Assembly: GCF_041321155.1 (NCBI RefSeq)
Contig: NZ_JBGGWB010000001.1
Location: 744,001 to 808,000, forward strand
Reading direction: 5' to 3'
DNA: 64,000 nt
Source of the DNA: Sphingomonas sp. IW22
GTDB taxonomy: Bacteria > Pseudomonadota > Alphaproteobacteria > Sphingomonadales > Sphingomonadaceae
Shown: positions 1 through 64,000 of the stretch, one piece after another
Numbering within the stretch: the stretch's first letter is position 1
Layout of the letters: every line of letters starts with the position of its first letter
Notes under the pieces: model-generated
Databases searched by the model: none
The model's input: the letters and a program-made list of their open reading frames with translations, nothing else
Told to the model about the DNA's origin: nothing
Made by a program: the position numbers and the translations under genes

Positions 1-95
1 GTCTCAACTCGCACGCGTGGCTCGGGCTGGCGAGCGGCGCAGGCCGCGAGCATCAGGCTAGAAGCCGTCGTGATACAGCGCGTCCAGGACCGCAT
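1..95 (-). CDS. Rz1-like outer-membrane spanin lipoprotein (o-spanin), truncated by window edge
   Basis: An ATG at 95-93 opens a frame overlapping the last 38 bases of the Rz-like gene and running off the window at base 1 (31 codons visible). The start reads MRSWTR, then a hydrophobic stretch, then a lipobox LMLAAC with the cysteine at residue 19, then a proline-containing region (RQPEPRV). A short lipoprotein starting inside the 3' end of the inner-membrane spanin in another frame is the classic Rz/Rz1 arrangement. The product would be an outer-membrane lipoprotein that pairs with the Rz-like protein to fuse the membranes at lysis. The mature part is outside the window, so length and proline content cannot be checked. 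Confidence 0.7.
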   Translation of the reverse strand, partial: MRSWTRCITTASSLMLAACAARQPEPRVRVE

Positions 96-516
96 TGCAT
101 TCCTCCATCTCTGTTTCGGCCGACAAGCGCTCGGTGCGCGTCTCAGCGGCCTGGGCGCGCCGGATCCACTCGTCACGCTGGCGGATCGTCGCTTCGGCCA
201 GGCGGCGTTGCTCGACGCCGAGCTGGACCAAACGGTCGGTTTCCGCTGCCAAAGCGTCGATGCTCGCCGACTGCTGCTTAACAATCAGGCGCGCAGCATC
301 GCGATCGGTGCGCGCATCATCCCTGCCCTTGACCAGCGCGGCGATCGCCTCGGGGGCCTTGTCCGGCTTTGGGCGATCAGGGATGGCGATCGTGATGCGT
401 GTCAGCAAATCCAGGTATCGCGCGCGCAGATGATCGACGCGCGCTCCCCAGGCCAGGGCACCGACAAGCGCGATGACGAGCACCGTTTTTATCGGGTTCG
501 CAGCCAGCCAGTTCAT
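58..516 (-). CDS. Rz-like inner-membrane spanin (i-spanin)
   Basis: 152 residues. One N-terminal membrane segment (about residues 8-24, KTVLVIALVGALAWG) is followed by a long charged, helix-prone region with alternating Ala/Arg/Glu typical of the periplasmic coiled coil of Rz proteins. The start ATG overlaps the endolysin stop (ATGA), so it is translationally coupled. The gene lies last but one in the holin-endolysin-spanin cassette and its 3' end overlaps a lipoprotein reading frame in a second frame, as in lambda Rz/Rz1. The role, anchoring in the inner membrane and spanning the periplasm to disrupt the outer membrane, is inferred from topology and position; spanins have little sequence conservation. 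Confidence 0.75.
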   Translation of the reverse strand: MNWLAANPIKTVLVIALVGALAWGARVDHLRARYLDLLTRITIAIPDRPKPDKAPEAIAALVKGRDDARTDRDAARLIVKQQSASIDALAAETDRLVQLGVEQRRLAEATIRQRDEWIRRAQAAETRTERLSAETEMEECNAVLDALYHDGF

Positions 517-1100
517 GGCAGCCCGGCCTTACAGATGCGGATCTCGCGCCGGCGCCGGTTGACCAGTCCAGGAACAACCCGCAACGGTCGGCCTGCCTTC
601 TTCCACATGGCAAAGGCATCGCACCCCGCAGCCCACTGACCGGCGCGAAAGCGATGTGCGGCAGTCGACGCGCAGAACGACGGCCACCCGATATTATAGG
701 AAAGGCTGATCGCAGCGTGCAGCTGCTGCTCGCGCCCCGTGGCGAAGAGCTGCGGCGTACATGCGCGGATCCGCGTCGCATGCTCGACCAGCTCGCGCTC
801 AAGGCGGATCAGACAGCCGTCCGGCGTCTCAACCATCCCGGCGCGAACGTCGCGGGTCAGGCCGTCGCAGATCGTCCAGATGCCGACAATATCGCGATAG
901 GCGGCCAGATACTGGCGGCCGGCTACGTGGCGCACCTCAATCGCCCGGTCAGCGCGTGGACGTGCTTCGACAACGCGACCGCTTTCGTCGGCCGGCACGC
1001 TGACGAACAGACCGGCTGCCACGACGGCGCCAACGATCGCCACGAGCGCGCTGCCAATGCTGCGGCGAGGCGCCGCCGGCATCACACCATAGCCGGGCAT
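513..1100 (-). CDS. Phage endolysin, GH24 lysozyme-like, with N-terminal signal-anchor
   Basis: 195 residues. Residues about 15-36 form a Gly/Ala-rich weakly hydrophobic segment preceded by Arg-Arg, as in signal-anchor-release endolysins. The lysozyme core follows: LAAYRDIVGIWTICDG carries the Asp and Thr of the family's E-8-D-5-T catalytic set, and GLVNRRRREIRIC matches the C-terminal GLxxRRxxE region. The glutamate expected nine residues before the Asp is not there (Gly at that place, AGRQYLAAYRD), so the active site is unusual. Several cysteines suggest disulphide control. The start codon shares one base with the holin stop (TGATG). The predicted substrate is peptidoglycan in the periplasm. 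Confidence 0.8.
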   Translation of the reverse strand: MPGYGVMPAAPRRSIGSALVAIVGAVVAAGLFVSVPADESGRVVEARPRADRAIEVRHVAGRQYLAAYRDIVGIWTICDGLTRDVRAGMVETPDGCLIRLERELVEHATRIRACTPQLFATGREQQLHAAISLSYNIGWPSFCASTAAHRFRAGQWAAGCDAFAMWKKAGRPLRVVPGLVNRRRREIRICKAGLP

Positions 1101-1300
1101 CAGTCCTCGTCTCCGGCCTTGGCAACCGGATTGCGTCCGATTGCGCGCTGGATCGTATCGGTTTCCCAGATGCGGATCATGGTCCAGATCACGGTCATCA
1201 GCGCCGCGATCGCTGGCAGCATGTCCGACAGCGTGCCGACAACGACACCGATCGATACCGCGTCGCCCAGCGCGCGCGGTGCTTCCTGAGGCAAGTTCAT
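1100..1300 (-). CDS. Phage holin (small, two membrane segments)
   Basis: 66 residues. Two hydrophobic stretches (about residues 12-28 and 29-45, with LPAIAALMTVIWTMIRIWE) and a charged tail. The pattern ending in a WxxIRIWE-like motif is typical of short class II holins next to endolysins. It is the first gene of the lysis cassette, upstream of and coupled to the endolysin. A GGAG sequence precedes the ATG. It is separated from the tail genes by a strong terminator, so the cassette may have its own transcription or depend on read-through. Function is assigned from topology and position. Confidence 0.75.
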   Translation of the reverse strand: MNLPQEAPRALGDAVSIGVVVGTLSDMLPAIAALMTVIWTMIRIWETDTIQRAIGRNPVAKAGDED

Positions 1301-1321
1301 CGACCGGCTCCTTCCGAAACG

Positions 1322-1354
1322 AAAAAGGGCGACGCTCCGGCCGAGCGCCGCCCT
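1322..1354 (-). terminator. Rho-independent terminator at end of tail gene operon
   Basis: Arms AGGGCGACGCTC (1326-1337) and GAGCGCCGCCCT (1343-1354) pair with one mismatch around a 5-base loop. On the minus strand the stem is followed by a run of T (the A run at 1322-1326). It sits just after the stop of the last GH5 tail gene and before the holin gene. Confidence 0.8.
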
Positions 1355-1377
1355 GATGAGGGTTTGATGATCGTGGC

Positions 1378-2616
1378 TTATTTTCGGAGCGCGGCGATCT
1401 GCTTCAGCAGCGGCGACGCGCCGGTCTTCGTCGTCTGGGTCAGGCCATACCAGCCCCCACCGTTCGCATCGTAGGGCATGAACGTCGACATGATAAACCA
1501 GGTCGCATACCGGATCACGTCGGCGTTATCGTCCAGCCATTTGAAGAACAGCGGCATGGCGAAGCGGCCCTTGGCGTTGTTCGGGAACGCAAACTCGGTC
1601 AGCGCCAGGGTAAGGCCGGCTTCTCGGGCAGCATCGACGCTGGGCTGAAGCCGCTTGGCGATCCATTCCGCAACATCCGCGTCCGAATAGGTGTCGCCGA
1701 GCTTCATCACCTGCGAAGGATAGCGACCCGACGTGTCATCATCGAAATACTGGTGCACGTCGATGATGGTCCGGCCCAGCGGATCGCTATCGGCCAGCGC
1801 CTTTGCATCATCGATCTTGTCATCAAGATCCTGAAACGCCTGATAGCCGCTGATCGACATCGTCAGCGGCGTCGTCCAGCCCGCCGCACGGTGCAGGCGG
1901 ACGAACTCCCGGCCGATCGGCCACCAGTCACTGCCGAGCGAATGAGGCTCGTTTACGAATGACGGGATGAGGCGCGGATGGTTCAGATAGCGGCCAAAGC
2001 CCGCCATGAACGATTCGTAGAGGCCGGCCGCCTTCTCGACCGTCAGCTTGGGCGTGAACATGTTACCGGTGGTAGGCGACTTCTGCCGCGCCTCCCGGCT
2101 CGCGCCATAGCCGTGTTCCTCGACGATGATCGTGAAACCCATGTCCAGCGCCGCATCCATCATCGGATGAAGATGCTTTTCGACCGCCGGGTCGACGACA
2201 AAGACCCCCGGCGTGGTCTCGTCCGACATCAGGCGCCGAGCGCGATATGGCACCCGGATCAACCGAATACCGTTATCCCATGCCAGCTGAAGCTCGGCGG
2301 CCGTGGGATAGAAATACGCGGTCCCATAATCGAGCCGATACGACGACATGCCGCCGGCGCCGATGTTGCAGCCAATCATGCAGCGCCGCGTGATCGGCAC
2401 CGGTTCGCTCGCCGGTTCTTCGACAACCGGCGGCTCGGGGATGCGCTCTTCCGGGTCGGTGGCATAGGCGATCTTGCCGGTTTCCGGCAGCCCGTCAGGC
2501 ACGATGCCCAGCAGGTAGAGCCGATCGACACCGAACTTCGTCCGATTCGCCTTGCCCAGTTCAATGATGCCGTCCGGGTCTTTGTCGGGCAGCATTGCGT
2601 CGAGGTAGTGGATCAT
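1378..2616 (-). CDS. Tail-associated glycoside hydrolase, GH5 (cellulase-like) family
   Basis: 412 residues. An N-terminal part of about 70 residues, ending in a Pro/Glu-rich linker, precedes a TIM-barrel glycosidase domain. Visible GH5 marks: GIRLIRVPYR near residue 110, the catalytic acid/base in FVNEPH near residue 220 (the family N-E-P motif), VHQYFDDD near 285, and the nucleophile in ALTEFAFP near 340. No signal peptide is seen. The ATG overlaps the stop of the preceding DUF1593/LamG gene (ATGA), so it is co-translated with tail fibre genes; the operon ends in a terminator just after it. The likely role is a virion-borne depolymerase acting on a beta-linked host surface glycan; the substrate is not known. 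Confidence 0.85.
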   Translation of the reverse strand: MIHYLDAMLPDKDPDGIIELGKANRTKFGVDRLYLLGIVPDGLPETGKIAYATDPEERIPEPPVVEEPASEPVPITRRCMIGCNIGAGGMSSYRLDYGTAYFYPTAAELQLAWDNGIRLIRVPYRARRLMSDETTPGVFVVDPAVEKHLHPMMDAALDMGFTIIVEEHGYGASREARQKSPTTGNMFTPKLTVEKAAGLYESFMAGFGRYLNHPRLIPSFVNEPHSLGSDWWPIGREFVRLHRAAGWTTPLTMSISGYQAFQDLDDKIDDAKALADSDPLGRTIIDVHQYFDDDTSGRYPSQVMKLGDTYSDADVAEWIAKRLQPSVDAAREAGLTLALTEFAFPNNAKGRFAMPLFFKWLDDNADVIRYATWFIMSTFMPYDANGGGWYGLTQTTKTGASPLLKQIAALRK

Positions 2617-4589
2617 ACGGTGATTCCTTTCACTGCTACGGCATCACGGACACGCTGGTGCGCGGCGGCGATGTCTTCGGGCTGAAGGTTTTCGAAGATG
2701 GCGACATGCGCGATGTCGCCGAGCAGACTGGCGGACGTGCTCCCGCTCGATCGCTGAGATCCGATATAGGTGAGACCGCTGCCGGGGTTTGGAGCACCAG
2801 CGACCGTGCCGCTGATCGCTTCGGCCCCATTGACGTATGCGGCGATCGCCGGGCCGTCCTCGTAGACCGAAACCATCAGCCAGGTGTTTGCGGGCAGCAC
2901 CGCGTCGTCAGTGAACGTCGTGGCAGAGGTTCCGCCACCATAACGCCGGATGTATTCGAGCCTGCCGCCGTTGAACCGAAGCTGGAACTGACGGCTGCTG
3001 GCATTGCTATCGTCACGCGCGGCAATCGTTTGCATCCCGGACGTCGCCGCGACCCGCACCACGAATGCCATCAGGCGCTTGTTCGACCCGTTCAGGCGCG
3101 GCGCTTCCGGCAGCCGGAGATAGTCGTTCGTGCCGATCGTCACGCCCTCGGCAATGAACGTCGGGTCTGCCGTGTCAGCTTCCACCTGCAGGCCAAGCGC
3201 CAGCACGCTGCCATGCGTACCGAGCAGATACTGGCCCTCGGTTTCACGGATCAGCCATTCGTCGACCAGCTCGGCCTCCAGTGGCTCGGCCGCCGGCGCA
3301 AACTGATCGAGGGCATGGGCCGATGGCACCAGTGCCGAGCGCGGCGCGCGATACCGCTCGAAGGCCTCGGCAACCGCTGCATACCAGCGATCGAGGTTGA
3401 CCGCCGCTTCGGCCGCCGTCGTCGTGTTGGTGATCGTCAGCTCGGGCGCCCAGGCGTGCGGGTTCCACCACGTATGTTCGGGGTTGGGGAACTGCGGATT
3501 GACCGCCGTTCCGTAACCGAATGTGCGCGCCGCCCACAGCTCGCCAACATAGGGTCGATATTTGCCGCACCAGTTCGCCGTATTGGCAGGATCAAAATTG
3601 CCTTGCAGCTTGGCGGAGATCAGCCAGAACCATGCACCGGCGTCGCCGGCGCGGTAGTAGCTCGACGGATAGTTGCTGGTGCTGCGTTCGTTCTGCATGA
3701 ACGCGCCCATTGCCCCTGCGGGAACGATGCGATGTACCCAGAAGTCCGCGTCGGAGCCGCTGTTGTCGCGGTTGAACGCGTGCCACTGGTGATACCCGGC
3801 AATCAGGTGCATGTCGCCGAACAGGCCCGGCGTCTCCGCATCCGGCCAGCTGTTCGAGGTCAGGTAGACCCACGACGGCGTGTCGCCGTTCGGGCCGGTG
3901 TTGAAGTTCGGCTGACCGATGATGCGGACGCGCCTGAAGAAATCGGGCTGCTGGCCAAGCTGGACCGCCTCATATGCGGCCTGCGCCACGACATCGAACG
4001 AACCCTGCACCGAGATCCACAGCTTGTCCTGCGGCAGCTCGCTGTCCGGATTGCCATGGGCGGCCGCCGCCGCAATCATCGCCTGGGCAGCGGCATGCGC
4101 GCGATCGTACTGATCGTCGTCGCCCGGCTCGCGATAGCCCTTCGAGGGGGACAGCGAACGCGGGCCTTGCACGCACAATGCCGTCAGTTCGGCTTCAGCC
4201 TTGAAACGCTCGGGATAGGGCGTGTGCGTCACCAAGGTGGCGCGATCGGCCTCATAGGCGGTGATCTGGTTGGTGAACCCGCTCGACAGCCCGCCAGGCA
4301 TGGATGCTGCGAACCCGACCAGATTGAAGTGATCCTGCGTCGCCAGCCACAGCGCCATCGCACCTTCATCGTCGCGCTCCGCGCCGGGATCGATGTCGGC
4401 GGTTACGAAGACCGGGTATTGCGCAGTCTTCGCCGTGGCCGGACCGACCGGCGCAGCCATCCGGGGCAGCGAAGGCGTCGGGGTTGGTGTGGGAATGGGG
4501 ATCGGCAGTCCGGCGATCACGACAGACGCGGCGGCTCGGATTGCGCGCGGCGATCTGGAACCCGCGCCGCGGAATCGGGGGTGCCTCAT
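2613..4589 (-). CDS. Tail fibre-like protein: DUF1593 (nucleoside hydrolase-like) plus C-terminal LamG/ConA-like domain
   Basis: 658 residues. A short basic N-terminus with VIAGL and a Pro-Thr repeat (PIPIPTPTPTPS, about residues 29-42) leads into a domain starting VFVTADIDPGAERDDEG near residue 60. Its acidic cluster fits the DUF1593 family, which has a nucleoside-hydrolase-like fold and is usually found in secreted carbohydrate-active proteins. The last 200 or so residues (about 440-650, with LSGTV-like strands, GLTYIGSQR and HVAIF) resemble a concanavalin-A/LamG jelly roll that binds glycans. It lies between two GH5 genes in the tail fibre module, with AAGGA eight bases upstream of its ATG. 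The exact reaction is unknown. Confidence 0.75.
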   Translation of the reverse strand: MRHPRFRGAGSRSPRAIRAAASVVIAGLPIPIPTPTPTPSLPRMAAPVGPATAKTAQYPVFVTADIDPGAERDDEGAMALWLATQDHFNLVGFAASMPGGLSSGFTNQITAYEADRATLVTHTPYPERFKAEAELTALCVQGPRSLSPSKGYREPGDDDQYDRAHAAAQAMIAAAAAHGNPDSELPQDKLWISVQGSFDVVAQAAYEAVQLGQQPDFFRRVRIIGQPNFNTGPNGDTPSWVYLTSNSWPDAETPGLFGDMHLIAGYHQWHAFNRDNSGSDADFWVHRIVPAGAMGAFMQNERSTSNYPSSYYRAGDAGAWFWLISAKLQGNFDPANTANWCGKYRPYVGELWAARTFGYGTAVNPQFPNPEHTWWNPHAWAPELTITNTTTAAEAAVNLDRWYAAVAEAFERYRAPRSALVPSAHALDQFAPAAEPLEAELVDEWLIRETEGQYLLGTHGSVLALGLQVEADTADPTFIAEGVTIGTNDYLRLPEAPRLNGSNKRLMAFVVRVAATSGMQTIAARDDSNASSRQFQLRFNGGRLEYIRRYGGGTSATTFTDDAVLPANTWLMVSVYEDGPAIAAYVNGAEAISGTVAGAPNPGSGLTYIGSQRSSGSTSASLLGDIAHVAIFENLQPEDIAAAHQRVRDAVAVKGITV

Positions 4590-4591
4590 AG

Positions 4592-4729
4592 TCAGGATCC
4601 TTCAGTTTGCGATGGAGCGGTTGGCGGGACCAGGCCCGCGATGACGGGCGAAGCGGCACCGCTGCTTTGCTGACGCACGCGCGGGTTCGCCGTCCCCGCC
4701 GCAGTGCGGGTTCGTGGATGCCTTGCCAT
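4592..4729 (-). CDS. Small protein (45 aa) resembling the N-terminus of the next tail fibre protein
   Basis: ATG at 4729 preceded by a strong ribosome site (AGGAGCTTCAAG before the ATG); stop two bases before the start of the DUF1593/LamG gene. The sequence starts MARHPRTRTAAG and contains ASPVIAGLVPPTAPS. The downstream protein starts MRHPRFRGAG and contains ASVVIAGLPIPIPTP, so the two share RHPRxR, a PR pair and AASxVIAGL in order. It therefore looks like a free-standing copy of that protein's N-terminal leader, possibly a remnant of a fibre module swap or a short attachment peptide. The frame fills what would otherwise be a 150-base gap. Confidence 0.6.
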   Translation of the reverse strand: MARHPRTRTAAGTANPRVRQQSSGAASPVIAGLVPPTAPSQTEGS

Positions 4730-4739
4730 CTTGAAGCTC

Positions 4740-7313
4740 CTATTGATCGGCCAGAAACGGGATCAGCATCTGCATGCAGCCGGTATCGACCGGGTTGTAA
4801 TAGTCGGCCGGGTCGAGCCGGAAGATGTAGGTCCTGTTCCAGAACCGTCCGGCGCCCCAGGTCGTCCAGCCCAGCCAGACGTCCCGGTTGTCGCTCATAT
4901 ACTGGTAGGCAGCGGTCACGACCGGGCCGCACGCGGCCTGCCCCTCGATCGCCGGGTCGCCGCCCGCCAGCTCGCCCATGAACAGGCGGAAGCCATTCGC
5001 CCGCGCCCATTCGGTGATCGCCACCAGCCTGGTCTGCGCGCCCGCCTCGCAGGTGCCCTTGGTGCCGCTGGCATCGTCGTCGAAATAGGTGTGCGGCTCG
5101 AAGGCGAAATTGTCGGCCGGGTCGTAGAAGCTGGCATAGGCCGCGCCCTGCCCGTTGCTGACCCAGCTGCGCGCCGCCGAATATTCGGCGCCCGACATGA
5201 AGATCTTGTTGAGCGCAGGGGTCCGCGCGCGGATCGCGTTGACGACGGCATGATGCGTGTCGCCCACCCGCACCGGCGTCTGCTTGCTGCCGTTCGGTTC
5301 GTTCATGATGCCGAACCACACCCTGGGGTTGTCGGCATAGTGATCGGCAAGCTTGACCCAGAGGTCGGTCAGCATCGCGATTGGCGTGTCGGGATTGTCA
5401 TAGGCGATCTTGCCGCCCCCGCCCTCCTGGAACGAATACGACATGTAGTTGTGGCAGTCGATCAGCGCGATGCCGCCCAGCACCTGCGTCCAGTACCAGA
5501 GCTGTTCGTCGAGGCGGCGCATGTCCTGCCGGTTCGGCGTCGTCCACGATCCCGTGCCGCCGCCACCGAATAGCGGACCGAAGGGCACGGGCTGGATGCG
5601 CTCCCATTTGAACGGCACGCGGATGATCCGCACGCCCCGGCTCCAGTGATAGTCCATCTCGCGGTGCTTGCGCGGCTCGGGATGTTCAGGCTCGGAATTG
5701 TAGACGTAGTGCGTACCGTAGACGCTCGGCTCTCCGTTGGGCCAGGTCGAGCCGCCGGCGGCGCTGCCAAGGTTCACGCCGACGATGAAGTCCGGATCGG
5801 CCGGAAGCACTGGCGGCGTCAGGTAGACGCAGGCGTCGGCGATAACCAGATAAGACGGGCCGATAGGGTCTGTTATCCGCAGGGTGTGCTTCCCGGCACC
5901 GGCGTGGGGAACCGTGAACGTCACGGCGCTATCGGATCGGTCAGCGGCTTGGGCATAAAGCCGGCCAGCCTCGTAACTGACCCCCGCCCCCGCGTGGCAT
6001 GCGGCGGCAAGCGCAGCGTCGAAACCCGGCGGCGGGTTCACCGATTCCAGCGCGACGCTGTCGCCCACGGCGCCGGTCGGCCCCTGAATGGTGTAAGTGA
6101 TCTGCGACCCGTCGCTGACCGCGCGCAGTTCCCAGAAGCGCGGCGGCACGTCGCGCACCTCGACCCCCGCGGTCGTGTTCGACGTCTGCGTCGTGCGAAA
6201 CTCGCGCCAGCGCTCGGTATCGGTCGGCACAACACCGATGCTGCTGCTGTCATCGGTGTAGATGTAGCGGCCGCCGTCGACCAGATAGGTGACCCAGTCG
6301 CCCCGCCGGTAGATTGTACTGTCGTTCCAGTCGCCACGGCTCCGGATGCTGTCGAACTCGGCTGCGTCGCCCTCGGCCAGGATCTGCGCGATGAAGATGA
6401 TCTGGCGCGTGCTTTCCTCGGTCGCGTTGCTGTCGACCGTCATCACCATCGTCACCGGATTGGCGTCGTCATAGGCTTCGGTGAAGGTGATCGTGCCGCC
6501 GTTATACCAGGCGGTCGGGTCGTTCGGGTCGAAGCCCGGCACATCGATCTCGCAGCCGACCAGCGGCGCGGCGTTGCCGATCGCGGTGCGGAAGCGCGGT
6601 GTCGTGATGTCGCGGCCGCCGTCGGTCGCGGCATAGATCTTGACCGCCGTGCCGGGCAGGATGTTCGTGGTGTTGATCGTCAGGCGGAAGCTGTCGCCCT
6701 CGAAGAGCGAGTTGACCGCAGCCAGCCCGTCGACGGACGTTAGATTTTGTCGCAACGTCGGCATCCCTACGGGCCGCTGCGACGTATCTTGTACGCGCAC
6801 TAGGTTGCCGCCAACGAAGCGCGAGTTCGTGCCGTTGAAGGCGCGATCCTCGGGCGTGTCGCCCAGCGTCTCCATCAGGATCTGCATTTCGCGGTAGCCG
6901 GGCGTGCCATCCGGGTTGGTCGCATCGGTGCGACGGTTTCGCCGCGAGCGGTTGCGCAGCACCATCATCTGCCCGGCATAGTCCGGACCAACCTCGATCA
7001 CCCCGGCGATCGTGCCGATGACGGGCGGGTTGGTCGAACTGCTTGAGCGCTGATAGCTGCAGCCCACCGCCTCGCATGCCTCGGTAAACACGTCATGCCA
7101 GCTGCGCTCCCAGTTCCCTGTCGATGCCAGGCTCTTGCCGCCCGCCATCCACTGCTGAATTTTAGACCCGACATTGTAATTCGACACCGACAGGGTCAGC
7201 ACGACTTCGTCGCCCTCGCTCGTGAGCACTGGCGTCTGGCGCTGATAATTCCAGCGCGGCGGATGTAGTCGAAATGGCTGGTTGGCGGCCATCAACGCCG
7301 GGTAGACTGTCAC
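4740..7313 (-). CDS. Large tail fibre-like protein with C-terminal GH5 glycoside hydrolase domain
   Basis: About 857 residues if started at the GTG at 7313, which overlaps the upstream stop (GTGA) and has GGGA upstream; an ATG at 7292 is the alternative. The N-terminal 480 or so residues are beta-rich and of no family I recognise, with a segment (SRGDWNDSTIYRRGDWV) resembling carbohydrate-binding modules. The C-terminal part from about residue 505 (FIVGVNLGS) is a GH5 barrel: RGVRIIRVPFKWER, the acid/base in GIMNEPNG near 670, PHTYFDDD, and the nucleophile in LFMGELAGG near 778. It is a second, distinct GH5 enzyme in the same module, likely a depolymerase spike or fibre. Substrate unknown. 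Confidence 0.82.
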   Translation of the reverse strand: MTVYPALMAANQPFRLHPPRWNYQRQTPVLTSEGDEVVLTLSVSNYNVGSKIQQWMAGGKSLASTGNWERSWHDVFTEACEAVGCSYQRSSSSTNPPVIGTIAGVIEVGPDYAGQMMVLRNRSRRNRRTDATNPDGTPGYREMQILMETLGDTPEDRAFNGTNSRFVGGNLVRVQDTSQRPVGMPTLRQNLTSVDGLAAVNSLFEGDSFRLTINTTNILPGTAVKIYAATDGGRDITTPRFRTAIGNAAPLVGCEIDVPGFDPNDPTAWYNGGTITFTEAYDDANPVTMVMTVDSNATEESTRQIIFIAQILAEGDAAEFDSIRSRGDWNDSTIYRRGDWVTYLVDGGRYIYTDDSSSIGVVPTDTERWREFRTTQTSNTTAGVEVRDVPPRFWELRAVSDGSQITYTIQGPTGAVGDSVALESVNPPPGFDAALAAACHAGAGVSYEAGRLYAQAADRSDSAVTFTVPHAGAGKHTLRITDPIGPSYLVIADACVYLTPPVLPADPDFIVGVNLGSAAGGSTWPNGEPSVYGTHYVYNSEPEHPEPRKHREMDYHWSRGVRIIRVPFKWERIQPVPFGPLFGGGGTGSWTTPNRQDMRRLDEQLWYWTQVLGGIALIDCHNYMSYSFQEGGGGKIAYDNPDTPIAMLTDLWVKLADHYADNPRVWFGIMNEPNGSKQTPVRVGDTHHAVVNAIRARTPALNKIFMSGAEYSAARSWVSNGQGAAYASFYDPADNFAFEPHTYFDDDASGTKGTCEAGAQTRLVAITEWARANGFRLFMGELAGGDPAIEGQAACGPVVTAAYQYMSDNRDVWLGWTTWGAGRFWNRTYIFRLDPADYYNPVDTGCMQMLIPFLADQ

Positions 7314-7864
7314 TGCACGACGTTCCCGGACACCAGCATGCGTGACCGAAACGCGCTGTCCCGCGCGATGCATTTGACGCAGGCCTCAGCATTCTCGCCA
7401 GCGAGACGGAACGCGTTGCCGAACGATCGCAAAAAGCCGGGTTCACCGGCGCCGTTGGTGCCGATCGTCACGGTAACGCGCGGCCCGCCGGTGCCTTCCT
7501 GTATCAATAGCACGCACCAATTTGGTGCGACGTTGCCTGGCACCTGAACGTTGATGTTCGAGGTCGCGCTGACACCAGCGCAGACGATCGTCTTGCCGTT
7601 ATGCTCCGGTCCCAGGACAATCGTACTACCGCTGGTGAGCGCGATCCGCACCACGTCGAGCGAGCTCATGTCGTAGCGCGACTGCAGCGGCGATGGCACC
7701 AGCGTCGTCGTGCCCGGCCCGGTCGGCAACGGATAGCGGCCATCGCCATTCGGTCCGCCGCCGGCGGCGCCGGTCGCCCAAGCCGCCAGCATCGCCACGA
7801 AGGCATACATGCGCTCTAGGAAACCCAGCAGCTGGGCCGCGACGTCGTCATTCTCGATCGACAT
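7310..7864 (-). CDS. Phage tail fibre module protein of unknown function
   Basis: 184 residues with GAGGATCAT before the ATG. An N-terminal helical stretch (QLLGFLERMYAFVAMLAAWATG) and a Gly/Pro-rich linker lead to a beta-rich domain (VRIALTSGSTIVLGPEHNGKTIVCAGVSA and VTVTIGTNGAG). I do not recognise a named family. The position between the tail hub and the large GH5 protein, with coupled stop and start codons on the downstream side, argues for a structural tail-tip or fibre adaptor component. The N-terminal VAAQL resembles a stretch in the small protein just upstream. Confidence 0.65.
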   Translation of the reverse strand: MSIENDDVAAQLLGFLERMYAFVAMLAAWATGAAGGGPNGDGRYPLPTGPGTTTLVPSPLQSRYDMSSLDVVRIALTSGSTIVLGPEHNGKTIVCAGVSATSNINVQVPGNVAPNWCVLLIQEGTGGPRVTVTIGTNGAGEPGFLRSFGNAFRLAGENAEACVKCIARDSAFRSRMLVSGNVVQ

Positions 7865-7880
7865 ATGATCCTCGCGCGCG

Positions 7881-8033
7881 TCAGGGCTGAAGGACGGCGC
7901 CGGGCCGCGGTTCGGCTAGGTCGACCTCTTGGGCGACCTCACCAGGCTGTAGCTGCGCCGCGACATCCTCATCGTCGGGAAGCGACACACGTCGGGGGTT
8001 CTCTCCCCCACTCGTGATGATGTATTCCCTCAA
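7881..8033 (-). CDS. Small phage protein (50 aa), TTG start coupled to the tail hub gene
   Basis: A TTG at 8033 overlaps the stop codon of the hub gene (TTGA) and is preceded by GAGGAGAAG at good spacing, which decides the start. The product begins LREYIITSGGENPRR, continues acidic (LPDDEDVAAQLQPGEVAQ) and ends in a Pro-rich tail. No family recognised. It fills the 150 bases between the hub and the next tail gene and is probably translated as part of the tail operon. A longer reading of the same frame inside the hub gene is a shadow. Confidence 0.6.
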   Translation of the reverse strand: MREYIITSGGENPRRVSLPDDEDVAAQLQPGEVAQEVDLAEPRPGAVLQP

Positions 8034-10744
8034 CGCTTCTTCTCCTCGATGAAAAAGCCCGAACCGGCCTCGATCCATCCGCCAGAGCTGTTGCCGCCAT
8101 TGAACGAGATCTTGAGGCGCCATGTGCCAGCGCCGGCAGCGATGCCCTGAAAGCGGCGCATGTACGCGACGGGCAGCCGCAGCGAGTTGACGCCGTTGAC
8201 CTCGAGCTTGACGCCGGGCCAGAACCACAGCGTGTCCATCACGATTTCGGCGCCGCCCTGCGGCTGATAGGTCACGGTGAAATAACCGGTCCACTCGACC
8301 GCCCGCATCCGCAGCTGGGCATCGACCTGCACCCCGGATTCGTCGGTGTCCTTGACGACGTTGATCGCCATGACGGTGACGTCGGAGCCGTAGATGTTCG
8401 TAAAGTTCGAACCCAGCTCGACGGCATAATCCTTGCCGATCGCGAACAGGTCGAGCGTTTCGGTAGTGACCGAACTGGCCGCGAAGGTGCCGACCCGGAC
8501 GGACAGCATCTCGACAGTGCCGTCTGCGCCGATCTGGAACGGCGTGAAGGGCTGGCCACCATTCGGGTTCACGATCCGGAACACGTTGGCGTAGATCACA
8601 TATTCGCCGATCTCGCCGGACAGCGTGTTGACGGTGCCCGTGATGTTACCGTCAAGATCGAGGATATTGACCGACCGCAGCGTCGCCCCGCTCTGGTCGA
8701 ACAGGATCTCCTGCATGTTCGTGATGTCGGCCTTCTGGCCATCGACCTCGGCCGTCAGTGCGGTCAGCGATCGCGAGGTGAACCCGGTCCCGGCGATCTC
8801 GATCGAATCGGCGTTGAAGATCCAGCCATTATCCTCGCCGTTGCGCGCACCCATGAAGGCGAAGTTCTGAACGAAGACGTTGTTCGCCGCCTCGGATGCC
8901 GCCCTCACCTCGCCGATCACGACGCCGACCTGCTTGCCGTCCAGCATGGTGCGCGCATCGATCAGCGCCGTCAGCGCGTCGCCACGCAGGGTCTGATTGA
9001 GGATATTCTCGCCGTTCAGATCGGTAAGCCGGTTGATCTCCTCAGCCAGGCGATTGCCGACGGGTGTTCCGTCCGGTGCGCCGACCGTCGCCTTGTCCTG
9101 TGGCTTGCCCGGCCCGGTGACGCCGCTCCACAACGCGGTCTCTGCCGCCTCGCCGATCGCGAGGATCAGCGGGTTGTTCGAAGCGTCATAGATCGTGGGC
9201 ACTGCCGGCACGACCGGCGCGCGGTCGTCATTGTCCCAAGCGTAGATTGCTGCGTTCTCTTCCTCGAGCACCATCTGACACGGATTGCTGCCGGGATCGG
9301 TTTCGACGACGCGGAACAGCTTTCGCTCAAAGCTGAGGGGCGCGAACGTCACCGGGACGACATCACCGACATTGTAGCGCCAGGCGGTGATGTCGAACGG
9401 CGCGGAGAAGCGACGCGCATACTGCTTGCGCTGCAAAAACTGCTTGATGACGCGCTGCGCCTGGCTTGCGCTTTCAACGACGCCCAGGTCCATCGTCAGA
9501 ACACGATCGATCCCGTCGAAGCTGGGTAGCGAGACATCGGGATACGGCACCAGCTGGTACAGCGACGCCGGATCGGTGTATCTCCCCCGGATGATGTTGG
9601 GCGTTTGCTCCAGCGCAGGGTCGGGGTCCCAGGTGAACGCCCCGATCACGTCGTCCTCGTCCAGCCCTTCGTCAGTCGCCGCAGCCGCCAGGTCGTTGTG
9701 CATGATCGCGATCTGCAGCTTTCCGCCGTGATCGCGGAACCGCGCGCTGCATGCCGCCAGCAACGGATCCAGCATGTCTCGCGGGTCCAGCCCCTCCGAG
9801 AGGACAGCCGCGCCTTGATAGCGCGGCTCGGTCCCGCCGGCTGATCGGCCGACCGGCTCGTCGCACTGGTTGGCGGCAACCGCAAACGACGGCAGTCCCA
9901 AGCGGCGGACAGGCACGCCGCATCCGACCGCCAACCTGCCGTTGATCTTCCATCCGAGCAGCACGCGCAGAACCTGCAACGCCAGATTGTCGCCGATAAC
10001 CGCCCCGTCGTCGGCAACGAAGCGCCACGTCGACTGATCGTCGGCACGCATCGGTCCCGATCCGCCCGGCACCGTACTGTCGCGCCGTGGATCATAAAGC
10101 GGCGCGCCCTTGCCAACGACGGTGACGCGCGTTGGAATGCCGCTGGCAAACGGGCTCTCAGCCTTCTTGCCGTTACCGGTGACCTTGAACTCCCAATGGG
10201 AATAGGCGCAGCCAGTGAGCCGGGAAGAGCAGGAATTCCATTTGCCCGACCCAAAGGTGAAGGCGTTCGCGGCGCTGCCTTCCAGCACCACGCGCCGAAC
10301 CCAGAAATAGCCGATGAACTTGCCCTGCGTTCCGCCCGTCGCCGTCCAGGCAAGCTCATCGTTCAACCAGATCTGGTCAACCGAATGGATGCGGTGGCTC
10401 GCGTGCGCCACGATCCACCCACACCGCTCCTGGTCGTTGCCGAACCATTCGAGATACCGGATGTCCGATGCGAGCGCGGTCGAGCCGAGCACTGTCTTGC
10501 GGTATGCGCTCACGTCGACGGTGGCGTTCAAGCGATCGACCTGCGACGCTGGCACGTCGGGCATCTTCTGCATCGAAGTGCCAATTGCCTGCAGCGCACC
10601 GCCAGCGAGCAGCAGGGTGCCCGCCGAGATGCCGCCGATCGAGGTAGCCAGCGATACGCCGAGACCGACGGCCGCCCCGCCGGTGACGATCGCCAAACCG
10701 GCGATTGCGACGACCGCGCCCACAGTCTTCAGGGCCTTAGCCAT
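8030..10744 (-). CDS. Phage tail tip / central hub protein (J-like)
   Basis: 904 residues from the ATG at 10744, which has GGAGG at good spacing and overlaps the upstream stop by 8 bases. Residues about 6-48 are a Gly/Ala-rich hydrophobic region (VGAVVAIAGLAIVTGG). The middle (WNDNLAL-type strands, NIIRGRYTDP, YNVGDVVPVTFAPLSFERKLFRVVE) matches the hub part of host-specificity proteins of siphophage tails. The C-terminal region (VFRIVNPNGGQPFTPFQIGADG) resembles the DUF1983-like part of lambda J relatives. It follows the DUF2163-like and NlpC/P60-like genes in the order used by lambda-like and gene-transfer-agent tails, and precedes the fibre genes. It should form the tail tip through which DNA is delivered. 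Confidence 0.82.
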   Translation of the reverse strand: MAKALKTVGAVVAIAGLAIVTGGAAVGLGVSLATSIGGISAGTLLLAGGALQAIGTSMQKMPDVPASQVDRLNATVDVSAYRKTVLGSTALASDIRYLEWFGNDQERCGWIVAHASHRIHSVDQIWLNDELAWTATGGTQGKFIGYFWVRRVVLEGSAANAFTFGSGKWNSCSSRLTGCAYSHWEFKVTGNGKKAESPFASGIPTRVTVVGKGAPLYDPRRDSTVPGGSGPMRADDQSTWRFVADDGAVIGDNLALQVLRVLLGWKINGRLAVGCGVPVRRLGLPSFAVAANQCDEPVGRSAGGTEPRYQGAAVLSEGLDPRDMLDPLLAACSARFRDHGGKLQIAIMHNDLAAAATDEGLDEDDVIGAFTWDPDPALEQTPNIIRGRYTDPASLYQLVPYPDVSLPSFDGIDRVLTMDLGVVESASQAQRVIKQFLQRKQYARRFSAPFDITAWRYNVGDVVPVTFAPLSFERKLFRVVETDPGSNPCQMVLEEENAAIYAWDNDDRAPVVPAVPTIYDASNNPLILAIGEAAETALWSGVTGPGKPQDKATVGAPDGTPVGNRLAEEINRLTDLNGENILNQTLRGDALTALIDARTMLDGKQVGVVIGEVRAASEAANNVFVQNFAFMGARNGEDNGWIFNADSIEIAGTGFTSRSLTALTAEVDGQKADITNMQEILFDQSGATLRSVNILDLDGNITGTVNTLSGEIGEYVIYANVFRIVNPNGGQPFTPFQIGADGTVEMLSVRVGTFAASSVTTETLDLFAIGKDYAVELGSNFTNIYGSDVTVMAINVVKDTDESGVQVDAQLRMRAVEWTGYFTVTYQPQGGAEIVMDTLWFWPGVKLEVNGVNSLRLPVAYMRRFQGIAAGAGTWRLKISFNGGNSSGGWIEAGSGFFIEEKKR

Positions 10745-11156
10745 AGGTGACCCTCCACCCTTGCGGATCGAGCCATGCCCCGCGCTCAAGGCGGATCAGA
10801 CCTTCGCGCTCGTTCTCGCGGCCCACCGCAATCGCGAAAGCGCCCCAGACGATCGCGACCAGACCACCGGTCATCACCAGATCACCACGCTGGGCAAGAT
10901 GCGCCGGCACGCGCGCGAACTTCGTGTCGAGCGTGGCTTCCAGCGTGCCCGCGCCATGAAGGCGCAGGGCGCGCGCGGAACCGAGCGCCGTTCGATATCG
11001 ACCCCGGAACTCGGGCATCGGGTCGACGCCCGTCATCGCCAGCACCGCGCCGGCGCTGAACGTGCAGCAATCGTGGGTGCCCCATTCGAACGCACGCGCG
11101 CGAAGGGGTTCGAGATACGCAGCAAGCCGCGCCTCCCAGTCGGGCAAACGATGCAT
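10737..11156 (-). CDS. Tail tip assembly protein, DUF6950 / NlpC-P60-like
   Basis: 139 residues. The motif EWGTHDCCTFSAGAVLAMTG near residues 24-40 is the HDCxxF signature of small phage tail proteins of the DUF6950 type, related in arrangement to the NlpC/P60 cysteine peptidase used by tails to open peptidoglycan. A later Gly-rich strand (RGDLVMTGGLVAIVWG) fits the fold, but a clear catalytic histidine as in true NlpC/P60 is not obvious. It sits between the DUF2163-like protein and the hub, the same slot as the peptidase gene in gene-transfer-agent and lambda tail clusters. Confidence 0.75.
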   Translation of the reverse strand: MHRLPDWEARLAAYLEPLRARAFEWGTHDCCTFSAGAVLAMTGVDPMPEFRGRYRTALGSARALRLHGAGTLEATLDTKFARVPAHLAQRGDLVMTGGLVAIVWGAFAIAVGRENEREGLIRLERGAWLDPQGWRVTYG

Positions 11157-11170
11157 GGTTCGTCCGATCT

Positions 11171-11758
11171 CTAGCGGGGGTTTCCGGCGCCGTTGGCGAT
11201 CGCCACTGCCAGCTCGGCCGAGCGGTCGCCCGGATCATAGACCTGCTGGTCCTGATAGGTGCGGTTGGACGCCTGGCTGAAGAAGCCAAGATAGCTCTCG
11301 ACGTCGAGCGTGATGACTTGGCTCGACCGGTCGCCAACGATGCGCGGCACCGACATATAGCCCGTGTAATAGCACCAGATCGCGCCAATCTGGCCGAGAG
11401 TGTCGGGATGCAGCATTGCCTTCCACAGCCGCGCATCCCTGCCGGCATAGTTGGCCTTGTTGCCCAGGTCCGTCATCAGCGCGGCGTCGACACCGGCGAG
11501 GCCCGAGAGCGTCAGGGTCACGGTATCGCCGCCACCCTCCTTGGAGCGGATCCGGCCCACCGACACGAACATCGGATCGAGGGCCTGAAAGGTGAAGCCG
11601 TCGAGATCCTCGTCGCCGGTACCGGAAATGCTGACATGGGAGGGGGCCGTCGTGACGCGCAGCGGCTCGTCGCCGATGTCGAGAAACGCGAAGTCGACCG
11701 GCCGGCGGATGTCGGCCGCCAGCGCGTTCTGGGCGACAAGGTCGGGCCGCGTCGCCAT
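11171..11758 (-). CDS. Minor tail protein (DUF2163/L-type, hub assembly)
   Basis: 195 residues, without signal or membrane segment. It contains beta-rich segments (VTLTLSGLAGVD, ARLWKAML, QVITLDVESYLGFF) and the ending RTYQDQQVYDPGDRSAE, a pattern I associate with tail tip proteins of the L/DUF2163 type. By order, tape measure, Dit-like, this gene, NlpC-like, hub, it occupies the slot of lambda L or of gene-transfer-agent gp13. The assignment rests mainly on gene order and weakly on sequence. Confidence 0.6.
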   Translation of the reverse strand: MATRPDLVAQNALAADIRRPVDFAFLDIGDEPLRVTTAPSHVSISGTGDEDLDGFTFQALDPMFVSVGRIRSKEGGGDTVTLTLSGLAGVDAALMTDLGNKANYAGRDARLWKAMLHPDTLGQIGAIWCYYTGYMSVPRIVGDRSSQVITLDVESYLGFFSQASNRTYQDQQVYDPGDRSAELAVAIANGAGNPR

Positions 11759-12351
11759 CAGAACGATTCCTCGCAGTCAAAGGCGATGCCGTAATTCTGA
11801 CCGATGCCGACCTTCCATCCGTTTCGCGGATCGGACATCGACATGACGGCGAACGGCCGGCGCACTTCAAGCGGAGCGCCGTCCGCAGGTGAGAAGCGCA
11901 GGTGCGGCTTGAACGCGATCGTGGCGACGCCAGCGGCATCGCTGACCACGTCCGCCATCAGCATCAGCAGCTGCTCGCCCGAGGTAACGAACTGGCCGCG
12001 ACGTAACACCAGCGTCGATGGTGGCCATCCCGTGGTGATCAGTTCCCGGCCACCTTGCCCGGCACCCAGCACGGAAACCGCAGTGCCGGCCGCGATCTGA
12101 TCGCGCTCGCACGAGATCAGGCGGAACCGGTTGGCCACCCCGTCGAGGTCGATGACAAAAGCGCGCCACGACAGCGCGGCGTCCTCCCCGCGAATCGGCG
12201 GCAGCGCCACCCGGGCATACCAGCGCGGCGCGGCCGACAGCAGGACCGCGCGCCGCCGGCCGGTCCATTCGGATCGGTTGACCTGCGCCGGAACGTCCAG
12301 CTGCCAGTCGATGTCGGCGGGGATCGGCTTCGCCGGCATCGTCACCAGCAT
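11758..12351 (-). CDS. Distal tail (Dit-like) protein
   Basis: 197 residues. The sequence pattern (YARVALPPI, AALSWRAFVIDLDGVANRF, SVLGAGQGGRELITTGWPP, a GDxF-like VLRRGQFV, then VTDAAG-like and PHLRFSP) is that of a common phage family placed directly after the tape measure and assigned as a Dit-like baseplate ring component. Its start shares a base with the tape measure stop and its stop shares a base with the next start, so the three are coupled. The protein likely forms the ring that joins tube, hub and fibres. Family name by pattern memory only. Confidence 0.6.
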   Translation of the reverse strand: MLVTMPAKPIPADIDWQLDVPAQVNRSEWTGRRRAVLLSAAPRWYARVALPPIRGEDAALSWRAFVIDLDGVANRFRLISCERDQIAAGTAVSVLGAGQGGRELITTGWPPSTLVLRRGQFVTSGEQLLMLMADVVSDAAGVATIAFKPHLRFSPADGAPLEVRRPFAVMSMSDPRNGWKVGIGQNYGIAFDCEESF

Positions 12352-15300
12352 CAGCCGAACCCTCCGGGCAGGTCCGGTCGGCGAAGGCGCGACATCGTCC
12401 GGTTCTCGGCCTCGGCCATGAGCGGATCGGCTGCCGAGGCAATGGTGCGCGCAGCGACGTTTTCAACGCGCGCATCAAACTCCGGTCCGGCGTCAACACG
12501 AACGCGCGCATCGACCTCGACACGGTCGCGGCGGCCGCCATAGATCTCGCGCTCGGCGGCGCGCAGGCTCGGCATGCGCGGATTGGCTGCCATCGGGCCA
12601 ACCAGCCCGCCATCGGCAAATTTCGGCAGCCGATCTTCGTTGATCGCCTGGATCAGCGGCCAGTGATTGCGAACGCCGCGTTCATTGACGATCGCCTCAC
12701 CGTTGGAAACGCGGATCGGCTTGCGGCCGGCGACCAGCGCCAGGATGCTATCCGAACGCCCGGTACCCGGGCCACGGATCAGGCCATTGTCGACCGATGG
12801 AATGCCGCCATTCGCATAGCCGGGCAGATCCGCGACCGCTCCCCCATCTGCCAGACCGAAAAAGCCTGTACCCAGCGTCGAGATCAGCGCCTTTCGAATT
12901 GCCAGGCGCGCGAGATCCGCGATCACGCTGTTGACCAGGTCGCCATAGGCGCCCTTCAGCTTCAGCACATTGGCAATCTCGCGCGAGCCGGCATCTTCGA
13001 GCGCACGGAAGCCGTCAGCAGCCACGCCTTTCAGCGCCTCGTTCATGTCGGCCGTCGTCTCGATCAGATCACGGCCGTAGCGCTGCAACGGGTCGCCCTG
13101 CTCCTGATCGAGGATCGCACGACGACGCGCATATTCGCCCCCGAGACCATCGAGCTGACGCTGAAGGCCGGCCCTGCGCTCGGGATCATTCTCGTTGGCG
13201 ATCCGGTTACGGAGCGCTGCCTCGACCTGCTTCTGCTCGAGCTCGAGAAGCTGGCGCGCTATTGCGCGGCGCTCTTCGGCCGTCTTTGCGAGCTCGCCGT
13301 CGAGGCGCAACAGCCCGACGCGATCGGCCAGCGCGCTTTGATCGATCTCGAACCGACGATTGATCAGCGCGAGATCTTCGCGGCGGCGGATCGCCAGCTG
13401 CTCGTTGATCGAGTTCTCCAGCGCGACCATCTTGACGGCATCCGCCTGCGCCTGCGTCCACCGGCCAAGGGCAACACCCTTCTGCGCGGCCTGCTCGACA
13501 TCGCGACGGGCAAGCTCGACCTGCTGCACATCGAGATCGGCGGCTTCCTCGATCGTCACCACGCGGCTGCGGGCGATATCCAGTTGCCGGTGCTGCACGC
13601 CGTCCAGCAGCTGCTGATAGGCGTCCGCATCGTTGACGCGCTTGCGCTCGGCGGCTTCAGCTTCGTTTTGGGCCCGGGCCGCTGCGCGATCATTGCCGGC
13701 ACCTGCGCGCGCGAACTCGACATGGAAAACCCGCTGCGACGGCTCGTTCAGGATTTTGCGAAGGCGCACGCCCTCCTGGGCAAAGGCCTCGCGGATCGAC
13801 TTGACGGAGATGCCGGGACCATAGGCCACATCGATCGCGTCATAGGCGCCGCCCGGCTCGTGTGCGCTGGTACCAGGGCGGGCCACCGGGCCGCGATGGC
13901 GCCCTGCCTGCGCATCGGCGTAAATCTGCGCCTGCCGCTCCGTGGAACGGACGCCACTGGTGACACGTCCACCGATCGTTCCGACGATGCGCGTCGCATC
14001 AGCTACCGTCACTTCGCGGCCAAACTGGCGGTTTGCGCGCGAGCTCGACCGGCTTGCGCTTTCGCGCTCGCGCTGCGCCTTCAGATCGGCCTCGCGGTTC
14101 TTCTCGATCGCCGCCAGCTGCTGGGTCAGCGCCGCCGTTACTTCGTCGCCTGCGCGCGCGGACTTCCGTGCGGCCGCCTCTGCACGGCGAGCCTGCTCAT
14201 CGTAACTGCGGTTGATCTGAGAGATCGGGTCAGCAATGCGTTTGGCCGCCTCCTCGGCGAGCTCGACGCGCGATTCCTGATACTGCCGTTCGGCACGCTC
14301 CGCTTGCTCGTTGGCCCTGCCCAGCAGCGCTTGCAATCCCTTGACGTTTTCGTCGCGCACCCGACGCGCGGCGGCAGCTGCGCGCGGGTCCGTATTGGCA
14401 AAGTTGCTGTCGTCGAGCGCCTGCTTTGCGGCAATCGCGTCTTCGAGGCGCGCCTTGGTTGCTTCGCGAATAGAAACCGCCTCGGCGAACTTCACGCGAG
14501 CAGCAATGTTGGCGCGCTCCGCCGCCGATCGTTCGCTTTCGGCCGACTGGTCGAGTGCCTTTTGCTGATCGTTAAGCGCTGCGGTGACCCCGTCGACCGA
14601 CTTCGCGAAGATCTCCTTCGCCCGCGCGGATACCGTGGCCTCTGCGGCATCCTTTTTCAGGGCATCGACGCCCTTCTGAAGCGCGTCATTGCCCTCCAGC
14701 AGCTTGCCGACAAACGGGCTCAACGCGACCACCGCGGACGTGATCGCAAGGCCCCATCGACCGCTGAGGAATTGCAGGACCTTATTGCCCTCGCCGCCGA
14801 TCAGCTGCAGCGCCTGGATCACCTGCGCGGACTGCGCGGCGAAAATCTGGCTCGCCGATGCGCCCAGCGCATATTGGGTTGAAATATCGCCCAGCTGATA
14901 GCTGAGCTGCTGATAGCCGGCGCGCTGCTCGCCGGAGATGACGATCGCGCGCCGCTGCGCGGCGCCGGTCGTACCGAGTTGGCGTTCGATGCCCGACAGG
15001 ATGCTGGCCTGGTCGCGCAGCTCTTGCGCCATACGCTCGGCCTCGATCGCCGCCGTCGATGCGGCAACCGCATAGGCACGGGTCTCGGCCGACGCACCAC
15101 CCTCGGCTACGTCGGCGCGCGAAGCGGCCTCGGCGACCTCCCGCAGCGCGGCCGCCCGCATCGTCGCCGCCTCCGCCGCCTGGCGCGCTGAATTGGCATC
15201 CAGGATCGAAATCGCCGATGTCGCATCCGTGCTCGATGCGGCTGCCGCCGCGTCTCGGATCCGCTTGAACGATTCGACATAGGCCTGCTCGGTGCGTCGA

Positions 15301-15479
15301 ATGTCTGGCACGGCGGCGCTGCCGATTTCCCCGAACTTCTTCTCGACCTGCTCGAGCACGTTGATGGCAGTACCGCCGAACTCGTTGAGCACCGTCTTGC
15401 CAGCGGCGGTCGCGGTGCGCAGATCGGTGACGTCCCCGCGGATCGACAGGAACAGGTCCTGGCGGTTGGATCGCGCCAT
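12351..15479 (-). CDS. Tail tape measure protein with embedded M15-type peptidase domain
   Basis: 1042 residues; the longest gene of the prophage, placed between tail chaperones and tail tip genes as tape measures are. N-terminal 480 residues are Ala/Arg/Glu-rich helix and coiled coil, with a hydrophobic part (WGLAITSAVVALSPFVGKLL, about 245-265). Around residues 485-595 there is a D-Ala-D-Ala carboxypeptidase-like (peptidase M15) domain: GGRVTSGVRS, then GTSAHEPGGAYDAIDVAYG with the zinc His and Asp of the SxHxxGxAxD motif, and VFHVEF with the last histidine. More coiled coil follows, then a C-terminal part with GYANGGIPSVDNG. It sets tail length and probably cuts peptidoglycan crosslinks during DNA entry. 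Confidence 0.88.
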   Translation of the reverse strand: MARSNRQDLFLSIRGDVTDLRTATAAGKTVLNEFGGTAINVLEQVEKKFGEIGSAAVPDIRRTEQAYVESFKRIRDAAAAASSTDATSAISILDANSARQAAEAATMRAAALREVAEAASRADVAEGGASAETRAYAVAASTAAIEAERMAQELRDQASILSGIERQLGTTGAAQRRAIVISGEQRAGYQQLSYQLGDISTQYALGASASQIFAAQSAQVIQALQLIGGEGNKVLQFLSGRWGLAITSAVVALSPFVGKLLEGNDALQKGVDALKKDAAEATVSARAKEIFAKSVDGVTAALNDQQKALDQSAESERSAAERANIAARVKFAEAVSIREATKARLEDAIAAKQALDDSNFANTDPRAAAAARRVRDENVKGLQALLGRANEQAERAERQYQESRVELAEEAAKRIADPISQINRSYDEQARRAEAAARKSARAGDEVTAALTQQLAAIEKNREADLKAQRERESASRSSSRANRQFGREVTVADATRIVGTIGGRVTSGVRSTERQAQIYADAQAGRHRGPVARPGTSAHEPGGAYDAIDVAYGPGISVKSIREAFAQEGVRLRKILNEPSQRVFHVEFARAGAGNDRAAARAQNEAEAAERKRVNDADAYQQLLDGVQHRQLDIARSRVVTIEEAADLDVQQVELARRDVEQAAQKGVALGRWTQAQADAVKMVALENSINEQLAIRRREDLALINRRFEIDQSALADRVGLLRLDGELAKTAEERRAIARQLLELEQKQVEAALRNRIANENDPERRAGLQRQLDGLGGEYARRRAILDQEQGDPLQRYGRDLIETTADMNEALKGVAADGFRALEDAGSREIANVLKLKGAYGDLVNSVIADLARLAIRKALISTLGTGFFGLADGGAVADLPGYANGGIPSVDNGLIRGPGTGRSDSILALVAGRKPIRVSNGEAIVNERGVRNHWPLIQAINEDRLPKFADGGLVGPMAANPRMPSLRAAEREIYGGRRDRVEVDARVRVDAGPEFDARVENVAARTIASAADPLMAEAENRTMSRLRRPDLPGGFG

Positions 15480-15490
15480 CGCCTACCTCC

Positions 15491-15613
15491 TCACCGCGCC
15501 GCAGCGCGCTTGTTCGCCTCGATCCGCGCTTCGATCAGCGCCCAGATCTCGTGCGACGTGGACGCCCAATACTGGTCTGCCGACCAGCCAAAGGCCTCCA
15601 TCATCAGTCCCAT
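15491..15613 (-). CDS. Tail assembly chaperone, downstream part (possible -1 frameshift product)
   Basis: The reading frame encodes GLMMEAFGWSADQYWASTSHEIWALIEARIEANKR, a short helical domain with the 'W..t..E.....eg' look of phage tail assembly chaperones of the TAC type found just before tape measures. ATGs at 15613, 15604 and 15601 could start it, but none has a convincing ribosome site. The same frame is open back to at least 15700, across G runs in the end of the upstream gene. It may be made as a frameshift extension of the upstream chaperone, like lambda G/GT, or as a separate 40-residue protein. It is needed to keep the tape measure soluble during tail assembly. Confidence 0.6.
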   Translation of the reverse strand: MGLMMEAFGWSADQYWASTSHEIWALIEARIEANKRAAAR

Positions 15614-15639
15614 CTCGCGACGCCAGCGTTGCGCGTCCT

Positions 15640-16035
15640 CTACGCCGTCGTCGCCTTCGCTTCCCCCGACGCGGTGCGCCCCCCGAGCGCCGCATCGCAA
15701 AGCGCAGCAGTGAGGCGTGCCGTCGTGCTGACCACACTTGCTTCGAAGATCAGGTCGGCGAGCTTGTCGGGATCGACGCGGCGCGTCATCTCGTCTTCGG
15801 CCCCAGCGCGGATCAGCTGACAGGCGATGATGCCGAGATGATCAGAGGTCAGTTCGCCGGCGTTACCCAGGCGAACCAACGCCAGCAGCGACAATCCGGT
15901 TTGGCTCTCGCAAGCGCGTATCGCCTGGCGCGACGGCCGGAGGCGATAGGTGACCCCCGCCAGGGTGAGCTCATGCTCACCCCGGTCAGGATTGGCCGGC
16001 GGCTGAGCCGCCGACGTCGTCGCCGCGTCCTTCAC
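15640..16035 (-). CDS. Tail assembly chaperone, GTA gp10-like
   Basis: 131 residues, GTG start overlapping the tail tube stop (GTGA). The core GEHELTLAGVTYRLRPSRQAIRACESQTG followed by LAGD-type helices (ELTSDHLGIIACQLIRAG) is typical of gene-transfer-agent gp10-like tail chaperones, a family placed between tail tube and tape measure. The C-terminal end (GGRTASGEAKATTA) lies over G-rich runs where the -1 frame is open and leads to the short second chaperone part. No membrane segment; cytoplasmic assembly factor. Confidence 0.75.
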   Translation of the reverse strand: MKDAATTSAAQPPANPDRGEHELTLAGVTYRLRPSRQAIRACESQTGLSLLALVRLGNAGELTSDHLGIIACQLIRAGAEDEMTRRVDPDKLADLIFEASVVSTTARLTAALCDAALGGRTASGEAKATTA

Positions 16036-16463
16036 GCGCCGGTAGCGCCAAGATCGTCGACGATCGGCGCGCCGATGTTGGACAGGTCACAGCTGAAGGT
16101 CACCGGCCCCTGCTGCGGCGCTTCGCTCGAGAAGTTGCCGACGCCGACCTTGCCGTGGAACTTGACGATCGAGCCCTTCTTGATCTGGACGTTGATCTCC
16201 GGCGGCGCAGCCTTCGACGCGGCGAACAGCTTGGCAAACGCCGGGTCGGGAAGCTTCAGGTTGCCCGAAACGCTGATCGTGATCCGCTGCAGACCATAGC
16301 TACCCGAGCCGTAGGTGCCCGAATCCTTGTCCGAAAGATCGATTTCCGCCGAGCTGCGGCGGAAGCTGTGCGACGTTTCGCCGCCGATCGCGGTGAAGGT
16401 CTCGTTTTCAGCCTCACCGTTGCCGATGCAAACGCGCCAATCCTTGCCATATTCACTGGCCAT
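16032..16463 (-). CDS. Major tail tube protein (TP901-1 type)
   Basis: About 143 residues from the ATG at 16463, which has GGAGA at good spacing. Beta-rich sequence: FTAIGGETSHSFRRSSAEIDLSDKDSG, ITISVSGNLKLPD, KAAPPEINVQIKKGSIVKFHGKVGVGNFSSEAPQQ broken by short turns. This is the pattern of phage major tail proteins of the TP901-1 family, with the ...TFSCDLSN strand at the C-terminus. It lies after the tail completion protein and before the chaperones. It polymerises to form the tail tube. Confidence 0.85.
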   Translation of the reverse strand: MASEYGKDWRVCIGNGEAENETFTAIGGETSHSFRRSSAEIDLSDKDSGTYGSGSYGLQRITISVSGNLKLPDPAFAKLFAASKAAPPEINVQIKKGSIVKFHGKVGVGNFSSEAPQQGPVTFSCDLSNIGAPIVDDLGATGA

Positions 16464-16487
16464 CGTGATTCTCCATTTGGCCGCCAA

Positions 16488-16883
16488 TCAGGCGGGTTCG
16501 ACTTCCATTTCGAAGTGCTGGACAGCGGCGTGGGTGACGCCGTCGCTCGCCGCGTCGCTGATCTGGCCGGCGACCTCGGCGAGTTGCTGGATCACGACGC
16601 CACCGTCCTCGATCGACTGATCGTGAAGCGCTGCTCGGTTTGCGCCGACCATCGCGACCAGCTCGGCCCGGTCCTCGCCGCGGTAAAGGGTGATGACCTC
16701 GATCGTGACGCGGATCGTGTCGTCGAACTTGGCATCGCTCGCCTGCCACTCAATCTCGCCGATCTTGCGGAACGGCGGCTGCGTATCTTGCGGCAGGTGG
16801 TCGAAGACCGGGCCGCCGACCATCTGCTCTAGGCGCACATAGATGGCCGATCGCGCGCCCTCGATCAGGTTGATCGGATCCAT
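16488..16883 (-). CDS. Tail completion/terminator protein (DUF3168)
   Basis: About 131 residues; the ATG at 16883 shares its A with the stop of the upstream gene (TGATG). The sequence has DUF3168 marks: a start on the first helix (NLIEGARSAIYVRL), PVFDHLPQDTQPPFRKIGEIE (the 'd..p....yp.i.ig' region) and a strand RVTIEVITLYRGEDRAELVAMV. The family caps the tail tube end and joins it to the head. Neighbours are the HK97 gp10-like protein upstream and the tail tube downstream, the usual order. Confidence 0.82.
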   Translation of the reverse strand: MDPINLIEGARSAIYVRLEQMVGGPVFDHLPQDTQPPFRKIGEIEWQASDAKFDDTIRVTIEVITLYRGEDRAELVAMVGANRAALHDQSIEDGGVVIQQLAEVAGQISDAASDGVTHAAVQHFEMEVEPA

Positions 16884-17449
16884 CAGCTGCCCCATCCGCG
16901 AGCCATCAGGCCCGCCCAGAACGCCGCCAGGCGCTGTTGGTAATCATGTTCGGGTCGATCAACCCGCACGAACGGTCGCGCTGACAGCGCGCTCACGCGC
17001 ATCTTGTATGGACTGCCGATCGGCGTGCCCTTGTTCGGGCCACGACGCCGAAGCCGCGCGACCGGCGCGGTGTCATAGGTGACCGTGCGCGCGGTGGTCC
17101 GGCCGTTGCCGCGAACCCGGCGCTTCGCTCCGCGAGTGACCACGACGGTTTGCGCCCGACGACCGAACTCGACGAACCGGCCATAAAAGGCGTGGCCGAT
17201 CCGGCGGCCTGCGCCCCGCCCATTCTTGCCCAACAATCCGACGCGCGCGCGCAGCCGCTCGATCTGCAACTGGACGGTCAACGCGCCACGAAGCAGGCCC
17301 GTATCCTTGGCGACATCACGCCTTTGGGCAGCGAGCACATCGCGCGCGATCAGCCCAACCTCGACGCCCATCTGCTCCTTCGCAGCGGTGGGCAGGAAGT
17401 CGAGCCGGGCGTTCGCTTCCGCGAGCCCGCGCACCGATCGCATGTCCAT
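16883..17449 (-). CDS. HK97 gp10-like head-tail protein
   Basis: 188 residues, basic. The helix-rich start (RLDFLPTAAKEQMGVEVGLIARDVLAAQRRDVAKDTGLLRGAL) with the conserved 'tG.Lr.sl' and the middle strand YGRFVEFG match the HK97 gp10-like family. The middle part is unusually Arg-rich (RGAKRRVRGNGRTTART) and the end has the usual ARPFVR. Located between the head closure and tail completion genes. In HK97 relatives it takes part in head-tail joining or tail assembly; the exact structural place is not settled. Confidence 0.82.
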   Translation of the reverse strand: MDMRSVRGLAEANARLDFLPTAAKEQMGVEVGLIARDVLAAQRRDVAKDTGLLRGALTVQLQIERLRARVGLLGKNGRGAGRRIGHAFYGRFVEFGRRAQTVVVTRGAKRRVRGNGRTTARTVTYDTAPVARLRRRGPNKGTPIGSPYKMRVSALSARPFVRVDRPEHDYQQRLAAFWAGLMARGWGS

Positions 17450-17452
17450 CGC

Positions 17453-17785
17453 TCAGGCTCCGGTCGCGGCAACGGTACCGGCGACGATGACCAGGTCGCG
17501 GCGGCGTCCATCGATATCGTCGGCCAATCTGATATTCAGGATCCTGCCATCGTCGAGACGGATCTGATCCTTCGGCGTGATGTCTCCGCGCCAGACGATC
17601 GTGATGCGATAGACCGCGATGCCTTGAAGGACATGGTCGACCAAGCTCTCCCGGCCGGTCAGTGCAACAACGTGCGCCCGGACGGTCGCAACGTCCTGCC
17701 AACCGGTCGTGAAGCCGCCCTTGCCCGTGGGCTGCTTCGTCTGGCGGAGCAGCGTCACGCGGCTTCGTCGTTTGCCTGCCCTCAC
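17453..17785 (-). CDS. Head-tail joining (head closure) protein, SPP1 gp16-like
   Basis: 110 residues; GTG start overlapping the stop of the connector gene (GTGA). The pattern RSRVTLLRQTKQPTGKGGFTTGWQDVATVRAHV ... RITIVWRGDITPKDQIRLDDGRILNI is the small all-beta fold of phage head closure proteins (Phage_H_T_join family). It seals the portal complex after packaging and forms the platform for tail binding. The order after the gp6-like connector supports this. Confidence 0.82.
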   Translation of the reverse strand: MRAGKRRSRVTLLRQTKQPTGKGGFTTGWQDVATVRAHVVALTGRESLVDHVLQGIAVYRITIVWRGDITPKDQIRLDDGRILNIRLADDIDGRRRDLVIVAGTVAATGA

Positions 17786-18102
17786 GACGCGATGTCCTCG
17801 CTGCCGTCATCCCATCGCCGAAGAAGATCGGTGATCCAGGTCAGCGACATCGGAACCTCGGCGGGAAGCGAGCGGGCCTCTGTCGTCGCGCCCTCGCGGT
17901 TTTCGTACCAAGTGCCAATCGTCAGCAGGACCGCTTGATCGGCGAGCGCGCCGTCGTCCGCATCCAGTTCGGCTATCGGCTGCCTGATGGTCAGGCCAAC
18001 CGCGCGCTGTGCGGCCGAAAGCAGCACCTGCAGGTACGTCTCCTCGACCGTCTCGCCCTCGAGGTTCAGGTGCTCTTTCACCATTTCGAGCGTGACGGTC
18101 AC
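17782..18102 (-). CDS. Head-tail connector protein (gp6-like)
   Basis: 106 residues. Begins TLEMVKEHLNLEGETVEETYLQVLLSAAQRAV broken across a helix pair, followed by ALADQAVLLTIGTWYENREG, the signature of the Phage_connect_1 (gp6-like) family whose helices bind under the portal ring. It is placed after the capsid gene and before head closure, as in HK97. Start chosen at the ATG/GTG at 18102; the following gene overlaps by 4 bases. Confidence 0.85.
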   Translation of the reverse strand: MTVTLEMVKEHLNLEGETVEETYLQVLLSAAQRAVGLTIRQPIAELDADDGALADQAVLLTIGTWYENREGATTEARSLPAEVPMSLTWITDLLRRWDDGSEDIAS

Positions 18103-18106
18103 CGGA

Positions 18107-18445
18107 TCAGGCCTTCAGGCTCTTGGCATATTCGACCGCCGCCGGATCGGCATCGACCATATCGGTCAGGGCCGACAGATCGGTGGTGTCGATGGCGATT
18201 ACGTCGTTGGGAACGTGCTCGTCGAATGCCGACAGAACGCGAACCTCGATCCGGTCGCCGCGCTGCGCGGTGGCCGCGCTCGGAACGGCAGATGCAGCTT
18301 CGGCTGCGGATTGTGCATCGGCAGGCGGGGTCTGCGCAACAGAAGGACCGCTCTGCGCATCGGAGGGTGCTGCTGCCGGCGCGGCATTTTCGGCGGCAGC
18401 GACCGGCGCCTTCGCTGCGGCGGGCGCGGGAGTACGTCGAGACAT
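18107..18445 (-). CDS. Ala/Pro-rich phage head region protein of unknown function
   Basis: About 112 residues from the ATG at 18445 (GGAG seven bases upstream). The first 65 residues are low-complexity Ala/Pro/Ser (APAAAKAPVAAAENAAPAAA). The last 45 (GDRIEVRVLSAFDEHVPNDVIAIDTTD) resemble a small beta domain seen in hypothetical proteins placed after capsid genes. It may be a decoration or head accessory protein; no family is certain. It is co-oriented in the head operon just downstream of the capsid. Confidence 0.6.
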   Translation of the reverse strand: MSRRTPAPAAAKAPVAAAENAAPAAAPSDAQSGPSVAQTPPADAQSAAEAASAVPSAATAQRGDRIEVRVLSAFDEHVPNDVIAIDTTDLSALTDMVDADPAAVEYAKSLKA

Positions 18446-18506
18446 TCTGGTCTCCATTGCTAAAGGGGCTTTCGGGTCGCCGGGGCGCAAGGCCCCGGCG
18501 CAGCTA

Positions 18507-19763
18507 TCAGCTTGCGCTGTGCTGGAAGTGCTTGACCGGCTGACCGGCCGACACCTGCTTGCCGGTGCCCCGCGCCCAGGCGAGGAAGCCGATCTGACCC
18601 CGCCGCGTGAAGGTGCTGTCGTCGAAGCGGAACAGCGTCACCTCCATCACGTCGCGGATCATGTAGGAGCTGAGATCGCCAAACAGGATCGACTTGGCGT
18701 TCGCAGCCGGCACCGGCATGTCCTGGTTGATCGTGTAGCGATAGCGCAGGAATGTGTCGGGATCCTTCGCCGACAGGCCGGGCAACCACAGCGGATAGCC
18801 CGACAGGTCCTTCAGCTTCTTGAGGTTACGAAGCATGAAGTCGTGGAACATCCAGCCCACGCCCGGCATCGAGCGATAGGCCGGGTCGACCGAATGTTCG
18901 AGGTCGACCATGTCGTCATAGGCGACGGTGGTCGTCGATCCGGTCGCGCCGACCTTGCCGGCGACCGACGAGGTGACGAGGCCAAGCGGCTCGTTGACGC
19001 CGGTGCCGATCGTGAACTTCTTGTTCTGGATGCGAGCGATGCGCTGGGCAGCGGCGCGGCGGACAAAGGCCTCGATGTCGATGCCCGGTCCCTGGTCCTG
19101 CAGCAGCTCGAACGGGATGGTGAAGACCTTCGACGACCACTTCTGCGCGCCGATCTCGGTCGTGCCGAAAGTGATGTCCTGGTCGGTCGCGGGCTGATTC
19201 TCGGCGATGATCTCGCCTTCCTGCGCGGTTTCGTCGACAGTCGGCCAGGGCAGCGGGTTGCCGCCTGCCGTCTGAATGACCGTCGCGACGGCGCGCATCC
19301 CGCCGAACGCGCGCAGCGCCTCCAGCAGCTCGCCGCCGAAACCGGCGGGAACAAGGTAGCCGCCACCAGCGCCGGTGCCGACGGTCTGCGCGTTCTGCGG
19401 TCGCCCCGTCTGCAGCGTGGTGATCTCCTCACCAGTCAGCCCGCGCTCGCCGCGGATCAGGAAGTTGCGAAACGCAGCATTGTAACGGTCGGCCTGCTCG
19501 CGCTGCTCGGGACGCAGCCCGGCGTTGGCGCGGTGCTGGCGATCCTGCGCGTCGTCGTCGGCGGCGGCGTCGCCGTCGATCTTCGCTTGCCGTTCGGCGC
19601 GCTCGATCTGCGCGTCGATGCGGTCGATCTCCTCATAGATCGCGTCGACCTTTGCCTCGACATCCTTCGACCATTTGTCGCCGGTGTTGCTGTCGAGCAG
19701 GTTGCGGGCTTCCTTCGCCTTGTCGGCGCGCTGGTCCCGAAGCGCCTTGATGTTCAGGGGCAT
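18507..19763 (-). CDS. HK97-family major capsid protein
   Basis: About 418 residues from the ATG at 19763 (GGAGACG upstream). The first 100 residues form a charged coiled coil (IYEEIDRIDAQIERAERQ), the scaffold-like delta domain, cut off by the phage protease after assembly. The core then starts: TVGTGAGGGYLVPAGFGGELLEAL, WPTVDET, EIGAQKWSSKVFTIPFELLQD, LGLVTSS and MLRNLKKLKDLSGYPLW are the standard HK97 capsid motifs (N-arm, P domain, spine helix, A domain). Located after the protease gene. A terminator-like hairpin lies just upstream. Confidence 0.93.
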   Translation of the reverse strand: MPLNIKALRDQRADKAKEARNLLDSNTGDKWSKDVEAKVDAIYEEIDRIDAQIERAERQAKIDGDAAADDDAQDRQHRANAGLRPEQREQADRYNAAFRNFLIRGERGLTGEEITTLQTGRPQNAQTVGTGAGGGYLVPAGFGGELLEALRAFGGMRAVATVIQTAGGNPLPWPTVDETAQEGEIIAENQPATDQDITFGTTEIGAQKWSSKVFTIPFELLQDQGPGIDIEAFVRRAAAQRIARIQNKKFTIGTGVNEPLGLVTSSVAGKVGATGSTTTVAYDDMVDLEHSVDPAYRSMPGVGWMFHDFMLRNLKKLKDLSGYPLWLPGLSAKDPDTFLRYRYTINQDMPVPAANAKSILFGDLSSYMIRDVMEVTLFRFDDSTFTRRGQIGFLAWARGTGKQVSAGQPVKHFQHSAS

Positions 19764-19780
19764 GGACTTCGTCTCCAATG

Positions 19781-19806
19781 AAAAAGCCCCGCCGGCGGGC
19801 GGGGCT
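19781..19806 (-). terminator. Terminator-like hairpin between protease and capsid genes
   Basis: Arms AGCCCCGCC (19785-19793) and GGCGGGGCT (19798-19806) pair perfectly around a 4-base loop. On the minus strand the stem is followed by TTTTT (A run 19781-19785). It lies between the protease stop and the capsid start, where it would lower read-through unless anti-termination or a capsid promoter acts. Confidence 0.65.
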
Positions 19807-19846
19807 GAAGGGGCCGGATGGGACCGGCGCCGGGGGTGAACGGCTG

Positions 19847-20566
19847 TCAGGCCGTGCGTTCGTAAAGGCCGAGGCGCGACATGAAGCGCTCACGCGATGC
19901 TGCGGCATCGGGCTCCGGCGGCGCAGTCAGCGCCTTGGGGGCATTGGCGAAGGCGGCCAGATTAAAGGCGCGCGCGTCGGCCGACTTCGACGTCGTGGCC
20001 ATCAAGCTGTCCGCGAACCCGGCATCGATCGCTTCCTGCGCGTTGAACCAGGTCTCGGCCTTCATCAGCGCACGGACATCGTCGGCGGACTTGCCGGACT
20101 TGCCGACGTAACCGTCGACCAGCACGTCATCGATCTTGTTCAGAAGGCCGGCGGTCGCGGTGAGCTCGTCGGCATTGCCCATGGCGAACGTCCACGCCTG
20201 GTGGATCATGTAGAAGCCGCCATCGGCGATCTCGACGCTGTCGCACGCCAGCGTCAGCGCGGTCGCGGCCGATGCCGCGAGCCCGTCGATCTTGGCCACG
20301 ATGTTGGCGGGATGATCCTTCAGCGCAGTCATCATCGCCCGCGCCTCGAACACATCGCCGCCCGGCGAATTGATCCGAAGCGCGATGTTCGGCGTGGTGA
20401 TCGCGTTCAGCGCCTGGGCAAACGCGGCCGCCGACACGCCCCACCAGCTGTCGATCACGTCATAGACGTACAGGGCAGTCCAGTCGTCGCCCTCAGCCTG
20501 CGCGCGCAGGCCGGTCCCCTTGCCGCGATTGTCCGAGGCAAGCGCCAACAGGTTTCGAACGGTCAT
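19847..20566 (-). CDS. Head maturation protease, ClpP-like (S14)
   Basis: 239 residues. ClpP fold marks: INSPGGDVFEARAM, the nucleophile serine in GLAASAATAL (about residue 99), the histidine in FYMIHQAW (about 120), and a later DVRALMKAETWFNAQEAIDAGFAD. This is the HK97-type head protease that processes capsid delta domains during maturation. It overlaps the portal gene 3' end by 73 bases and precedes the capsid gene. Length is close to family relatives with a short C-terminal tail. Confidence 0.92.
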   Translation of the reverse strand: MTVRNLLALASDNRGKGTGLRAQAEGDDWTALYVYDVIDSWWGVSAAAFAQALNAITTPNIALRINSPGGDVFEARAMMTALKDHPANIVAKIDGLAASAATALTLACDSVEIADGGFYMIHQAWTFAMGNADELTATAGLLNKIDDVLVDGYVGKSGKSADDVRALMKAETWFNAQEAIDAGFADSLMATTSKSADARAFNLAAFANAPKALTAPPEPDAAASRERFMSRLGLYERTA

Positions 20567-21887
20567 CGGCGTCTTCCTCCTCGGTGTCGTCGATCGGCGG
20601 GTCGGCGTCCGGCGCCGCGCCGGCGGCCGGTGGGTCCGGCGGGAAATAGATGCGGTCGCCGCCCTCCGTGGGCGGCAGGCCCTTGCGACGGCGAACCTCG
20701 TTCTGGCTCATCCACCCGGGCAGCTGGTTGCCGCCCAGCGCGCGCCTGAAATATTCGCCTTGGCTCTTCGAATCGCCGACCTGCATCGCCTCGGCGTCGA
20801 AATCGACGAACAGGTTCGACACCTTGGCGCCGTTGATCGGGAACAGCTTGCGGGTCAGCTCCTTCGCGAACCGGCGAAGGTGCGGCATGACGGTGTAGAG
20901 CTTGAAGCCGATGGTCATCTGCTCGATGCCGGTGCCCCACGTCGTCGCCGCCGACGTCTCGCCGATCATGTGCGGCGGGGTGCCGAACACGCGAGCGACG
21001 TCGACCACCGAATATTGCATCAGCTCCAGCAGCTGCGCGTCCTTGGCGGTGACGGCGACCTGCTTCCACTCCGCGCCCTTCTCCAGGATCAGCGGATTGT
21101 GAGCATTGTCGACGCCGGCGGCCTTGCGACGCAGATACTCTTTGAATGCCGCCCGCTGCTCGGCGGTCACCGCGTCCGAGAATGAAAAATAGTCGTTGGT
21201 CAGCAGCCCGCGTTCGAACTGCCCGGCGGTGTAGCCGCGGGTCGCCAGGTTGATGCCGATCGCCTGCGCGTGATGCGCGATCGCCGACAGGCCGCGGATG
21301 CCGCCGGCATCCCGGCCGGGCCCGCGAAAATGGATCACATAGCTCGAATGATGATCCTCGGTCGAACCATCCTCGTTGGTGAAGCGATACCAGATCGACC
21401 GGTCGCCTGACCGGAACGGCATCGCGCGCGCCGGGTGATAATAGTCGATGCCTGTCGTGGTGCCGTTGCGCGCTTGCCGGATCAGGCCATAGCCGTTGCC
21501 CCTGAGCAGCATCGCCATCGCCTGAAGCTCGACGAACTCCGGACCAGACATTTCATCGTTCGGCTGCAGCTGCAGGAACCGGTTGAAGGGATGGTCGGGC
21601 ACGAACCGGCACCCGTTGTCGGGCAGCCGCTCATAGACGCCGAGCGGCGCCGACATCATCGTCCCGGCGATCAGCGTCACGCAACGCCAGACCGCTGTCG
21701 ATCGCATAGCAGTCTCGGGGGTGACCTGGACGCCAGCGGCGCGCTGGCCGAACCCGAACCACTCGAACACGCTCGCGTCGCCGGCGATCACCGCGCCGCT
21801 GTCGATCGCGGCGTTGACCGTTGGCGTCGATCGGCGCGCCTCGGCCTCGGCGGCGCGGGCGGACAGGGTGTAGCCGTGAATGCTCAT
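20493..21887 (-). CDS. Phage portal protein (HK97 family)
   Basis: 464 residues. Family motifs: TAVWRCVTLIAGTMMSAPLGVYERL, GNGYGLIRQARNG, YHPARAMPF, GIRGLSAIAHHAQAIGI, FGTPPHMIGE and GWMSQNEVRRRKGLPP near the end. It forms the dodecameric ring for DNA packaging. The ATG overlaps the terminase stop (ATGA). The acidic, Pro-rich tail (PPIDDTEEEDADD) overlaps the start of the protease gene in another frame by 73 bases, a longer overlap than elsewhere in the operon. Confidence 0.93.
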   Translation of the reverse strand: MSIHGYTLSARAAEAEARRSTPTVNAAIDSGAVIAGDASVFEWFGFGQRAAGVQVTPETAMRSTAVWRCVTLIAGTMMSAPLGVYERLPDNGCRFVPDHPFNRFLQLQPNDEMSGPEFVELQAMAMLLRGNGYGLIRQARNGTTTGIDYYHPARAMPFRSGDRSIWYRFTNEDGSTEDHHSSYVIHFRGPGRDAGGIRGLSAIAHHAQAIGINLATRGYTAGQFERGLLTNDYFSFSDAVTAEQRAAFKEYLRRKAAGVDNAHNPLILEKGAEWKQVAVTAKDAQLLELMQYSVVDVARVFGTPPHMIGETSAATTWGTGIEQMTIGFKLYTVMPHLRRFAKELTRKLFPINGAKVSNLFVDFDAEAMQVGDSKSQGEYFRRALGGNQLPGWMSQNEVRRRKGLPPTEGGDRIYFPPDPPAAGAAPDADPPIDDTEEEDADDRSKPVGACLGQSRQGDRPARAG

Positions 21888-23728
21888 TCGGCTTCGTCTC
21901 CGTCGTCACCGTCCAGATCGACGAAGAAGGCGCCCGAATAGGCTTCTTCGGCCGCCAGCTCGGCGCCGTCGGCCGCGCCGGCGCCCATGGCGCTGGTCAC
22001 GATGCCGTCAATGCGGCCACGACTGCGCTTCTTGTTGAACGCCCGGTTCTTCAGGCCATCGGTATCGAGCGCGGCGTTGGCCGCGCAGGAATAGGTGACG
22101 GGCGATTCGTCGATCACAATCGTCCCCTTCAGAATGCGGTCTTCGAACCGCTCGATCGAGCGGGGCATGCAGTACTGCTTGTCCTCGAACACGACGCGCG
22201 TGCCCTGCGCATGCTTCACCAGCTTCAGTCCGGTACCTGCCGGCTTGTCCGGCCCTTCATAGACCCAGACCGGAAGCCCCTCGAGCTTGCAGGCTTCCAG
22301 GAAGTCGGCGAACTGCGCCGGGTCAAACACCAGCTCTTGCACGTTCTGTTCGGCGCAAAGCTCGGCCACGCGGGCCGCGGGGAACGTCTTGTCGATCGTC
22401 GGGCCGTCGACCGCGGTTAGGAACCCGGCCTCGACCCAATCTTCATAGGGCGCCTGGTCGGCGACGGCGCGATCAGCGAGACCGTCCTTGGTCGTCCAGT
22501 ACCAGGTCTTCTGCCAGAGGACGTTGTCGCCATCGCGCCACGTGCATGTCAGCGCGGTCAGGTCGTTCTTCTGGCTGAGGTCCAGGCTCAGCCAGCAGGG
22601 GCACCCCTTCAGCGCTGCGATGATCTCGGCGTCGATAGGTTGCAGGACCGCCGCCCATTTGTCCTCGCGAATCCAGAAGTCGGCGGCACCGGCTGCGATC
22701 CCGAAATACAGCCGCTTGACCGAGGCTGCAGTTGAAAGGCGGGTCTGCGCCGTTGCCACTTCTTCGCGCAGGTTCTGGACCGGATAGGTAATGCCCAAGG
22801 CTGGCAGCGCCTTCGGCCAGCACTCCTCCTTCGTGAAGACGTCGTCGTGGTCCCGCTTGTCAACGCGCGCCACAAAGGCGAACTGAGTGTCGTCTTTTAC
22901 GTCGCCCTTTGCGATCGCGATCGCGGTGTTGCTGTACGAGGTGCCGACCAGTTGCGACGTCGCGGGCGTGTTGGTCCCCATGACCATCATCGCCGAACCG
23001 GCAACCTTGGTGATCGCGCGCCGCCAGATCTCGATCTGGGTATCGACGGTGAACTCGTGGATCTCGTCGGCCAGGACCATTCGCGGGCGAGGCCCGGACT
23101 GGGCGGTGCCGCCGGCAAGCGGCAGGAAGAACGACTGCGAGCCCGGATGCTCGATCTTCCAGACGTTGTCGCCCTCGCCGCGCAGCAGCACATGCCCGAG
23201 GCCTTCGAGCGTTTCTCCCTCATCGTAACCGGGCACCTGCGCCCGGCACATCGCGAACGCGTCCTTGAACAGGACGTTGGCGGTCTGCTTGTTCGCCGCG
23301 ATCGAATAGACCTGGGCTCGAGGAAAGCCGCACCAGCCCATCGCGAACAGACCAAGGCCCGCCATCATCGGCGATTTGGCCTGTCCCTTCCCGGTCTCCA
23401 CGAAAGCGTTGCGGAATCGCCACCGGCCATCGGCATTGACCCAGCCCATCAGCGACCCGACGCAGAAGGTCTGGTAAGGCAGCAGGTGGAACGGCTTCCC
23501 GGCGGCAGGGCCGTCGGTGATCGTGAAGACGGACGGAAAGAAGTCCAGCGCGCGCTGGGCCAGCTCCGGCCGCCAGAAATATCCTCGCTTCTCAGCATCG
23601 CGCAAATCGCGCAGGTGCCGCTCGGCGGCATACTTGACCAGGTCGCCAACGACAAAGTCGCCGCGAACCGCCGCTTGCGCCCAGGCAGTGGTCGGGTCGG
23701 CCGACCCGCCCCTAACCCGCCGGGCCAA
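21884..23728 (-). CDS. terL: Terminase large subunit (Terminase_1)
   Basis: 614 residues. ATPase part: Walker A-like VETGKGQAKSPM near residue 112 and Walker B MVLADEIHE near 217, with a coupling GTNTPA. Nuclease part: LSLDLSQKNDLTALTC near 370, VFDPAQFADFLE and a last acidic GRIDGIVTSAMG near 580. This is the Terminase_1 type found with HK97 portals. The apparent start is a TTG at 23728, 17 bases inside the small terminase gene; no ATG is near, so the start is not firm. The enzyme cuts and translocates DNA into the prohead. Confidence 0.93.
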   Translation of the reverse strand: MARRVRGGSADPTTAWAQAAVRGDFVVGDLVKYAAERHLRDLRDAEKRGYFWRPELAQRALDFFPSVFTITDGPAAGKPFHLLPYQTFCVGSLMGWVNADGRWRFRNAFVETGKGQAKSPMMAGLGLFAMGWCGFPRAQVYSIAANKQTANVLFKDAFAMCRAQVPGYDEGETLEGLGHVLLRGEGDNVWKIEHPGSQSFFLPLAGGTAQSGPRPRMVLADEIHEFTVDTQIEIWRRAITKVAGSAMMVMGTNTPATSQLVGTSYSNTAIAIAKGDVKDDTQFAFVARVDKRDHDDVFTKEECWPKALPALGITYPVQNLREEVATAQTRLSTAASVKRLYFGIAAGAADFWIREDKWAAVLQPIDAEIIAALKGCPCWLSLDLSQKNDLTALTCTWRDGDNVLWQKTWYWTTKDGLADRAVADQAPYEDWVEAGFLTAVDGPTIDKTFPAARVAELCAEQNVQELVFDPAQFADFLEACKLEGLPVWVYEGPDKPAGTGLKLVKHAQGTRVVFEDKQYCMPRSIERFEDRILKGTIVIDESPVTYSCAANAALDTDGLKNRAFNKKRSRGRIDGIVTSAMGAGAADGAELAAEEAYSGAFFVDLDGDDGDEAE

Positions 23729-24185
23729 GGAACGCGTCGGCGCCGGCGGTGCGCTGGCGCTTCTTCGTCACCTTCGCGACCTTGCCGCGCCGTCCGGGCG
23801 TGAGGCCAAGCTGCGCCTCGAGCCGCTCTGCGGTCTTCTCGGCTTCCTGCATCGCCTTGTAGTGGATCGACAAGCGAGCGATCGCCTTGGGATTGTCGGC
23901 GTTCGGTTCATCGACGATGCCCCCGTCGGCCAGTGCCCGCGAGCACCGATCATAGACCAGATAGGCAAGCACAAGCCGCTGAAGCGCGTGCCCGTTGGAA
24001 GACGACAGGATCTCCCGGTCCATCATCTCCCCGACAAGCCGCCGCCAATGCTCGGCGGCCACCGCCTGTTCGCGCGCATCCGGCAAAAGCAGCGACCAGT
24101 CGGGTTGAGCGACGACACTCTCATCAACGGGCGGGACGCCGGGAGCCGATGTTTTCACCACTCGTTTGCGGGTCGGTTTCGCCAT
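23712..24185 (-). CDS. terS: Terminase small subunit (P27 family)
   Basis: About 157 residues from the ATG at 24185 (GGGGGTG upstream). A basic N-terminus (AKPTRKRVVK) is followed by helices (AEHWRRLVGEMMDREILSS, ALQRLVLAYLVYDRCSRAL) and a C-terminal block with LEAQLGLTPGRRGKV, the hallmark of P27-type small terminases that recognise phage DNA ends. It sits directly upstream of the large subunit and next to an HNH gene, the set that in HK97-like phages works together in cos cleavage. Confidence 0.88.
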   Translation of the reverse strand: MAKPTRKRVVKTSAPGVPPVDESVVAQPDWSLLLPDAREQAVAAEHWRRLVGEMMDREILSSSNGHALQRLVLAYLVYDRCSRALADGGIVDEPNADNPKAIARLSIHYKAMQEAEKTAERLEAQLGLTPGRRGKVAKVTKKRQRTAGADAFLGPAG

Positions 24186-24277
24186 CGCGTCGCACCCCCG
24201 GATCACCCGAACTTTTTACTTTGAAAACACTCTCGCAGCGCACGCACGGCGGGGTCGGTGTCCGCCCCCCGGCCCCG

Positions 24278-24682
24278 TCAGACTTTCGCCCCCCCGGGGG
24301 GGGTCGGCCGCCGGCGGCCGGCCAAAACCGTGGTCGGCGCCGGACCAGCCCAGGCGTGGTGCCTACTGGTTGGTCGGCCGCTCTTGCCGACGCCGCGCGC
24401 GCCGATCGCCACGTCGAAGCCGAACTGCCGAGCCGTCGCTTCCCGATCATGAGCGGCGCAGAGGTTCTCGGTGTTGCTGTCCTCGTCCGATCCCCCTTGG
24501 ATCAGCGGGACGATGTGATTGACGACCGTGGCGATCATCACTCGCCCTTCCTTCAGGCAGTGCTCGCAAAGCCCGTTCGTCCGCTTCAGCCGACGCAGGC
24601 GCTGGCGCTGGCCAGCCCGGCCGCGCAGCCGCTCAACAGGCGCAGTCAGGCCGATGCCATGTCGAGCGTGATGGCCCGCCAA
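24278..24682 (-). CDS. HNH endonuclease next to terminase
   Basis: About 134 residues. HNH marks: NGLCEHCLKEGRV, then VVNHIVPLIQGGSDEDSNTENLCAAHD, giving the CxxC zinc pair, the catalytic His-Ile/His and the Asn, with the last C/H pair. Terminase-adjacent HNH proteins are known partners of the large subunit for specific end cleavage in cos phages of the HK97 group. The start appears to be a TTG (24682) or CTG overlapping the end of the DUF3164 gene. The C-terminal 45 residues are Arg/Pro-rich and run through a C7G8 tract, so the end of the protein could be unstable by slippage. Confidence 0.85.
   Translation of the reverse strand: MAGHHARHGIGLTAPVERLRGRAGQRQRLRRLKRTNGLCEHCLKEGRVMIATVVNHIVPLIQGGSDEDSNTENLCAAHDREATARQFGFDVAIGARGVGKSGRPTSRHHAWAGPAPTTVLAGRRRPTPPGGAKV
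24289..24319. other. Two adjacent perfect GC palindromes (candidate cos/packaging region)
   Basis: A run of seven C then eight G (24289-24303) gives a 14-base self-complementary block, followed three bases on by a second perfect palindrome GGCCGCCGGCGGCC (24306-24319). They lie over the 3' end of the HNH gene, about 100 bases from the small terminase start. Cos sites are often close to the terminase genes, but a hairpin or recombination hot spot is equally possible. Confidence 0.3.
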
Positions 24683-25284
24683 GCGGCATCAGGCGTGTCA
24701 CGCTCGTAGAAGCGCATGTAGGTCCGGGCGCCGACGACACGGATGCTGTCGCGGATGGCGTCCATGGCGCGCAGCCAACGCTCATCGGCGATGTCGACGC
24801 GCAGCAGCATGAAGAGCTCGGCCCGGTTGATCTGCCCTTCCTTGTCGACCGCAAATACGCGGTTGACCAGGCTCTGCAGCTCAACCCGGCTGTCCGATGA
24901 CCAGTCCGTCAGGCATTCGTCGATCAGCGTCTTCGCTGCCTGAAGCTCGGGTCCGAACTCCAGAACGTCTGCGATCGCAACCTGTACCTTTTGGCAGCCA
25001 TCGAACGACAGCAACGTGATGTTGCCCTTCTTGCCACCCAACGCGGTGCCGTATTCTTGGGCGAGCAGGCCTTGGAAGCCAGTCACGTCCTCGAACGCCT
25101 GCGCCTTGAAGCTGGCGATCGCAGCTGACACTGCCCGCGCTGCATCAACCTTGGCACGGACAAGCTCGTCCATCAGCAGATCTGCCGGCTTCACCGCCGC
25201 AAGCGGCACAAGGTTGCCCTTCGCGTCGCGGAGGTATGGCTTGCCACCCACGTCGAGTGCGGCGGGATGCGTGCGTTCAACCAT
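24646..25284 (-). CDS. DUF3164 family protein
   Basis: About 212 residues from the ATG at 25284. The opening (DVGGKPYLRDAKGNLVPLAAVKPADLLMDELV, seen in parts) and the middle LLSFDGCQKVQVAIADVLEFGPELQAAKTLIDECL match the DUF3164 family, which occurs in Mu-like and other temperate phages among early or middle genes. The last part (ERWLRAMDAIRDSIRVVGARTYMRFYER) is also typical. The function is unknown; it is predicted to be a cytoplasmic phage protein. Overlaps its upstream neighbour by 8 bases and the HNH gene by about 37. Confidence 0.85.
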   Translation of the reverse strand: MVERTHPAALDVGGKPYLRDAKGNLVPLAAVKPADLLMDELVRAKVDAARAVSAAIASFKAQAFEDVTGFQGLLAQEYGTALGGKKGNITLLSFDGCQKVQVAIADVLEFGPELQAAKTLIDECLTDWSSDSRVELQSLVNRVFAVDKEGQINRAELFMLLRVDIADERWLRAMDAIRDSIRVVGARTYMRFYERDTPDAAWRAITLDMASA

Positions 25285-25462
25285 GAAGATCGTTCCCGCG
25301 CGCGACGTCGAGGCCCATGACCACCGGCGTGGGTACCGGGAGCGTGGCAACCGGCAGCACGCGCAAGATCTCGCGCATCAGGCTGACCGGCACGCCGATC
25401 AGCGCTGTATCAGGGTGGCCAGCATCGACCGCCGCCTGAAGCTTTTCCCGTGGAATGCCCAT
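25277..25462 (-). CDS. Small phage protein of unknown function (61 aa)
   Basis: Starts at the ATG (25462) sharing a base with the previous stop (TGATG), or the GTG three bases earlier. It reads GIPREKLQAAVDAGHPDTA and has a Pro/Val-rich C-terminal half (RVLPVATLPVPTPVV). No family recognised. Coupling on both sides, including the 8-base overlap with the DUF3164 start, argues it is translated. Confidence 0.55.
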   Translation of the reverse strand: MGIPREKLQAAVDAGHPDTALIGVPVSLMREILRVLPVATLPVPTPVVMGLDVARGNDLHG

Positions 25463-25719
25463 CACCAGACCGCCTTTCTGCCGTCAGCACTGATGTACAG
25501 CGGCGCGTGGACCGGCCGGCGTCCACGAAACGGAGCAACGATGTCGCGCGCGATGGCCTGAGCCATCGCCTCGAGCTCGTCATATTCAGCCGCTGAATCG
25601 ATGCCCAGGCGTGCGCGATGCGTCAGCGCGTCGAACTGCGGTGTGATGCGTTCGAGCTGATCGGCGATAGCGTTGCGCGCCTGGGCAGCCACAGGCCGTC
25701 GGGATACGTCGTGACCCAT
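25462..25719 (-). CDS. Phage protein of unknown function (85 aa)
   Basis: ATG at 25719 with GGGAGAAG about ten bases upstream. Helical N-terminal half (AAQARNAIADQLERITPQFDALTHRARLG with EYDELEAMAQAIARDIVAPF) and a C-terminal PLYISADGRKAVW. I do not recognise the family. It is coupled to the small gene downstream. The same frame is open further upstream, but that part has no ribosome site and looks non-coding. Confidence 0.5.
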   Translation of the reverse strand: MGHDVSRRPVAAQARNAIADQLERITPQFDALTHRARLGIDSAAEYDELEAMAQAIARDIVAPFRGRRPVHAPLYISADGRKAVW

Positions 25720-25835
25720 GTCAGAGCTTCTCCCGAAACAGCATCGGCCGCACGCTCGGGGGTATGAGCGGCGGCCGGCAGGCACAGTTGTGGCGGGGTC
25801 GTTTGTGCTGCTTCGGTGACCGCTTTTCGCCGTTC

Positions 25836-25857
25836 CCTTTGGGGCATTACCCAAAGG
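25836..25857. repeat. Perfect 8-base inverted repeat after a regulatory-type gene
   Basis: CCTTTGGG (25836-25843) and CCCAAAGG (25850-25857) around a 6-base spacer, just past the stop of the 25863-26465 gene and in a 143-base gap with no supported gene. No T run follows, so it may be an operator or RNA-stabilising hairpin rather than a terminator. Confidence 0.45.
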
Positions 25858-25862
25858 ACAGG

Positions 25863-26465
25863 TCAGCAGCGCCGCCAGCGGTCCAGTGCGGCGATCAGTA
25901 TGGACCGGGCGCGGCGATTGGAGAGCCGCCACCGGCGCGCCGCGTGCGTCAGCGCCATGTCGTCGACGATAATCGCCAGCAGCATCGCACCATGCGGCCC
26001 GGCTGCCTCCCGCCATTTCGTATATGCGCGCTCCCGGATCACCGCCGCGATCGGCGCGGCCGAAGCAGCAAGCGGCCCCCCGCCCGTTCCGCGAGGCTCG
26101 AGCCTCGCTGTTCGCACAGCAACCTCCGCGACGATCGCCTCATGCGCTGCCGCGATCTCTTGCGCGGCGGCGAGCTGGTGCGCGTCAATCGCACCCGTCG
26201 CGACCAGGCGCGCCATCGATCCCTCGCGCCGCGCCGCCCGCGCGAAATGCTCGTGAGTCTCTGCCGTGCCCTGCGCCTTGTGTGACCAGCGCTCGCGCAG
26301 CTGCACCGCTTCCTCGATCCCCGGCGCCAACCGGATCGGCTCGGCGCGGCCCTTGCGGCTCTTGTTCCGACCCGGCTTCGGACGCGGTCGGCCGAGTACC
26401 AGATGCGCGACGCGCTGCGCCTCAATCTCTGCCGCGCTCAGCGGGCTATTCGCTGCTATCGTCAT
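25863..26465 (-). CDS. Phage protein with C-terminal HTH-like region
   Basis: About 200 residues from the ATG at 26465 (an ATG at 26480 is possible). N-terminal basic stretch (RPRPKPGRNKSRKGRAEP), central helices (AHEAIVAEVAVRTARL) and an end (DDMALTHAARRWRLSNRRARSILIAALDRWRR) that resembles the recognition part of sigma-like or antiterminator HTH proteins. It overlaps the LexA-like gene by 20 bases. A role in late-gene control is possible from the position between early and packaging genes, but this is a guess. Confidence 0.55.
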   Translation of the reverse strand: MTIAANSPLSAAEIEAQRVAHLVLGRPRPKPGRNKSRKGRAEPIRLAPGIEEAVQLRERWSHKAQGTAETHEHFARAARREGSMARLVATGAIDAHQLAAAQEIAAAHEAIVAEVAVRTARLEPRGTGGGPLAASAAPIAAVIRERAYTKWREAAGPHGAMLLAIIVDDMALTHAARRWRLSNRRARSILIAALDRWRRC

Positions 26466-26832
26466 GATGGTCGGGATCATGATCGATGATCGCGACGAGC
26501 GGCAGTTGTTCTTTGGGTAAGTCTGGCGGCTCGATCTTGAAGACGTCCTCGTTCACGACGAACCCCTCCTTACGGAGCTGCTCGATTGCGATGCGCCGCG
26601 CCAGCCCTGGCACGACGATCGCGCGTTGCGCGCCCGCCAGTCGCTGGATCAGGCCGTCGATCGTCAACTGGTCGACCAACTGCCGCGCGCGCGTTTTGCT
26701 GACCTGCAGCCCGATCGCGATGTCGAGCATGCCAGGGCTATAGCCCTGGGCGACGATGAATTCGCAGATGAAGGCAAACGCCTGATCTTTACGCGACCTG
26801 CTATAGGCTGCCTCGATCGGTAACAGCTCCAT
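26446..26832 (-). CDS. Winged-helix DNA-binding protein (LexA N-domain / MarR-like)
   Basis: 128 residues. DQAFAFICEFIVAQGYSPGMLDIAIGLQVSKTRARQLVDQLTIDGLI, read in segments, is a winged helix-turn-helix of the LexA DNA-binding type. The LexA serine peptidase domain is absent; instead there is an acidic tail (IIDHDPDHHDDSSE). It is likely a phage transcription regulator of the minus-strand genes. About 80 bases upstream are AT-richer than the surroundings (26865-26890) and may hold its promoter. Confidence 0.7.
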   Translation of the reverse strand: MELLPIEAAYSRSRKDQAFAFICEFIVAQGYSPGMLDIAIGLQVSKTRARQLVDQLTIDGLIQRLAGAQRAIVVPGLARRIAIEQLRKEGFVVNEDVFKIEPPDLPKEQLPLVAIIDHDPDHHDDSSE

Positions 26833-26911
26833 TCAAACGCCCCATGACCCCGCCGGGAACATAGCGGAAACTGAAACGAAATTAAACGGTTCGTCGCCCA
26901 GCACGAACGCT

Positions 26912-27142
26912 TCACGACCGCGCGCCGGTCACGCGGAGCGCCGGATGCCTGCGGCCGCATCCTCGGCAGCGGAGCCGATCACCGACCTTGTGAATGCGCG
27001 TGTCCCACCCACGCTTTATGAAGCGGGACCACAGAAGATCCCCATCGATCACCGCGCGACGGCCGCAGGCACAGCGGGCTTCGATGCCATGCCCCTTATG
27101 GGCGACATCCATCAGCGTCTCGAATCGGGTGTTGGCGCTCAC
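26912..27142 (-). CDS. Small zinc-ribbon protein
   Basis: 76 residues. Two Cys pairs, ARCACGRR near residue 24 and LRCRGCGRRHP near residue 58, form a likely zinc ribbon. The region between is basic (WSRFIKRGWDTRIHKVGDR). Such short zinc proteins are common in sphingomonad phages and islands; the role is unknown, probably nucleic-acid binding. It stands alone between the wHTH gene and the antitoxin gene. Confidence 0.65.
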   Translation of the reverse strand: MSANTRFETLMDVAHKGHGIEARCACGRRAVIDGDLLWSRFIKRGWDTRIHKVGDRLRCRGCGRRHPALRVTGARS

Positions 27143-27183
27143 CCCCGACTAGCTGACGACAAAAATCCAACATTGGAAGCAGA

Positions 27184-27483
27184 TTAAGCCGTCTCTAACT
27201 CTCCGGCCCTCTGTGCATGCAGATCGATTTGGAGCGCCGCTAGAACGCGCAAGAAGGTGCTGATTGTTGGGTTCGCATTATCAGCCAGCGCCTTATAGAG
27301 CGTTGATCTACCAAGATCGCTGTCACGCGCCACGTTGCTCATGCCGCGAGCGCGCGCAATCTCCCCGACAATCCGGATGACGACGTCACTGTTTCCGGTC
27401 GCGAGCGCATCGTTGAGAAGATCGATATGATCCTCTTGATCAAGGTGTGCCATCGCATCGAACGGGATGGTGTTGACGGTCAT
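27184..27483 (-). CDS. HigA/HI1420-type antitoxin
   Basis: 99 residues. The helix-turn-helix part EIARARGMSNVARDSDLGRSTLYKALADNANPTISTFLRVLAAL, seen in segments, is the signature of the HI1420 addiction-module antidote family. It lies 52 bases downstream of the toxin gene in the same direction, the toxin-first order of this family. It would neutralise the toxin and repress the shared promoter. Confidence 0.88.
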   Translation of the reverse strand: MTVNTIPFDAMAHLDQEDHIDLLNDALATGNSDVVIRIVGEIARARGMSNVARDSDLGRSTLYKALADNANPTISTFLRVLAALQIDLHAQRAGELETA

Positions 27484-27535
27484 GTTACTTTGGCCCTCCT
27501 GGCCGAGACTTGTTACAAGGATGGGTGCGGCGCCC

Positions 27536-27829
27536 TTATTCCAATTGCGCCGCCAGCTTCTTTGCCCTGTCGATATCCCGCTGCTGGGTTTGCTTCGTGC
27601 CGCCCGCTAGCAGGATCACCAGCGCCCCGCCTTGCCGCGTCCAGTAGACGCGATAGCCGGGTCCATGATCGATCCGCAGTTCAGAGACCTTATCGCCAAC
27701 CGACTTGCTATCACCGAAGTGGCCCGCCTGAAGCAGAGCGATCCGGCGCACGATCCGCTTGAAAGCGATCGGATCGTTCAGGCCCTTGAGCCAATCGTTG
27801 AAGGTTTCGGTTTGCTGCGTCGTGATCAT
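27536..27829 (-). CDS. RelE/HigB-superfamily toxin (HI1419-type killer protein)
   Basis: 97 residues from the ATG at 27829. It has the RelE-like small toxin pattern: FNDWLKGLNDPIAFKRIVRRI, then LQAGHFGDSKSVGDKVSELRIDHGPGYRVYW (the G..k.l...v.E.R...GpGyRvY core) and LLAGGTKQTQQRDIDRAKKLA. Members cut mRNA on the ribosome. The start is fixed by length against the family and by the promoter placed directly before it; the frame is open further upstream but that part is Pro/Arg-rich and out of family. Pairs with the antitoxin downstream for prophage maintenance. Confidence 0.88.
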   Translation of the reverse strand: MITTQQTETFNDWLKGLNDPIAFKRIVRRIALLQAGHFGDSKSVGDKVSELRIDHGPGYRVYWTRQGGALVILLAGGTKQTQQRDIDRAKKLAAQLE

Positions 27830-27833
27830 GTGT

Positions 27834-27873
27834 GGAATATAGTGGACCCGGTGCAGGTTGTCCACTTTATTCC
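27834..27873 (-). promoter_or_regulatory. Toxin-antitoxin promoter inside a 14-base inverted repeat
   Basis: Arms GGAATATAGTGGAC (27834-27847) and GTCCACTTTATTCC (27860-27873) match with one mismatch around a 12-base spacer. On the minus strand they contain TGGACA (27864-27859) and TATATT (27841-27836) spaced 17 bases, a good sigma-70 promoter. The toxin ATG starts 6 bases after the -10, so the message would be nearly leaderless. The repeat is the expected operator for autorepression by the antitoxin complex. Confidence 0.7.
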
Positions 27874-27944
27874 GCAGCGCCGCCCGATTTTTTGGCACGC
27901 GCGTCGGATGTCCCGTCCGACGCGGGCACGCTGGGGCGTGGGAA

Positions 27945-28367
27945 TCAGCGCTTGGGCGTGGCTGTTTCGGCGCCTGTACCCCCGCGATACCCCTGCTGAT
28001 CGGCAGATGGCTCGAGGCGGCGGGTCTCGGCAGCAGCGTCAATTTTGCCTTCGATCCGTGCAAGGGTGACCGCTTGCTGCTGGATCTGCGCTGACGTCGA
28101 CTGGTGCAGCATCCATCCGCCGCCGGCGAGAATTAGGAAGCCCGCGATCAAAGCCGCTAGCAGTAGCCGCACATCGCCGTGCAGCTGGCCGAGCTGTCGC
28201 TCGACATCGGCTTTCCAATCATCGGTCACGCCGCCCGATGTGCCACCTCCGTCACCGCCCTTCAAGTTTGGCTCGCGAGATAGAGCGGCAAACCGGGCCA
28301 GCACTGCTGCTTGCTCGCTGGTCGAACGATTGATGCTGACAAGATCGGCTCCAGCGCGATCAGGCAT
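27945..28367 (-). CDS. Single-pass membrane protein of unknown function
   Basis: 140 residues. The middle DVRLLLAALIAGFLILAGGGWMLH (about 65-88) is one membrane segment, flanked by helical stretches (DDWKADVERQLGQLHG before, AVTLARIEGKIDAAAE after) in the manner of XhlA-like holin-associated proteins. The N-terminus is Gly-rich near residues 37-48. It overlaps the upstream gene by 8 bases. The role is unknown; a lysis-related or superinfection function would fit the topology. Confidence 0.55.
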   Translation of the reverse strand: MPDRAGADLVSINRSTSEQAAVLARFAALSREPNLKGGDGGGTSGGVTDDWKADVERQLGQLHGDVRLLLAALIAGFLILAGGGWMLHQSTSAQIQQQAVTLARIEGKIDAAAETRRLEPSADQQGYRGGTGAETATPKR

Positions 28368-28605
28368 TGTCGGTGCCCCATTTGTCGAAAAGCTCGCGCT
28401 GAATGCGCAGCAGCTCGCCAGAAGCGATTACGGCGCGTTCCCCAAATCGGCGTACGGCATCCTCATCGCCGGTCAGCATGGCCGCATGCACCATCGATTG
28501 GCTTAAAAAAGCGAGATGGGTGAATTGCAGCACCTGGAACAGCTCCTGCCGTGTCGCCGGCAGGTCGAGATCGACCTGTCCCGGATTGGATGGTTGCTCA
28601 CTCAT
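28360..28605 (-). CDS. Phage protein of unknown function (81 aa)
   Basis: Starts at the ATG 28605, which overlaps the previous stop (ATGA). Helical throughout (TRQELFQVLQFTHLAFLSQSMVHAAMLTG and FGERAVIASGELLRIQRELF), without signal or membrane segment. No family recognised. Coupled on both sides within a four-gene minus-strand group between repressor and toxin, a usual place for moron or lysogeny genes. Confidence 0.55.
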   Translation of the reverse strand: MSEQPSNPGQVDLDLPATRQELFQVLQFTHLAFLSQSMVHAAMLTGDEDAVRRFGERAVIASGELLRIQRELFDKWGTDNA

Positions 28606-28907
28606 TCGCACGCCACTCCATCCCGATCGCGGTCAATCCTCGTCGAATAACCGTCATCACCAACCCGCAACGGCGCGACGCCGGCGGCGCGCGCCTCAGC
28701 GCAGCTGCGGTATGTTCCGGCGCCGGCGAAGCTGCGTGCATCGCCGGAGGTGCGGCTGCCAATCGAGCGTTGCGACCGCGATGGCTGCGATTGGTATCCC
28801 GCTCGACGACTCTGGGCGGAAGCGTCGTCCAGCGGTACACCGACAGCTAATGCAGCCAGAAGCGCGGCATAGAGGTGGCGGCGGGTCAAAGGCGAACCGC
28901 TTCGCAA
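28602..28907 (-). CDS. Secreted protein with excalibur calcium-binding motif
   Basis: 101 residues. Signal peptide (LYAALLAALAVGVPLDDASAQ) then an Arg/Ser-rich linker, then the excalibur domain YRSCAEARAAGVAPLRVGD with the DxDxDGxxCE calcium loop at the end (DRDRDGVACE). Exported and probably periplasmic or surface-located. Excalibur domains often accompany nucleases or cell-wall proteins; here it stands alone. Overlaps the preceding gene by about 20 bases. Confidence 0.8.
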   Translation of the reverse strand: MRSGSPLTRRHLYAALLAALAVGVPLDDASAQSRRAGYQSQPSRSQRSIGSRTSGDARSFAGAGTYRSCAEARAAGVAPLRVGDDGYSTRIDRDRDGVACE

Positions 28908-29377
28908 GCGGCGACTACCTTATCAATTTCCTCGAAATTCTGCGGAACATCGAAAGAGATCGTGACCTGATGGTTGTCGTAAGTAGATCCGCGCCAGGCG
29001 AGCTTTTTCGATCTTTTCAAGCGATCTATGAACGGCCAGACGTGAGCGCCCTCGGTAAGGATTGAGCTGCTCTCATCGAAATACCATGAGTTCTCTTCTG
29101 GCGCGTCACCATCAAAGCGAACCATGCCGGTGCGATAACCGCCTCGCAGGCCGCTCCCACCTAAATATCGCGACGAGATCACATGGATGTAGAGCGAGTT
29201 GGAACCAGGCTCGTCGCATTTCACGCCTATTCGGCCGCCCTCGCCGTCAATGAACGCGCGTGCGCTCTTCTCATCGGTCATAGCATCGACTGTCTCGCTG
29301 AAGGCCCACTGAGCAGACGCGGGCGACGCAGCGAGGACAGCGCCCAAAATGACCGTTCTTTCCATCCAGTTCGGCAT
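28886..29377 (-). CDS. Exported protein of unknown function
   Basis: About 163 residues from the ATG at 29377, which has GGGGGTGAGGTG upstream. A signal peptide (ERTVILGAVLAASPASAQ) is followed by a beta-rich domain with two cysteines (IGVKCDEPGSNSLYIHVISS and VVAACEAV). The middle, VRFDGDAPEENSWYFDESSSIL then KLAWRGSTYDNHQVTISFDV, resembles type VI-associated VasI-like periplasmic proteins in layout. Function unknown. Together with the excalibur gene it forms an exported pair expressed next to the repressor, so it could alter the lysogen surface. Confidence 0.65.
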   Translation of the reverse strand: MPNWMERTVILGAVLAASPASAQWAFSETVDAMTDEKSARAFIDGEGGRIGVKCDEPGSNSLYIHVISSRYLGGSGLRGGYRTGMVRFDGDAPEENSWYFDESSSILTEGAHVWPFIDRLKRSKKLAWRGSTYDNHQVTISFDVPQNFEEIDKVVAACEAVRL

Positions 29378-29390
29378 CACCTCACCCCCC

Positions 29391-29768
29391 TTACTGCCCC
29401 GCCCCCGCTCGAAAGGTTTTGCCCGGTTCGTGCATCGTGGGCGAATGGGCGCTGGTGGCGATTGTCCGAGCAAGTTGGGCGAGCGCGGCGCGATCCTTTG
29501 GCTCGAGCGCGCGATAAAGCTGCAGCAACTCTGCCTCGTCCGACGTCATCTCGGGAGCAGCGGGTGCGTCCTCATCTGGATCATCGGTCTCGCCCGTTAG
29601 GTAAGCCGGCGTGGTCCCTAACTCTCGCGCCACCTTGTGCAGGAACCGAGAATTCTGAGAAATTCCGTGTGTCAGCTTGAAAATCGTTTGCTGCGACACA
29701 CCCACACGTCTGGCCAACTCGCTCTGCGAAATTTCGCGCTCAGCCATGATGGCTCTAATGCGATGCAT
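29391..29768 (-). CDS. CI-like prophage repressor (XRE family)
   Basis: About 125 residues from the ATG at 29768 (a GTG at 29777 is possible). The HTH is IMAEREISQSELARRVGVSQQTIFKLTHG in segments. A linker with TPAYLTGETDDPDEDAPAAP and a C-terminal helix (ELLQLYRALEPKDRAALAQLARTIA) follow; there is no S24 peptidase, so cleavage by RecA-type induction is not expected from this gene alone. It is divergent from the Cro-like gene with an 85-base control region in between, the usual immunity switch layout. Confidence 0.8.
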   Translation of the reverse strand: MHRIRAIMAEREISQSELARRVGVSQQTIFKLTHGISQNSRFLHKVARELGTTPAYLTGETDDPDEDAPAAPEMTSDEAELLQLYRALEPKDRAALAQLARTIATSAHSPTMHEPGKTFRAGAGQ

Positions 29769-29798
29769 TTCGATCACGCTTTCGATCTACCACCAACG

Positions 29799-29839
29799 TT
29801 GTTCGAGCAAACTGACGATTGGGTATTGCGGCTTAACAA
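29799..29839. promoter_or_regulatory. Candidate operators between repressor and Cro-like genes
   Basis: The divergent gap holds TTGTTCGAGCAA (29799-29810), palindromic except one pair, and TTGCGGCTTAACAA (29826-29839) with matching TTG/CAA ends. These are the best candidates for repressor binding sites. Confidence 0.4.
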
Positions 29840-29860
29840 CCATCGTCGTAGACCTTGGGT

Positions 29861-30115
29861 ATGGATGCCGAATCAACTCAGGTTGTTGCATTGCGGAGCG
29901 CGGTCGAAAGGGCGGGCGGCCAAACGGCCCTTTCGCGCTTGCTCAGCGTGACCCAGCAAGCGGTGTCCAAATGGCTAAGGAACGGCAAACCCCTCCCCGC
30001 CGAGCACGTCCTCGCCGTCGAAGCGGCAACCGGCGTGTCGCGCCATGACCTCCGCCCCGACATCTATCCGCGCGATCTGGCGCCGATCGACCCGGCCGAG
30101 GCTCTGCGCGCATGA
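29861..30115 (+). CDS. Cro-like / YdaS-type helix-turn-helix protein
   Basis: About 84 residues from the ATG at 29861. The sequence VERAGGQTALSRLLSVTQQAVSKWLRNGKPLPAEHVLAVEAATGVSRHDLRPDIYP, taken in parts, is the YdaS/Cro HTH followed by the common 'RPDIYP' ending. First gene of the rightward early operon, divergent from the CI-like repressor. It should repress the repressor promoter and favour lytic growth. Its stop overlaps the next start (ATGA). Confidence 0.85.
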   Translation: MDAESTQVVALRSAVERAGGQTALSRLLSVTQQAVSKWLRNGKPLPAEHVLAVEAATGVSRHDLRPDIYPRDLAPIDPAEALRA

Positions 30116-30348
30116 TCTGCACAACTTCACCTCTATCCCCCTTCGGCCGCACCCTTTCGGCCGGAGCGCGCGGGCGGTGTTCCTGGAATTCCGTCGCCCG
30201 CGCGTTACCCCCTTCGGCTGCGTCGACCGGCCGGAGCGCTCGCCCCCCCATCCGCCGGGCGTCCAACGTCGACACTCCCTTGCGTAGCCAGGCGGGCGCC
30301 GGTCGTCTCCAGCGATCGGCGTCCGCTTTCTCGGGCGTATGCACATGA
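30112..30348 (+). CDS. Possible small phage protein (78 aa), coupled on both sides
   Basis: The ATG at 30112 overlaps the Cro-like stop (ATGA) and the stop at 30346-30348 overlaps the next ATG (ATGA). The product is Ser/Arg/Ala-rich without a recognised domain (PLSPFGRTLSAGARG). The double 4-base coupling matches the rest of the operon, which is the only reason to accept it; its composition would also fit a non-coding frame. Confidence 0.4.
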   Translation: MICTTSPLSPFGRTLSAGARGRCSWNSVARALPPSAASTGRSARPPIRRASNVDTPLRSQAGAGRLQRSASAFSGVCT

Positions 30349-30800
30349 CCAAGCTCCGCCCGCCCCTGTCCTTCGAACAGGCCCTGCGTGAGATCCGCGA
30401 CGCGATCGGCGAGGCAGAAGTGCGCGCGATCATCGGCCGTTCGGCCAGTCGCCTGACCGATTATCTCGACCCGGATGCCGAGGGATATATTCGCCTAGAT
30501 CACGCTTTCGCGCTTGAGCGCCGCTATTGCCAGCTGGGCCATCCCGGCGCGCCGCTGCAGGAAAGCTGGGCGGGTCAACTCGGCCTGCTCGCGCCCGCCG
30601 CGCCGACCATTCCCCAACTACTCGGCCAGATCGCCGAAACCGTGATCGAGATGAGCGAAGCGACGGCCGCATCCATCGCCGCCGCGTCTCCAGGCGCGAC
30701 ACCCGCCGATCGCGATCGGGCCATCCGCGAGATCGACGAGGCCATTTCCGACCTTCAGCGCAAGCGAACCATGCTGTCCTCGCCCGCACGTCCACCCTGA
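30345..30800 (+). CDS. Phage early protein of unknown function
   Basis: About 151 residues from the ATG at 30345. N-terminal part SFEQALREIRDAIGEAEVRAIIGRSASRLTDYLDPDAEG, in segments, looks like a helix-turn-helix ('IGRSASRLTDYLDP' as recognition region), so a CII-like or other early regulator is possible. The C-terminal half is helical (IAETVIEMSEATAASIAAAS and EIDEAISDLQRKR). No named family. It is coupled to the small frame before it. Confidence 0.6.
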   Translation: MTKLRPPLSFEQALREIRDAIGEAEVRAIIGRSASRLTDYLDPDAEGYIRLDHAFALERRYCQLGHPGAPLQESWAGQLGLLAPAAPTIPQLLGQIAETVIEMSEATAASIAAASPGATPADRDRAIREIDEAISDLQRKRTMLSSPARPP

Positions 30801-30890
30801 TCGGCGGCTGATCCCCCTTCCCGCTTGAACGAAACCCCGCGCCGACACCCGCCGACGCGAACGCCTTTCTGTTGCCTGGAGCCCGCCGCC

Positions 30891-31322
30891 ATGGCCCTCA
30901 CCCCCGGTCAGTATCTGCGCAAGCGTCGCGAGGCCGCTGGCCTTTCGCTCGACGATGTCGCCCTGTGCTTCGAAACGGTGCCCCCGATCGCCGCTGCCGC
31001 GCGCGCTGAATGGCTCGGCTTGGTTGAGGCCGATGCCGTGCCGCTGCCCGCCGGGATTGCCGACGCACTCCACGACGCCTTCCCGTTCGATCCGCGCGTT
31101 CTGGCCGAGCTCGCCTATCGACTGGCCGACGACCCCGACAACATCGCCTTTGGCTATGCCGTTTGCCGATCGTGCGCCTGCAGCGAGCTCGACCCTTGCG
31201 GCGAAGGCTGCAGCTGGGTCCCCGGCGATACCGGTCTTTGCACCCGCTGCCGCGATCGCGGCCTCGGCGCGCCGGGCGGCGACACGATCATCGTGGCGAC
31301 CCTTGCGAAGGTTGCAGCGTGA
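30891..31322 (+). CDS. XRE-type HTH protein with C-terminal zinc-binding motif
   Basis: About 143 residues from the ATG at 30891. The N-terminal TPGQYLRKRREAAGLSLDDVA is a Cro/CI-type helix-turn-helix start. The C-terminal CRSCACSELDPCGEGCSW then LCTRCRD gives a cluster of seven cysteines as in the small zinc motif 'C.sC.C...aC..gC.Wv..dlC..C' found in phage proteins. It may be a DNA- or RNA-binding regulator. The frame is open 22 codons further up, but those lack a ribosome site. Confidence 0.65.
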   Translation: MALTPGQYLRKRREAAGLSLDDVALCFETVPPIAAAARAEWLGLVEADAVPLPAGIADALHDAFPFDPRVLAELAYRLADDPDNIAFGYAVCRSCACSELDPCGEGCSWVPGDTGLCTRCRDRGLGAPGGDTIIVATLAKVAA

Positions 31323-31498
31323 CCCCGCCCGATCACCGCTTGCCTCTGGCCGCCCTGTTCCTGATCGGCACCGCGATTGGCGCGTGCCTGTTCCGCAACG
31401 TCTCGATCGCCCTGACCGCCGCCGTTGGCGCGCTGGCGGTCGGTGTCGCCATCCTCGTCCAGTTCGTCCGCACCCTCAATCGGGAGAAGCGCTCGTGA
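31319..31498 (+). CDS. Small membrane protein (59 aa)
   Basis: GTG at 31319 overlaps the preceding stop (GTGA). Two hydrophobic segments (LPLAALFLIGTAIGACLF and ALTAAVGALAVGVAILVQFV) with a basic tail (RTLNREKRS). Too short for a recognised family. The coupled start and clear membrane pattern support a real gene. Confidence 0.65.
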   Translation: MTPPDHRLPLAALFLIGTAIGACLFRNVSIALTAAVGALAVGVAILVQFVRTLNREKRS

Positions 31499-31728
31499 CC
31501 CCTCGCCGCCCCAGCCCCGTGCCCATGACGCCGCGCATCGAAATCCATCCGCTCTGGTGCGACTGTGCCGTCTGCGCGCCGCCCGCGCCCAGCACGCCTC
31601 GACTCCGCCTGACCTTCCGCAGCGGCGCGACCGCGCTTGCCGCTGGGATCATCACCGGCATGGCCCTGTCGGCGGCCGCCGCCCTGATCATCGGCGGCCC
31701 CGGCCCGCTCGTGATTTTCGGCCTGTGA
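31495..31728 (+). CDS. Small phage protein with Cys motif and membrane segment (77 aa)
   Basis: GTG at 31495 overlaps the preceding stop (GTGA). N-terminal HPLWCDCAVCAPP is a CxCxxC motif similar to one at the start of the ParB-like protein in the same operon. The second half is hydrophobic (ATALAAGIITGMALSAAAALIIGG), one or two membrane passes. No family recognised. Confidence 0.6.
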   Translation: MTPRRPSPVPMTPRIEIHPLWCDCAVCAPPAPSTPRLRLTFRSGATALAAGIITGMALSAAAALIIGGPGPLVIFGL

Positions 31729-31919
31729 GCGTCGCAATGGCCGCCATCGTGACCGCCACCGCGTCTGACCTGCCGGTCACCATGCCCCTGCCGGAGCAAT
31801 TCTCGGTCGCCTTTCTCGACGGTTATCTCACGGGCGTCGGGGAGCAAACCGCTGCGCATTGGTCCCGCGTTCGCGCCTATCTGCTGACGCTTGAGCGCGC
31901 GATCGGTCCGGCCGCATGA
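31725..31919 (+). CDS. Small phage protein (64 aa)
   Basis: GTG at 31725 overlaps the preceding stop (GTGA); an ATG at 31737 is the alternative. Reads [41 protein letters not shown] in parts; soluble and mostly helical. Its stop overlaps the next ATG (ATGA). No family recognised. Confidence 0.6.
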
Positions 31920-32152
31920 CCGACAACATCTCCGCCGAACAGTTGCGGCTGTTGATCGAGCGCGTCGAGCGGCTCGAAGAGGAAAAGCGCGGCATCTCCG
32001 ATGACGTGAAGGACGTCTACGCCGAAGCGAAGTCGACCGGCTTCGACGTTAAAACGATGAAGGCGATCATCCGCCTTCGAAAAATGGAGAAGCATCACCG
32101 CGACGAGGCGGACATGTTGCTCGAAACATACCTGCAAGCGCTGGGCATGTAG
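31916..32152 (+). CDS. GapR-like DNA-binding protein (DUF2312)
   Basis: 78 residues, the full length of the family. [22 protein letters not shown], then [21 protein letters not shown] and [29 protein letters not shown] match DUF2312/GapR along the whole sequence. GapR in Caulobacter forms a clamp on overtwisted DNA ahead of replication forks and helps topoisomerases. A phage copy could support phage replication or nucleoid control. The ATG overlaps the previous stop (ATGA). Confidence 0.9.
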
Positions 32153-32154
32153 TG

Positions 32155-32409
32155 ATGGCGGATGCTCCAATCGAAGCGCGCTATCGCGCTACCCTGAACG
32201 CGCTGGCAGGCGGCATCGATACGGTCCTGAATGGCAAGGACCGCGATGGTTCGCTCGTGTTCGTCCTCTTCGTCGCCGAAGCCGGGCGGATCGAGGGCGG
32301 GCGCGTCAACTATATCTCGAACGGCCACCGCGCCGACATGATCGCCATGGTCCGCGAATGGCTGCTGCGCGCAGAGGGCGCGGTCGGCGGCGAAGGCGGC
32401 CGGGCATGA
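32155..32409 (+). CDS. Conserved phage protein of unknown function (84 aa)
   Basis: ATG at 32155, two bases after the GapR-like stop (TAGTGATG; a GTG at 32152 is also possible). The sequence (IEARYRATLNALAGGIDTVLN, FVLFVAEAGRIEGGRVNYISNGHRADMIAMVREWL in parts) is of the type seen in many alphaproteobacterial phages, where a small alpha/beta protein with 'yiSNg.r.dm..mlre...r' is common. Function unknown. Confidence 0.7.
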   Translation: MADAPIEARYRATLNALAGGIDTVLNGKDRDGSLVFVLFVAEAGRIEGGRVNYISNGHRADMIAMVREWLLRAEGAVGGEGGRA

Positions 32410-32534
32410 ACCGCCAGATCGCACATTCCTTAAACCTGCTGATCGAAGATCCCCGGCATGAGGCCGAGGATGGCGCGCCGCCGTCCCTGACCCGGAGCGG
32501 CGGCGCGTCCCCCAGTTCGGATGTGGCCGCATGA
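32406..32534 (+). CDS. Small phage protein (42 aa)
   Basis: ATG at 32406 overlaps the previous stop (ATGA) and its stop overlaps the ATG at 32531 (ATGA). Reads MNRQIAHSLNLLIEDPRHEAED and ends Ser/Gly-rich. No family. Double coupling inside a compact operon supports translation. Confidence 0.5.
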   Translation: MNRQIAHSLNLLIEDPRHEAEDGAPPSLTRSGGASPSSDVAA

Positions 32535-34486
32535 CCCGCCTCGCTGCCGTTCCGTGCACCTGCGACGAATGTCGCGCGCTCGATGTCGCCCATCCGCGCG
32601 AAGGGCATCAGCTCGCGCTGGTCAGCGACACCGGCGGCGGAGTGTCCCCCGCCGCCGATCACCCCGACGCGATCCGGCCCGCCAGCCGGATCGTGCGCGC
32701 ACCTGAAGGCCGCAACAGTCGAGACGCGCGCTCGCGGCCACCCACAGCCGAAAGCGAGGACCCACCCATGAACGCTCAAGCGAAAATCTCAACCCCGACG
32801 TCCGTGGCCGCGCCGGTGCCGCCCTCGACGATCGAACAGGTGCCGCTACGGGATCTTCGCCGCGCACCGGAAAACGTACGCCGCACCGATATCGAGCAGG
32901 ATGTCGGCGGCCTGTCGGAAAACATTGCCGCTGTTGGCCTGCTTCAGTCGCTGATCGGCTACCGCGTCGGCCGGAAGCGAGAAGTCTGGATCGTCGGCGG
33001 GGGGCGCCGCCTGGCGGCGCTTCGCGTGCTGCTCGACGACTTCAGAATCGACCTCGCATTTCGCGTGCCCGTCCTGATCCGCGAGCGTGACGAGGCGATT
33101 GAGCTCTCGCTGGCTGAGAACCTCGAGCGCCGGGACATGAACCCGGCCGATGAGTTTGAAGCGTTCCGCCTGCTGATGGAGCCGGGCACGCGCTCCCCCG
33201 CCGATATCGCAAAGCGCTTCGGACTGACCGAAGTCTATGTCAAACAGCGTCTGAAACTGGCCGATCTGGCGCCCGAGATCCTCGACGGCCTGCGCGCAGG
33301 CGAAATGACGTTGCATGGGGCATTGGCCTATGCCCGCGCGCCCGATCCCACCGTCCAGCAACAGATTTTCGCCGCCCAGAAACGACGGGCTTATGACAGG
33401 CACGACCCCCGCTCGATCCGCAACGCCGTTGCCAGCACGAAAACAACCGACTGGACGCTCTACAAATATGTTGGCGCGGAAGCCTATGAGCGCGCCGGCG
33501 GCGGTTACGACGAGGGATTGTTCGAGGACGCACCGATCGGCGATTCACGCCGGCTGTCGAATCAGGTGCTCGTCGAGAAACTGGCGCGAGACCACATCGA
33601 CTTCCAGATGATCGGCCGCCAGCGCGAGATGGCTGAAGCGCTCAACCTAGAAGCGGTCGACGGCTTCGTCGTCTATCCCGATCTCGCCTTTCCGTCCTAC
33701 GGAATGAGTCCTCCAAAGGCGCCCGAAGGCTTCGCTTGGGTCGGCAGCTGGGAGCCCGGCGCGGCGCAGCGGATGCTCAAAACCGTCCGCAACAACGGGA
33801 TCTCGGTTCAGCTGCTGGTCGGCATCCAGGACGACAGGCTTGTCGCTTGGGATCGCGGCTTCTTTGTCGAGAAGGCGCAGAAGAATGCCGTTCAGCCCGA
33901 TGAAAAGCCCGCCGCCCCGGCCGCGCCCTTCACGCCCGAGGAGCGCGAGGCGATCGATCGCGCGCACGGCATCGACCTGTGGAGCAAGCGTCTGGCCGTC
34001 GGAAGCTTCGACGAGACTCCACTTCAGGGTCGCGCGTTCTTCGACGACAGCTGGGCTGGCCGCAATCCGGCGAGCGCTACCCATATCGGTCAGCAGGGGT
34101 GGTGGGTCAGGCTTCAAGTATTCGTCACTGCGGAACAGGCGGCGTCCCATACTGAAGCCGCAGGCGAGCGATACGAGCGCGCAAAGCGCGAAGTGGCCGA
34201 AGCAGCTGAGGCCAAACGAATCGCCGACGAAGAGGCGCAGCAGCAGCTCGCCCACCGCCGTGCAGAGCTCGAAGCAATGACGCCCCCCGCCGTCGCCGTG
34301 GTCGACGGCGAACCATGGTTCCGCGACGACGAGCATGGTTACGGCACGGCCGACCAGGAAGGCTGGATCGACAACTGGCTGGCGCTGATCGACCAGCTGG
34401 GCGCCGAAGACATCATCACCTTCGACACGCGCGAAGCCTTCGACAGCGCGCACGCCGCTGCCCGGTCACTGGGAGCGGGCGCATGA
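32531..34486 (+). CDS. Large ParB/RepB-like protein
   Basis: 651 residues if started at the ATG coupled to the previous stop; a second ATG at 32768 (GAGG upstream) would give 572. The first 79 residues hold a CTCDECR motif and low-complexity sequence. The ParB N-domain follows: VPLRDLRRAPENVRR, GLSENIAAVGLLQSLIG and VGGGRRLAALRVL, then the HTH SPADIAKRFGLTEVYVKQRLKLADL. The long C-terminal part contains a coiled coil (ERAKREVAEAAEAKRIADEEAQQQL) and no recognised domain. Proteins of this size and layout occur on plasmids and prophages, with no ParA beside them here; a partition, nuclease-like or regulatory role are all possible. Confidence 0.82.
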   Translation: MTRLAAVPCTCDECRALDVAHPREGHQLALVSDTGGGVSPAADHPDAIRPASRIVRAPEGRNSRDARSRPPTAESEDPPMNAQAKISTPTSVAAPVPPSTIEQVPLRDLRRAPENVRRTDIEQDVGGLSENIAAVGLLQSLIGYRVGRKREVWIVGGGRRLAALRVLLDDFRIDLAFRVPVLIRERDEAIELSLAENLERRDMNPADEFEAFRLLMEPGTRSPADIAKRFGLTEVYVKQRLKLADLAPEILDGLRAGEMTLHGALAYARAPDPTVQQQIFAAQKRRAYDRHDPRSIRNAVASTKTTDWTLYKYVGAEAYERAGGGYDEGLFEDAPIGDSRRLSNQVLVEKLARDHIDFQMIGRQREMAEALNLEAVDGFVVYPDLAFPSYGMSPPKAPEGFAWVGSWEPGAAQRMLKTVRNNGISVQLLVGIQDDRLVAWDRGFFVEKAQKNAVQPDEKPAAPAAPFTPEEREAIDRAHGIDLWSKRLAVGSFDETPLQGRAFFDDSWAGRNPASATHIGQQGWWVRLQVFVTAEQAASHTEAAGERYERAKREVAEAAEAKRIADEEAQQQLAHRRAELEAMTPPAVAVVDGEPWFRDDEHGYGTADQEGWIDNWLALIDQLGAEDIITFDTREAFDSAHAAARSLGAGA

Positions 34487-34794
34487 CGCTCGAAGACCGC
34501 ATTCGCGCCGATCTCGGTCGAAAAGTCATGGGGCTGATCAGCCCGCAGCTTGAACGCGAGCTCAACCTGGCGCTGCGGGTGTTGCCACCGGATCAGGTGT
34601 CGCTGCTGGCGGTGGAGCTCGCGACCGTACTCGCAGGAGCATGTCTGCTGGTGCCGGTCCAGTTCGCCGCCGACGACAAGCGGGAAGCGCTTTTCGACAC
34701 GTCTCTTGAATGGCTACACGAACGCCTGAAGGTTCGCCGCGACGAGATCCTGACGGCGCTTGACCAGCAGACTTCGAAATCCGGCGCACGGTGA
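34483..34794 (+). CDS. Phage protein of unknown function (103 aa)
   Basis: ATG at 34483 overlaps the ParB-like stop (ATGA). Helical: LEDRIRADLGRKVMGLISPQ, LRVLPPDQVSLLAVELATVLAGACLLVPVQ, then ALFDTSLEWLHERLKVRRDEILTAL. One moderately hydrophobic stretch in the middle. No family recognised. Coupled (GTGA) to the next short frame. Confidence 0.65.
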   Translation: MTLEDRIRADLGRKVMGLISPQLERELNLALRVLPPDQVSLLAVELATVLAGACLLVPVQFAADDKREALFDTSLEWLHERLKVRRDEILTALDQQTSKSGAR

Positions 34795-35072
34795 GCGAAT
34801 TGCCAGCTGCCTTTGCCGCGCTGATCGACGCGATTGCCTGCGACATGGCCGCCGAGGATGCTGTGCGTCTTTCGAATCCAGGGAGCACACCATGTCCAAC
34901 GCGCCACGCTGCGCCATCTACGCTCGCTTCTCGACCGACAAGCAATCGGCCCACTCGGCCGAGGACCAGGTCGCAGACTGCACCCGCCTCGCCGAACGCC
35001 AAGGCTGGCAGGTCGTCCAAATCTACACCGACGTCGCTCTCTCGGGCACCAACAACCGGCGGCCGGGCATGA
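34791..35072 (+). CDS. Doubtful small gene overlapping the recombinase start
   Basis: GTG at 34791 overlaps the preceding stop (GTGA). The first 28 residues (SELPAAFAALIDAIACDMAAEDAV) look like a real helix of the type seen in small phage proteins, but the rest lies in the wrong frame over the recombinase N-terminus for 180 bases and is Thr/Pro/Arg-rich. It may be the front end of a gene whose tail was replaced when the recombinase module was acquired. Confidence 0.3.
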   Translation: MSELPAAFAALIDAIACDMAAEDAVRLSNPGSTPCPTRHAAPSTLASRPTSNRPTRPRTRSQTAPASPNAKAGRSSKSTPTSLSRAPTTGGRA

Positions 35073-36529
35073 CACAAATGCTGTCTGACGCTGCTGCGGG
35101 TGCGTTCGACATCGTTGCGGCCGAAGCCGTCGATCGCCTCGCGCGCAACCAGGCCGACATCGCTACAATCTTCCAGCGCCTCGAATTCGCAAACGTCGCC
35201 ATTCACACGCTGACCGAAGGCCGGATCAACGAGATGGTCATAGGGTTCAAAGGGACGATGTCTGCGATGTTCCTCAAGGACCTTGCCGACAAGATACGGC
35301 GGGGCCAGCGCGGAACTGTCGAGCGTGGGCGCGTCGCCGGCGGCCTGACTTATGGGTATGATGTAGTCCCAAAGATCGACGCCCGTGGGGAGCTCGATCG
35401 CGGCCACCGCTCTGTCAACGCCGAGCAGGCGGCTGTAGTGCGCCGTATATTCAATGAGTTCGTGGCGGGACGCAGCGCAAAGGCGATCGCCAAGGGGCTC
35501 AACGCGGACGGTATCCCCAGCCCGCGCGGCGGCGAATGGCGCGCCAGCACGATCTACGGTTCCGAAGTTCGAGGCTACGGTATCCTGCGCAATTCGGTTT
35601 ATGTCGGAAGGATCGCCTACAACCGCGTTCATATGCGCCGTGACCCTGACACGCGGCGGCGCATTTCGCGTCCCAATCCGGTTGAACAAAGGGTCGAAGT
35701 TGAAGCGGACCATCTCCGCATCATCGACGACTCGCTTTGGAAAGCCGCACAGGACGAACTGAGCGCCCGTGGCTCCCAGCCGCTCAATCTGCAGCCCAGG
35801 CCCCGCTACCTGCTTTCCGGGCTGCTACAGTGCGGACGCTGCGGCGGGTCCGTCGTGGTGATCGGCGATGGGCGCTTGGGCTGCACGCGTGCGCGCGAGG
35901 CAGGAACGTGCGATGTCCGCAGCACCATAAAGCGCGAGGAGGTCGAGCGCCGCGTTCTGGCGGGCCTGACCGATCGCCTGCTGGAACCGCAGGCCGTCGC
36001 TCGCTTGGTTTCCCGCTATCACGCCGAAAGCGCCGGTCAGGCAGACCAGCGCGCTGCGGAAGGTGCCCAGATCGATCGCAAGGTCGCGAAACTCGATCAG
36101 TCGATCACGCGTCTAGTCGCCGCGATCGCCGACGGTGCTGCTGATTTCCGCGAGATCAAAGAAGCGTTGGTGGCGCGCAAGGCCGAACGCGAGCAACTGA
36201 TCCGGGCGCGTGAAGAGCATAAGGCCGTCCCGGTCATTGTGATGCGACCTGACATCGTCGAGCGGTACCGCAAGCGCGTCCGCCAGCTCGCACTCACGCT
36301 GTCGACTGACACCGCGACGGGACTTGAGGTCATGAATCGACTTCGGGATTTGATTGTCGGCGTGTCGCTGATGCCCACGAACTCAGGCGTATGGGACATT
36401 CATGTCGCAACGTCTCTGGGAGCTGTCGTCGATTTGGCGACGAAACAAAAAACCACACCAAGGCGCGCTAGCGCCTCGATGCAGTTGGTAGCGGAGGAGG
36501 GACTTGAACCCCCGACACGCGGATTATGA
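34892..36529 (+). CDS. Large serine recombinase (prophage integrase)
   Basis: 545 residues from the ATG at 34892 (GGGAG upstream). The resolvase domain starts RCAIYARFSTDKQ with the catalytic serine in RFS; AEAVDRLARNQADIATIFQ is the usual E..DRl.R. The recombinase domain follows (GGLTYGYDV, AVVRRIFNEFVAG, YGILRNSVYVGRIAYN), then a zinc ribbon (LLQCGRCGGSVVV ... GCTRAREAGTCD), then a long coiled coil. The last 14 codons (VAEEGLEPPTRGL) are the antisense reading of the tRNA-Met 3' end, so the stop is supplied by the attachment region. This is the integrase and excisionase-dependent recombinase of the prophage. Confidence 0.93.
   Translation: MSNAPRCAIYARFSTDKQSAHSAEDQVADCTRLAERQGWQVVQIYTDVALSGTNNRRPGMTQMLSDAAAGAFDIVAAEAVDRLARNQADIATIFQRLEFANVAIHTLTEGRINEMVIGFKGTMSAMFLKDLADKIRRGQRGTVERGRVAGGLTYGYDVVPKIDARGELDRGHRSVNAEQAAVVRRIFNEFVAGRSAKAIAKGLNADGIPSPRGGEWRASTIYGSEVRGYGILRNSVYVGRIAYNRVHMRRDPDTRRRISRPNPVEQRVEVEADHLRIIDDSLWKAAQDELSARGSQPLNLQPRPRYLLSGLLQCGRCGGSVVVIGDGRLGCTRAREAGTCDVRSTIKREEVERRVLAGLTDRLLEPQAVARLVSRYHAESAGQADQRAAEGAQIDRKVAKLDQSITRLVAAIADGAADFREIKEALVARKAEREQLIRAREEHKAVPVIVMRPDIVERYRKRVRQLALTLSTDTATGLEVMNRLRDLIVGVSLMPTNSGVWDIHVATSLGAVVDLATKQKTTPRRASASMQLVAEEGLEPPTRGL
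36486..36529. other. Probable prophage attachment site (right end, within tRNA-Met 3' part)
   Basis: The recombinase reading frame overlaps the 3' half of the tRNA-Met gene by 44 bases. The tRNA is whole, so the phage copy of the core must restore its 3' end. A second copy of this sequence is expected at the left end of the prophage, outside the window; none was seen at positions 1-60. Confidence 0.6.
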
Positions 36530-36562
36530 TTCCGCTGCTCTAACCAACTGAGCTACTCCGCC
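36486..36562 (-). tRNA. tRNA-Met (CAT), elongator
   Basis: 77 bases including encoded CCA. Acceptor GGCGGAG pairs with CTCCGCT; D arm AGCTCAGTTGGTTAGAGC; anticodon stem GCGGA/TCCGC with loop ATCATAA, anticodon CAT; T arm with GGTTCAAGTCC. First acceptor pair is G-T, not the C-A mismatch of an initiator tRNA, so elongator Met; a lysidine-modified Ile tRNA cannot be fully excluded. It is the integration target of the prophage. Confidence 0.93.
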
Positions 36563-36621
36563 CCATGGGCATCGCCGGATCACCGGCGAGGCGGGCCACA
36601 TACGCAGCTGCGCACGCCCGG

Positions 36622-37140
36622 TCAAGCGAACATATGTCGTGAAAGTGGTTCCCATGGCCCGCCGCGATACCACCATGTGGCAAGTCCCGCGATCGCCAGC
36701 GGGCGCGGCGCGAAATTCGCCTCCATCTGCGCCTTGAGCGCGCGGGCGGCGGCGGGTTCGACCTTATTCTGAATGGTAACGTGCGGGCGCCATCCGGCCT
36801 GGTCCTGCGGCATCAACATGCCGCTAAACGCGTCGGCCAGGCGAGTTCGAATGGCGATCAGATCAGGGCTTTCCACGCGGAACGCCGTGCCCCGGCCGAG
36901 GGACAGCACCCCCGCCAGCATGGCACGCGGCGCCTGAACCCCGCGCGTTTCCGCGCGCAGCCGCTGCTTCAGCTCATCCGCCAATGCGGGCGCGATGTGG
37001 TGGAACAGCGTCAGATGCGCGTCGAGGTAATTGCGCTCAGGTGGAAAATGCTGGCGGCGCAGGCCGGTCAGCCACGCCGCGTCCTGATGCCCGAACAATG
37101 CCGTGACGATGATCGGCGCCGGTTCGGGCTGGATGCTCAA
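36622..37140 (-). CDS. 2'-5' RNA ligase / cyclic phosphodiesterase-like protein
   Basis: About 172 residues. Two HxT-type motifs of the 2H phosphoesterase superfamily are present: AHLTLFHH (about residue 40) and RPHVTIQN (about 125). The start appears to be a TTG at 37140 overlapping the kup stop (TTGA); no ATG or GTG fits upstream of the conserved IIVTALFG strand. The family joins or opens 2'-5' RNA bonds or cyclic phosphates; the cellular role is not known. Co-oriented with kup and probably transcribed with it. Confidence 0.85.
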
Positions 37141-39065
37141 ATCTCGACCTGACTGCCCAATTCGACCACGCGATTTGTCGGCAGCCGGAAAAACTCCATC
37201 GCGCTTTCGGCGTTGCGCAGCATCCAGGCGAACAGCTTTTCGCGCCAGATCATCATCCCCGGCTGGGTCGACGGCAACAGCGTCTGCCGCGCGAGGAAGA
37301 AGCTGGTTTCCATCATCCGGAACTCGCCCTCGCAATTGTCCACGCGCTTCAGCGCGGCGGGCACGTCGACTTCCTCCATGAACCCATAGCGCAGGATCAT
37401 GCGGTGAAAGCCCGATTCCAGATGCTCCAGCCCCACTCGACGGCCTTCGGCGACATAGGGTTCGTCGACGATCTTCACCGTCAACAGGATCACCCGCTCG
37501 TGCAGCACCTTGTTGTGCTTGAGATTGTGGAGCAGCGCGTGGGGCACCCCTTCGGGAGTGGACGTCATGAACACCGCGGTCCCCGGAACGCGGGTTGCCG
37601 AATTGGCGGCGGACTGGATGAATACTTTCATCGGCATCGCGCTTTCGCGCATCCGCTCGATCATCAGCTTGCGGCCCTTGGACCAGGTGGTCAGCATCGT
37701 GAAGATCACGAACCCGACGAACAGGGGGAACCAGCCGCCATCGGGCACCTTGGTCAGATTGGCCGCGAAATAGGCAAGGTCGACGATGAAAAATAGCACC
37801 AGCAGCGGCGCGGCCTGCCACCATTTCCACTGCCACAGCGCGAATAGCACCACCGCCAGCAGACAGGTGTCGATGAACATGGCCCCCGTGACCGCAATGC
37901 CATAGGCCGAGGTCAGGTTGGACGACGACTGGAACGTCAGGACCAGCAGGATCACCATGACCATCAGCAGCCAGTTGATCAGCGGGATATAGATCTGCCC
38001 CGCCGTCGCCGCGCTGGTATGGTCGATGCGAAGCCGCGGCATGAAGCCCAGCTGGCTCGCCTGTTGCGTCACGGAAAAGGCGCCGGAAATCACCGCCTGG
38101 CTGGCAATGATCGCCGCCATCGTCGCCAGCAGCACCAACGGCAGCCGCAGCGATTCGGGCGCCAGCATGTAGAACGGGCTTTCCAGCGCGCCGGCATCGC
38201 GCAGCAGCAACGCGCCCTGCCCCATATAATTCAGCATCAGCGCGGGCAGCACGAACCACAGCCACGACACCCGAATGGGATTGCGACCGAAATGCCCCAT
38301 ATCGGCGTAAAGCGCCTCGGCACCCGTGACTGCCAGAACCACCGAACCCAGCGCCAGAAAGGCGGCCAGCGGATCGTCGACGAAGAACATCACCGCATGA
38401 TCGGGGGTCAGCGCCCACAGCACGCCCGGATCGGCGACAATGCTGATCAGGCCCAGCGTCGCAATGACCAGAAAATAGACGATCATGATCGGCCCGAACA
38501 ACGCGCCGACCCGCGCGGTGCCGTTGCGCTGGATCGAGAAGAGGAAGACCAGAATCATGACCGCGATCGGCAGGACCAGCCCGCCAAAGGCCGGGGCCGC
38601 CACCGACAGCCCCTCCACCGCGCCCAGCACCGACACGGCGGGCGTGATCATCGAGTCGCCATAGAACAGCGCCGTCGCGAACACGCCCAGCAGGACGATG
38701 CCGCGCGTCCATCGCTGTCCGGCCGAGCGGCCCGAAATCAGCGCCAGCAGCGCCAGGCTGCCGCCCTCGCCCTTGTTGTCGGCGCGCATGATGATGCTGA
38801 CATATTTCAGCGTCACCACGATCATCATCGACCAGAACATCAGGCTGATGACGCCCAGAATGTGCAGCCGATCCAGCGCCAGCGGGTGGTGCCCGGCAAA
38901 GGTTTCGCGGAACGCGTAAAGCGGGCTGGTGCCAATGTCGCCGAACACGACGCCCACGGCGCTGACCGCCAGTTTCCATCCAGCCTGGCCGTGGTGATGA
39001 TCATGGCCGTCGACGGCGACCGAATCGATCGTCGACACAGGCGGCACCCCGGTGGGTTCGCTCAC
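37137..39065 (-). CDS. kup: Kup system potassium uptake protein
   Basis: 642 residues, about the normal length. GTG start. Kup motifs: [19 protein letters not shown] near residue 35, [35 protein letters not shown] and many membrane segments (about twelve) through residue 460, then a cytoplasmic C-terminal domain ([28 protein letters not shown]). It is a potassium-proton symporter in the inner membrane. A His-rich N-terminus (GHDHHHG) is unusual but short. Confidence 0.95.
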
Positions 39066-39205
39066 GGGCGGAGACGCTCCTGGCTGGCGAGTGCAAACGA
39101 CATCATCGCGGACGCGACTTTCCGATCCTTATCCAACCGGCGGCGCGTTAGCACCGGCGATGCCGCACCGCAACGCGAAGCGATCCGATGGGGATTGGCG
39201 GGCTT

Positions 39206-39673
39206 TCAGCCCAGTACGGCATCGGCCTCTGTCAGGGTCGGCACTTCGCGCAGGACGAAGCTGGACGCGATCGTCGTAACCCCCGGCAAACGGCCAAGAT
39301 GTTCGCGGTGCAGTCGCTCATAATCATCCAGGTCACGGGCCAATATGGTCAGGCGGTAGTCCTGATGTCCCGACACCAGCGCGCAGGAAACGATGCCCGG
39401 AATCCGCCCCACTGCCCGTTCGAACGCGGCCAGATCCTCCTCCACCTGCGTCGCCAGGGTGATGTCGACCAGCGCAGTGACGTGAAAGCCCAGCCGCTTC
39501 CCGCCCAGCCGCGCGCCATAGCCGCGAATGGCCCCGGCCTGCTCCAGTGACTGGATGCGGCGCGAACAGGCCGATTGCGACAGGCCGCACGTCTCCGCCA
39601 CTCGTGAAACGGTCGCGCGCGCATCGCTCGCCAGCGCGCGCAATATGGCTTGATCAATACGGTCGATTTGCAT
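39206..39673 (-). CDS. Lrp/AsnC-family transcription regulator (likely AldR-like)
   Basis: About 155 residues from the ATG at 39673. HTH: IDRIDQAILRALASDARATVSRVAETCGLSQSACSRRIQSLEQAG in parts; then the RAM ligand domain (VTALVDITLA, ALVSGHQDYRLTILARD, IASSFVLREV). It is divergent from the alanine dehydrogenase gene with a 129-base shared region. Such neighbours usually control ald in response to alanine; that link is inferred. Confidence 0.92.
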   Translation of the reverse strand: MQIDRIDQAILRALASDARATVSRVAETCGLSQSACSRRIQSLEQAGAIRGYGARLGGKRLGFHVTALVDITLATQVEEDLAAFERAVGRIPGIVSCALVSGHQDYRLTILARDLDDYERLHREHLGRLPGVTTIASSFVLREVPTLTEADAVLG

Positions 39674-39764
39674 GGAACAATGGCATATCGCTCCTCGCAC
39701 GCTCGATCCATGCGTAAACCGCTACTTCAGTCGCATAATTTGCACGGAAATCGAGCAAGCCATC

Positions 39765-39773
39765 TGCTAGTAT
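39765..39773 (+). promoter_or_regulatory. Candidate extended -10 promoter for ald
   Basis: TGCTAGTAT (TGn plus TAGTAT) lies 30 bases before the ald ATG, in the divergent region with the Lrp-type gene. No good -35 at 17 bases, which fits an activator-dependent or extended -10 promoter. An AGGAG ribosome site is at 39791-39795. Confidence 0.4.
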
Positions 39774-39802
39774 CGGGCGAAACGAATTTCAGGAGAAATG
39801 CG

Positions 39803-40909
39803 ATGCGGATCGGCGTCCCCAAGGAAATCAAGAATCACGAATATCGCGTCGGGCTGACTCCCCCGTCGGTGGCCGAGCTGGTCGCCGCAGGGCATGAGGT
39901 GATCGTCGAGACCAAGGCCGGGGGCGGCATCGATTTCGAGGATCAGGATTATGTGAACGCCGGCGCGCGCATCGTCCCGACCGCCGCCGAAGTGTTCGCC
40001 GCCGCCGACATGATCGTGAAGGTCAAGGAGCCGCAGCCGCAGGAAGTGGCGATGCTGGAGCCGCGCCACACGCTGTTCACCTATCTCCACCTCGCCGCCG
40101 ACAAGCCGCAGGCCGAGGGGCTGATGAAGTCGGGCGCCACCTGCATCGCGTATGAAACGGTGACCAGCGACTCGCGTTCGCTGCCGCTGCTCAAGCCGAT
40201 GAGCGAGGTTGCGGGCCGCATGTCGGTACAGGTCGGCGCGCATTATCTGGAAAAGGAACAGGGCGGTCGCGGCGTGCTGCTGGGCGGCGTGCCCGGCGTG
40301 GCCCCGGCGCGCGTTGCCATTCTGGGTGGCGGCGTGTCGGGCATCAACGCCGCGCAGATGGCCGTCGGAATGCGCGCCGATGTCACCATCTATGACATCA
40401 ACAACGACCGTCTGGCCGAACTGGACATGTTCTTTTCCAGCCAGATCAAGACCGCTTACGCCAGCAAGGCAGCCGTCGCGGCCGCGGTCCGCAACGCGCA
40501 TCTGGTGATCGGCGCGGTGCTGGTCCCCGGCGCCGCCGCGCCCAAGCTGGTCACGCGCGAAATGGTCAAGACGATGAAGCGCGGTTCGGTGCTGGTGGAC
40601 ATCGCCATCGACCAGGGCGGCTGCTTCGAAACCAGTCATGCCACCACGCATGAGGACCCGGTATTCGAGGTGGACGGCGTGATCCATTATTGCGTCGCCA
40701 ACATGCCGGGCGCGGTCGCGCGCACCAGCGCCTTTGCGCTGAACAATGCGACGCTGCCCTATGCGCTTCGCATCGCCAATCTGGGTGCGGAAGCCGCGAT
40801 GCGCGCCGACCGCCATCTGGCCAACGGCCTGAACGTGTCCAACGGCAAGATCCGCCACGCAGCGGTGGCAGAAGCACTCGACCTGCCGTTCGAGGCATGG
40901 ACCGCCTGA
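39803..40909 (+). CDS. ald: Alanine dehydrogenase
   Basis: 368 residues. Begins RIGVPKEIKNHEYRVGLTP, the family start; the ATG at 39803 has AGGAG at good spacing. Further marks: FTYLHLAADK with the active-site His, CIAYETV, MSVQVGAHYLEKEQGGRG, the Rossmann loop ILGGGVSGINAAQMAVG, and VDIAIDQGGCFETS. It converts L-alanine and NAD to pyruvate, ammonia and NADH. Divergent from an Lrp-type regulator. Confidence 0.97.
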   Translation: MRIGVPKEIKNHEYRVGLTPPSVAELVAAGHEVIVETKAGGGIDFEDQDYVNAGARIVPTAAEVFAAADMIVKVKEPQPQEVAMLEPRHTLFTYLHLAADKPQAEGLMKSGATCIAYETVTSDSRSLPLLKPMSEVAGRMSVQVGAHYLEKEQGGRGVLLGGVPGVAPARVAILGGGVSGINAAQMAVGMRADVTIYDINNDRLAELDMFFSSQIKTAYASKAAVAAAVRNAHLVIGAVLVPGAAAPKLVTREMVKTMKRGSVLVDIAIDQGGCFETSHATTHEDPVFEVDGVIHYCVANMPGAVARTSAFALNNATLPYALRIANLGAEAAMRADRHLANGLNVSNGKIRHAAVAEALDLPFEAWTA

Positions 40910-40957
40910 CGGAACACGTCAGGAACATGGGCGTTTGGCCACGGAAGGAGAACTTGC

Positions 40958-41176
40958 GTGGCCAACACCCCCGATCCCAAGACCGAACCCTTTTCGAACG
41001 CCGAAAAGGACCCCGATGACTGGACCACCGGCGACGAGCCGATGACCGGCGCGCAGGCCAGCTATCTCAAGACGTTGAGCGAGGAAGCAGGCGAACCGTT
41101 CGAAGACAGCCTGAACAAGGCCGACGCGTCGAAACGCATCGACGCGCTTCAGGAAAAGACCGGGCGCGGGACCTGA
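40958..41176 (+). CDS. DUF3072 family small protein
   Basis: 72 residues; GTG start with AGGAG upstream. DPDDWTTGDEPMTGAQASYLKTLSEEAGE and LNKADASKRIDALQEKTGRG match the DUF3072 family along its length, whose conserved part is 'MT.aQ..yLktLseeAg'. Function unknown. Follows ald in the same direction with a 48-base gap. Confidence 0.9.
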   Translation: MANTPDPKTEPFSNAEKDPDDWTTGDEPMTGAQASYLKTLSEEAGEPFEDSLNKADASKRIDALQEKTGRGT

Positions 41177-41251
41177 TGGATCGGGGTCGGCGCCTTGGCG
41201 AACCTTTCCGAATGTGAAACACTGGTTTCACAAAAAGAATGGAGAGGTGTC

Positions 41252-41704
41252 ATGACCGTTTCGAGCGTCGACCCCGCCACCAAGCTGGAGGTCCACGAAC
41301 TGCTCAGCCGTTATTGCTGGGCCATCGACCACCGCGACGCAACCGAGTGGGAACAGGTTTTCACCATCGACGCGCGCTATCGCACCGGGACCAGTGGCGA
41401 ACTGGACGGGCGGGAAGCAATCATGGAAGTGCCCGCCATGCTGCACGCCAAGGGCGGCGGAAACTGGCGGCACCATTTCACCAACATCATTGTCGATCGC
41501 GCCGAAACCGGCCGCGAATTGCGCGTGCGTGCGTTCCTGACGGTTCGCGACTGTCAAGATGGCGCGCCGGTCGCATCGGCTGATTGCGTCATCGTCGCGC
41601 GCCGCACCGATCACTGGCGCATTGCCGATTTCGAAGCGACATCGGTTTGCAAGGGCCACGGCCTGCCACAGGCCCGCACGGAGCCACAGACCGCGCTTCA
41701 CTGA
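41252..41704 (+). CDS. SnoaL-like / NTF2-fold protein
   Basis: 150 residues from the ATG at 41252 (GGAGAGG upstream). The pattern KLEVHELLSRYCWAIDHRDATEWEQVFTIDARY then HHFTNIIVD and WRIADFEATSVCKG, in parts, is the SnoaL_4/NTF2-like family of small cone-shaped enzymes or binding proteins. Substrate unknown. Stand-alone gene, convergent with the next one. Confidence 0.82.
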   Translation: MTVSSVDPATKLEVHELLSRYCWAIDHRDATEWEQVFTIDARYRTGTSGELDGREAIMEVPAMLHAKGGGNWRHHFTNIIVDRAETGRELRVRAFLTVRDCQDGAPVASADCVIVARRTDHWRIADFEATSVCKGHGLPQARTEPQTALH

Positions 41705-41719
41705 CCGGCGGGCGTGGGG

Positions 41720-42835
41720 TCAGTCGAGGATGCTCACGCCCATCTTGAAATAGATGCGCTCGACGCAGCCCGTATATCCGGCGCCGTCGACCGGTTTGCG
41801 CTTGGCTGCGCGCAACACGTTAAGCGCGGCGGTGCCGAAATCTGCGGCGGGTTGCGCGGTCAGCACGCGCAGATTTCCGACCTCTCCCCATGGCGCCACG
41901 TCATAGGCAACGACCGCCCACCCCTCGATCGAACGACGGCGGAACGGCTCTGGAAATGTCAGGCGCGGCGGCGTCATCCAATCGGCGCGGTCAGGACAGG
42001 TCGCACCCGCCGGGCGCAACGACGCCGTCTCTGGCGATTCGGGCGCCAGCAGCCGCGCGGCCGGCCGGTGATAGGGTACCAGGCATCCGCGACGCGGCCC
42101 GTCGGTGACCATTTGCGACTCATGCAATGCCGCGATAGCCGCGCTGTCGACTTGCGCATTTTGAGTGCCGGTCACGACGCGGACCTTGTCCGGCCGTCCT
42201 TCCCCATCAAGGTCATAGCCCAGCAGCACCCAGTCATCGACGCCGGGCTGGGCCGTCACTTTCCGCCAGTCGGGCGTCACATGCTTCAACCACGGCGCGC
42301 GCGGTTCGCGGACACAATCGTCGACACCACCGCGAATCCGCGCCCAGCCGCTTTCCGGCATTCGCTGGCCCATCGGACGCACGGTGTAGGAGATCAGGTC
42401 GGGCAGCGGCGCCGATTCGATGGAAAAGGCTTCACCGCGATAGCTGATGCGGCAATCGCGCCGCTCGCGCGCGCCGCTCAGATCCGATGCGGCAAGCGAC
42501 GGGACCACGTCGTCACGAGCCGGCTGCCATGCAGGCACCGCTTCGGGCGCAGATGCATCGACCGACGCGATGCCCACCGCGCGGCCCCGCGCGTCGATGT
42601 CGAAGCGGAAATGCTGCTCCGTCAGCGGCCGATCGCCCCATATCAGCCCCACATAGGGCCGGCGTGCAGTGGCATTCACCTCTGCGCCCGCGCAAACGAT
42701 GCTCGACGGCATCCAGCGGACCAGACGCGGATCGGACGCGATATGCTGACTGCTGACAGCAACGGGCGGCGGTGGCGGCGTGGCGGGCTTCGATTGCAGC
42801 AACATCAGATCGAGAAGCATCGCCAGACGGATCAT
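41720..42835 (-). CDS. Exported protein with TonB C-terminal-like domain
   Basis: 371 residues. Signal-like start (RLAMLLDLMLLQ) then a Pro-rich segment. The last 90 residues (PPRLTFPEPFRRRSIEGWAVVAYDVAPWGEVGNLRVL then GTAALNVLRAAKRKPV, in parts) have the fold pattern of TonB_C: a 'P..P......G.v.v.f.V...G.v....v..s.....f..aa..a...w...' layout. A middle repeat-like segment (GYDLDGEGRPDKVRVVTGTQNAQVDSAAIAAL) resembles the same fold, so there may be two copies. No TonB-type membrane anchor motif. Probably periplasmic. Confidence 0.7.
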   Translation of the reverse strand: MIRLAMLLDLMLLQSKPATPPPPPVAVSSQHIASDPRLVRWMPSSIVCAGAEVNATARRPYVGLIWGDRPLTEQHFRFDIDARGRAVGIASVDASAPEAVPAWQPARDDVVPSLAASDLSGARERRDCRISYRGEAFSIESAPLPDLISYTVRPMGQRMPESGWARIRGGVDDCVREPRAPWLKHVTPDWRKVTAQPGVDDWVLLGYDLDGEGRPDKVRVVTGTQNAQVDSAAIAALHESQMVTDGPRRGCLVPYHRPAARLLAPESPETASLRPAGATCPDRADWMTPPRLTFPEPFRRRSIEGWAVVAYDVAPWGEVGNLRVLTAQPAADFGTAALNVLRAAKRKPVDGAGYTGCVERIYFKMGVSILD

Positions 42836-43054
42836 CCCGGCCCCTTTCAGAATGCCAAGCCGCGACCTTCGACACGCGCCGGGTGCCTGTCAACGCGGCG
42901 ATTTTGGACCGTCGGGGCCTGCTTGCCGCCCCCCTGCGACGAAAACCCGCAGCGATGCGACGGATGCTGGAGGCGAGCGTAGCCGCGTTAACCAATTAGA
43001 CCCACCCTGCATGGCAATATTGCGGGATCAAGGATTGAGCGGGTCGAGACGGGC

Positions 43055-43279
43055 ATGATCGAATTTGCGGTGTTCCTCTATGGTCTCAGCGCCGGGTTGG
43101 TGCTGATGATCGCACAACGCGCCCAGCGGGAGGCGCGGCCGATCCCGGCGGTCGTCAACGCCATGGGATGGGGCCTGATCTCGATGTCGTCGATGCTGGC
43201 GATCCTGCTGTTTGCCGTCGCGCTGGCCATGGCGGTTGGCGTCGGCGGCCCGCTGGTTCAGTCGCTGGCGGGCATGTGA
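43055..43279 (+). CDS. Small membrane protein of unknown function
   Basis: 74 residues with two membrane segments (AVFLYGLSAGLVLMIA and LISMSSMLAILLFAVALAMAVGVGG). The loop between is basic. No family recognised. It stands 220 bases from its upstream neighbour, in which I see nothing, and 28 bases before the nitronate monooxygenase gene. Confidence 0.6.
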   Translation: MIEFAVFLYGLSAGLVLMIAQRAQREARPIPAVVNAMGWGLISMSSMLAILLFAVALAMAVGVGGPLVQSLAGM

Positions 43280-43306
43280 TCGCTGGACAGTGATTTCGGT
43301 TGCGCT

Positions 43307-44278
43307 ATGAAACGGGTCATGGCGCTACCTCCTCTCTTCGATCGTCTGCGGCTGCCGATCGTGGCCAGCCCGATGTTCATCATTTCCGGGCCTGAACTGG
43401 TCATTGCCCAGTGCAAGTCGGGCATTGTTGGCTCGTTCCCCGCGCTCAATGCACGACCGCAGACGATGCTGGACGAATGGCTCCACCGCATCACCGAAGA
43501 ACTGTCCGCGTGGAACCGCGACAATCCCGATACGCCAGCGGCGCCCTTTGCCGTCAATCAGATCGTTCACAAGTCGAACGACCGGCTGGAGGCCGATCTG
43601 GCAACCTGCGCCAAATGGCAGGTGCCGATCGTCATCACCTCGCTCGGCGCGCGGGAGGAGCTGAACACCGCCGTCCATGGCTGGGGCGGGATCACGTTGC
43701 ACGACGTGATCGACGACCGTTTCGCGCACAAGGCGATCGAGAAGGGCGCCGACGGCCTGATCCTGGTGACGGCCGGCGCCGGTGGCCATGCCGGGCGGCT
43801 CAATCCCTTCGCCTTCACGCAGGAGGTGCGCCAGTGGTTCGACGGCCCGGTGCTGCTGTCCGGTGCCATCGCCAATGGCGGCGCGGTGCTGGCGACACAG
43901 GCGGCGGGCGCCGACCTTGCCTATATCGGCTCCCCCTTCATCGCCACGACCGAGGCCAATGCGGAGGCGGCGTACAAACAGGGCATCGTCGACGGGCGCG
44001 CTGCCGACATCGTCTATACCAACCTGTTCACCGGCGTTCACGGCAATTACCTGCGCGCATCGATCGAGGCGGCGGGGCTGGACCCCGACAATCTGCCGGT
44101 CAGCGATCCGTCGGCCATGAATTTCGGCTCCGGCGGCAACAGCAAGGCCAAGGCGTGGCGCGACATCTGGGGATCGGGTCAGGGCATCGGCGCGGTCAGC
44201 AGCGTGGAAAGCGTGGCTGCCATGATCGACCGGCTGGCGTCCGAATATCAGGCGGCACGAGCGCGACTGATCGGCTGA
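43307..44278 (+). CDS. Nitronate monooxygenase family protein
   Basis: 323 residues (an ATG at 43319 is an alternative start). FMN-barrel marks: PIVASPMFIISGPELVIAQCKSGIVGSFPALNAR at the start, VITSLGAREELN, LVTAGAGGHAGR with the conserved GGHAG, and AYIGSPFIATTEANAE. The family oxidises nitronates (propionate-3-nitronate) with FMN; related proteins also act on other substrates. Free-standing gene. Confidence 0.9.
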   Translation: MKRVMALPPLFDRLRLPIVASPMFIISGPELVIAQCKSGIVGSFPALNARPQTMLDEWLHRITEELSAWNRDNPDTPAAPFAVNQIVHKSNDRLEADLATCAKWQVPIVITSLGAREELNTAVHGWGGITLHDVIDDRFAHKAIEKGADGLILVTAGAGGHAGRLNPFAFTQEVRQWFDGPVLLSGAIANGGAVLATQAAGADLAYIGSPFIATTEANAEAAYKQGIVDGRAADIVYTNLFTGVHGNYLRASIEAAGLDPDNLPVSDPSAMNFGSGGNSKAKAWRDIWGSGQGIGAVSSVESVAAMIDRLASEYQAARARLIG

Positions 44279-44332
44279 GGCGTCCCCTCACCCTTGCCGA
44301 TGCGCGCGCAGCCGGGCATGGGACCGCGCGAA

Positions 44333-45139
44333 ATGCCCCGCACCATCACCGCCTTTTCCAATCCCGCCGTGAAGGCCGCGCGCGAACTGCGCGACAAGAA
44401 GCATCGCCGCATGCAGCGCCGCTTCCTGGCCGAGGGGCTTCGCATCCTGACCGAAGCGCGTGAGGGCGGGCGATTGCCCGAACAGATGTTCTTCGCCGCC
44501 GACAGCCCCCACCATCCGCTGGTCGTCGCGCTGGTCGAAGCGGTGGAGGCCGCAGGCGGCGACGCGATCGAGACGACGCCCGACATCCTGTCCAAATTGT
44601 CGGGCAAGGATAATCCGGGCGCGGTGGTCGGCGTCTTTGCCGAGTTCGAGTCGACGCTGGCCGATCTGGACCGTCATTCGGCAGGCATCTGGCTGGCGGC
44701 GGAGCGGCTGCGCGATCCCGGCAATCTGGGCACCATCCTTCGCACCGGCGATGCCGTCGGCGCGGGCGCGCTGATCCTGATCGACGATTGCGTCGATCCC
44801 TTTTCGGTGGAGGCGGTGCGCGCCAGCATGGGTGCGCTGTTCACCGTGCCCATCGTGCGGACGCCATGGGCCGATTTCATCGCGTGGTTGCGACAGGGAC
44901 CGGGGCAGTTGGTCGCACTCAGCCTGGATACCGACATTGATTACCAGGCGCCTGATTACGGTGCCCCGACCTTTTTGCTGACCGGCAACGAGGCGCAGGG
45001 CCTGCCCCCCGCTTATGCGCAGGCGTGCGACACCCGCGTGCGGATGCCGATGCTTGGCAAGGCGGACAGCCTGAACGCGGCAGTGGCGACGGCGGTCATG
45101 GCGTATGAGGTGCTGTCGCAACAGCGGCGGCGCGGCTGA
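44333..45139 (+). CDS. RNA methyltransferase, SpoU/TrmH family
   Basis: About 268 residues from the ATG at 44333. N-terminal substrate-binding part (SNPAVKAARELRDKKHRRMQRRFLAEGLRIL), then the SPOUT knot: LAAERLRDPGNLGTILRTGDAVGAGALIL, the 'SMGALFTVPIV' and 'FLLTGNEAQGLP' motifs for SAM binding and catalysis. It 2'-O-methylates rRNA or tRNA; the target cannot be told from sequence. Its stop shares a base with the bioF start (TGATG), so it is transcribed with the biotin genes. Confidence 0.92.
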   Translation: MPRTITAFSNPAVKAARELRDKKHRRMQRRFLAEGLRILTEAREGGRLPEQMFFAADSPHHPLVVALVEAVEAAGGDAIETTPDILSKLSGKDNPGAVVGVFAEFESTLADLDRHSAGIWLAAERLRDPGNLGTILRTGDAVGAGALILIDDCVDPFSVEAVRASMGALFTVPIVRTPWADFIAWLRQGPGQLVALSLDTDIDYQAPDYGAPTFLLTGNEAQGLPPAYAQACDTRVRMPMLGKADSLNAAVATAVMAYEVLSQQRRRG

Positions 45140-46251
45140 TGCTGAAGGCACAGCTGGCCGATCTGGACGCGCTGGCGGCGATCGGTCGGCGCCGGTCGCT
45201 GGCACCGCGCGCGGGAGCCGATTTTGCGTCGAACGATTATCTGGGGCTGGCGGCATCGCCGCGGCTGGCCCGTGCCGCAATCGACGCCATTGCGCGCGGC
45301 GTGGCGGTCGGCTCTGGCGGGTCGCGCCTGCTGCGCGGCAATCACGAAGAGATCGAGGCGCTGGAGCATGAGGCAGCGGACCATTTCGGCCATGCCGCCG
45401 CGCTGTGGTTCTCCAGCGGCTATGTTGCCAACCTTACCCTGTTCGCCACCCTGCCCCAGCGCGGCGACCTGATCGTGCATGACGAACATGTCCATGCCAG
45501 CGCCCATGACGGCATGCGCCTGTCGCGCGGGGAGCGGCGGGCAGCGGCGCATAACGACGCTGAGGCATTCGACGACGCCATTGCACAGTGGCGCCGCACG
45601 GGCGGCACGGGCACGCCGTGGATCGCGGTCGAAAGCCTTTACAGCATGGACGGCGACCGCGCCCCGCTGAACGATCTGGTTCAGGTCGCAACACGGCACG
45701 ACGCGATTCTGGTCGTCGATGAAGCCCATGCGACAGGTGTGTTCGGCGATGGCGGGCGCGGGCTGGCGCACGGGCTGCCCACCGAACGGGTGATCGCGCT
45801 GCACACCTGTGGCAAGGCGCTGGGGGCCGAGGGGGCGTTGCTGACCGGGCCGGTGGCGATGCGCGACTTTCTGATCAATCGCGGGCGCGGGTTCATCTTT
45901 TCCACGGCCCCCTCTCCCGTCATGGGAGCGGTCGTTCGCGAATCGCTTCGCGCCATCGCCGATGAGCCCGAGCGGCGCGAATCCCTTTGGGCGCGTATCG
46001 CCCATGCCGAACGCCGCCTGTCGCCGCTGGGCGTCACCGCCACCGGCTCACAGATAATGCCGCTGGTTCTGGGCGACGATGTGCGCGCCATGACCATGGC
46101 GGGTGCGGTTCAGGCCGCCGGGTTCGACGTGCGCGGCATCCGCCCGCCGACCGTCCCGGCCGGAACCGCACGGCTTCGCATTTCGATCACGAACAATATC
46201 GGGCCGGGCGACATCAACGCGCTGGCCGATGTGCTGGAGACGCTTTCATGA
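45139..46251 (+). CDS. bioF: 8-amino-7-oxononanoate synthase
   Basis: 370 residues. Family marks: FASNDYLGLAASPRL, GSGGSRLLRGNHEEIEALE, ALWFSSGYVANL, VDEAHATGVFGDGGRG and the PLP lysine in LHTCGKALGAEGA. It condenses pimeloyl-ACP/CoA with alanine, the first step of the common biotin pathway. Coupled start with the methyltransferase and 4-base overlap (ATGA) with bioD. Confidence 0.95.
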   Translation: MLKAQLADLDALAAIGRRRSLAPRAGADFASNDYLGLAASPRLARAAIDAIARGVAVGSGGSRLLRGNHEEIEALEHEAADHFGHAAALWFSSGYVANLTLFATLPQRGDLIVHDEHVHASAHDGMRLSRGERRAAAHNDAEAFDDAIAQWRRTGGTGTPWIAVESLYSMDGDRAPLNDLVQVATRHDAILVVDEAHATGVFGDGGRGLAHGLPTERVIALHTCGKALGAEGALLTGPVAMRDFLINRGRGFIFSTAPSPVMGAVVRESLRAIADEPERRESLWARIAHAERRLSPLGVTATGSQIMPLVLGDDVRAMTMAGAVQAAGFDVRGIRPPTVPAGTARLRISITNNIGPGDINALADVLETLS

Positions 46252-46871
46252 CCGGCCGTTTCGTCATTGCGGGCACCGACACGGGCGTGGGCAAGACGGT
46301 GTTCGCCGCGGCACTGACCCGCGCCATCGGAGCGACTTACTGGAAGCCGGTGCAGGCGGGCACCGATGAGGGCACCGACGGCGCGACGGTCACCGCGCTG
46401 GGCGTCGATCCCGCGCGCATCCTGCCCGAAGCCTATGTGCTGGCTACCCCCTGCTCCCCGCATCGCGCGGCAGAGATTGACGGCGTGGCCATCGACCCCG
46501 CGCGCCTGACTCCGCCCGCGACCGAAGGTCCGCTGGTGGTCGAGCTGGCGGGCGGGCTGATGGTGCCGTTGACGCGCGAACTGCCGACAGCGGATCTGGT
46601 TGCGCGCTGGGGCCTGCCGGTCATTCTGGTGGCGCGCACGTCGCTCGGCACAATCAACCACAGCCTGTTGTCGATCGAAGCGATGCGCCGCCGCGACATT
46701 CCCATTCACGGCATCGCCTTTGTCGGGGAAAGCGTGCCCGTCAGCGAAACGACGATCGCTACAATGGGCGGCGTGCGGCGGCTGGGGCGGCTGGACCAGC
46801 TGCCCGAACTGACCCCCGATGCGCTGGCAGCTGCGTTCGCGCGGGGGTTCGACGCGGGGGACTTCGCGTGA
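46248..46871 (+). CDS. bioD: Dethiobiotin synthase
   Basis: 207 residues from the ATG at 46248 overlapping the bioF stop. Starts FVIAGTDTGVGKTVFAAAL (P-loop), continues YWKPVQAGTDEG, VVELAGGLMVPLT (the 'vEgaGGl..P' motif with Ala in place of Gly-Ala) and ILVARTSLGTINHSLLSIE. It closes the ureido ring of dethiobiotin using ATP and CO2. Between bioF and bioA. Confidence 0.94.
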   Translation: MTGRFVIAGTDTGVGKTVFAAALTRAIGATYWKPVQAGTDEGTDGATVTALGVDPARILPEAYVLATPCSPHRAAEIDGVAIDPARLTPPATEGPLVVELAGGLMVPLTRELPTADLVARWGLPVILVARTSLGTINHSLLSIEAMRRRDIPIHGIAFVGESVPVSETTIATMGGVRRLGRLDQLPELTPDALAAAFARGFDAGDFA

Positions 46872-48121
46872 CGCGCACGCGCATCTGGCACCCGTTCACC
46901 CAGCATGGCCTGGGCGAGCCGATCCCGAACATCGTCCGCACGCAGGGCGCTTATTTGTGGACCGATCGGGGCGAGCGGCTGATCGACGCGATTTCGAGCT
47001 GGTGGGTGACGACGCATGGCCACGCCCATCCCCGCATCGCCGCTGCCATTGCCGAAGCGGCGGGCCATTGCGATCAGATCATCTTTGCCGGGCACACCCA
47101 CCCTTATGCCCAAGCCGTGGCCGAGGGGCTGACCGCGCTGTTCCCGCCCGAACTGGCGCATGTCTTCTTTTCCGATTCGGGTTCGACCAGTGTCGAGGTC
47201 GCGCTTAAAATGGCGCTGGGATACTGGGCCAATCGCGGTGAGGCGCGCCACCGCATCCTCGTCCTCGAACACAGCTATCATGGCGACACCATCGGCACGA
47301 TGTCGGTCGGTGCGCGCGGCGTGTTCAATGCGGCCTATGCGCCGCTGTTGTTCGATGTCGAAACCCTGCCCTTTCCCGCCGACGATACCGCGCAAGCCAC
47401 GCTGGACGCGCTGGAGGCCGCGTGCCGCGCCAAACCGGCGGCGCTGATCGTCGAACCGCTGGTGCTGGGTGCGGGAGGCATGTTGATCTATCCGCCATCG
47501 CTGCTGGCGGAGATGCACGCGATCTGCGCGCGGCACGGCGTGATCTTCATTGCGGATGAAGTGATGACCGGCTGGGGCCGCACCGGCACGCTGACCGCAT
47601 GCGAACAGGCGGGCGTGGTGCCCGACATCATGTGCCTGTCGAAGGGGCTGACCGGCGGCAGCCTGCCGCTGGCCGTCACACTGGCCAGCGAAGCGATCTA
47701 TGACGCCCATTATTCGACCGACCGGGCGACGATGTTCTTTCATTCGAGCAGTTACACCGCCAACCCCATCGCCTGCGCGGCGGCGGCAGCCAATCTGGCG
47801 ATCTGGCGGGAGGAGCCGGTGCTGGCCCGTGTCGACCGGCTGGCGGTGCGGCAGCGCGAATGGACCGCCCGCGTCGCCGGTTGGGCGCGCACCGTAAACG
47901 CCCGGACCATCGGCACCATCGCCGCGTTCGAGGTGCAGGATCATGAGCGCCCCGGCTATCTCTCCGCGCTGGGGCCCGCGATCAAGGCGCATTGTGCGGC
48001 GGCCGGCGTGCTGATTCGCCCGCTTGGCAACACGGTCTATGTCATGCCGCCTTATTGCATCACCGACGACGACCTGGCCGCCATCTACAACGCTATCGGC
48101 GAGGCGCTTTCACGCGCGTGA
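46868..48121 (+). CDS. bioA: Adenosylmethionine-8-amino-7-oxononanoate aminotransferase
   Basis: 417 residues, GTG start overlapping the bioD stop (GTGA). IWHPFTQHG is the family start; also DAISSWWVTTHGHAHP, FFSDSGSTSVEVALKMA, HSYHGDTIGTMSVG, IADEVMTGWGRTG and the PLP lysine in LSKGLTGG. It makes 7,8-diaminopelargonate from KAPA with SAM as amino donor. The biotin synthase gene (bioB) is not in this cluster. Confidence 0.96.
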   Translation: MTRTRIWHPFTQHGLGEPIPNIVRTQGAYLWTDRGERLIDAISSWWVTTHGHAHPRIAAAIAEAAGHCDQIIFAGHTHPYAQAVAEGLTALFPPELAHVFFSDSGSTSVEVALKMALGYWANRGEARHRILVLEHSYHGDTIGTMSVGARGVFNAAYAPLLFDVETLPFPADDTAQATLDALEAACRAKPAALIVEPLVLGAGGMLIYPPSLLAEMHAICARHGVIFIADEVMTGWGRTGTLTACEQAGVVPDIMCLSKGLTGGSLPLAVTLASEAIYDAHYSTDRATMFFHSSSYTANPIACAAAAANLAIWREEPVLARVDRLAVRQREWTARVAGWARTVNARTIGTIAAFEVQDHERPGYLSALGPAIKAHCAAAGVLIRPLGNTVYVMPPYCITDDDLAAIYNAIGEALSRA

Positions 48122-48196
48122 CGCCGCAAAGCGTGAAAAAGGACGCGCAATGATCTTGCGCGATGACGCATTTGGCGTTAGGCGCGACCTCCTCAC

Positions 48197-48274
48197 GGCG
48201 GTCGTAGCTCAGTTGGTTAGAGCATCGGTTTGTGGTACCGAGGGTCGCGGGTTCAAGTCCCGTCGTCCGCCCCA
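48197..48274 (+). tRNA. tRNA-His (GTG)
   Basis: 78 bases with CCA and the extra 5' G of histidine tRNAs. D arm AGCTCAGTTGGTTAGAGC, anticodon stem TCGGT/ACCGA with loop TTGTGGT giving GTG, T arm CGGGTTCAAGTCCCG. Acceptor GCGGTCG pairs with CGTCCGC except for a T-T at the fifth pair, an oddity. Confidence 0.93.
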
Positions 48275-48306
48275 TCTTTTCCCCTCGCGACCGGCGGATT
48301 TGTTCA

Positions 48307-49359
48307 GTGCTCACCGACTGGGGCTTTCCCGATTTTGACGACCATGAGGGCGTCCACCTGATCACCGATCGCGAAACCGGCCTGCAGGCCGTGATCGCGG
48401 TGCATTCGACGGCGCTTGGCCCGGCAGCGGGCGGCGTGCGGTTCTGGCATTATGCCGATCCGCGCGCGGCGATTACCGATGCGCTGCGCCTGTCGCGCGG
48501 CATGAGCTTCAAGAACGCGATGGCCGGCCTGCCCATGGGCGGCGGCAAGGGCGTGATTCTGGCCGACGCCAACCGCACCAAGACGCAGGACATGCTCAAG
48601 GCATTCGGTCGCGCAGTGGATTCGCTGGGCGGGCGTTATGTCACGGCGGAAGATGTCGGCATTTCCGAAGCCGATCTGACCACGATCTCGGGCGAAACCC
48701 GCTATGCGTCGGGCCTGCCGGTCAAGTCGAGCGGTGGCGCAGGCGGCGATCCCGGCCCGTTTACGGCAATGGGCATCTATCTGGGCGTCAAGGCAGCGGC
48801 AAAGCGCGCGCTGGGCACTGACGACATGGCCGGTGTGCATGTCGCAATCCAGGGTCTGGGCAGCGTCGGCGGCGGCCTGGCCCGTCTGCTGGCCAAGGAC
48901 GGCGCGCGGCTGACCATCGCCGATGTCAATCGCGACCGCGCAACCGCGATGGCCGACGAACTGGGCGCCACGATGGCCGATCCCGATTCGATCCTGTCGA
49001 CCGAAGCAGACATCGTCAGCCCCAACGCGCTGGGCGCGATCCTGACCGAAACCTCCATCGCCGCGCTGAAGTGCAAGGCGGTGGCCGGCGGTGCGAACAA
49101 CCAGCTCGCCACCCGTGCAGAGGGTCAGGCGATTCATGATCGCGGCATCCTGTATGCGCCCGATTATGTGATCAACGCTGGCGGCATCATCAATGTCGGC
49201 CTGGAATATCTGGGTCAGGGCGACCGTGCCGAGGTGGAAAGCCGCATCGCGCGCATTCCCGAACGACTGGAAGCGGTCTGGGCCGAAAGCGAACGCTCGA
49301 ACACCCCCGCCGCGCAGGTGGCCGATGCACAGGCGATGCGCCTGATCGGACGCGCCTGA
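48307..49359 (+). CDS. Leucine/phenylalanine/valine dehydrogenase family
   Basis: 350 residues from the GTG at 48307; the frame is open upstream into the tRNA but that is not coding. Marks: ALGPAAGGVRFW, SFKNAMAGLPMGGGKGVI with catalytic Lys, the Asp in TAEDVGIS, the Rossmann loop IQGLGSVGGGLARLLA and AVAGGANNQLA. It oxidatively deaminates branched-chain or aromatic amino acids with NAD; the exact substrate cannot be read. Follows tRNA-His by 32 bases. Confidence 0.92.
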   Translation: MLTDWGFPDFDDHEGVHLITDRETGLQAVIAVHSTALGPAAGGVRFWHYADPRAAITDALRLSRGMSFKNAMAGLPMGGGKGVILADANRTKTQDMLKAFGRAVDSLGGRYVTAEDVGISEADLTTISGETRYASGLPVKSSGGAGGDPGPFTAMGIYLGVKAAAKRALGTDDMAGVHVAIQGLGSVGGGLARLLAKDGARLTIADVNRDRATAMADELGATMADPDSILSTEADIVSPNALGAILTETSIAALKCKAVAGGANNQLATRAEGQAIHDRGILYAPDYVINAGGIINVGLEYLGQGDRAEVESRIARIPERLEAVWAESERSNTPAAQVADAQAMRLIGRA

Positions 49360-49384
49360 CCATGATGTCACGGGCGCGCGGCTG

Positions 49385-50029
49385 ATGGGCTGGTTCGCGC
49401 TCGCGGCTCTTGCAGCGGCGGTGCTGATGCTGATGTTGGTCATGCGCCTGCCGCGCGCGCTGACGGGTTTCGTCGGCGCGACGATCATGCTGGGCGCCAC
49501 CGGCTACGCGCTGCAAGGGCGACCGACGCTCGCCGCCTCCCCCGCTACGCCGCCTGCCGTCGAGGCGACGGGCGATGAGGAACTGGTGGAGCTGCGCCAG
49601 CAACTGTTCGGTCGTTTCCAATATGCCGACAGCTATTTCTTCATCGCCGATGCGCTGGCCCGTTCGGGGGACGAACGCGGCGCCGCGCGCGCGATGCTGG
49701 GCGGGGTTCGCTCCGCACCCGACAACCTGCCGCTTTGGACCGGGCTGGGTTATCGCGCCGCCGGTGCTGACGGCGCGATGTCGCCCGTTTCACGCATGGC
49801 CTTTCGCCACGCGCGGCAACTGAACCCGGAACATCCCGGTCCCTATTTCTTCGAAGGGCTGGCTTATGTCCGCACCGGCGACCTTAACGCTGCACGCCCC
49901 CTGTGGCAGCGCGCGCTGGCGCTAAGCCCCGCCGAGGCGCCGTGGCGTGAGGGGATTGCGACACGGCTGGCGCTGCTTGACGGGTTCATCGCCATGCAGC
50001 GCGAAGCGGAAGCGGCAGCCCCCCGTTAA
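49385..50029 (+). CDS. TPR protein, CcmI/CycH-like
   Basis: 214 residues. One N-terminal membrane segment (ALAALAAAVLMLMLVMRLPRALTGFVG region, possibly two) then TPR-like helices: FIADALARSGDERGAARAMLGG, PLWTGLGYRAAGADG, PGPYFFEGLAYVRTGDLNAARPLWQRALAL in parts. The layout resembles the C-terminal part of cytochrome c biogenesis protein CcmI/CycH, but no other ccm genes are here, so the role is open. Confidence 0.65.
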   Translation: MGWFALAALAAAVLMLMLVMRLPRALTGFVGATIMLGATGYALQGRPTLAASPATPPAVEATGDEELVELRQQLFGRFQYADSYFFIADALARSGDERGAARAMLGGVRSAPDNLPLWTGLGYRAAGADGAMSPVSRMAFRHARQLNPEHPGPYFFEGLAYVRTGDLNAARPLWQRALALSPAEAPWREGIATRLALLDGFIAMQREAEAAAPR

Positions 50030-50031
50030 TT

Positions 50032-50910
50032 TCAGGCACGCGCCGCCAGCACGAGTGCGCCGACCGCCCCCGCGTCGGGCAATTTTGCTGCCACGACCCG
50101 CTCGCCGATCGTCTCCGCGTCGATAAATGGCAGATAGCCGCCGATCTTTTCGACCGTCATCGCCCTCACCATCGCCAACAGCGACGGGCGATGCGCCACC
50201 ACGCCGCCGCCGATCACCACCCGCTGCGTTGCCAGCCCCAGAAACAGCGTCGCCATCGCCTCCGCCAAAGCATCGGCCACGAATCGCCAGTCGGGATGGT
50301 CATCGCCCACCCGGTCCCCCGGCATGTCGAATCGTTTGGCCAGCGACGGTCCGGCAATCAGCCCCTCCAGGCAATCGCCGTGAAAGGGGCAGGCCCCGGC
50401 AAAGCCATCGCCCGCCGCGCGCCGGACCCGCCAATGCCCCGCCTCGGGATGCATCAGGCCGGTCACCGGCACGCCCCCGGCGATGATGCCCATGCCCACA
50501 CCCGTTCCGATCGTCACATAGACAAAGTCGCGCAGCCCGCAGGCGGCACCGTGCAGCCCCTCCCCCAGCGCAGCAGCAACGACATCGGTGTTGATCGCGG
50601 CACGGTCAAAACCGCGCGACAGGATGCCCAGCACGTCCGCCCCTGCCCAGCCGGGCTTGGGCGTAGCCAGCATATGGCCGTGATCGGCGTCCTCAGGGTC
50701 GAGCGAGATCGGGCCAAAGCTGGCGATGCCCAGCGCCGACACCCCATGCGTGGCACGCCATTCGCCCAACCTGTGGGAAAGAACACCCAGCGTTTCTGCG
50801 GGGCTGGTGGTCGGAACCTGAAGCCGGTCGACGATCCCGGCCCCTGCACCCAGCACGGCGATCGCCTTTGTCCCGCCCAGTTCGACGCCGGCGAATAGAT
50901 TGTCATTCAT
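50032..50910 (-). CDS. ROK-family fructokinase
   Basis: 292 residues. ATP/sugar marks: FAGVELGGTKAIAVLG, VYVTIGTGVGMGIIAGG, MHPEAGHWRVRR with conserved EAGH, and CPFHGDCLEGLIAGPSL, the zinc motif of ROK kinases of the fructokinase subgroup. It phosphorylates a hexose, most likely fructose. It ends close to the convergent TPR gene. Confidence 0.9.
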   Translation of the reverse strand: MNDNLFAGVELGGTKAIAVLGAGAGIVDRLQVPTTSPAETLGVLSHRLGEWRATHGVSALGIASFGPISLDPEDADHGHMLATPKPGWAGADVLGILSRGFDRAAINTDVVAAALGEGLHGAACGLRDFVYVTIGTGVGMGIIAGGVPVTGLMHPEAGHWRVRRAAGDGFAGACPFHGDCLEGLIAGPSLAKRFDMPGDRVGDDHPDWRFVADALAEAMATLFLGLATQRVVIGGGVVAHRPSLLAMVRAMTVEKIGGYLPFIDAETIGERVVAAKLPDAGAVGALVLAARA

Positions 50911-50947
50911 CCCGCCGCTCTACCGCGACGCTTGGGCGCGCGAAAGG

Positions 50948-52024
50948 TCAGCGCGTCGATCGCGCCAGGCGCACTGCTTCAGAGGCCGCAATCATCCCTT
51001 CGCGAACCATCGCCCGCGCCGCCGAATCGAGTCGCGGGGCGCGAAGAAAGGCATGGCGCGACAGCAATGCGGCGTCCCCGCCATCATTGACCAGTCGCGC
51101 GATCGCGGCATCGACCACGATCCCCTCAAATACGCCGACGCGGCCATCGACCCCGCTATTGTCGCAGCCAGCGCAGCCATCGCTTTCAAAGATCACCGCC
51201 CCCGGATCGAATCCCAACAAGGCCGCAACCGCGTTGCTTGCCTGAACGGGCCGCCGGCACTGCCGACACAGCCGGTCGGCCAGCCTTTGCGCCAGCACGG
51301 CCCGCAAATGTGCCGCCAGCGCCAGACGGTCGACGCCAAGCATCCGCAGCCGCTCGATTGCGGCCACCGCGTCCGACGCGTCGAGCCGCACCAGCACACG
51401 GCACCCGCCCGCCGCCACCTGAAAGGCGAGCGCCGCTGCCTCACGATCGGGCAGGTCGCCAAGGACCAGCATGTCGGGGTCCAGCGTCATCGCGCGATCA
51501 ATGGCGGCTGCGGTCGGCTCATCGGGCGCGCATGACAGCTCCAGCCCACCGGGCACCGCGATACCGATGCCCACGACGCTTACGGTTCGCACATCGTCGG
51601 CGATCAGCGCAGTGATGGTCGAGCGACGGCCCGACCCGGGTGGGCCCGCGACGACCACAACGCCGCCTGCGCGCTCCAGCGCAGCGACCATCAGCCGCGC
51701 GTGTGCCGGCGCCATGCCCAGGTCGGCCAGCTTGTCGCCAGCCAGTCCCGCGCGGTCGGCACGCAGCCGGAGCGCCAGACGATTGCCACTGGCATGCGCC
51801 GCGACCCGCCAGTCGCTAAGCCTGTCGGTGCCCGCGCCCACCACCTGCCACGCAGCGTCGCGAAGCCGCTCAGGCTGCAAGCGTGCCGGCACCCATGCAC
51901 GCAGTCGACCATCGACGCGCAGGCGGACCCGCACGGCGTCGGGATCGAAGTCGAGATGGATGTCGCTTGCCCCCTGTGCCGCCGCATCGGCCGCCAGTGC
52001 CTCGATCGCCGTCGCGCCCGTCAC
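50948..52024 (-). CDS. GspE/PilB-like ATPase, degenerate
   Basis: About 358 residues from a GTG at 52024 (start uncertain; the frame is open to 52183 but that part overlaps the divergent gene). N2-like domain (GASDIHLDFDPDAVRVRLRVDGRLR) then the ATPase domain. The Walker A is GPPGSGRRST, with Arg in place of the invariant Lys; the Walker B LVLGDLPD has Asp instead of the usual Glu (GEIRD); the His box (TLHTNDA) reads VRLDASDA. The end keeps AHLRAVLAQRLADRLC and two CxxC pairs (CRQC, CAGC) of the GspE zinc region. It is a paralogue that has probably lost or changed ATP hydrolysis. Confidence 0.8.
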   Translation of the reverse strand: MTGATAIEALAADAAAQGASDIHLDFDPDAVRVRLRVDGRLRAWVPARLQPERLRDAAWQVVGAGTDRLSDWRVAAHASGNRLALRLRADRAGLAGDKLADLGMAPAHARLMVAALERAGGVVVVAGPPGSGRRSTITALIADDVRTVSVVGIGIAVPGGLELSCAPDEPTAAAIDRAMTLDPDMLVLGDLPDREAAALAFQVAAGGCRVLVRLDASDAVAAIERLRMLGVDRLALAAHLRAVLAQRLADRLCRQCRRPVQASNAVAALLGFDPGAVIFESDGCAGCDNSGVDGRVGVFEGIVVDAAIARLVNDGGDAALLSRHAFLRAPRLDSAARAMVREGMIAASEAVRLARSTR

Positions 52025-52142
52025 GCCAATACTCGCCGCATGTGCATCATGAATCCCGCAACTCTGATGACTGCGATGCGACGGCAAGGTTACGGTTTGA
52101 TGGCAGGGTTGCGCCGCACCCACGCTTTGGCAGGATGGGGCC

Positions 52143-52793
52143 ATGACCCATCTCGGCTCAGGCCATCCCAGCGAACCCGTCATCGCCCATATCGCCGCCC
52201 AGCCGGGCGTTCAGCGGCTGCCCAATTCCCGGCTGACGCTGTTCACCGCGCGCAGCTTTCTCGATGCGGGACACTGCACCGAACTATGCGCGTTGATCGA
52301 TCGCGACCGGCGCCCATCGACGATCGCCGATCCCAATGGCGACAACGCCTTTCGCACCAGCGAAACCTGCGACCTGGATCCGCAAGAGCCGGTGGTCGCC
52401 CGGCTGGAGGCTGCGATCCTCGGCTTCTGCGGCCTGGATGCGGCGCACGGCGAACCGATTCAGGGCCAGCGTTACGCCGTGGGACAGGAGTTCAAGGCCC
52501 ATACCGACTATTTCGACCCCACGGGCGCGGATTTTACGCGCTATTGCAGCGTGGCGGGAAATCGCACCTGGACCGTGATGATCTATCTCAACGAACCGGA
52601 AGCAGGCGGCGCCACCCGCTTCAAGGTGGTCGACAAGACGATCCAGCCCGAAGCGGGCAAGCTGCTGGCGTGGAACAATCTGCGCCCCGACGGCCGCCCG
52701 AACCCGGCAACCCTGCATCACGGGATGAAGGTGCGCGCGGGCACCAAATACGTGATCACCAAGTGGTTTCGCGAGCGCCCTTGGGGCTGGTGA
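52143..52793 (+). CDS. 2-oxoglutarate/Fe(II) oxygenase (prolyl 4-hydroxylase-like)
   Basis: 216 residues. Jelly-roll marks: FKAHTDYFDP giving the HxD iron ligands, then WTVMIYLNEPEAGGATRF, and the distal ATLHHGMKVRAGTKYVITKWF with the second His and the Lys that binds 2-oxoglutarate. It fits the P4Hc family. The substrate is unknown; bacterial members hydroxylate proline in EF-Tu or small molecules. Divergent from the degenerate ATPase, 119-base gap between. Confidence 0.9.
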   Translation: MTHLGSGHPSEPVIAHIAAQPGVQRLPNSRLTLFTARSFLDAGHCTELCALIDRDRRPSTIADPNGDNAFRTSETCDLDPQEPVVARLEAAILGFCGLDAAHGEPIQGQRYAVGQEFKAHTDYFDPTGADFTRYCSVAGNRTWTVMIYLNEPEAGGATRFKVVDKTIQPEAGKLLAWNNLRPDGRPNPATLHHGMKVRAGTKYVITKWFRERPWGW

Positions 52794-52799
52794 CGGCAT

Positions 52800-52834
52800 A
52801 AAAAAGGGGCTTCGGACGATTGCCCGAAGCCCCT
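52800..52834 (-). terminator. Rho-independent terminator of the TonB-receptor operon
   Basis: AGGGGCTTCGG (52805-52815) and CCGAAGCCCCT (52824-52834) pair perfectly around an 8-base loop; on the minus strand a T run follows (A run ending 52805). Just after the receptor stop. It may serve the convergent oxygenase gene too, though no T run is on that side. Confidence 0.85.
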
Positions 52835-52857
52835 GTCATTTGATCTGGCCGTGCCGC

Positions 52858-55572
52858 TTACAGGCCGACACTGACCCCGAAGGTGAAGATGCGGCCAAGG
52901 TTGTAGGTGTTAACGTCCGCCCGACCGCCATTGTCGAAAATCTGGAACTCCTGATAGCGCGTCTTGGTCAGGTTGCGCGCCTCGAACTTCAGTTCGACCT
53001 GCTTGTCGCTGTCATTGCCCAGCGGGATGCCCTGACGCCATACAACGTCCAGTCGCACGCCCGGCTTCTCGCGAATGTCCGGCAGACGCACACCGTTGAC
53101 GATTGCGCCACGATTGGTGATGCGCTCGCTCGCATAATTCACCAGCAGCGTGACCTGGCTGAGCATTTCGGTATCTTCCAGCCCGAACTGCGCGTTGATC
53201 AGGTGATCCGACTGACCGACCAGCGGGCTGCCGTCCACGAACAGCTGGCTTGCGGGGATCAGCGGGCCGTTCACGTTGATCGGATTGACGACCGGCTGGT
53301 TCTGCGCATCGAGCTCGGACTGGGTATAGGTGTAATTGGCGACCAGAACGGCGCGCTTGGTGGCGAACAGGTCGCCCAGGCCGATGCCGTCGAGCGGGAA
53401 GTATTTCACCACCTCCGCCTCGGCACCATAAAGCTTGGCGCCGGGCGCGTTCGAGAAGCTGGTCAACAGCGAGGAACTGCCCGCGCCGGGTGAGCCGAAT
53501 GCCTCGATCGGGTTGTCCAGCCGCTTGAAAAAGCCAGCCAGCGTGAAGCGTTGATCACGCTGGAAGAACCATTCGTACCGCGCTTCCAGATTCCACAGTT
53601 CGGAGTCGGTCAGACGCGGGTTGCCGATGAACTGACGGTTCGATTCGAAATCGAGATAGATTTGCGGGGCCAGTTCGCGGAACTGCGGACGGGCGATCGT
53701 CTTCGACGCGTGCAGGCGAAGCTGCATGTCGCTGGCGAAATTCCACGTGATGGTCGATGCGGGCAGCCAGTAACCGTTGTTCAGGCTGGTGCCGGTTACA
53801 CCCGCCCCGACGGGCAGCACACGCTGTTCAGCGTCTTCGTAACGAACGCCCACCTGCGCGCGCAGGCCGTCAAACGCCTCTGCCTCAAGCTGGACATAGC
53901 CGGCATGGGTACGAAGCGACGCCGAATAGGCCGCTGCGCCCTGCGACGTCGATTCATTGACCAGACGGATGTCGTTCAGGATGACGTTATAGTCACTGAG
54001 CAAGTAATCGGGACGAAGCTGCTGTTCGGCCAGGTCGAGACCGTTCGCCGCCTGATAGCGGAACTGATAGCGATAGGAATCACGATCGGCATCCGAATAG
54101 GCATAGCCCGCCTGCACCGTAACCGGCGTGTCGAAGTTCAGCTCATAGCCGAAATCGACGCTGCCCGACCAAAGGTCTTCGTCCAGTTCGCTGAATGCGA
54201 CCTGGGCCAGTGACTGGTTCGCCAGATTGTTGATGTAATCGCCGACCTGATCCGAGAACAGATAGGTAAAGGTCCGCTCATAAGGCGAGTTGCGCTGGGT
54301 ATTGGCATACGCACCGCGGATGTCGACGTTCAGGTCGCCGAACTTCATCTCCGCCACGCCCTGCGAGGTGAAGAGCTGGCGCTCAAACCAGTTGGTATTC
54401 TGGTTCAGCAGGTTCAGGTTGTTCTGGTCCACACCCTGACCCATGATCGCCTGCTTGAGCGTATCGTGGATATACAGGTTGGTGAAGCGGAAACGATGGC
54501 GACCGACTTCGGCACCGATGCCGAACAGGCCGTTGACGAGCGCCCGGTGATCGGTCGCGACATTCCGGAAATCGCTGACCAGCGTGCCCTGCTGGTCAAT
54601 CGCCACCTGCTGTATCGCGTCGCGTGTGCGCCACGTGTTCGAAATGCCGCCGCCCGCGATCAGGCCGATGCGTGACGAACCGACGTCGAACGAAGTGCCC
54701 GCGCTCATCTCACCCGAGAAGTTCGCCGGGATATTCCGGTTTTCGAATACCAGCGAGGTCTGGGCATTCGACAATTCGGCGACCTGGGCGGCGCTGACGC
54801 CGGTGCCAGCCATGCCCGCATCCTTGATGAAGCCCGGGATCGTGCGCTCACCATCGTCGAAGCCCAGCCAGTCGTGCGAGCCGCCGTCATAGGTATAGCC
54901 CAGTTCCGACGTCGTCACCGTGTCGAAGCCGACCGAACTGCCGAACTGAAGGAAGCTCTCCTTCGGCGCCGCCTTGGTCGTCAGGTTGATCACGCCGCCG
55001 CCGAACTCAGCCGGGAAATTGGCCGAAAAGCTCTTCTGCACCAAGCTGGAGGCGATGACGTTGGTTGGAAAGATGTCCAGCGGCACCACGCGGCGCAGCG
55101 GCTCCGGGCTGGGCAGCGGCGAGCCGTTGAGCAGCGAGGAGGAATAACGATCGCCCAGGCCACGGACGAAGACAAAGCCGTTGCCAACCACCGACAGGCC
55201 GGTGACGCGCGACAGCGCGCCCGCGATGTCGCCTTCACCGGTGCGCGCGATATCCTCGCTCGACAGCACCGAGATCACCTGCGGCGTGGCGCGGACGATA
55301 TTCGGGATGTTGCGGCCGATGACGACGATATCGTCACTCGCGTCGCTGGAAGCACCGGGGATCGAGACTTCGACATCCTGCGTGTCGGCGCCGCCAGGCC
55401 CGGTGTCGGGCGGCGTGCCTTCTTCAGGCTGACCGGCATTCGGCTGGACCACCGCGCCTGCGGGCGGGCTGGTCGTCTGCGCGCCACCGCCGCTCGTTTG
55501 GGCAAGCGCCATGGGCGCGACCATCGTCGACGTGAGGAGGAGCAGGCTGCCAAAGGCCAGTTGCTTTTTCAT
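52858..55572 (-). CDS. TonB-dependent outer membrane receptor
   Basis: 904 residues. Signal peptide (KKQLAFGSLLLLTSTMVAPMALAQ), a Gly/Pro-rich segment, then a TonB-box-like DDIVVIG near residue 83 and the plug: NIVRATPQVISVLSSEDIARTGEGDIAGALSRVTGLSVVGNGFVFVRGLGDRYSSSLLNG in parts. The barrel follows, ending TFGVSVGL with a terminal hydrophobic residue. The substrate is unknown. It is co-transcribed with the lipoprotein gene upstream; Pho-box-like repeats upstream of that gene suggest phosphate control. Confidence 0.93.
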   Translation of the reverse strand: MKKQLAFGSLLLLTSTMVAPMALAQTSGGGAQTTSPPAGAVVQPNAGQPEEGTPPDTGPGGADTQDVEVSIPGASSDASDDIVVIGRNIPNIVRATPQVISVLSSEDIARTGEGDIAGALSRVTGLSVVGNGFVFVRGLGDRYSSSLLNGSPLPSPEPLRRVVPLDIFPTNVIASSLVQKSFSANFPAEFGGGVINLTTKAAPKESFLQFGSSVGFDTVTTSELGYTYDGGSHDWLGFDDGERTIPGFIKDAGMAGTGVSAAQVAELSNAQTSLVFENRNIPANFSGEMSAGTSFDVGSSRIGLIAGGGISNTWRTRDAIQQVAIDQQGTLVSDFRNVATDHRALVNGLFGIGAEVGRHRFRFTNLYIHDTLKQAIMGQGVDQNNLNLLNQNTNWFERQLFTSQGVAEMKFGDLNVDIRGAYANTQRNSPYERTFTYLFSDQVGDYINNLANQSLAQVAFSELDEDLWSGSVDFGYELNFDTPVTVQAGYAYSDADRDSYRYQFRYQAANGLDLAEQQLRPDYLLSDYNVILNDIRLVNESTSQGAAAYSASLRTHAGYVQLEAEAFDGLRAQVGVRYEDAEQRVLPVGAGVTGTSLNNGYWLPASTITWNFASDMQLRLHASKTIARPQFRELAPQIYLDFESNRQFIGNPRLTDSELWNLEARYEWFFQRDQRFTLAGFFKRLDNPIEAFGSPGAGSSSLLTSFSNAPGAKLYGAEAEVVKYFPLDGIGLGDLFATKRAVLVANYTYTQSELDAQNQPVVNPINVNGPLIPASQLFVDGSPLVGQSDHLINAQFGLEDTEMLSQVTLLVNYASERITNRGAIVNGVRLPDIREKPGVRLDVVWRQGIPLGNDSDKQVELKFEARNLTKTRYQEFQIFDNGGRADVNTYNLGRIFTFGVSVGL

Positions 55573-55618
55573 ATTCTCGATCCGGTTCAGGGATTTGCCG
55601 CGCGCGGCACGGCATGAC

Positions 55619-55649
55619 GGGGATGGCGGCCCCTTTCACCGCCATCCCC
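55619..55649. repeat. Hairpin between lipoprotein and receptor genes
   Basis: GGGGATGGCGG (55619-55629) and CCGCCATCCCC (55639-55649) form a perfect 11-base stem with a 9-base loop in the 98-base gap. No T run, so more likely an mRNA-stabilising or partial-attenuation element than a full terminator. Confidence 0.55.
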
Positions 55650-55670
55650 GCTTCATGGTTGCGTCCGTGC

Positions 55671-57269
55671 TTAGATGGCAGGCACGGTGGCGCAGGCGCC
55701 GCTCGACGCACCGAAATTGGCGCGGTTCGAGTTGCAGGTCCAACCCTGGTACCAGGTGTCACCCGCACCGTTGATCGCGCCGATATACGACGTCTGCACC
55801 AGGAACGCGGAACCCGACGGGTTCAGCGTCGCTGCGTTGAACGGCGTGGTGCCGGTCGCGCCGGTGCCCGGCAGATAGGTCGAGGTATAGGCGGCAGCGG
55901 TCGTGCCGTTGGTGGTGTTGTTGCTGCCAGCGGCGACAACAGCGGCCTGTTCGGCGTTGGTGATCGTCACGTCGCTCTGCGTCGTCGTAGCCGACAGCGC
56001 GTTGCAGGCGAAGTAGACCGAGTTGAAGACCGGCGGGCCGGCTTCGTCCAGCGCGGCATTGGCCGGGCGGATGGTTGACTTGCCACCATTTTCGGTCGTG
56101 CTCGCCACCATGTTGAGGCAGGCGACCGGGCTGCTGAGGATGCCGTTCACGAAGGTGAAGTCAGCACCGCCGCGCAGACGGATCGCAGCGTTGGTTGCGC
56201 TCGACGTGTGGATGAAGGTGAAGTTCGAGATGCGGCCGTTCTGACGCGGCGTCGCGTCTTCCGCACCGTTCGAATCGATTTCCATCACATAGTTGTCGGT
56301 CTGGGTATTGTTCGGCTTCTGGATCGCCAGGACGAACTGCAGGAAGCCCTTCCAACCCACATCCGTGTCGATGCTGTCGTCATCGGCGCCGGTCACCACG
56401 AAATAACGGGCGTTCATCGTGCCGCCAAAGATTTCGATGCCGTCGTCCGAGCTGTTGTGGATCTGGATATATTCCAGACGCGTGCCCGAACCGACGCCGC
56501 CGGTGGTCAGGCCCTGAAGCTCGTTGTTCGGGGTGATCGTCGTGCCCGAATAACGGATCTGCACATAGCGCATGACGCCCGAATTGTCGCCGGCGCTGGC
56601 GCCGCCGTACAGCGCGTTGCCGGTACCTTCGACGACGTTTTCGCAATTCGCGGCGCCGCCGGTCACACCCGACAGGTTGCAGTTCGACACGGGTGCGCGG
56701 CCAGCCAGGATGATGCCGCCCCACAGGCCCTGCGAGTCGTCGGTCACGTTGCCGGTCAGGTTCTGCTGCGCGGTGAAGATGATCGGCGAATTGGCCGAAC
56801 CGTCTGCGGTGATGGTCGAACCGCGGTTGACGACCAGGAAGTCGTTATCGGCGTTGGTGGTGTTGGCATAAACCAGCACGCCCGGCTCGATCGTCAGGTT
56901 GGCGGCCTGACCGCCGGTGCCCGAACCGCCGCGATCCACGCCGACGTCGACGCGACCATTGATTTCATATGCGGTGCCGGCGCGACGCGGCAGCGTCAGC
57001 GAGCCCGAAACCAGCGAAGGAATGCGGCACGAGCGCAGATTGCCGACAACGCCGACATTGGTGGTGCCGGTGGGGCAGTCAGCGGCCGGAACACCAGTCG
57101 TCGGGGTGGGCGTCGGCGTCGGGCTGGGCGCCGGGGCGGGCGTGGGCGACGGGACGACGATCGTGCCCTCGCCCGGCGAAGCGACGCTGGAGGCGCCGTC
57201 GCACGCCGCGAGCGTCGCGCCCGCGCAGCTCGTCAGCAGGATAAGGCTAAGGCGTTTGAAGTCGGCCAT
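55671..57269 (-). CDS. Surface lipoprotein with beta-helix-like body, paired with TonB receptor
   Basis: 532 residues. Lipoprotein signal with lipobox LAAC (Cys at residue 23), a Pro-Thr linker (PTPAPAPSPTPTPTPT), then repeated beta strands: LTIEPGVLVYA, GSTITADGSANSPIIFTA, DDSQGLWGGIILAGRAP, MRYVQIRYSG, LEYIQIHNSSDDGIEIFGG and SNFTFIHTSS, the layout of a right-handed beta-helix. Anchored in the outer membrane; perhaps a surface partner of the receptor. Such lipoprotein-receptor pairs are common in sphingomonads. First gene of a two-gene operon with two Pho-box-like sites 150 bases upstream. Confidence 0.82.
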   Translation of the reverse strand: MADFKRLSLILLTSCAGATLAACDGASSVASPGEGTIVVPSPTPAPAPSPTPTPTPTTGVPAADCPTGTTNVGVVGNLRSCRIPSLVSGSLTLPRRAGTAYEINGRVDVGVDRGGSGTGGQAANLTIEPGVLVYANTTNADNDFLVVNRGSTITADGSANSPIIFTAQQNLTGNVTDDSQGLWGGIILAGRAPVSNCNLSGVTGGAANCENVVEGTGNALYGGASAGDNSGVMRYVQIRYSGTTITPNNELQGLTTGGVGSGTRLEYIQIHNSSDDGIEIFGGTMNARYFVVTGADDDSIDTDVGWKGFLQFVLAIQKPNNTQTDNYVMEIDSNGAEDATPRQNGRISNFTFIHTSSATNAAIRLRGGADFTFVNGILSSPVACLNMVASTTENGGKSTIRPANAALDEAGPPVFNSVYFACNALSATTTQSDVTITNAEQAAVVAAGSNNTTNGTTAAAYTSTYLPGTGATGTTPFNAATLNPSGSAFLVQTSYIGAINGAGDTWYQGWTCNSNRANFGASSGACATVPAI

Positions 57270-57419
57270 GCAAAAATCTCCGTTCCGGCTTTTCCGGGTT
57301 CACGAGGCGGGCACGTGCCCGTTGATCGACTCGGAGTTCCCCCTGTCGACCCCGCCGCTCCGCTAAGGGGCCGGGATGACATGAGGATGCGGTTTCGGAG
57401 ACGTTTTGGTTTCGGCTAT

Positions 57420-57456
57420 GTGACGGTAATGTGAAGTTCGTGACGGCTGCGTGACA
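57420..57456 (-). promoter_or_regulatory. Two tandem Pho-box-like repeats
   Basis: On the minus strand GTCAC-type repeats start at 57455, 57444, 57435 and 57424 (GTCAC, GTCAC, TTCAC, GTCAC). Spacing is 11, 9, 11 bases, as two Pho boxes each of two 7-base direct repeats 11 bases apart (TGTCACG-CAGC-CGTCACG and TTCACAT-TACC-GTCACAT). They lie about 150 bases before the lipoprotein ATG. Confidence 0.5.
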
Positions 57457-57477
57457 TCGCGCACCGTCGCCGGTTGC

Positions 57478-57510
57478 AAAAAGGGCCGGTCACCCATGGT
57501 GCCGGCCCTT
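57478..57510 (-). terminator. Rho-independent terminator after trxA
   Basis: AAGGGCCGG (57481-57489) and CCGGCCCTT (57502-57510) form a stem; the minus strand continues in TTTTT (A run 57478-57482). It lies 14 bases after the trxA stop. Confidence 0.8.
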
Positions 57511-57523
57511 CTTTCACTTCGCC

Positions 57524-57844
57524 TTACAGCTCGCTTTCGAGCCAGGCCTTCAACCGCCCCTTGGGTTCCGCGCCCACCTTGGTCGCGGCGACCTCTCCGT
57601 TGCGGAACAGGATCATGGTGGGGATGCCGCGCACGCCATATTTGCCGGGGGCATCGGGATTTTCGTCGATGTTGAGCTTGGTGATGGTCACCTTGTCGCC
57701 CAGTTCATCGGACAATTCCTCAAGGCTGGGGCCGATCATCTTGCACGGACCGCACCATTCGGCCCAGAAATCGACGAGGACGGGACCTTCGGCGCCCAGC
57801 ACGTCATTGGCAAAGCTCTGGTCGGTGACAGCCTTGGTCGGCAT
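57524..57844 (-). CDS. trxA: Thioredoxin
   Basis: 106 residues, full length. [23 protein letters not shown] has the WCGPC redox pair; [31 protein letters not shown] carries the conserved cis-proline. Cytoplasmic disulphide reductase. Downstream of addA in the same direction, a conserved order in alphaproteobacteria, with its own terminator behind it. Confidence 0.97.
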
Positions 57845-57898
57845 GATCGAAAACTCCTTTTAGCGTGGCCCACAATCTATGGTGCCGTCCGCATCGGC

Positions 57899-60800
57899 TC
57901 AAGCGCGCGCGGGCAAGCTTTGCTCCACGCCCGCGAAGCCGGGCTTGGCCGCCGCCAGCATTTCCGGCGGCAACACCAGCAGGCGCGGCCCTGCGGTATA
58001 CAGCAACGCGGCCTCCACCGGCCGGTCGGGAAAGATGACCGACAGGGCAGCGGCATAGGCCGCCATCTGGCGCAGGTGATAGTCGGGCACGTCGCTCAGC
58101 CCGTCGGGCACACGCCGCCCGGTCTTGAAATCGACCACGCGCACGCGGTCGGGCCGCACCAGCAGCCGGTCAACCGTGCCGGCCACCACCTGCCCCGCGA
58201 CGACGGCAGCGATCGGCGCTTCGGCAAGGGCGTCGGCGCTGAAGATCCCAGCCAAATCGGGATGCTCGATGATTGCCAGCGCCTGATCGAGCAGGCCCGC
58301 GCCGAGTGGCTCGTCGCCCAACCAGGCCTGTCCTGCAGCACGACGATGCTCAGCGGGCAAGGCGGGCAGACGCTCAAACAGGCCGTGGAGCAGGCGCCCG
58401 CGCTCCGCCGCGTCGCGCATGGCGCGGCCGGGCGGCGGATCGACCACCGCATCGTCGCCGAGCGATGAGGGGGCCAGCGGGCGCGGCGGGCGTGCTTCCT
58501 CTGGCGCGGGACGGCGGGCCCAGCCGGGCAGCGCGGCCGCTGGATCGTTCGCGCGCGGGGCCTCGCCCGCATCAGCCGCGACTGGCACGGCATCATCGGA
58601 CAGTTGCCGCGTCTCGCCCGGCGGCACCCCCAGCGCGTCGAAAGCGAGCATGGCGGCGCGATACCAGCTGAGCGGCGGCGCTTCCCCCTTTGCCCGGTCG
58701 GACAGGCTGCCCGCGATCACCAGCTGCTCCTCCGCACGCGTCGCGGCGACATAGAAAAGCCGCCAATGCTCCTCCAGCTCGCGGCGGTCGGTTTCCTCAA
58801 CCAGCGCATCCAGCGGCCCGCCGCGTTCCGCCGATCGCGGGCGGAACACCGGAATTGCGGGCAATGCCGGATCGGCCTGCCATTCGATCAGGTCGCGGCG
58901 GTTCTGTGTCGGGTCGGCCGTGGCGTCGGCCAGGATGACCAGCGGCGCCTGAAGCCCCTTTGCCCCATGCGCGGTCATCACCCGGACGGCGGCCTGCGGG
59001 CGGGAGCTGTCGCGCACGATCTCCACATCCCCGCGATCGAACCAGTCGAGGAAGCGTTGCAGCGAGGGCGTGGCGTTATGTTCGAAGTCGAGCGCGGCGG
59101 ACAGCAGCTCCTCGATCGGATCGCGCGCTTCTTCCCCCAGTCGCTCGATCAGGCGGCGGCGCCCGTCCAGCTCGCCCGACAGGATGTCCTCAAGGAAGCG
59201 ATAGGGCGTGGTGAAATCCGCGCGCGCCAGCAGCCGATACAGCGGCGCCAGCCGGTCGGCAGGCTGAGTGGCGCGCAGATGTCGCCACAGCCCACCCTTG
59301 CGCCCCATCGCCGCCGCCATCAGCGCGTCCTGGCTCCAGCCGATCAGCGGGGAGACGAGCAGGCTGGCCAGCGCCAGATCGTCGCCGGGCTGCAGCACGA
59401 ACCGGATCGCGGCGAGCAGGTCCTGCACCGCCAGCGGCGCGTTCAGGCGCAGGCGGTCCACGCCCGCGACCGGCACCCCCTCTGCATACAAGCGCGCGAC
59501 GATCAGCGAGGCGAGGTCGCCGCGTCGCTTGACCAGGATCATCACATCTTCGGGACGCAGCGGCCGCCCCTTGCTGGCCAGCATATGTCCGGAGGCCAGC
59601 CAGTCGCGCACCTGCCGCGCGATGCGCTTGGCCAGTTCGCGGACCTGATCGTCGACCCAGCCTTCCTCATCCTCCTCACTACCACCCGCAATGACAGGGG
59701 GCAGCAGCGTGACGGTACCGGGACCGGGCACTTGCGACGCGTGGGGCTGGCGTTCCCCCGCCCCCATGCCCGGCACTGGCAGCACATCGAGCGCGGCGTC
59801 GACGAAGCGCAGCACCGTGGCGGTCGAGCGGAAACTTTCGTTCAGCGCCACCGTCTCAAGCGGCCGATGCTCCTCCGCCTCGACCGGGGTAGAGGCGAGC
59901 CGGTCGAAATGAATCTGTGCGGCGCGAAAGAAGATCGGGTCGGTACCCTGGAAGCCGTAAATGGCCTGCTTGTCGTCGCCCACGGTGAACAGTGTGCGGA
60001 CGCGGTTGCCGCGTGTGCCCGCACCGGCGAAAAACTCATCGGCTATGGCGCGGACGATGCGCCACTGGGCGACATTGGTGTCCTGCGCCTCGTCGATCAG
60101 CACATGTTCGGTCGCCAGATCGAGCTTGTAGCGCACCCACTCACCCATGCCCGGCGTTTCCAGCAGGCGCACGGTCGCGGCGATCAGGTCGTCGAAATCG
60201 ACCGCGCCCGCCAGCCTTTTGGCCCCGGCATAAGCGGCGGCATAAGCACGCCCCGCCTCAAGCGCAGCCGCCAGCGCATCGGCATAGGCGGCGCGGACGC
60301 GCAGCGACAGCAGCTCGGCACAACGGCCATGCAGGCGTTCGGCCAGCGGCGGGTAATCGTCGCCGGGCGGTACCTGTCCCTTCCCGCCGCGCGGATCGCC
60401 CTTGCCGGTCGCCCACACCAGATGCAGGTCGCCCAGCGTCCGCGCTCGTGTGGCAGGATCGGCGGCCAGCCAGGCGGCGATGACGTCGGCGCGCTCCAGC
60501 CCGCGCTTGGTCCCCCATGCCGCCTGAAGCGCCGACAGCTGGCGCAGCGACACCAGGTCGAACGCATCGTCGCAACACGCCGCCTCGACCGCCGCGTCGA
60601 TATCGTCGCCGGGCAGGTCCAGCGCGCGTCGGATGAAGGGCTGGATGCCCGGCCCCATCGGCAGGGCCGCCATCGCGTCCGGCCGCGCGGCACAGGCATG
60701 CAGGAACGCCTCGGCCTTTACTTCTCCCAGCCGCATCGCCAGCCCGCCGATCGCATCGGCGATGCGGGTGCCGCCGCTGCGCGCCTCGTCCTCCAGCAAG

Positions 60801-61285
60801 CTCGCCAGTGCGTCGCGCCGCAACAGCGCCTGTTCGCGCGGTTCGATCGGGCGAAAGCCGGGGACCAGCCCCGCTTCGGCCGGAAAGGCGGCGAGCAGGC
60901 TCTGGCAGAAACCGTGAATCGTCTGGATGCGAAGCCCGCCCGGCGCATCGAGCACCCGGGCAAACAGGGTGCGGGCGCGCTCCACCTGTTCCGGTGTCGC
61001 CGGTTCGCCAAGGCCGCGCAGTTCGTGGAACAGCTCGTTCCGGTCCAGCCGGACCCAGCGCGCCAGCGTACCCGAAATCCGCTCCGCCATTTCGGCAGCG
61101 CCCGCCTTGGTAAAGGTCAGGCACAGGATCGCCTCAGGCCGGCCACCTGCCAGCAACAGGCGAAATACCCGCGCGGCCAGCACCTGTGTCTTGCCGGTCC
61201 CCGCCGACGCCGCCAGCCACACATGGCGCTCAGGATGGCTGGCGTCGCGTTGCGCGCCGCGAAGGGGGTGGAGGGGTTTAGTCAC
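57899..61285 (-). CDS. addA: Double-strand break repair helicase-nuclease AddA
   Basis: 1128 residues, GTG start overlapping addB by 8 bases. UvrD-type helicase motifs: VWLAASAGTGKTQVLAARV (motif I), CLTFTKAGAAEMAERI (Ia), VLIDEAQDTN (II), VGDDKQAIYGFQGTDP (III), RVMTAHGAKGLQAPLVIL (V) and FYVAATRAEEQLVI (VI). The C-terminal RecB-type nuclease motif is RVRVVDFKTGR with Asp and Lys. It works with AddB to resect broken DNA ends for recombination. Confidence 0.96.
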   Translation of the reverse strand: MTKPLHPLRGAQRDASHPERHVWLAASAGTGKTQVLAARVFRLLLAGGRPEAILCLTFTKAGAAEMAERISGTLARWVRLDRNELFHELRGLGEPATPEQVERARTLFARVLDAPGGLRIQTIHGFCQSLLAAFPAEAGLVPGFRPIEPREQALLRRDALASLLEDEARSGGTRIADAIGGLAMRLGEVKAEAFLHACAARPDAMAALPMGPGIQPFIRRALDLPGDDIDAAVEAACCDDAFDLVSLRQLSALQAAWGTKRGLERADVIAAWLAADPATRARTLGDLHLVWATGKGDPRGGKGQVPPGDDYPPLAERLHGRCAELLSLRVRAAYADALAAALEAGRAYAAAYAGAKRLAGAVDFDDLIAATVRLLETPGMGEWVRYKLDLATEHVLIDEAQDTNVAQWRIVRAIADEFFAGAGTRGNRVRTLFTVGDDKQAIYGFQGTDPIFFRAAQIHFDRLASTPVEAEEHRPLETVALNESFRSTATVLRFVDAALDVLPVPGMGAGERQPHASQVPGPGTVTLLPPVIAGGSEEDEEGWVDDQVRELAKRIARQVRDWLASGHMLASKGRPLRPEDVMILVKRRGDLASLIVARLYAEGVPVAGVDRLRLNAPLAVQDLLAAIRFVLQPGDDLALASLLVSPLIGWSQDALMAAAMGRKGGLWRHLRATQPADRLAPLYRLLARADFTTPYRFLEDILSGELDGRRRLIERLGEEARDPIEELLSAALDFEHNATPSLQRFLDWFDRGDVEIVRDSSRPQAAVRVMTAHGAKGLQAPLVILADATADPTQNRRDLIEWQADPALPAIPVFRPRSAERGGPLDALVEETDRRELEEHWRLFYVAATRAEEQLVIAGSLSDRAKGEAPPLSWYRAAMLAFDALGVPPGETRQLSDDAVPVAADAGEAPRANDPAAALPGWARRPAPEEARPPRPLAPSSLGDDAVVDPPPGRAMRDAAERGRLLHGLFERLPALPAEHRRAAGQAWLGDEPLGAGLLDQALAIIEHPDLAGIFSADALAEAPIAAVVAGQVVAGTVDRLLVRPDRVRVVDFKTGRRVPDGLSDVPDYHLRQMAAYAAALSVIFPDRPVEAALLYTAGPRLLVLPPEMLAAAKPGFAGVEQSLPARA

Positions 61286-64000
61286 GTCCGTACCATTCGT
61301 CGCGGCGCATCAATTGGTCATATTCGGCATAGGGCGCCATTTCGGGCACCAGCTTGGCGGTGAATGGCGCGTCGCCGGTCAGCCATTCGCGCACCGCACC
61401 GACGAAATGGTCGTGCGCCATGCCGACGAAATCCTCCGGCGCGATGCCGCTGCGCCCGCCGACGGGACGCTGGATATAGCCCAGCGTCTCCCCCTTCTTC
61501 GCCAGCGACCAATATTCGAAATCGCGCGCCTCGCCGCCCACGCCATCGAACCCGCCGCGCTCGGCAATCAGGCCGATCAGCCCCAGTTGCAGGCTGAACC
61601 CCGCCGCGACCGCCGCCGGGCTGGGCGGCTTGCCGGTCTTGTAATCGATAATCGCCAGATGCCCGTCAGGCGTGCGGTCGATGCGGTCATATTTGCCGGT
61701 CAGCGTGACGCCCGCAATGTCGAGCGCGCCCGATTGCTCTACGCCGAGCACGCGACGCCCCTCCCCCATCTGACGCACCAGTTCGCCCGCGATCCATTCG
61801 ACCGCCGCGATCAGGCGTGGTCGCCACAGCGCGCGGACGATGGGGTGGGTGCGCGTGTCGTCCAGCATCGCATGGGCGCGCGCCACCAGTCGGGCGGGAT
61901 CGTGCGCGTCGTCGCGCGACCATGCCTCAAGGATCGAATGTACCGCCGTGCCGCGCCACGCGGCGCTGGGATCGGCATCGACCGGGTCGAGCGGCGACAG
62001 CCCCAGCATCCGCCGCGCGTAAAAGGCATAGGGATCGGCCTTCAGCCGGTCGACCTCGGTCACGGACAGCTTGCGCGGGCGGTCCGCAACCGGCGGGCAC
62101 GGCGCGGGTCGCGTCGCAGGCCGATGCGCGTCGGCGGCATCCAGCGCGCGCGCCCATTCGGCCAGATGCGGCACCGGCTCCAACCCCTCCGCCAACGCCT
62201 CAAGCCGCAGCCAGAAGCGCGAGGCGATCTTGGGCGACGCCGCATCGCGCCGCGCGCGCGTCAGCATCACTTCGCGCGCGCCAAGGCCAAGGGCGAAGTC
62301 GTGCGCCGACAGGCCGATCCGCCGCTCCAGCGCGGGCAGGCCCAGTTCGCTGCGGATGCGCGGCGCCAGCCAGGGGTCGGGCGCGGGCAGCGTCGGCCAC
62401 ACCCCTTCGTTCAGGCCGCCCAGGATCATCAGGTCGGCGCTCTGGAACTGTGCCTCGATCAGGCCATAGATGGACAGGCGTGGGTGACCGCCTTGCGCGG
62501 GCCGCACCGCAACCGCATCGAACAGCTCGCGCAACATCGGCAACAGCGCGCCGGGCGACACTGCGCGCGGCCCGTCGCCGCCGTCGCGCTCCAGCTGGTC
62601 GAGCAGGTCCGCCGCCGCCCGCCCCTCGGCCCGCGACCATGCCGCATCGCCCGCCAGCAGCGTCGCCGCTTCGCGAAGCAGCCGGGCATGGTCGTCCAGC
62701 GACCGGTCCCCGCCATCGGCCATCGCCGCAACGGGCGCCAGGCAGGTGCGCGCATCCTGCCACCACTCCGCCGCTGCCGCCCGCAGCGCGGCGGTGCGCT
62801 TGTCACCCTGCGCCAGATGCGCGTCGATGCCGTCCAGCCCCGGCGCGGGGCGCGGGCCGCGCAAGGACAGGTCCAGCCGCCGCGCACCCTCCAGCCATTT
62901 CAGCCGCCGCTCCCCGTCGTCGGCGGCGACCAGCGGGTGTTTCAAGAGCGCCAGCAGCGACATCGGCGCGAATCGCTGCCCCGCCGCCTCGGCAATCGCC
63001 AGCAACAGCGTGCCCGGCGCCAGCATCGACAGCGGGCGGCCCGCCGAATCGTCGATGGCGATGCCCCAGCGGGCGCAATGCGCCGCGACGCGGGCGGCCA
63101 GGTTGCGGTCGGGCGTTACCAAGGCCGCAGTCCGACCGGGCGTCTCCACCGCTTCGCGCAGGCGAAGGGCAATCGCCTGTGCCTCCTCCGCCGGGGTCGC
63201 CACTTCGATCGCGGTCACGCCGTCGAAGCGGCGCTCGGCACGCGGCAAGGTGGGCCAGCGATGGGTGAAGGCGGCGGGCAGCATCGCGCTGTCAATCGCC
63301 TTGCCGCGCGCGCTTGGCGCGTCGAGCTCGCTGGCGACGCGCCACGGCTGCACCTCCGCGCGCGACACGCCCATCCGGTCGAGCAGCAGCTTCAGGTGGA
63401 ATTGCGGGTGCGTCTCCACCGACGGGCGGCGCAGACCGGTGATGGGGTCGGGTGCATGGGGGCCAAGCGCGTCCCACACCGCGTCGTCCAGCCCCGTCGC
63501 AAGACCCGGCAGCACGACGAACCCGTCGGGCAGCCCGGCAATACAGCGCATCAGCCGTGCCACGGCGGGCACCGGCGACGTGACCCCCGCCGCACACACG
63601 AACCGCGCCGGAGCATGATCGGCCCAACGCTTTGCCGCCCGGTCGAGCAAGCGGCGGCGGCGTTCGGCAAGGTCGATGGCGCCCAGCCGCGCAAGCTCCC
63701 CCGGCCAGCGGTCCAGCACCACCTCGAACGTCGACAGCGCGGTCGCCCAATGCTGCGACAACTCCCCCGACAGGTCGAGCGCGCGCAGCGCCGCGGGGTC
63801 GATTTCCTCCACCTGCAACGCGTCCAGCGTTCGCGCCAGATCGCCCGCCAGCCGCACCGCCTCTGCCGCGTCGAAACCCGGCCGCGCTTCCTGAAGCAGA
63901 CGCGCCAGGATCAGGCGGCGGCGCAGCGGATCGACGGCTGGGGGCACCGGTGCGGCCTCTGCCGGGTCGAAAAACGGGCCGACCGCTTCGTCCAGTTCGG
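61278..64000 (-). CDS. addB: Double-strand break repair protein AddB, N-terminus cut by window
   Basis: At least 906 codons are visible and the frame is still open at base 64000, so the start lies outside. Alphaproteobacterial AddB marks: inactive helicase-like body (ALVTPDRNLAARVAAHCARWGI, LMILGGLNEGVWP), the nuclease entry LSVTEVDRLKADPYAFYARRML, and LAIIDYKTGKPP with the Asp-x-Lys motif of the RecB nuclease fold. Partner of AddA, whose gene follows with an 8-base overlap. A GTG at 63947 could be mistaken for the start. Confidence 0.93.
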   Translation of the reverse strand, partial: ELDEAVGPFFDPAEAAPVPPAVDPLRRRLILARLLQEARPGFDAAEAVRLAGDLARTLDALQVEEIDPAALRALDLSGELSQHWATALSTFEVVLDRWPGELARLGAIDLAERRRRLLDRAAKRWADHAPARFVCAAGVTSPVPAVARLMRCIAGLPDGFVVLPGLATGLDDAVWDALGPHAPDPITGLRRPSVETHPQFHLKLLLDRMGVSRAEVQPWRVASELDAPSARGKAIDSAMLPAAFTHRWPTLPRAERRFDGVTAIEVATPAEEAQAIALRLREAVETPGRTAALVTPDRNLAARVAAHCARWGIAIDDSAGRPLSMLAPGTLLLAIAEAAGQRFAPMSLLALLKHPLVAADDGERRLKWLEGARRLDLSLRGPRPAPGLDGIDAHLAQGDKRTAALRAAAAEWWQDARTCLAPVAAMADGGDRSLDDHARLLREAATLLAGDAAWSRAEGRAAADLLDQLERDGGDGPRAVSPGALLPMLRELFDAVAVRPAQGGHPRLSIYGLIEAQFQSADLMILGGLNEGVWPTLPAPDPWLAPRIRSELGLPALERRIGLSAHDFALGLGAREVMLTRARRDAASPKIASRFWLRLEALAEGLEPVPHLAEWARALDAADAHRPATRPAPCPPVADRPRKLSVTEVDRLKADPYAFYARRMLGLSPLDPVDADPSAAWRGTAVHSILEAWSRDDAHDPARLVARAHAMLDDTRTHPIVRALWRPRLIAAVEWIAGELVRQMGEGRRVLGVEQSGALDIAGVTLTGKYDRIDRTPDGHLAIIDYKTGKPPSPAAVAAGFSLQLGLIGLIAERGGFDGVGGEARDFEYWSLAKKGETLGYIQRPVGGRSGIAPEDFVGMAHDHFVGAVREWLTGDAPFTAKLVPEMAPYAEYDQLMRRDEWYGRD

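Follow-up and report, generated by a model that had tools for sequence, protein, structure and literature searches.

A GH5 tail-fibre-like protein and its exchangeable, putatively glycan-active neighbours in a prophage of Sphingomonas sp. IW22

Three adjacent genes for GH5 and DUF1593 proteins lie between the J-like tail protein and the lysis genes of a prophage in Sphingomonas sp. IW22, as assigned by Pfam and PHROGs (Table 1). The three genes are not conserved together. What is conserved is a small protein followed by a GH5 fibre, on a tail chassis that mostly bears other proteins at this place, and the other two members of the trio, P0002 and P0001, fill a variable slot downstream of the fibre. 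A comparison across related bacteria points to the phage using enzymes of this sort to cut a way through its host's slime, and it is probable, if not securely so, that the three are adsorption or penetration enzymes acting on the host's own acidic exopolysaccharide (EPS), with P0002 and P0001 as exchangeable cargo.

Table 1. Features of the tail fibre and lysis region, in positions of the window (the whole 64,000 nucleotide stretch of DNA analysed)
Feature	Position	Strand	Evidence
Endolysin, Phage_lysozyme	513..1100	-	PF00959 E 7e-24; PHROG endolysin
Hydrophobic 66-aa ORF, holin-like by position alone	1100..1300	-	translation
P0001, GH5 protein, 412 aa	1378..2616	-	PF00150
P0002, 658 aa, Sde182/DUF1593 nucleoside-hydrolase-like + LamG-like	2613..4589	-	PF07632, PF13385
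45-aa ORF (MARHPR...), directly upstream of P0002	4595..4729	-	start of P0002 similar, by eye
P0003, GH5 tail-fibre-like protein, 857 aa (GTG at 7313)	4740..7313	-	PF00150
p184, 184 aa, between J and GH5 fibre	7310..7864	-	PHROG without assigned function
J-like tail protein, start codon uncertain	8030..10789	-	Phage-tail_3; PHROGs tail fiber protein, central tail fiber J
Tail genes: DUF6950 protein 139 aa, tail protein 195 aa, distal tail protein 197 aa, tape measure 1042 aa	10737..15479	-	Pfam, PHROGs

All three genes are intact open reading frames on the minus strand, in a tight, overlapping arrangement with the tail operon, and their Pfam matches all exceed the curated cut-offs, while NCBIfam has no name for any of them. 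The start of P0001 overlaps the stop of P0002 (ATGA), and the GTG start of P0003 at 7313 shares a GTGA with the stop codon of the preceding gene; an alternative ATG at 7373 would make P0003 877 aa. The tail genes that precede the J-like protein are syntenic in the prophage loci L057, L058, and L059.

The first-pass annotation of this DNA had placed in a prophage tail two GH5 enzymes of 412 and about 857 residues, each with an N-E-P acid/base and a second Glu, and between them a DUF1593-plus-LamG protein, all of which the present analysis, with the profile searches that it proposed as a check, bears out. PF00150 matches P0003 with an E-value of 2e-33 (116.4 bits against a cut-off of 23.5) and P0001 with an E-value of 5e-14 (52.8 bits against 23.5). 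The GH5 residue set consists of two catalytic Glu, the Asn before the acid/base, and a conserved Arg, His, and His-x-Tyr. In P0003 the N-E-P acid/base is E672 and the nucleophile E781, and the whole set is unchanged in 14/14 rows of its alignment A2, the window protein counted; in P0001 the acid/base is E223 and the nucleophile E341, and the set is likewise unchanged in all four rows of its alignment A3, there being three full-length homologs.

The two proteins are built differently, P0003 having a conserved N-terminal part of about 500 residues before its C-terminal GH5 domain (about 507–857) and P0001 a short one of about 75 aa. The GH5 domain of P0003 is predicted to adopt the (beta/alpha)8 barrel fold, with structure matches covering residues 502–857. 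The nearest solved relatives of the GH5 domains are cellulases, the sequences closest to P0001 being endoglucanases. A tree of 61 GH5 domains places the 22 fibre domains on one side of a branch and chromosomal GH5 enzymes on the other, with a support of 87, which is under the program's starred level of 95. This would argue against the possibility, raised with the annotation, that these are mainly unrelated chromosomal enzymes. One other genome (G188) has a stretch, interrupted by 2 stops, that matches the N-terminal part of P0003 over 60 residues.

P0002 consists of a short N-terminal peptide, a nucleoside-hydrolase-like domain at about 55–416, and a LamG-like domain at about 437–652. It matches PF13385 (Laminin_G_3) with an E-value of 5e-13 and PF07632 (Sde182_NH-like), which we take to be the former DUF1593, with an E-value of 3e-11 (43.7 bits against a cut-off of 26.8). 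The modelled structure has the nucleoside-hydrolase-like fold of PDB 2yhg, a Saccharophagus degradans protein of the Sde182 family whose entry names it a cellulose-binding protein. In structure the C-terminal part of P0002 also matches the binding domains of clostridial neurotoxins, which reflects a shared LamG/jelly-roll fold.

The first-pass annotation had DUF1593 as normally a domain of secreted sugar-active proteins and not of virions. This needs amending, since 19 rows form a phage-associated subfamily, whose members lie in phage regions with LamG-like or other domains after the DUF1593 domain, and which carries DxD...ERDD where the chromosomal members on host contig C6 and in genome G264 carry DM...KDD. 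Among 298 family genomes the P0002 profile matched a second time in G264 (45 bits), but that protein was rejected as phage-type; its KDD form and RTX-like repeats are those of the host EPS-locus protein. Compared by hhalign, the phage-type profile and the host's EPS-locus member match with a probability of 99.0.

The calcium site of nucleoside hydrolases is made up of DxDPGxDD, a Thr carbonyl, and a late Asp. At the level of motifs, D65-x-D67...D73-D74 and D316 of P0002 are invariant in 19/19 phage-type proteins, as are the metal-site-like Asp, Glu, and Arg positions; the domain would probably bind calcium. A nucleoside is an unlikely substrate. P0002 has 10–14% identity to nucleoside hydrolases, no His precedes its last metal-site-like Asp (G315-D316), and IU_nuc_hydro does not match it at E-values up to 0.05. 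Alignment with a 39-residue viral stretch picked out by motif was uninformative. DUF1593 has, to our knowledge, no established enzymatic activity. Open-licence literature yielded nothing on DUF1593, Sde182 only as the locus tag Sde_182x in a list, and no work joining nucleoside hydrolase, tail fiber, and polysaccharide.

The idea that the three proteins form one multi-enzyme unit did not stand. The P0002 and P0001 types occur together only in this prophage among the contigs examined, which do not include those of the three P0001 homologs, and two of the homolog searches, one of them behind this co-occurrence, scored only the 8,000 or so candidates with the most words in common. No GH5 is present in any of the six viral records with a phage-type DUF1593. 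The GH5 fibre is also found without the P0002 or P0001 types, and a related small protein precedes it in other prophages, p184 having a 70% identical copy in L056 and weaker matches in L057–L059, L118, and L120. Downstream of the fibre, related prophages carry GH30, GDSL, weakly SASA-like, or other GH5 proteins. The best "phage" match of both GH5 proteins, MT835628.1, was dropped as phage evidence because it is apparently a chromosomal Bacteroidota polysaccharide-utilisation locus, with SusC/SusD-like gene starts (by eye) and 3 PF00150 matches. A cellulase gene adjoining the portal gene of Pseudomonas phage ZQG1 is a separate case.

The EPS locus of the host has genes for a GumK-family glucuronosyltransferase and a GT26-family (GumM-type) transferase, together with GH5 and DUF1593 proteins. 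A GumK-family gene is present in 4/4 hosts of a full-length fibre, the only four in the genus sample, against 20/295 genus genomes, a comparison uncorrected for relatedness and conceived after the window's own EPS locus had been seen. Of the 53 genus genomes with any fibre-profile match (best 3 candidates per genome scored), 18 have GumK, and it is found in none of the 25 whose matches are all below 60 bits. The fibre and GumK table holds the 51 of 77 rows at 60 bits or more; the 26 others include seven matches of about 50 residues at profile positions 320–376, a short CBM5/12-like stretch, which are not fibres.

In 15 of the 20 genus genomes having GumK, the GumK-family gene has a chromosomal GH5 no more than 20 kb away; outside the genus GH5 and GumK are this close in just 2 of the 4 genomes having both. 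The 22 other genomes in this GH5–GumK test were taken in number order, not at random, and matches that are weak or short occur in three of them (G023, G024, G030). The rpoB tree contains 28 of 30 genomes, without G567 (no rpoB match) and G330 (broken frame). Beyond the genus the link between fibre and GumK gave no result, because no full-length fibre besides that of the window was present in 397 family genomes (best 2 candidates per genome).

The co-occurrence with GumK, the proximity of GH5, and the same enzyme families at the host locus support the earlier proposal of the host's own EPS as the target. The glycan-active function proposed for the three proteins is likewise supported, as an inference. 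The suggestion of a sphingan fared less well, in that the GumK-family and GT26-family genes look more like a xanthan-type pathway, although the two families do not fix the structure of the polymer. No sphingan phage depolymerase was found in open-licence literature.

In the favoured reading the trio belongs to a temperate phage whose tail genes follow a lambda-like order; the conserved N-terminal half of P0003 probably holds the fibre to the tail tip and its GH5 domain would cut internal beta-1,4-glucosyl bonds of an acidic EPS made by the locus with the two transferases, probably not cellulose. P0001 would be a second GH5 enzyme, and P0002, through its nucleoside-hydrolase-like and LamG-like domains, may act on another bond or grip the same polymer, both being interchangeable cargo swapped as the host EPS varies. 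It is also conceivable, but rather unlikely, that there is no joint action, the fibre being the sole depolymerase or receptor and P0001 and P0002 accessory binding proteins or leftover cargo, with P0002 lectin-like and sugar-binding by fold only. The conservation of the fibre alone across prophages while its partners vary, the name of 2yhg, and the restriction of the P0002 structure match to the fold would all suit this; the invariance of the metal-site-like residues in the phage-type proteins and of the GH5 catalytic residues in the P0001 alignment would not be expected from it.

An improbable alternative is that the cargo enzymes are not virion-borne; produced by the lysogen or during lysis, they would trim extracellular EPS, aiding progeny release or excluding other phages. 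P0001 adjoins the lysis genes, P0002 has a short hydrophobic stretch at its start (by eye), and in the same region the L057 and L058 prophages have GH5 proteins with a signal-peptide-like start (by eye), and L058 an acyltransferase. However, the starts of P0001 and P0003 are not signal-peptide-like (by eye), the long conserved N-terminal part of P0003 fits an attached fibre, and the trio is packed into the tail operon. RTX repeats, present in two host EPS-locus relatives, a GH5 of 921 aa and a GDSL protein, had no match in the trio in the Pfam search. More improbable still is cellulose or a plant beta-glucan as the target in place of a GumK-type EPS, as would be expected from the cellulase relatives of the GH5 domains and from Erwinia amylovora phage S6 (Schitoviridae), whose first receptor is cellulose according to excerpts of PMC9544554. 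Against it, GH5 co-occurs with GumK-family genes, and BcsB (PF03170), the sole bcs gene searched, was matched in none of the four fibre hosts, the profile control being positive in E. coli and B. subtilis.

If the adsorption reading holds, a phage receptor module has been tied to the type of EPS locus in its host, a link that sequence seldom allows, and the DUF1593/Sde182 fold is placed in a context that names a candidate substrate. The newest element is the predicted phage-type nucleoside-hydrolase fold. Should P0002 cut the polymer, a protein family present in polysaccharide loci would gain a function. The GH5 fibres, for their part, would serve as tools for cutting acidic gums. A bolder and doubtful extension is that alphaproteobacterial phages took up the nucleoside-hydrolase fold as a virion-borne, calcium-dependent glycosidase for GumK-made EPS, and that sphingomonad phage tails and host EPS loci share one set of families (GH5, DUF1593, GDSL), so that the EPS locus would tell the fibre module of the prophage.

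Among known GH5 enzymes, XacCel5A, RBcel1, and Thermoascus EGI (PDB) are free endo-beta-1,4-glucanases, whereas the GH5 domain of P0003 is fused to a tail-fibre-like part, and the GH5 endo-xanthanases RuGH5a and MiGH (PMC10881899) are not phage proteins. Erwinia phage S6 is a close precedent for the module. It differs, in the excerpted text of PMC9544554, as an N4 relative with a GH48 partner and a cellulose target, where here a prophage with a lambda-like tail gene order has a nucleoside-hydrolase-fold protein and a second GH5 as partners and no BcsB match in the hosts. If the S6 type is taken to mean two or more phage glycoside hydrolases side by side, one of them ending in a GH5 domain, together with a cellulose-making host, the enzymes are present here, and by the BcsB search (0/4) the hosts would not be cellulose makers. 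According to the same excerpts, the adjacent gp094 and gp095 of S6 are, as here, two glycoside hydrolases in a polymorphic region, a C-terminal GH5 stands, as in P0003, behind N-terminal domains that may attach to the particle, and an EPS, as proposed for this prophage, is the first receptor.

The intact genes of the trio lie in one prophage tail module, in the order P0003 (GH5 tail-fibre-like protein, 857 aa), P0002 (658 aa, with Sde182/DUF1593 nucleoside-hydrolase-like and LamG-like domains) and P0001 (second GH5 protein, 412 aa), and the portal, terminase and major head protein genes are upstream of the tail genes. From the span of the tail, head, repressor, recombinase/tRNA-Met and D12 methyltransferase genes, the prophage is estimated at about 40 kb. 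The overlap of tRNA-Met with the serine recombinase (34760–36562) is likely to be the prophage attachment site. Genes resembling the D12 methyltransferase, for which only the L111 copy has a family match, are at the same end of prophages L057 (16684–17475) and L059 (14692–15360). Directly ahead of P0002 is a 45-aa ORF (4595–4729, minus strand) with a P0002-like start (M-RHPR...R...SPVIAGL), possibly the remnant of an anchor peptide after a cargo exchange.

Features of the prophage and of the host exopolysaccharide (EPS) locus on contig C6 of the same genome
Feature	Position	Strand	Remark
J-like tail protein	10789–8030	minus	ahead of p184 and trio
p184 (184 aa)	7864–7310	minus	between J-like protein and P0003
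P0003 gene	7313–4740	minus	intact; first in transcription order
P0002 gene	4589–2613	minus	intact; second
P0001 gene	2616–1378	minus	intact; third
66-aa hydrophobic ORF	1300–1100	minus	after P0001
Phage lysozyme	1100–513	minus	after 66-aa ORF
HTH repressor-like protein	29391–29777		upstream of tail
Serine recombinase	34760–36529		beside tRNA-Met
tRNA-Met	36486–36562		opposite strand to recombinase, overlapped by its frame
D12-class DNA adenine methyltransferase	L111:16676–17473		beyond lysozyme end, outside window; family match
RTX-GDSL protein	C6 61521
WecG/TagA/CpsF protein	C6 70249–71451
RTX-GH5	C6 71548–74313
Second GH5	C6 76695–77921
Acyltransferase, GT2s, GNVR	C6		between second GH5 and GumK_N
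GumK_N	C6 88067–89335
Poly_export, Polysacc_synt_3 (Wzx-like), Glycos_transf_1 protein	C6		between GumK_N and DUF1593
DUF1593	C6 103976–105952
Type I secretion genes, UDPG_MGDP_dh	C6		after DUF1593

Residues R565, H621, N671, E672, H741, Y743 and E781 of P0003 are invariant in all 14 alignment rows, as are R121, H168, N222, E223, H288, Y290 and E341 of P0001 in all four. Besides itself, P0003 has 13 homologs (96–100% query coverage, 35–62% identity) among the roughly 8,000 best word-sharing candidates scored, the four with an organism name all being Sphingomonas, and remoter versions are present in viral contigs L032–L035. P0001 has three homologs; none was found in viral contigs, and there is no full-length one elsewhere in 146 genus genomes. 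A tree of 61 GH5 domains sets the 22 from fibres apart from chromosomal GH5 across a single branch (support 87), and further phages in the structure library have GH5 proteins too. A CBM5/12-like, W/Y/G-rich stretch of 50 residues in P0003 (~320–376) is found again in long frames from other genomes (matches at profile ~312–384). GenBank MT835628.1, filed as Bacteriophage sp., has three PF00150 matches and was set aside, as it resembles a Bacteroidota polysaccharide-utilisation locus.

For P0002, 18 further homologs (34–55% identity) were found in 5.8 billion proteins, with some 8,000 best word-sharing candidates scored, and none among 50,697 phage records. Their N- and C-terminal parts vary (fn3, Ig, LamG-like), while D65, D67, E71, R72, D73, D74 and D316 are invariant in 19/19 phage-type proteins. 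The D65–D74 stretch directly follows strand 1 of the fold, the position of the DxDPGxDD motif in nucleoside hydrolases, and the profile alignment with the host chromosomal DUF1593 protein (probability 99.0) has D73, D74 and D316 in common. These residues would form a putative calcium site, and P0002 may be an enzyme, though this is somewhat less likely than not. A profile scan matched six viral and two genome contigs, which make seven distinct loci, as one genome contig is identical to a viral one over the stretch covered (L008 = L011). Phage genes are present at six of these: a J-like gene (L005, L009, L010), tape measure (L008), terminase and head-tail adaptor (L007) or a DNA-primase PHROG (L012). 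In L006, which shares 96.5% identity with L005 over the DUF1593 stretch, no phage gene was established. None of the six viral records with phage-type DUF1593 has a GH5 match. The Caulobacter genome containing L012 has four, counted anywhere in the genome, and neither P0001 nor P0003 matches an ORF of L012.

Among 295 genus genomes (best three candidates per genome scored), the full-length fibre is present in G000 (the window's genome), G591, G391 and, in two prophages, G513. The order TMP (tape measure)-Dit (distal tail protein)-tail195-DUF6950-J-small protein-fibre is retained in L057, L058 and L059, and L056 has the C-terminal part of J, p184 and the fibre in common with the window. The genes behind the fibre differ from prophage to prophage: GDSL (27.0 bits, cut-off 23.6) and GH5 in L057; GH30, acyltransferase and GH5 in L058; a 526-aa protein with no family match in L059; and in L056 a SASA-like protein (21.9 bits, under the cut-off of 24.8) and a 309-aa protein with N-terminal residues like those of P0001 (27 residues, E 5e-4, single comparison). 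A Dit profile scan gave 29 viral loci. The GH5 fibre is in two, one of which (L120) is identical to L059 over 13,752 bases; it is absent from the sequence covered in 21, and the other six end before its position. The J protein exceeds 1000 aa in 17 of those 21, and is 879–946 aa in loci with the fibre, except for the split J of L057. Nine proteins from fibre-less loci included one weakly beta-helix-like and one GDSL-like, both below cut-off. The GH5 fibre thus seems to be one receptor module among several that a single tail chassis can carry, and in this small set modules have been exchanged. In L058 (16573–19145), an Acyl_transf_3 acyltransferase and a GH5 with a signal-peptide-like start follow the GH30 tail protein, and in L012 an acyltransferase adjoins the phage-type DUF1593; lysogenic change of EPS is possible.

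The C6 EPS locus, read in the window's genome only (in other fibre hosts the GumK gene alone was seen), encodes GH5 and DUF1593, therefore the same families as the prophage. Its WecG/TagA/CpsF protein is of family GT26. In the 60–116 kb region of C6 (L060–L062), RTX repeats (in GH5, GDSL and M10-like protease proteins) and Big_9 repeats are encoded beside GumK- and WecG/TagA-family genes and type I secretion. DUF1593 at large is without a tie to EPS loci; it is present in 41/295 genus genomes, almost always as a different type that scores much higher against the profile. In another genus of the family, G264 contig C104 (L014) encodes an RTX-like DUF1593 protein of 568 aa that matches the host-locus type.

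GumK_N (glucuronosyltransferase family) is above cut-off in 20/295 genomes of the genus (22 with E 0.001 as the limit). All four fibre hosts have it (hypergeometric P 1.6e-5), or 3/3 when the window's genome, the source of the idea, is excluded (P 2.3e-4), counts that ignore relatedness. In the rpoB tree the fibre hosts are at three places, G591 and G000 being neighbours. Of the 28 genomes with a non-fibre GH5 match of at least 60 bits, 18 have GumK (Fisher P 9e-20); with any match this falls to 18/53 (P 4e-13), because all the weaker matches are in GumK-less genomes, and both tests likewise ignore relatedness. GH5 is within 20 kb of GumK in 15 of the 20 GumK genomes. Outside the genus, GumK is in 4/8 GH5 genomes versus 0/22 others (P 0.0026), the two lying within 20 kb in two of the four with both. 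BcsB is in none of the four fibre hosts.

The co-occurrence with GumK makes it fairly probable that host EPS is the target of the module. According to PMC12768416, GumK of xanthan synthesis is the single well-characterised GT70 enzyme; according to PMC10881899, the xanthan backbone is cellulose-like and GH5 endo-xanthanases are among the enzymes cutting it. Given these, the GumK co-occurrence and the lack of BcsB in the fibre hosts, a xanthan-like or other glucuronic-acid EPS is favoured over the sphingan of the first-pass annotation. Three things are new: a fibre of the P0003 type on this chassis, its occurrence together with GumK-family genes, and a phage subfamily with the nucleoside-hydrolase fold (P0002 type), on which nothing relevant was found among open-licence papers. 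According to PMC9544554 on phage S6, gp095 has a C-terminal GH5 and degrades carboxymethylcellulose, the adjacent gp094 is a GH48, the first receptor is cellulose, and where in the particle the two proteins sit has yet to be demonstrated. S6 is a tested precedent for GH5 phage proteins as EPS hydrolases.
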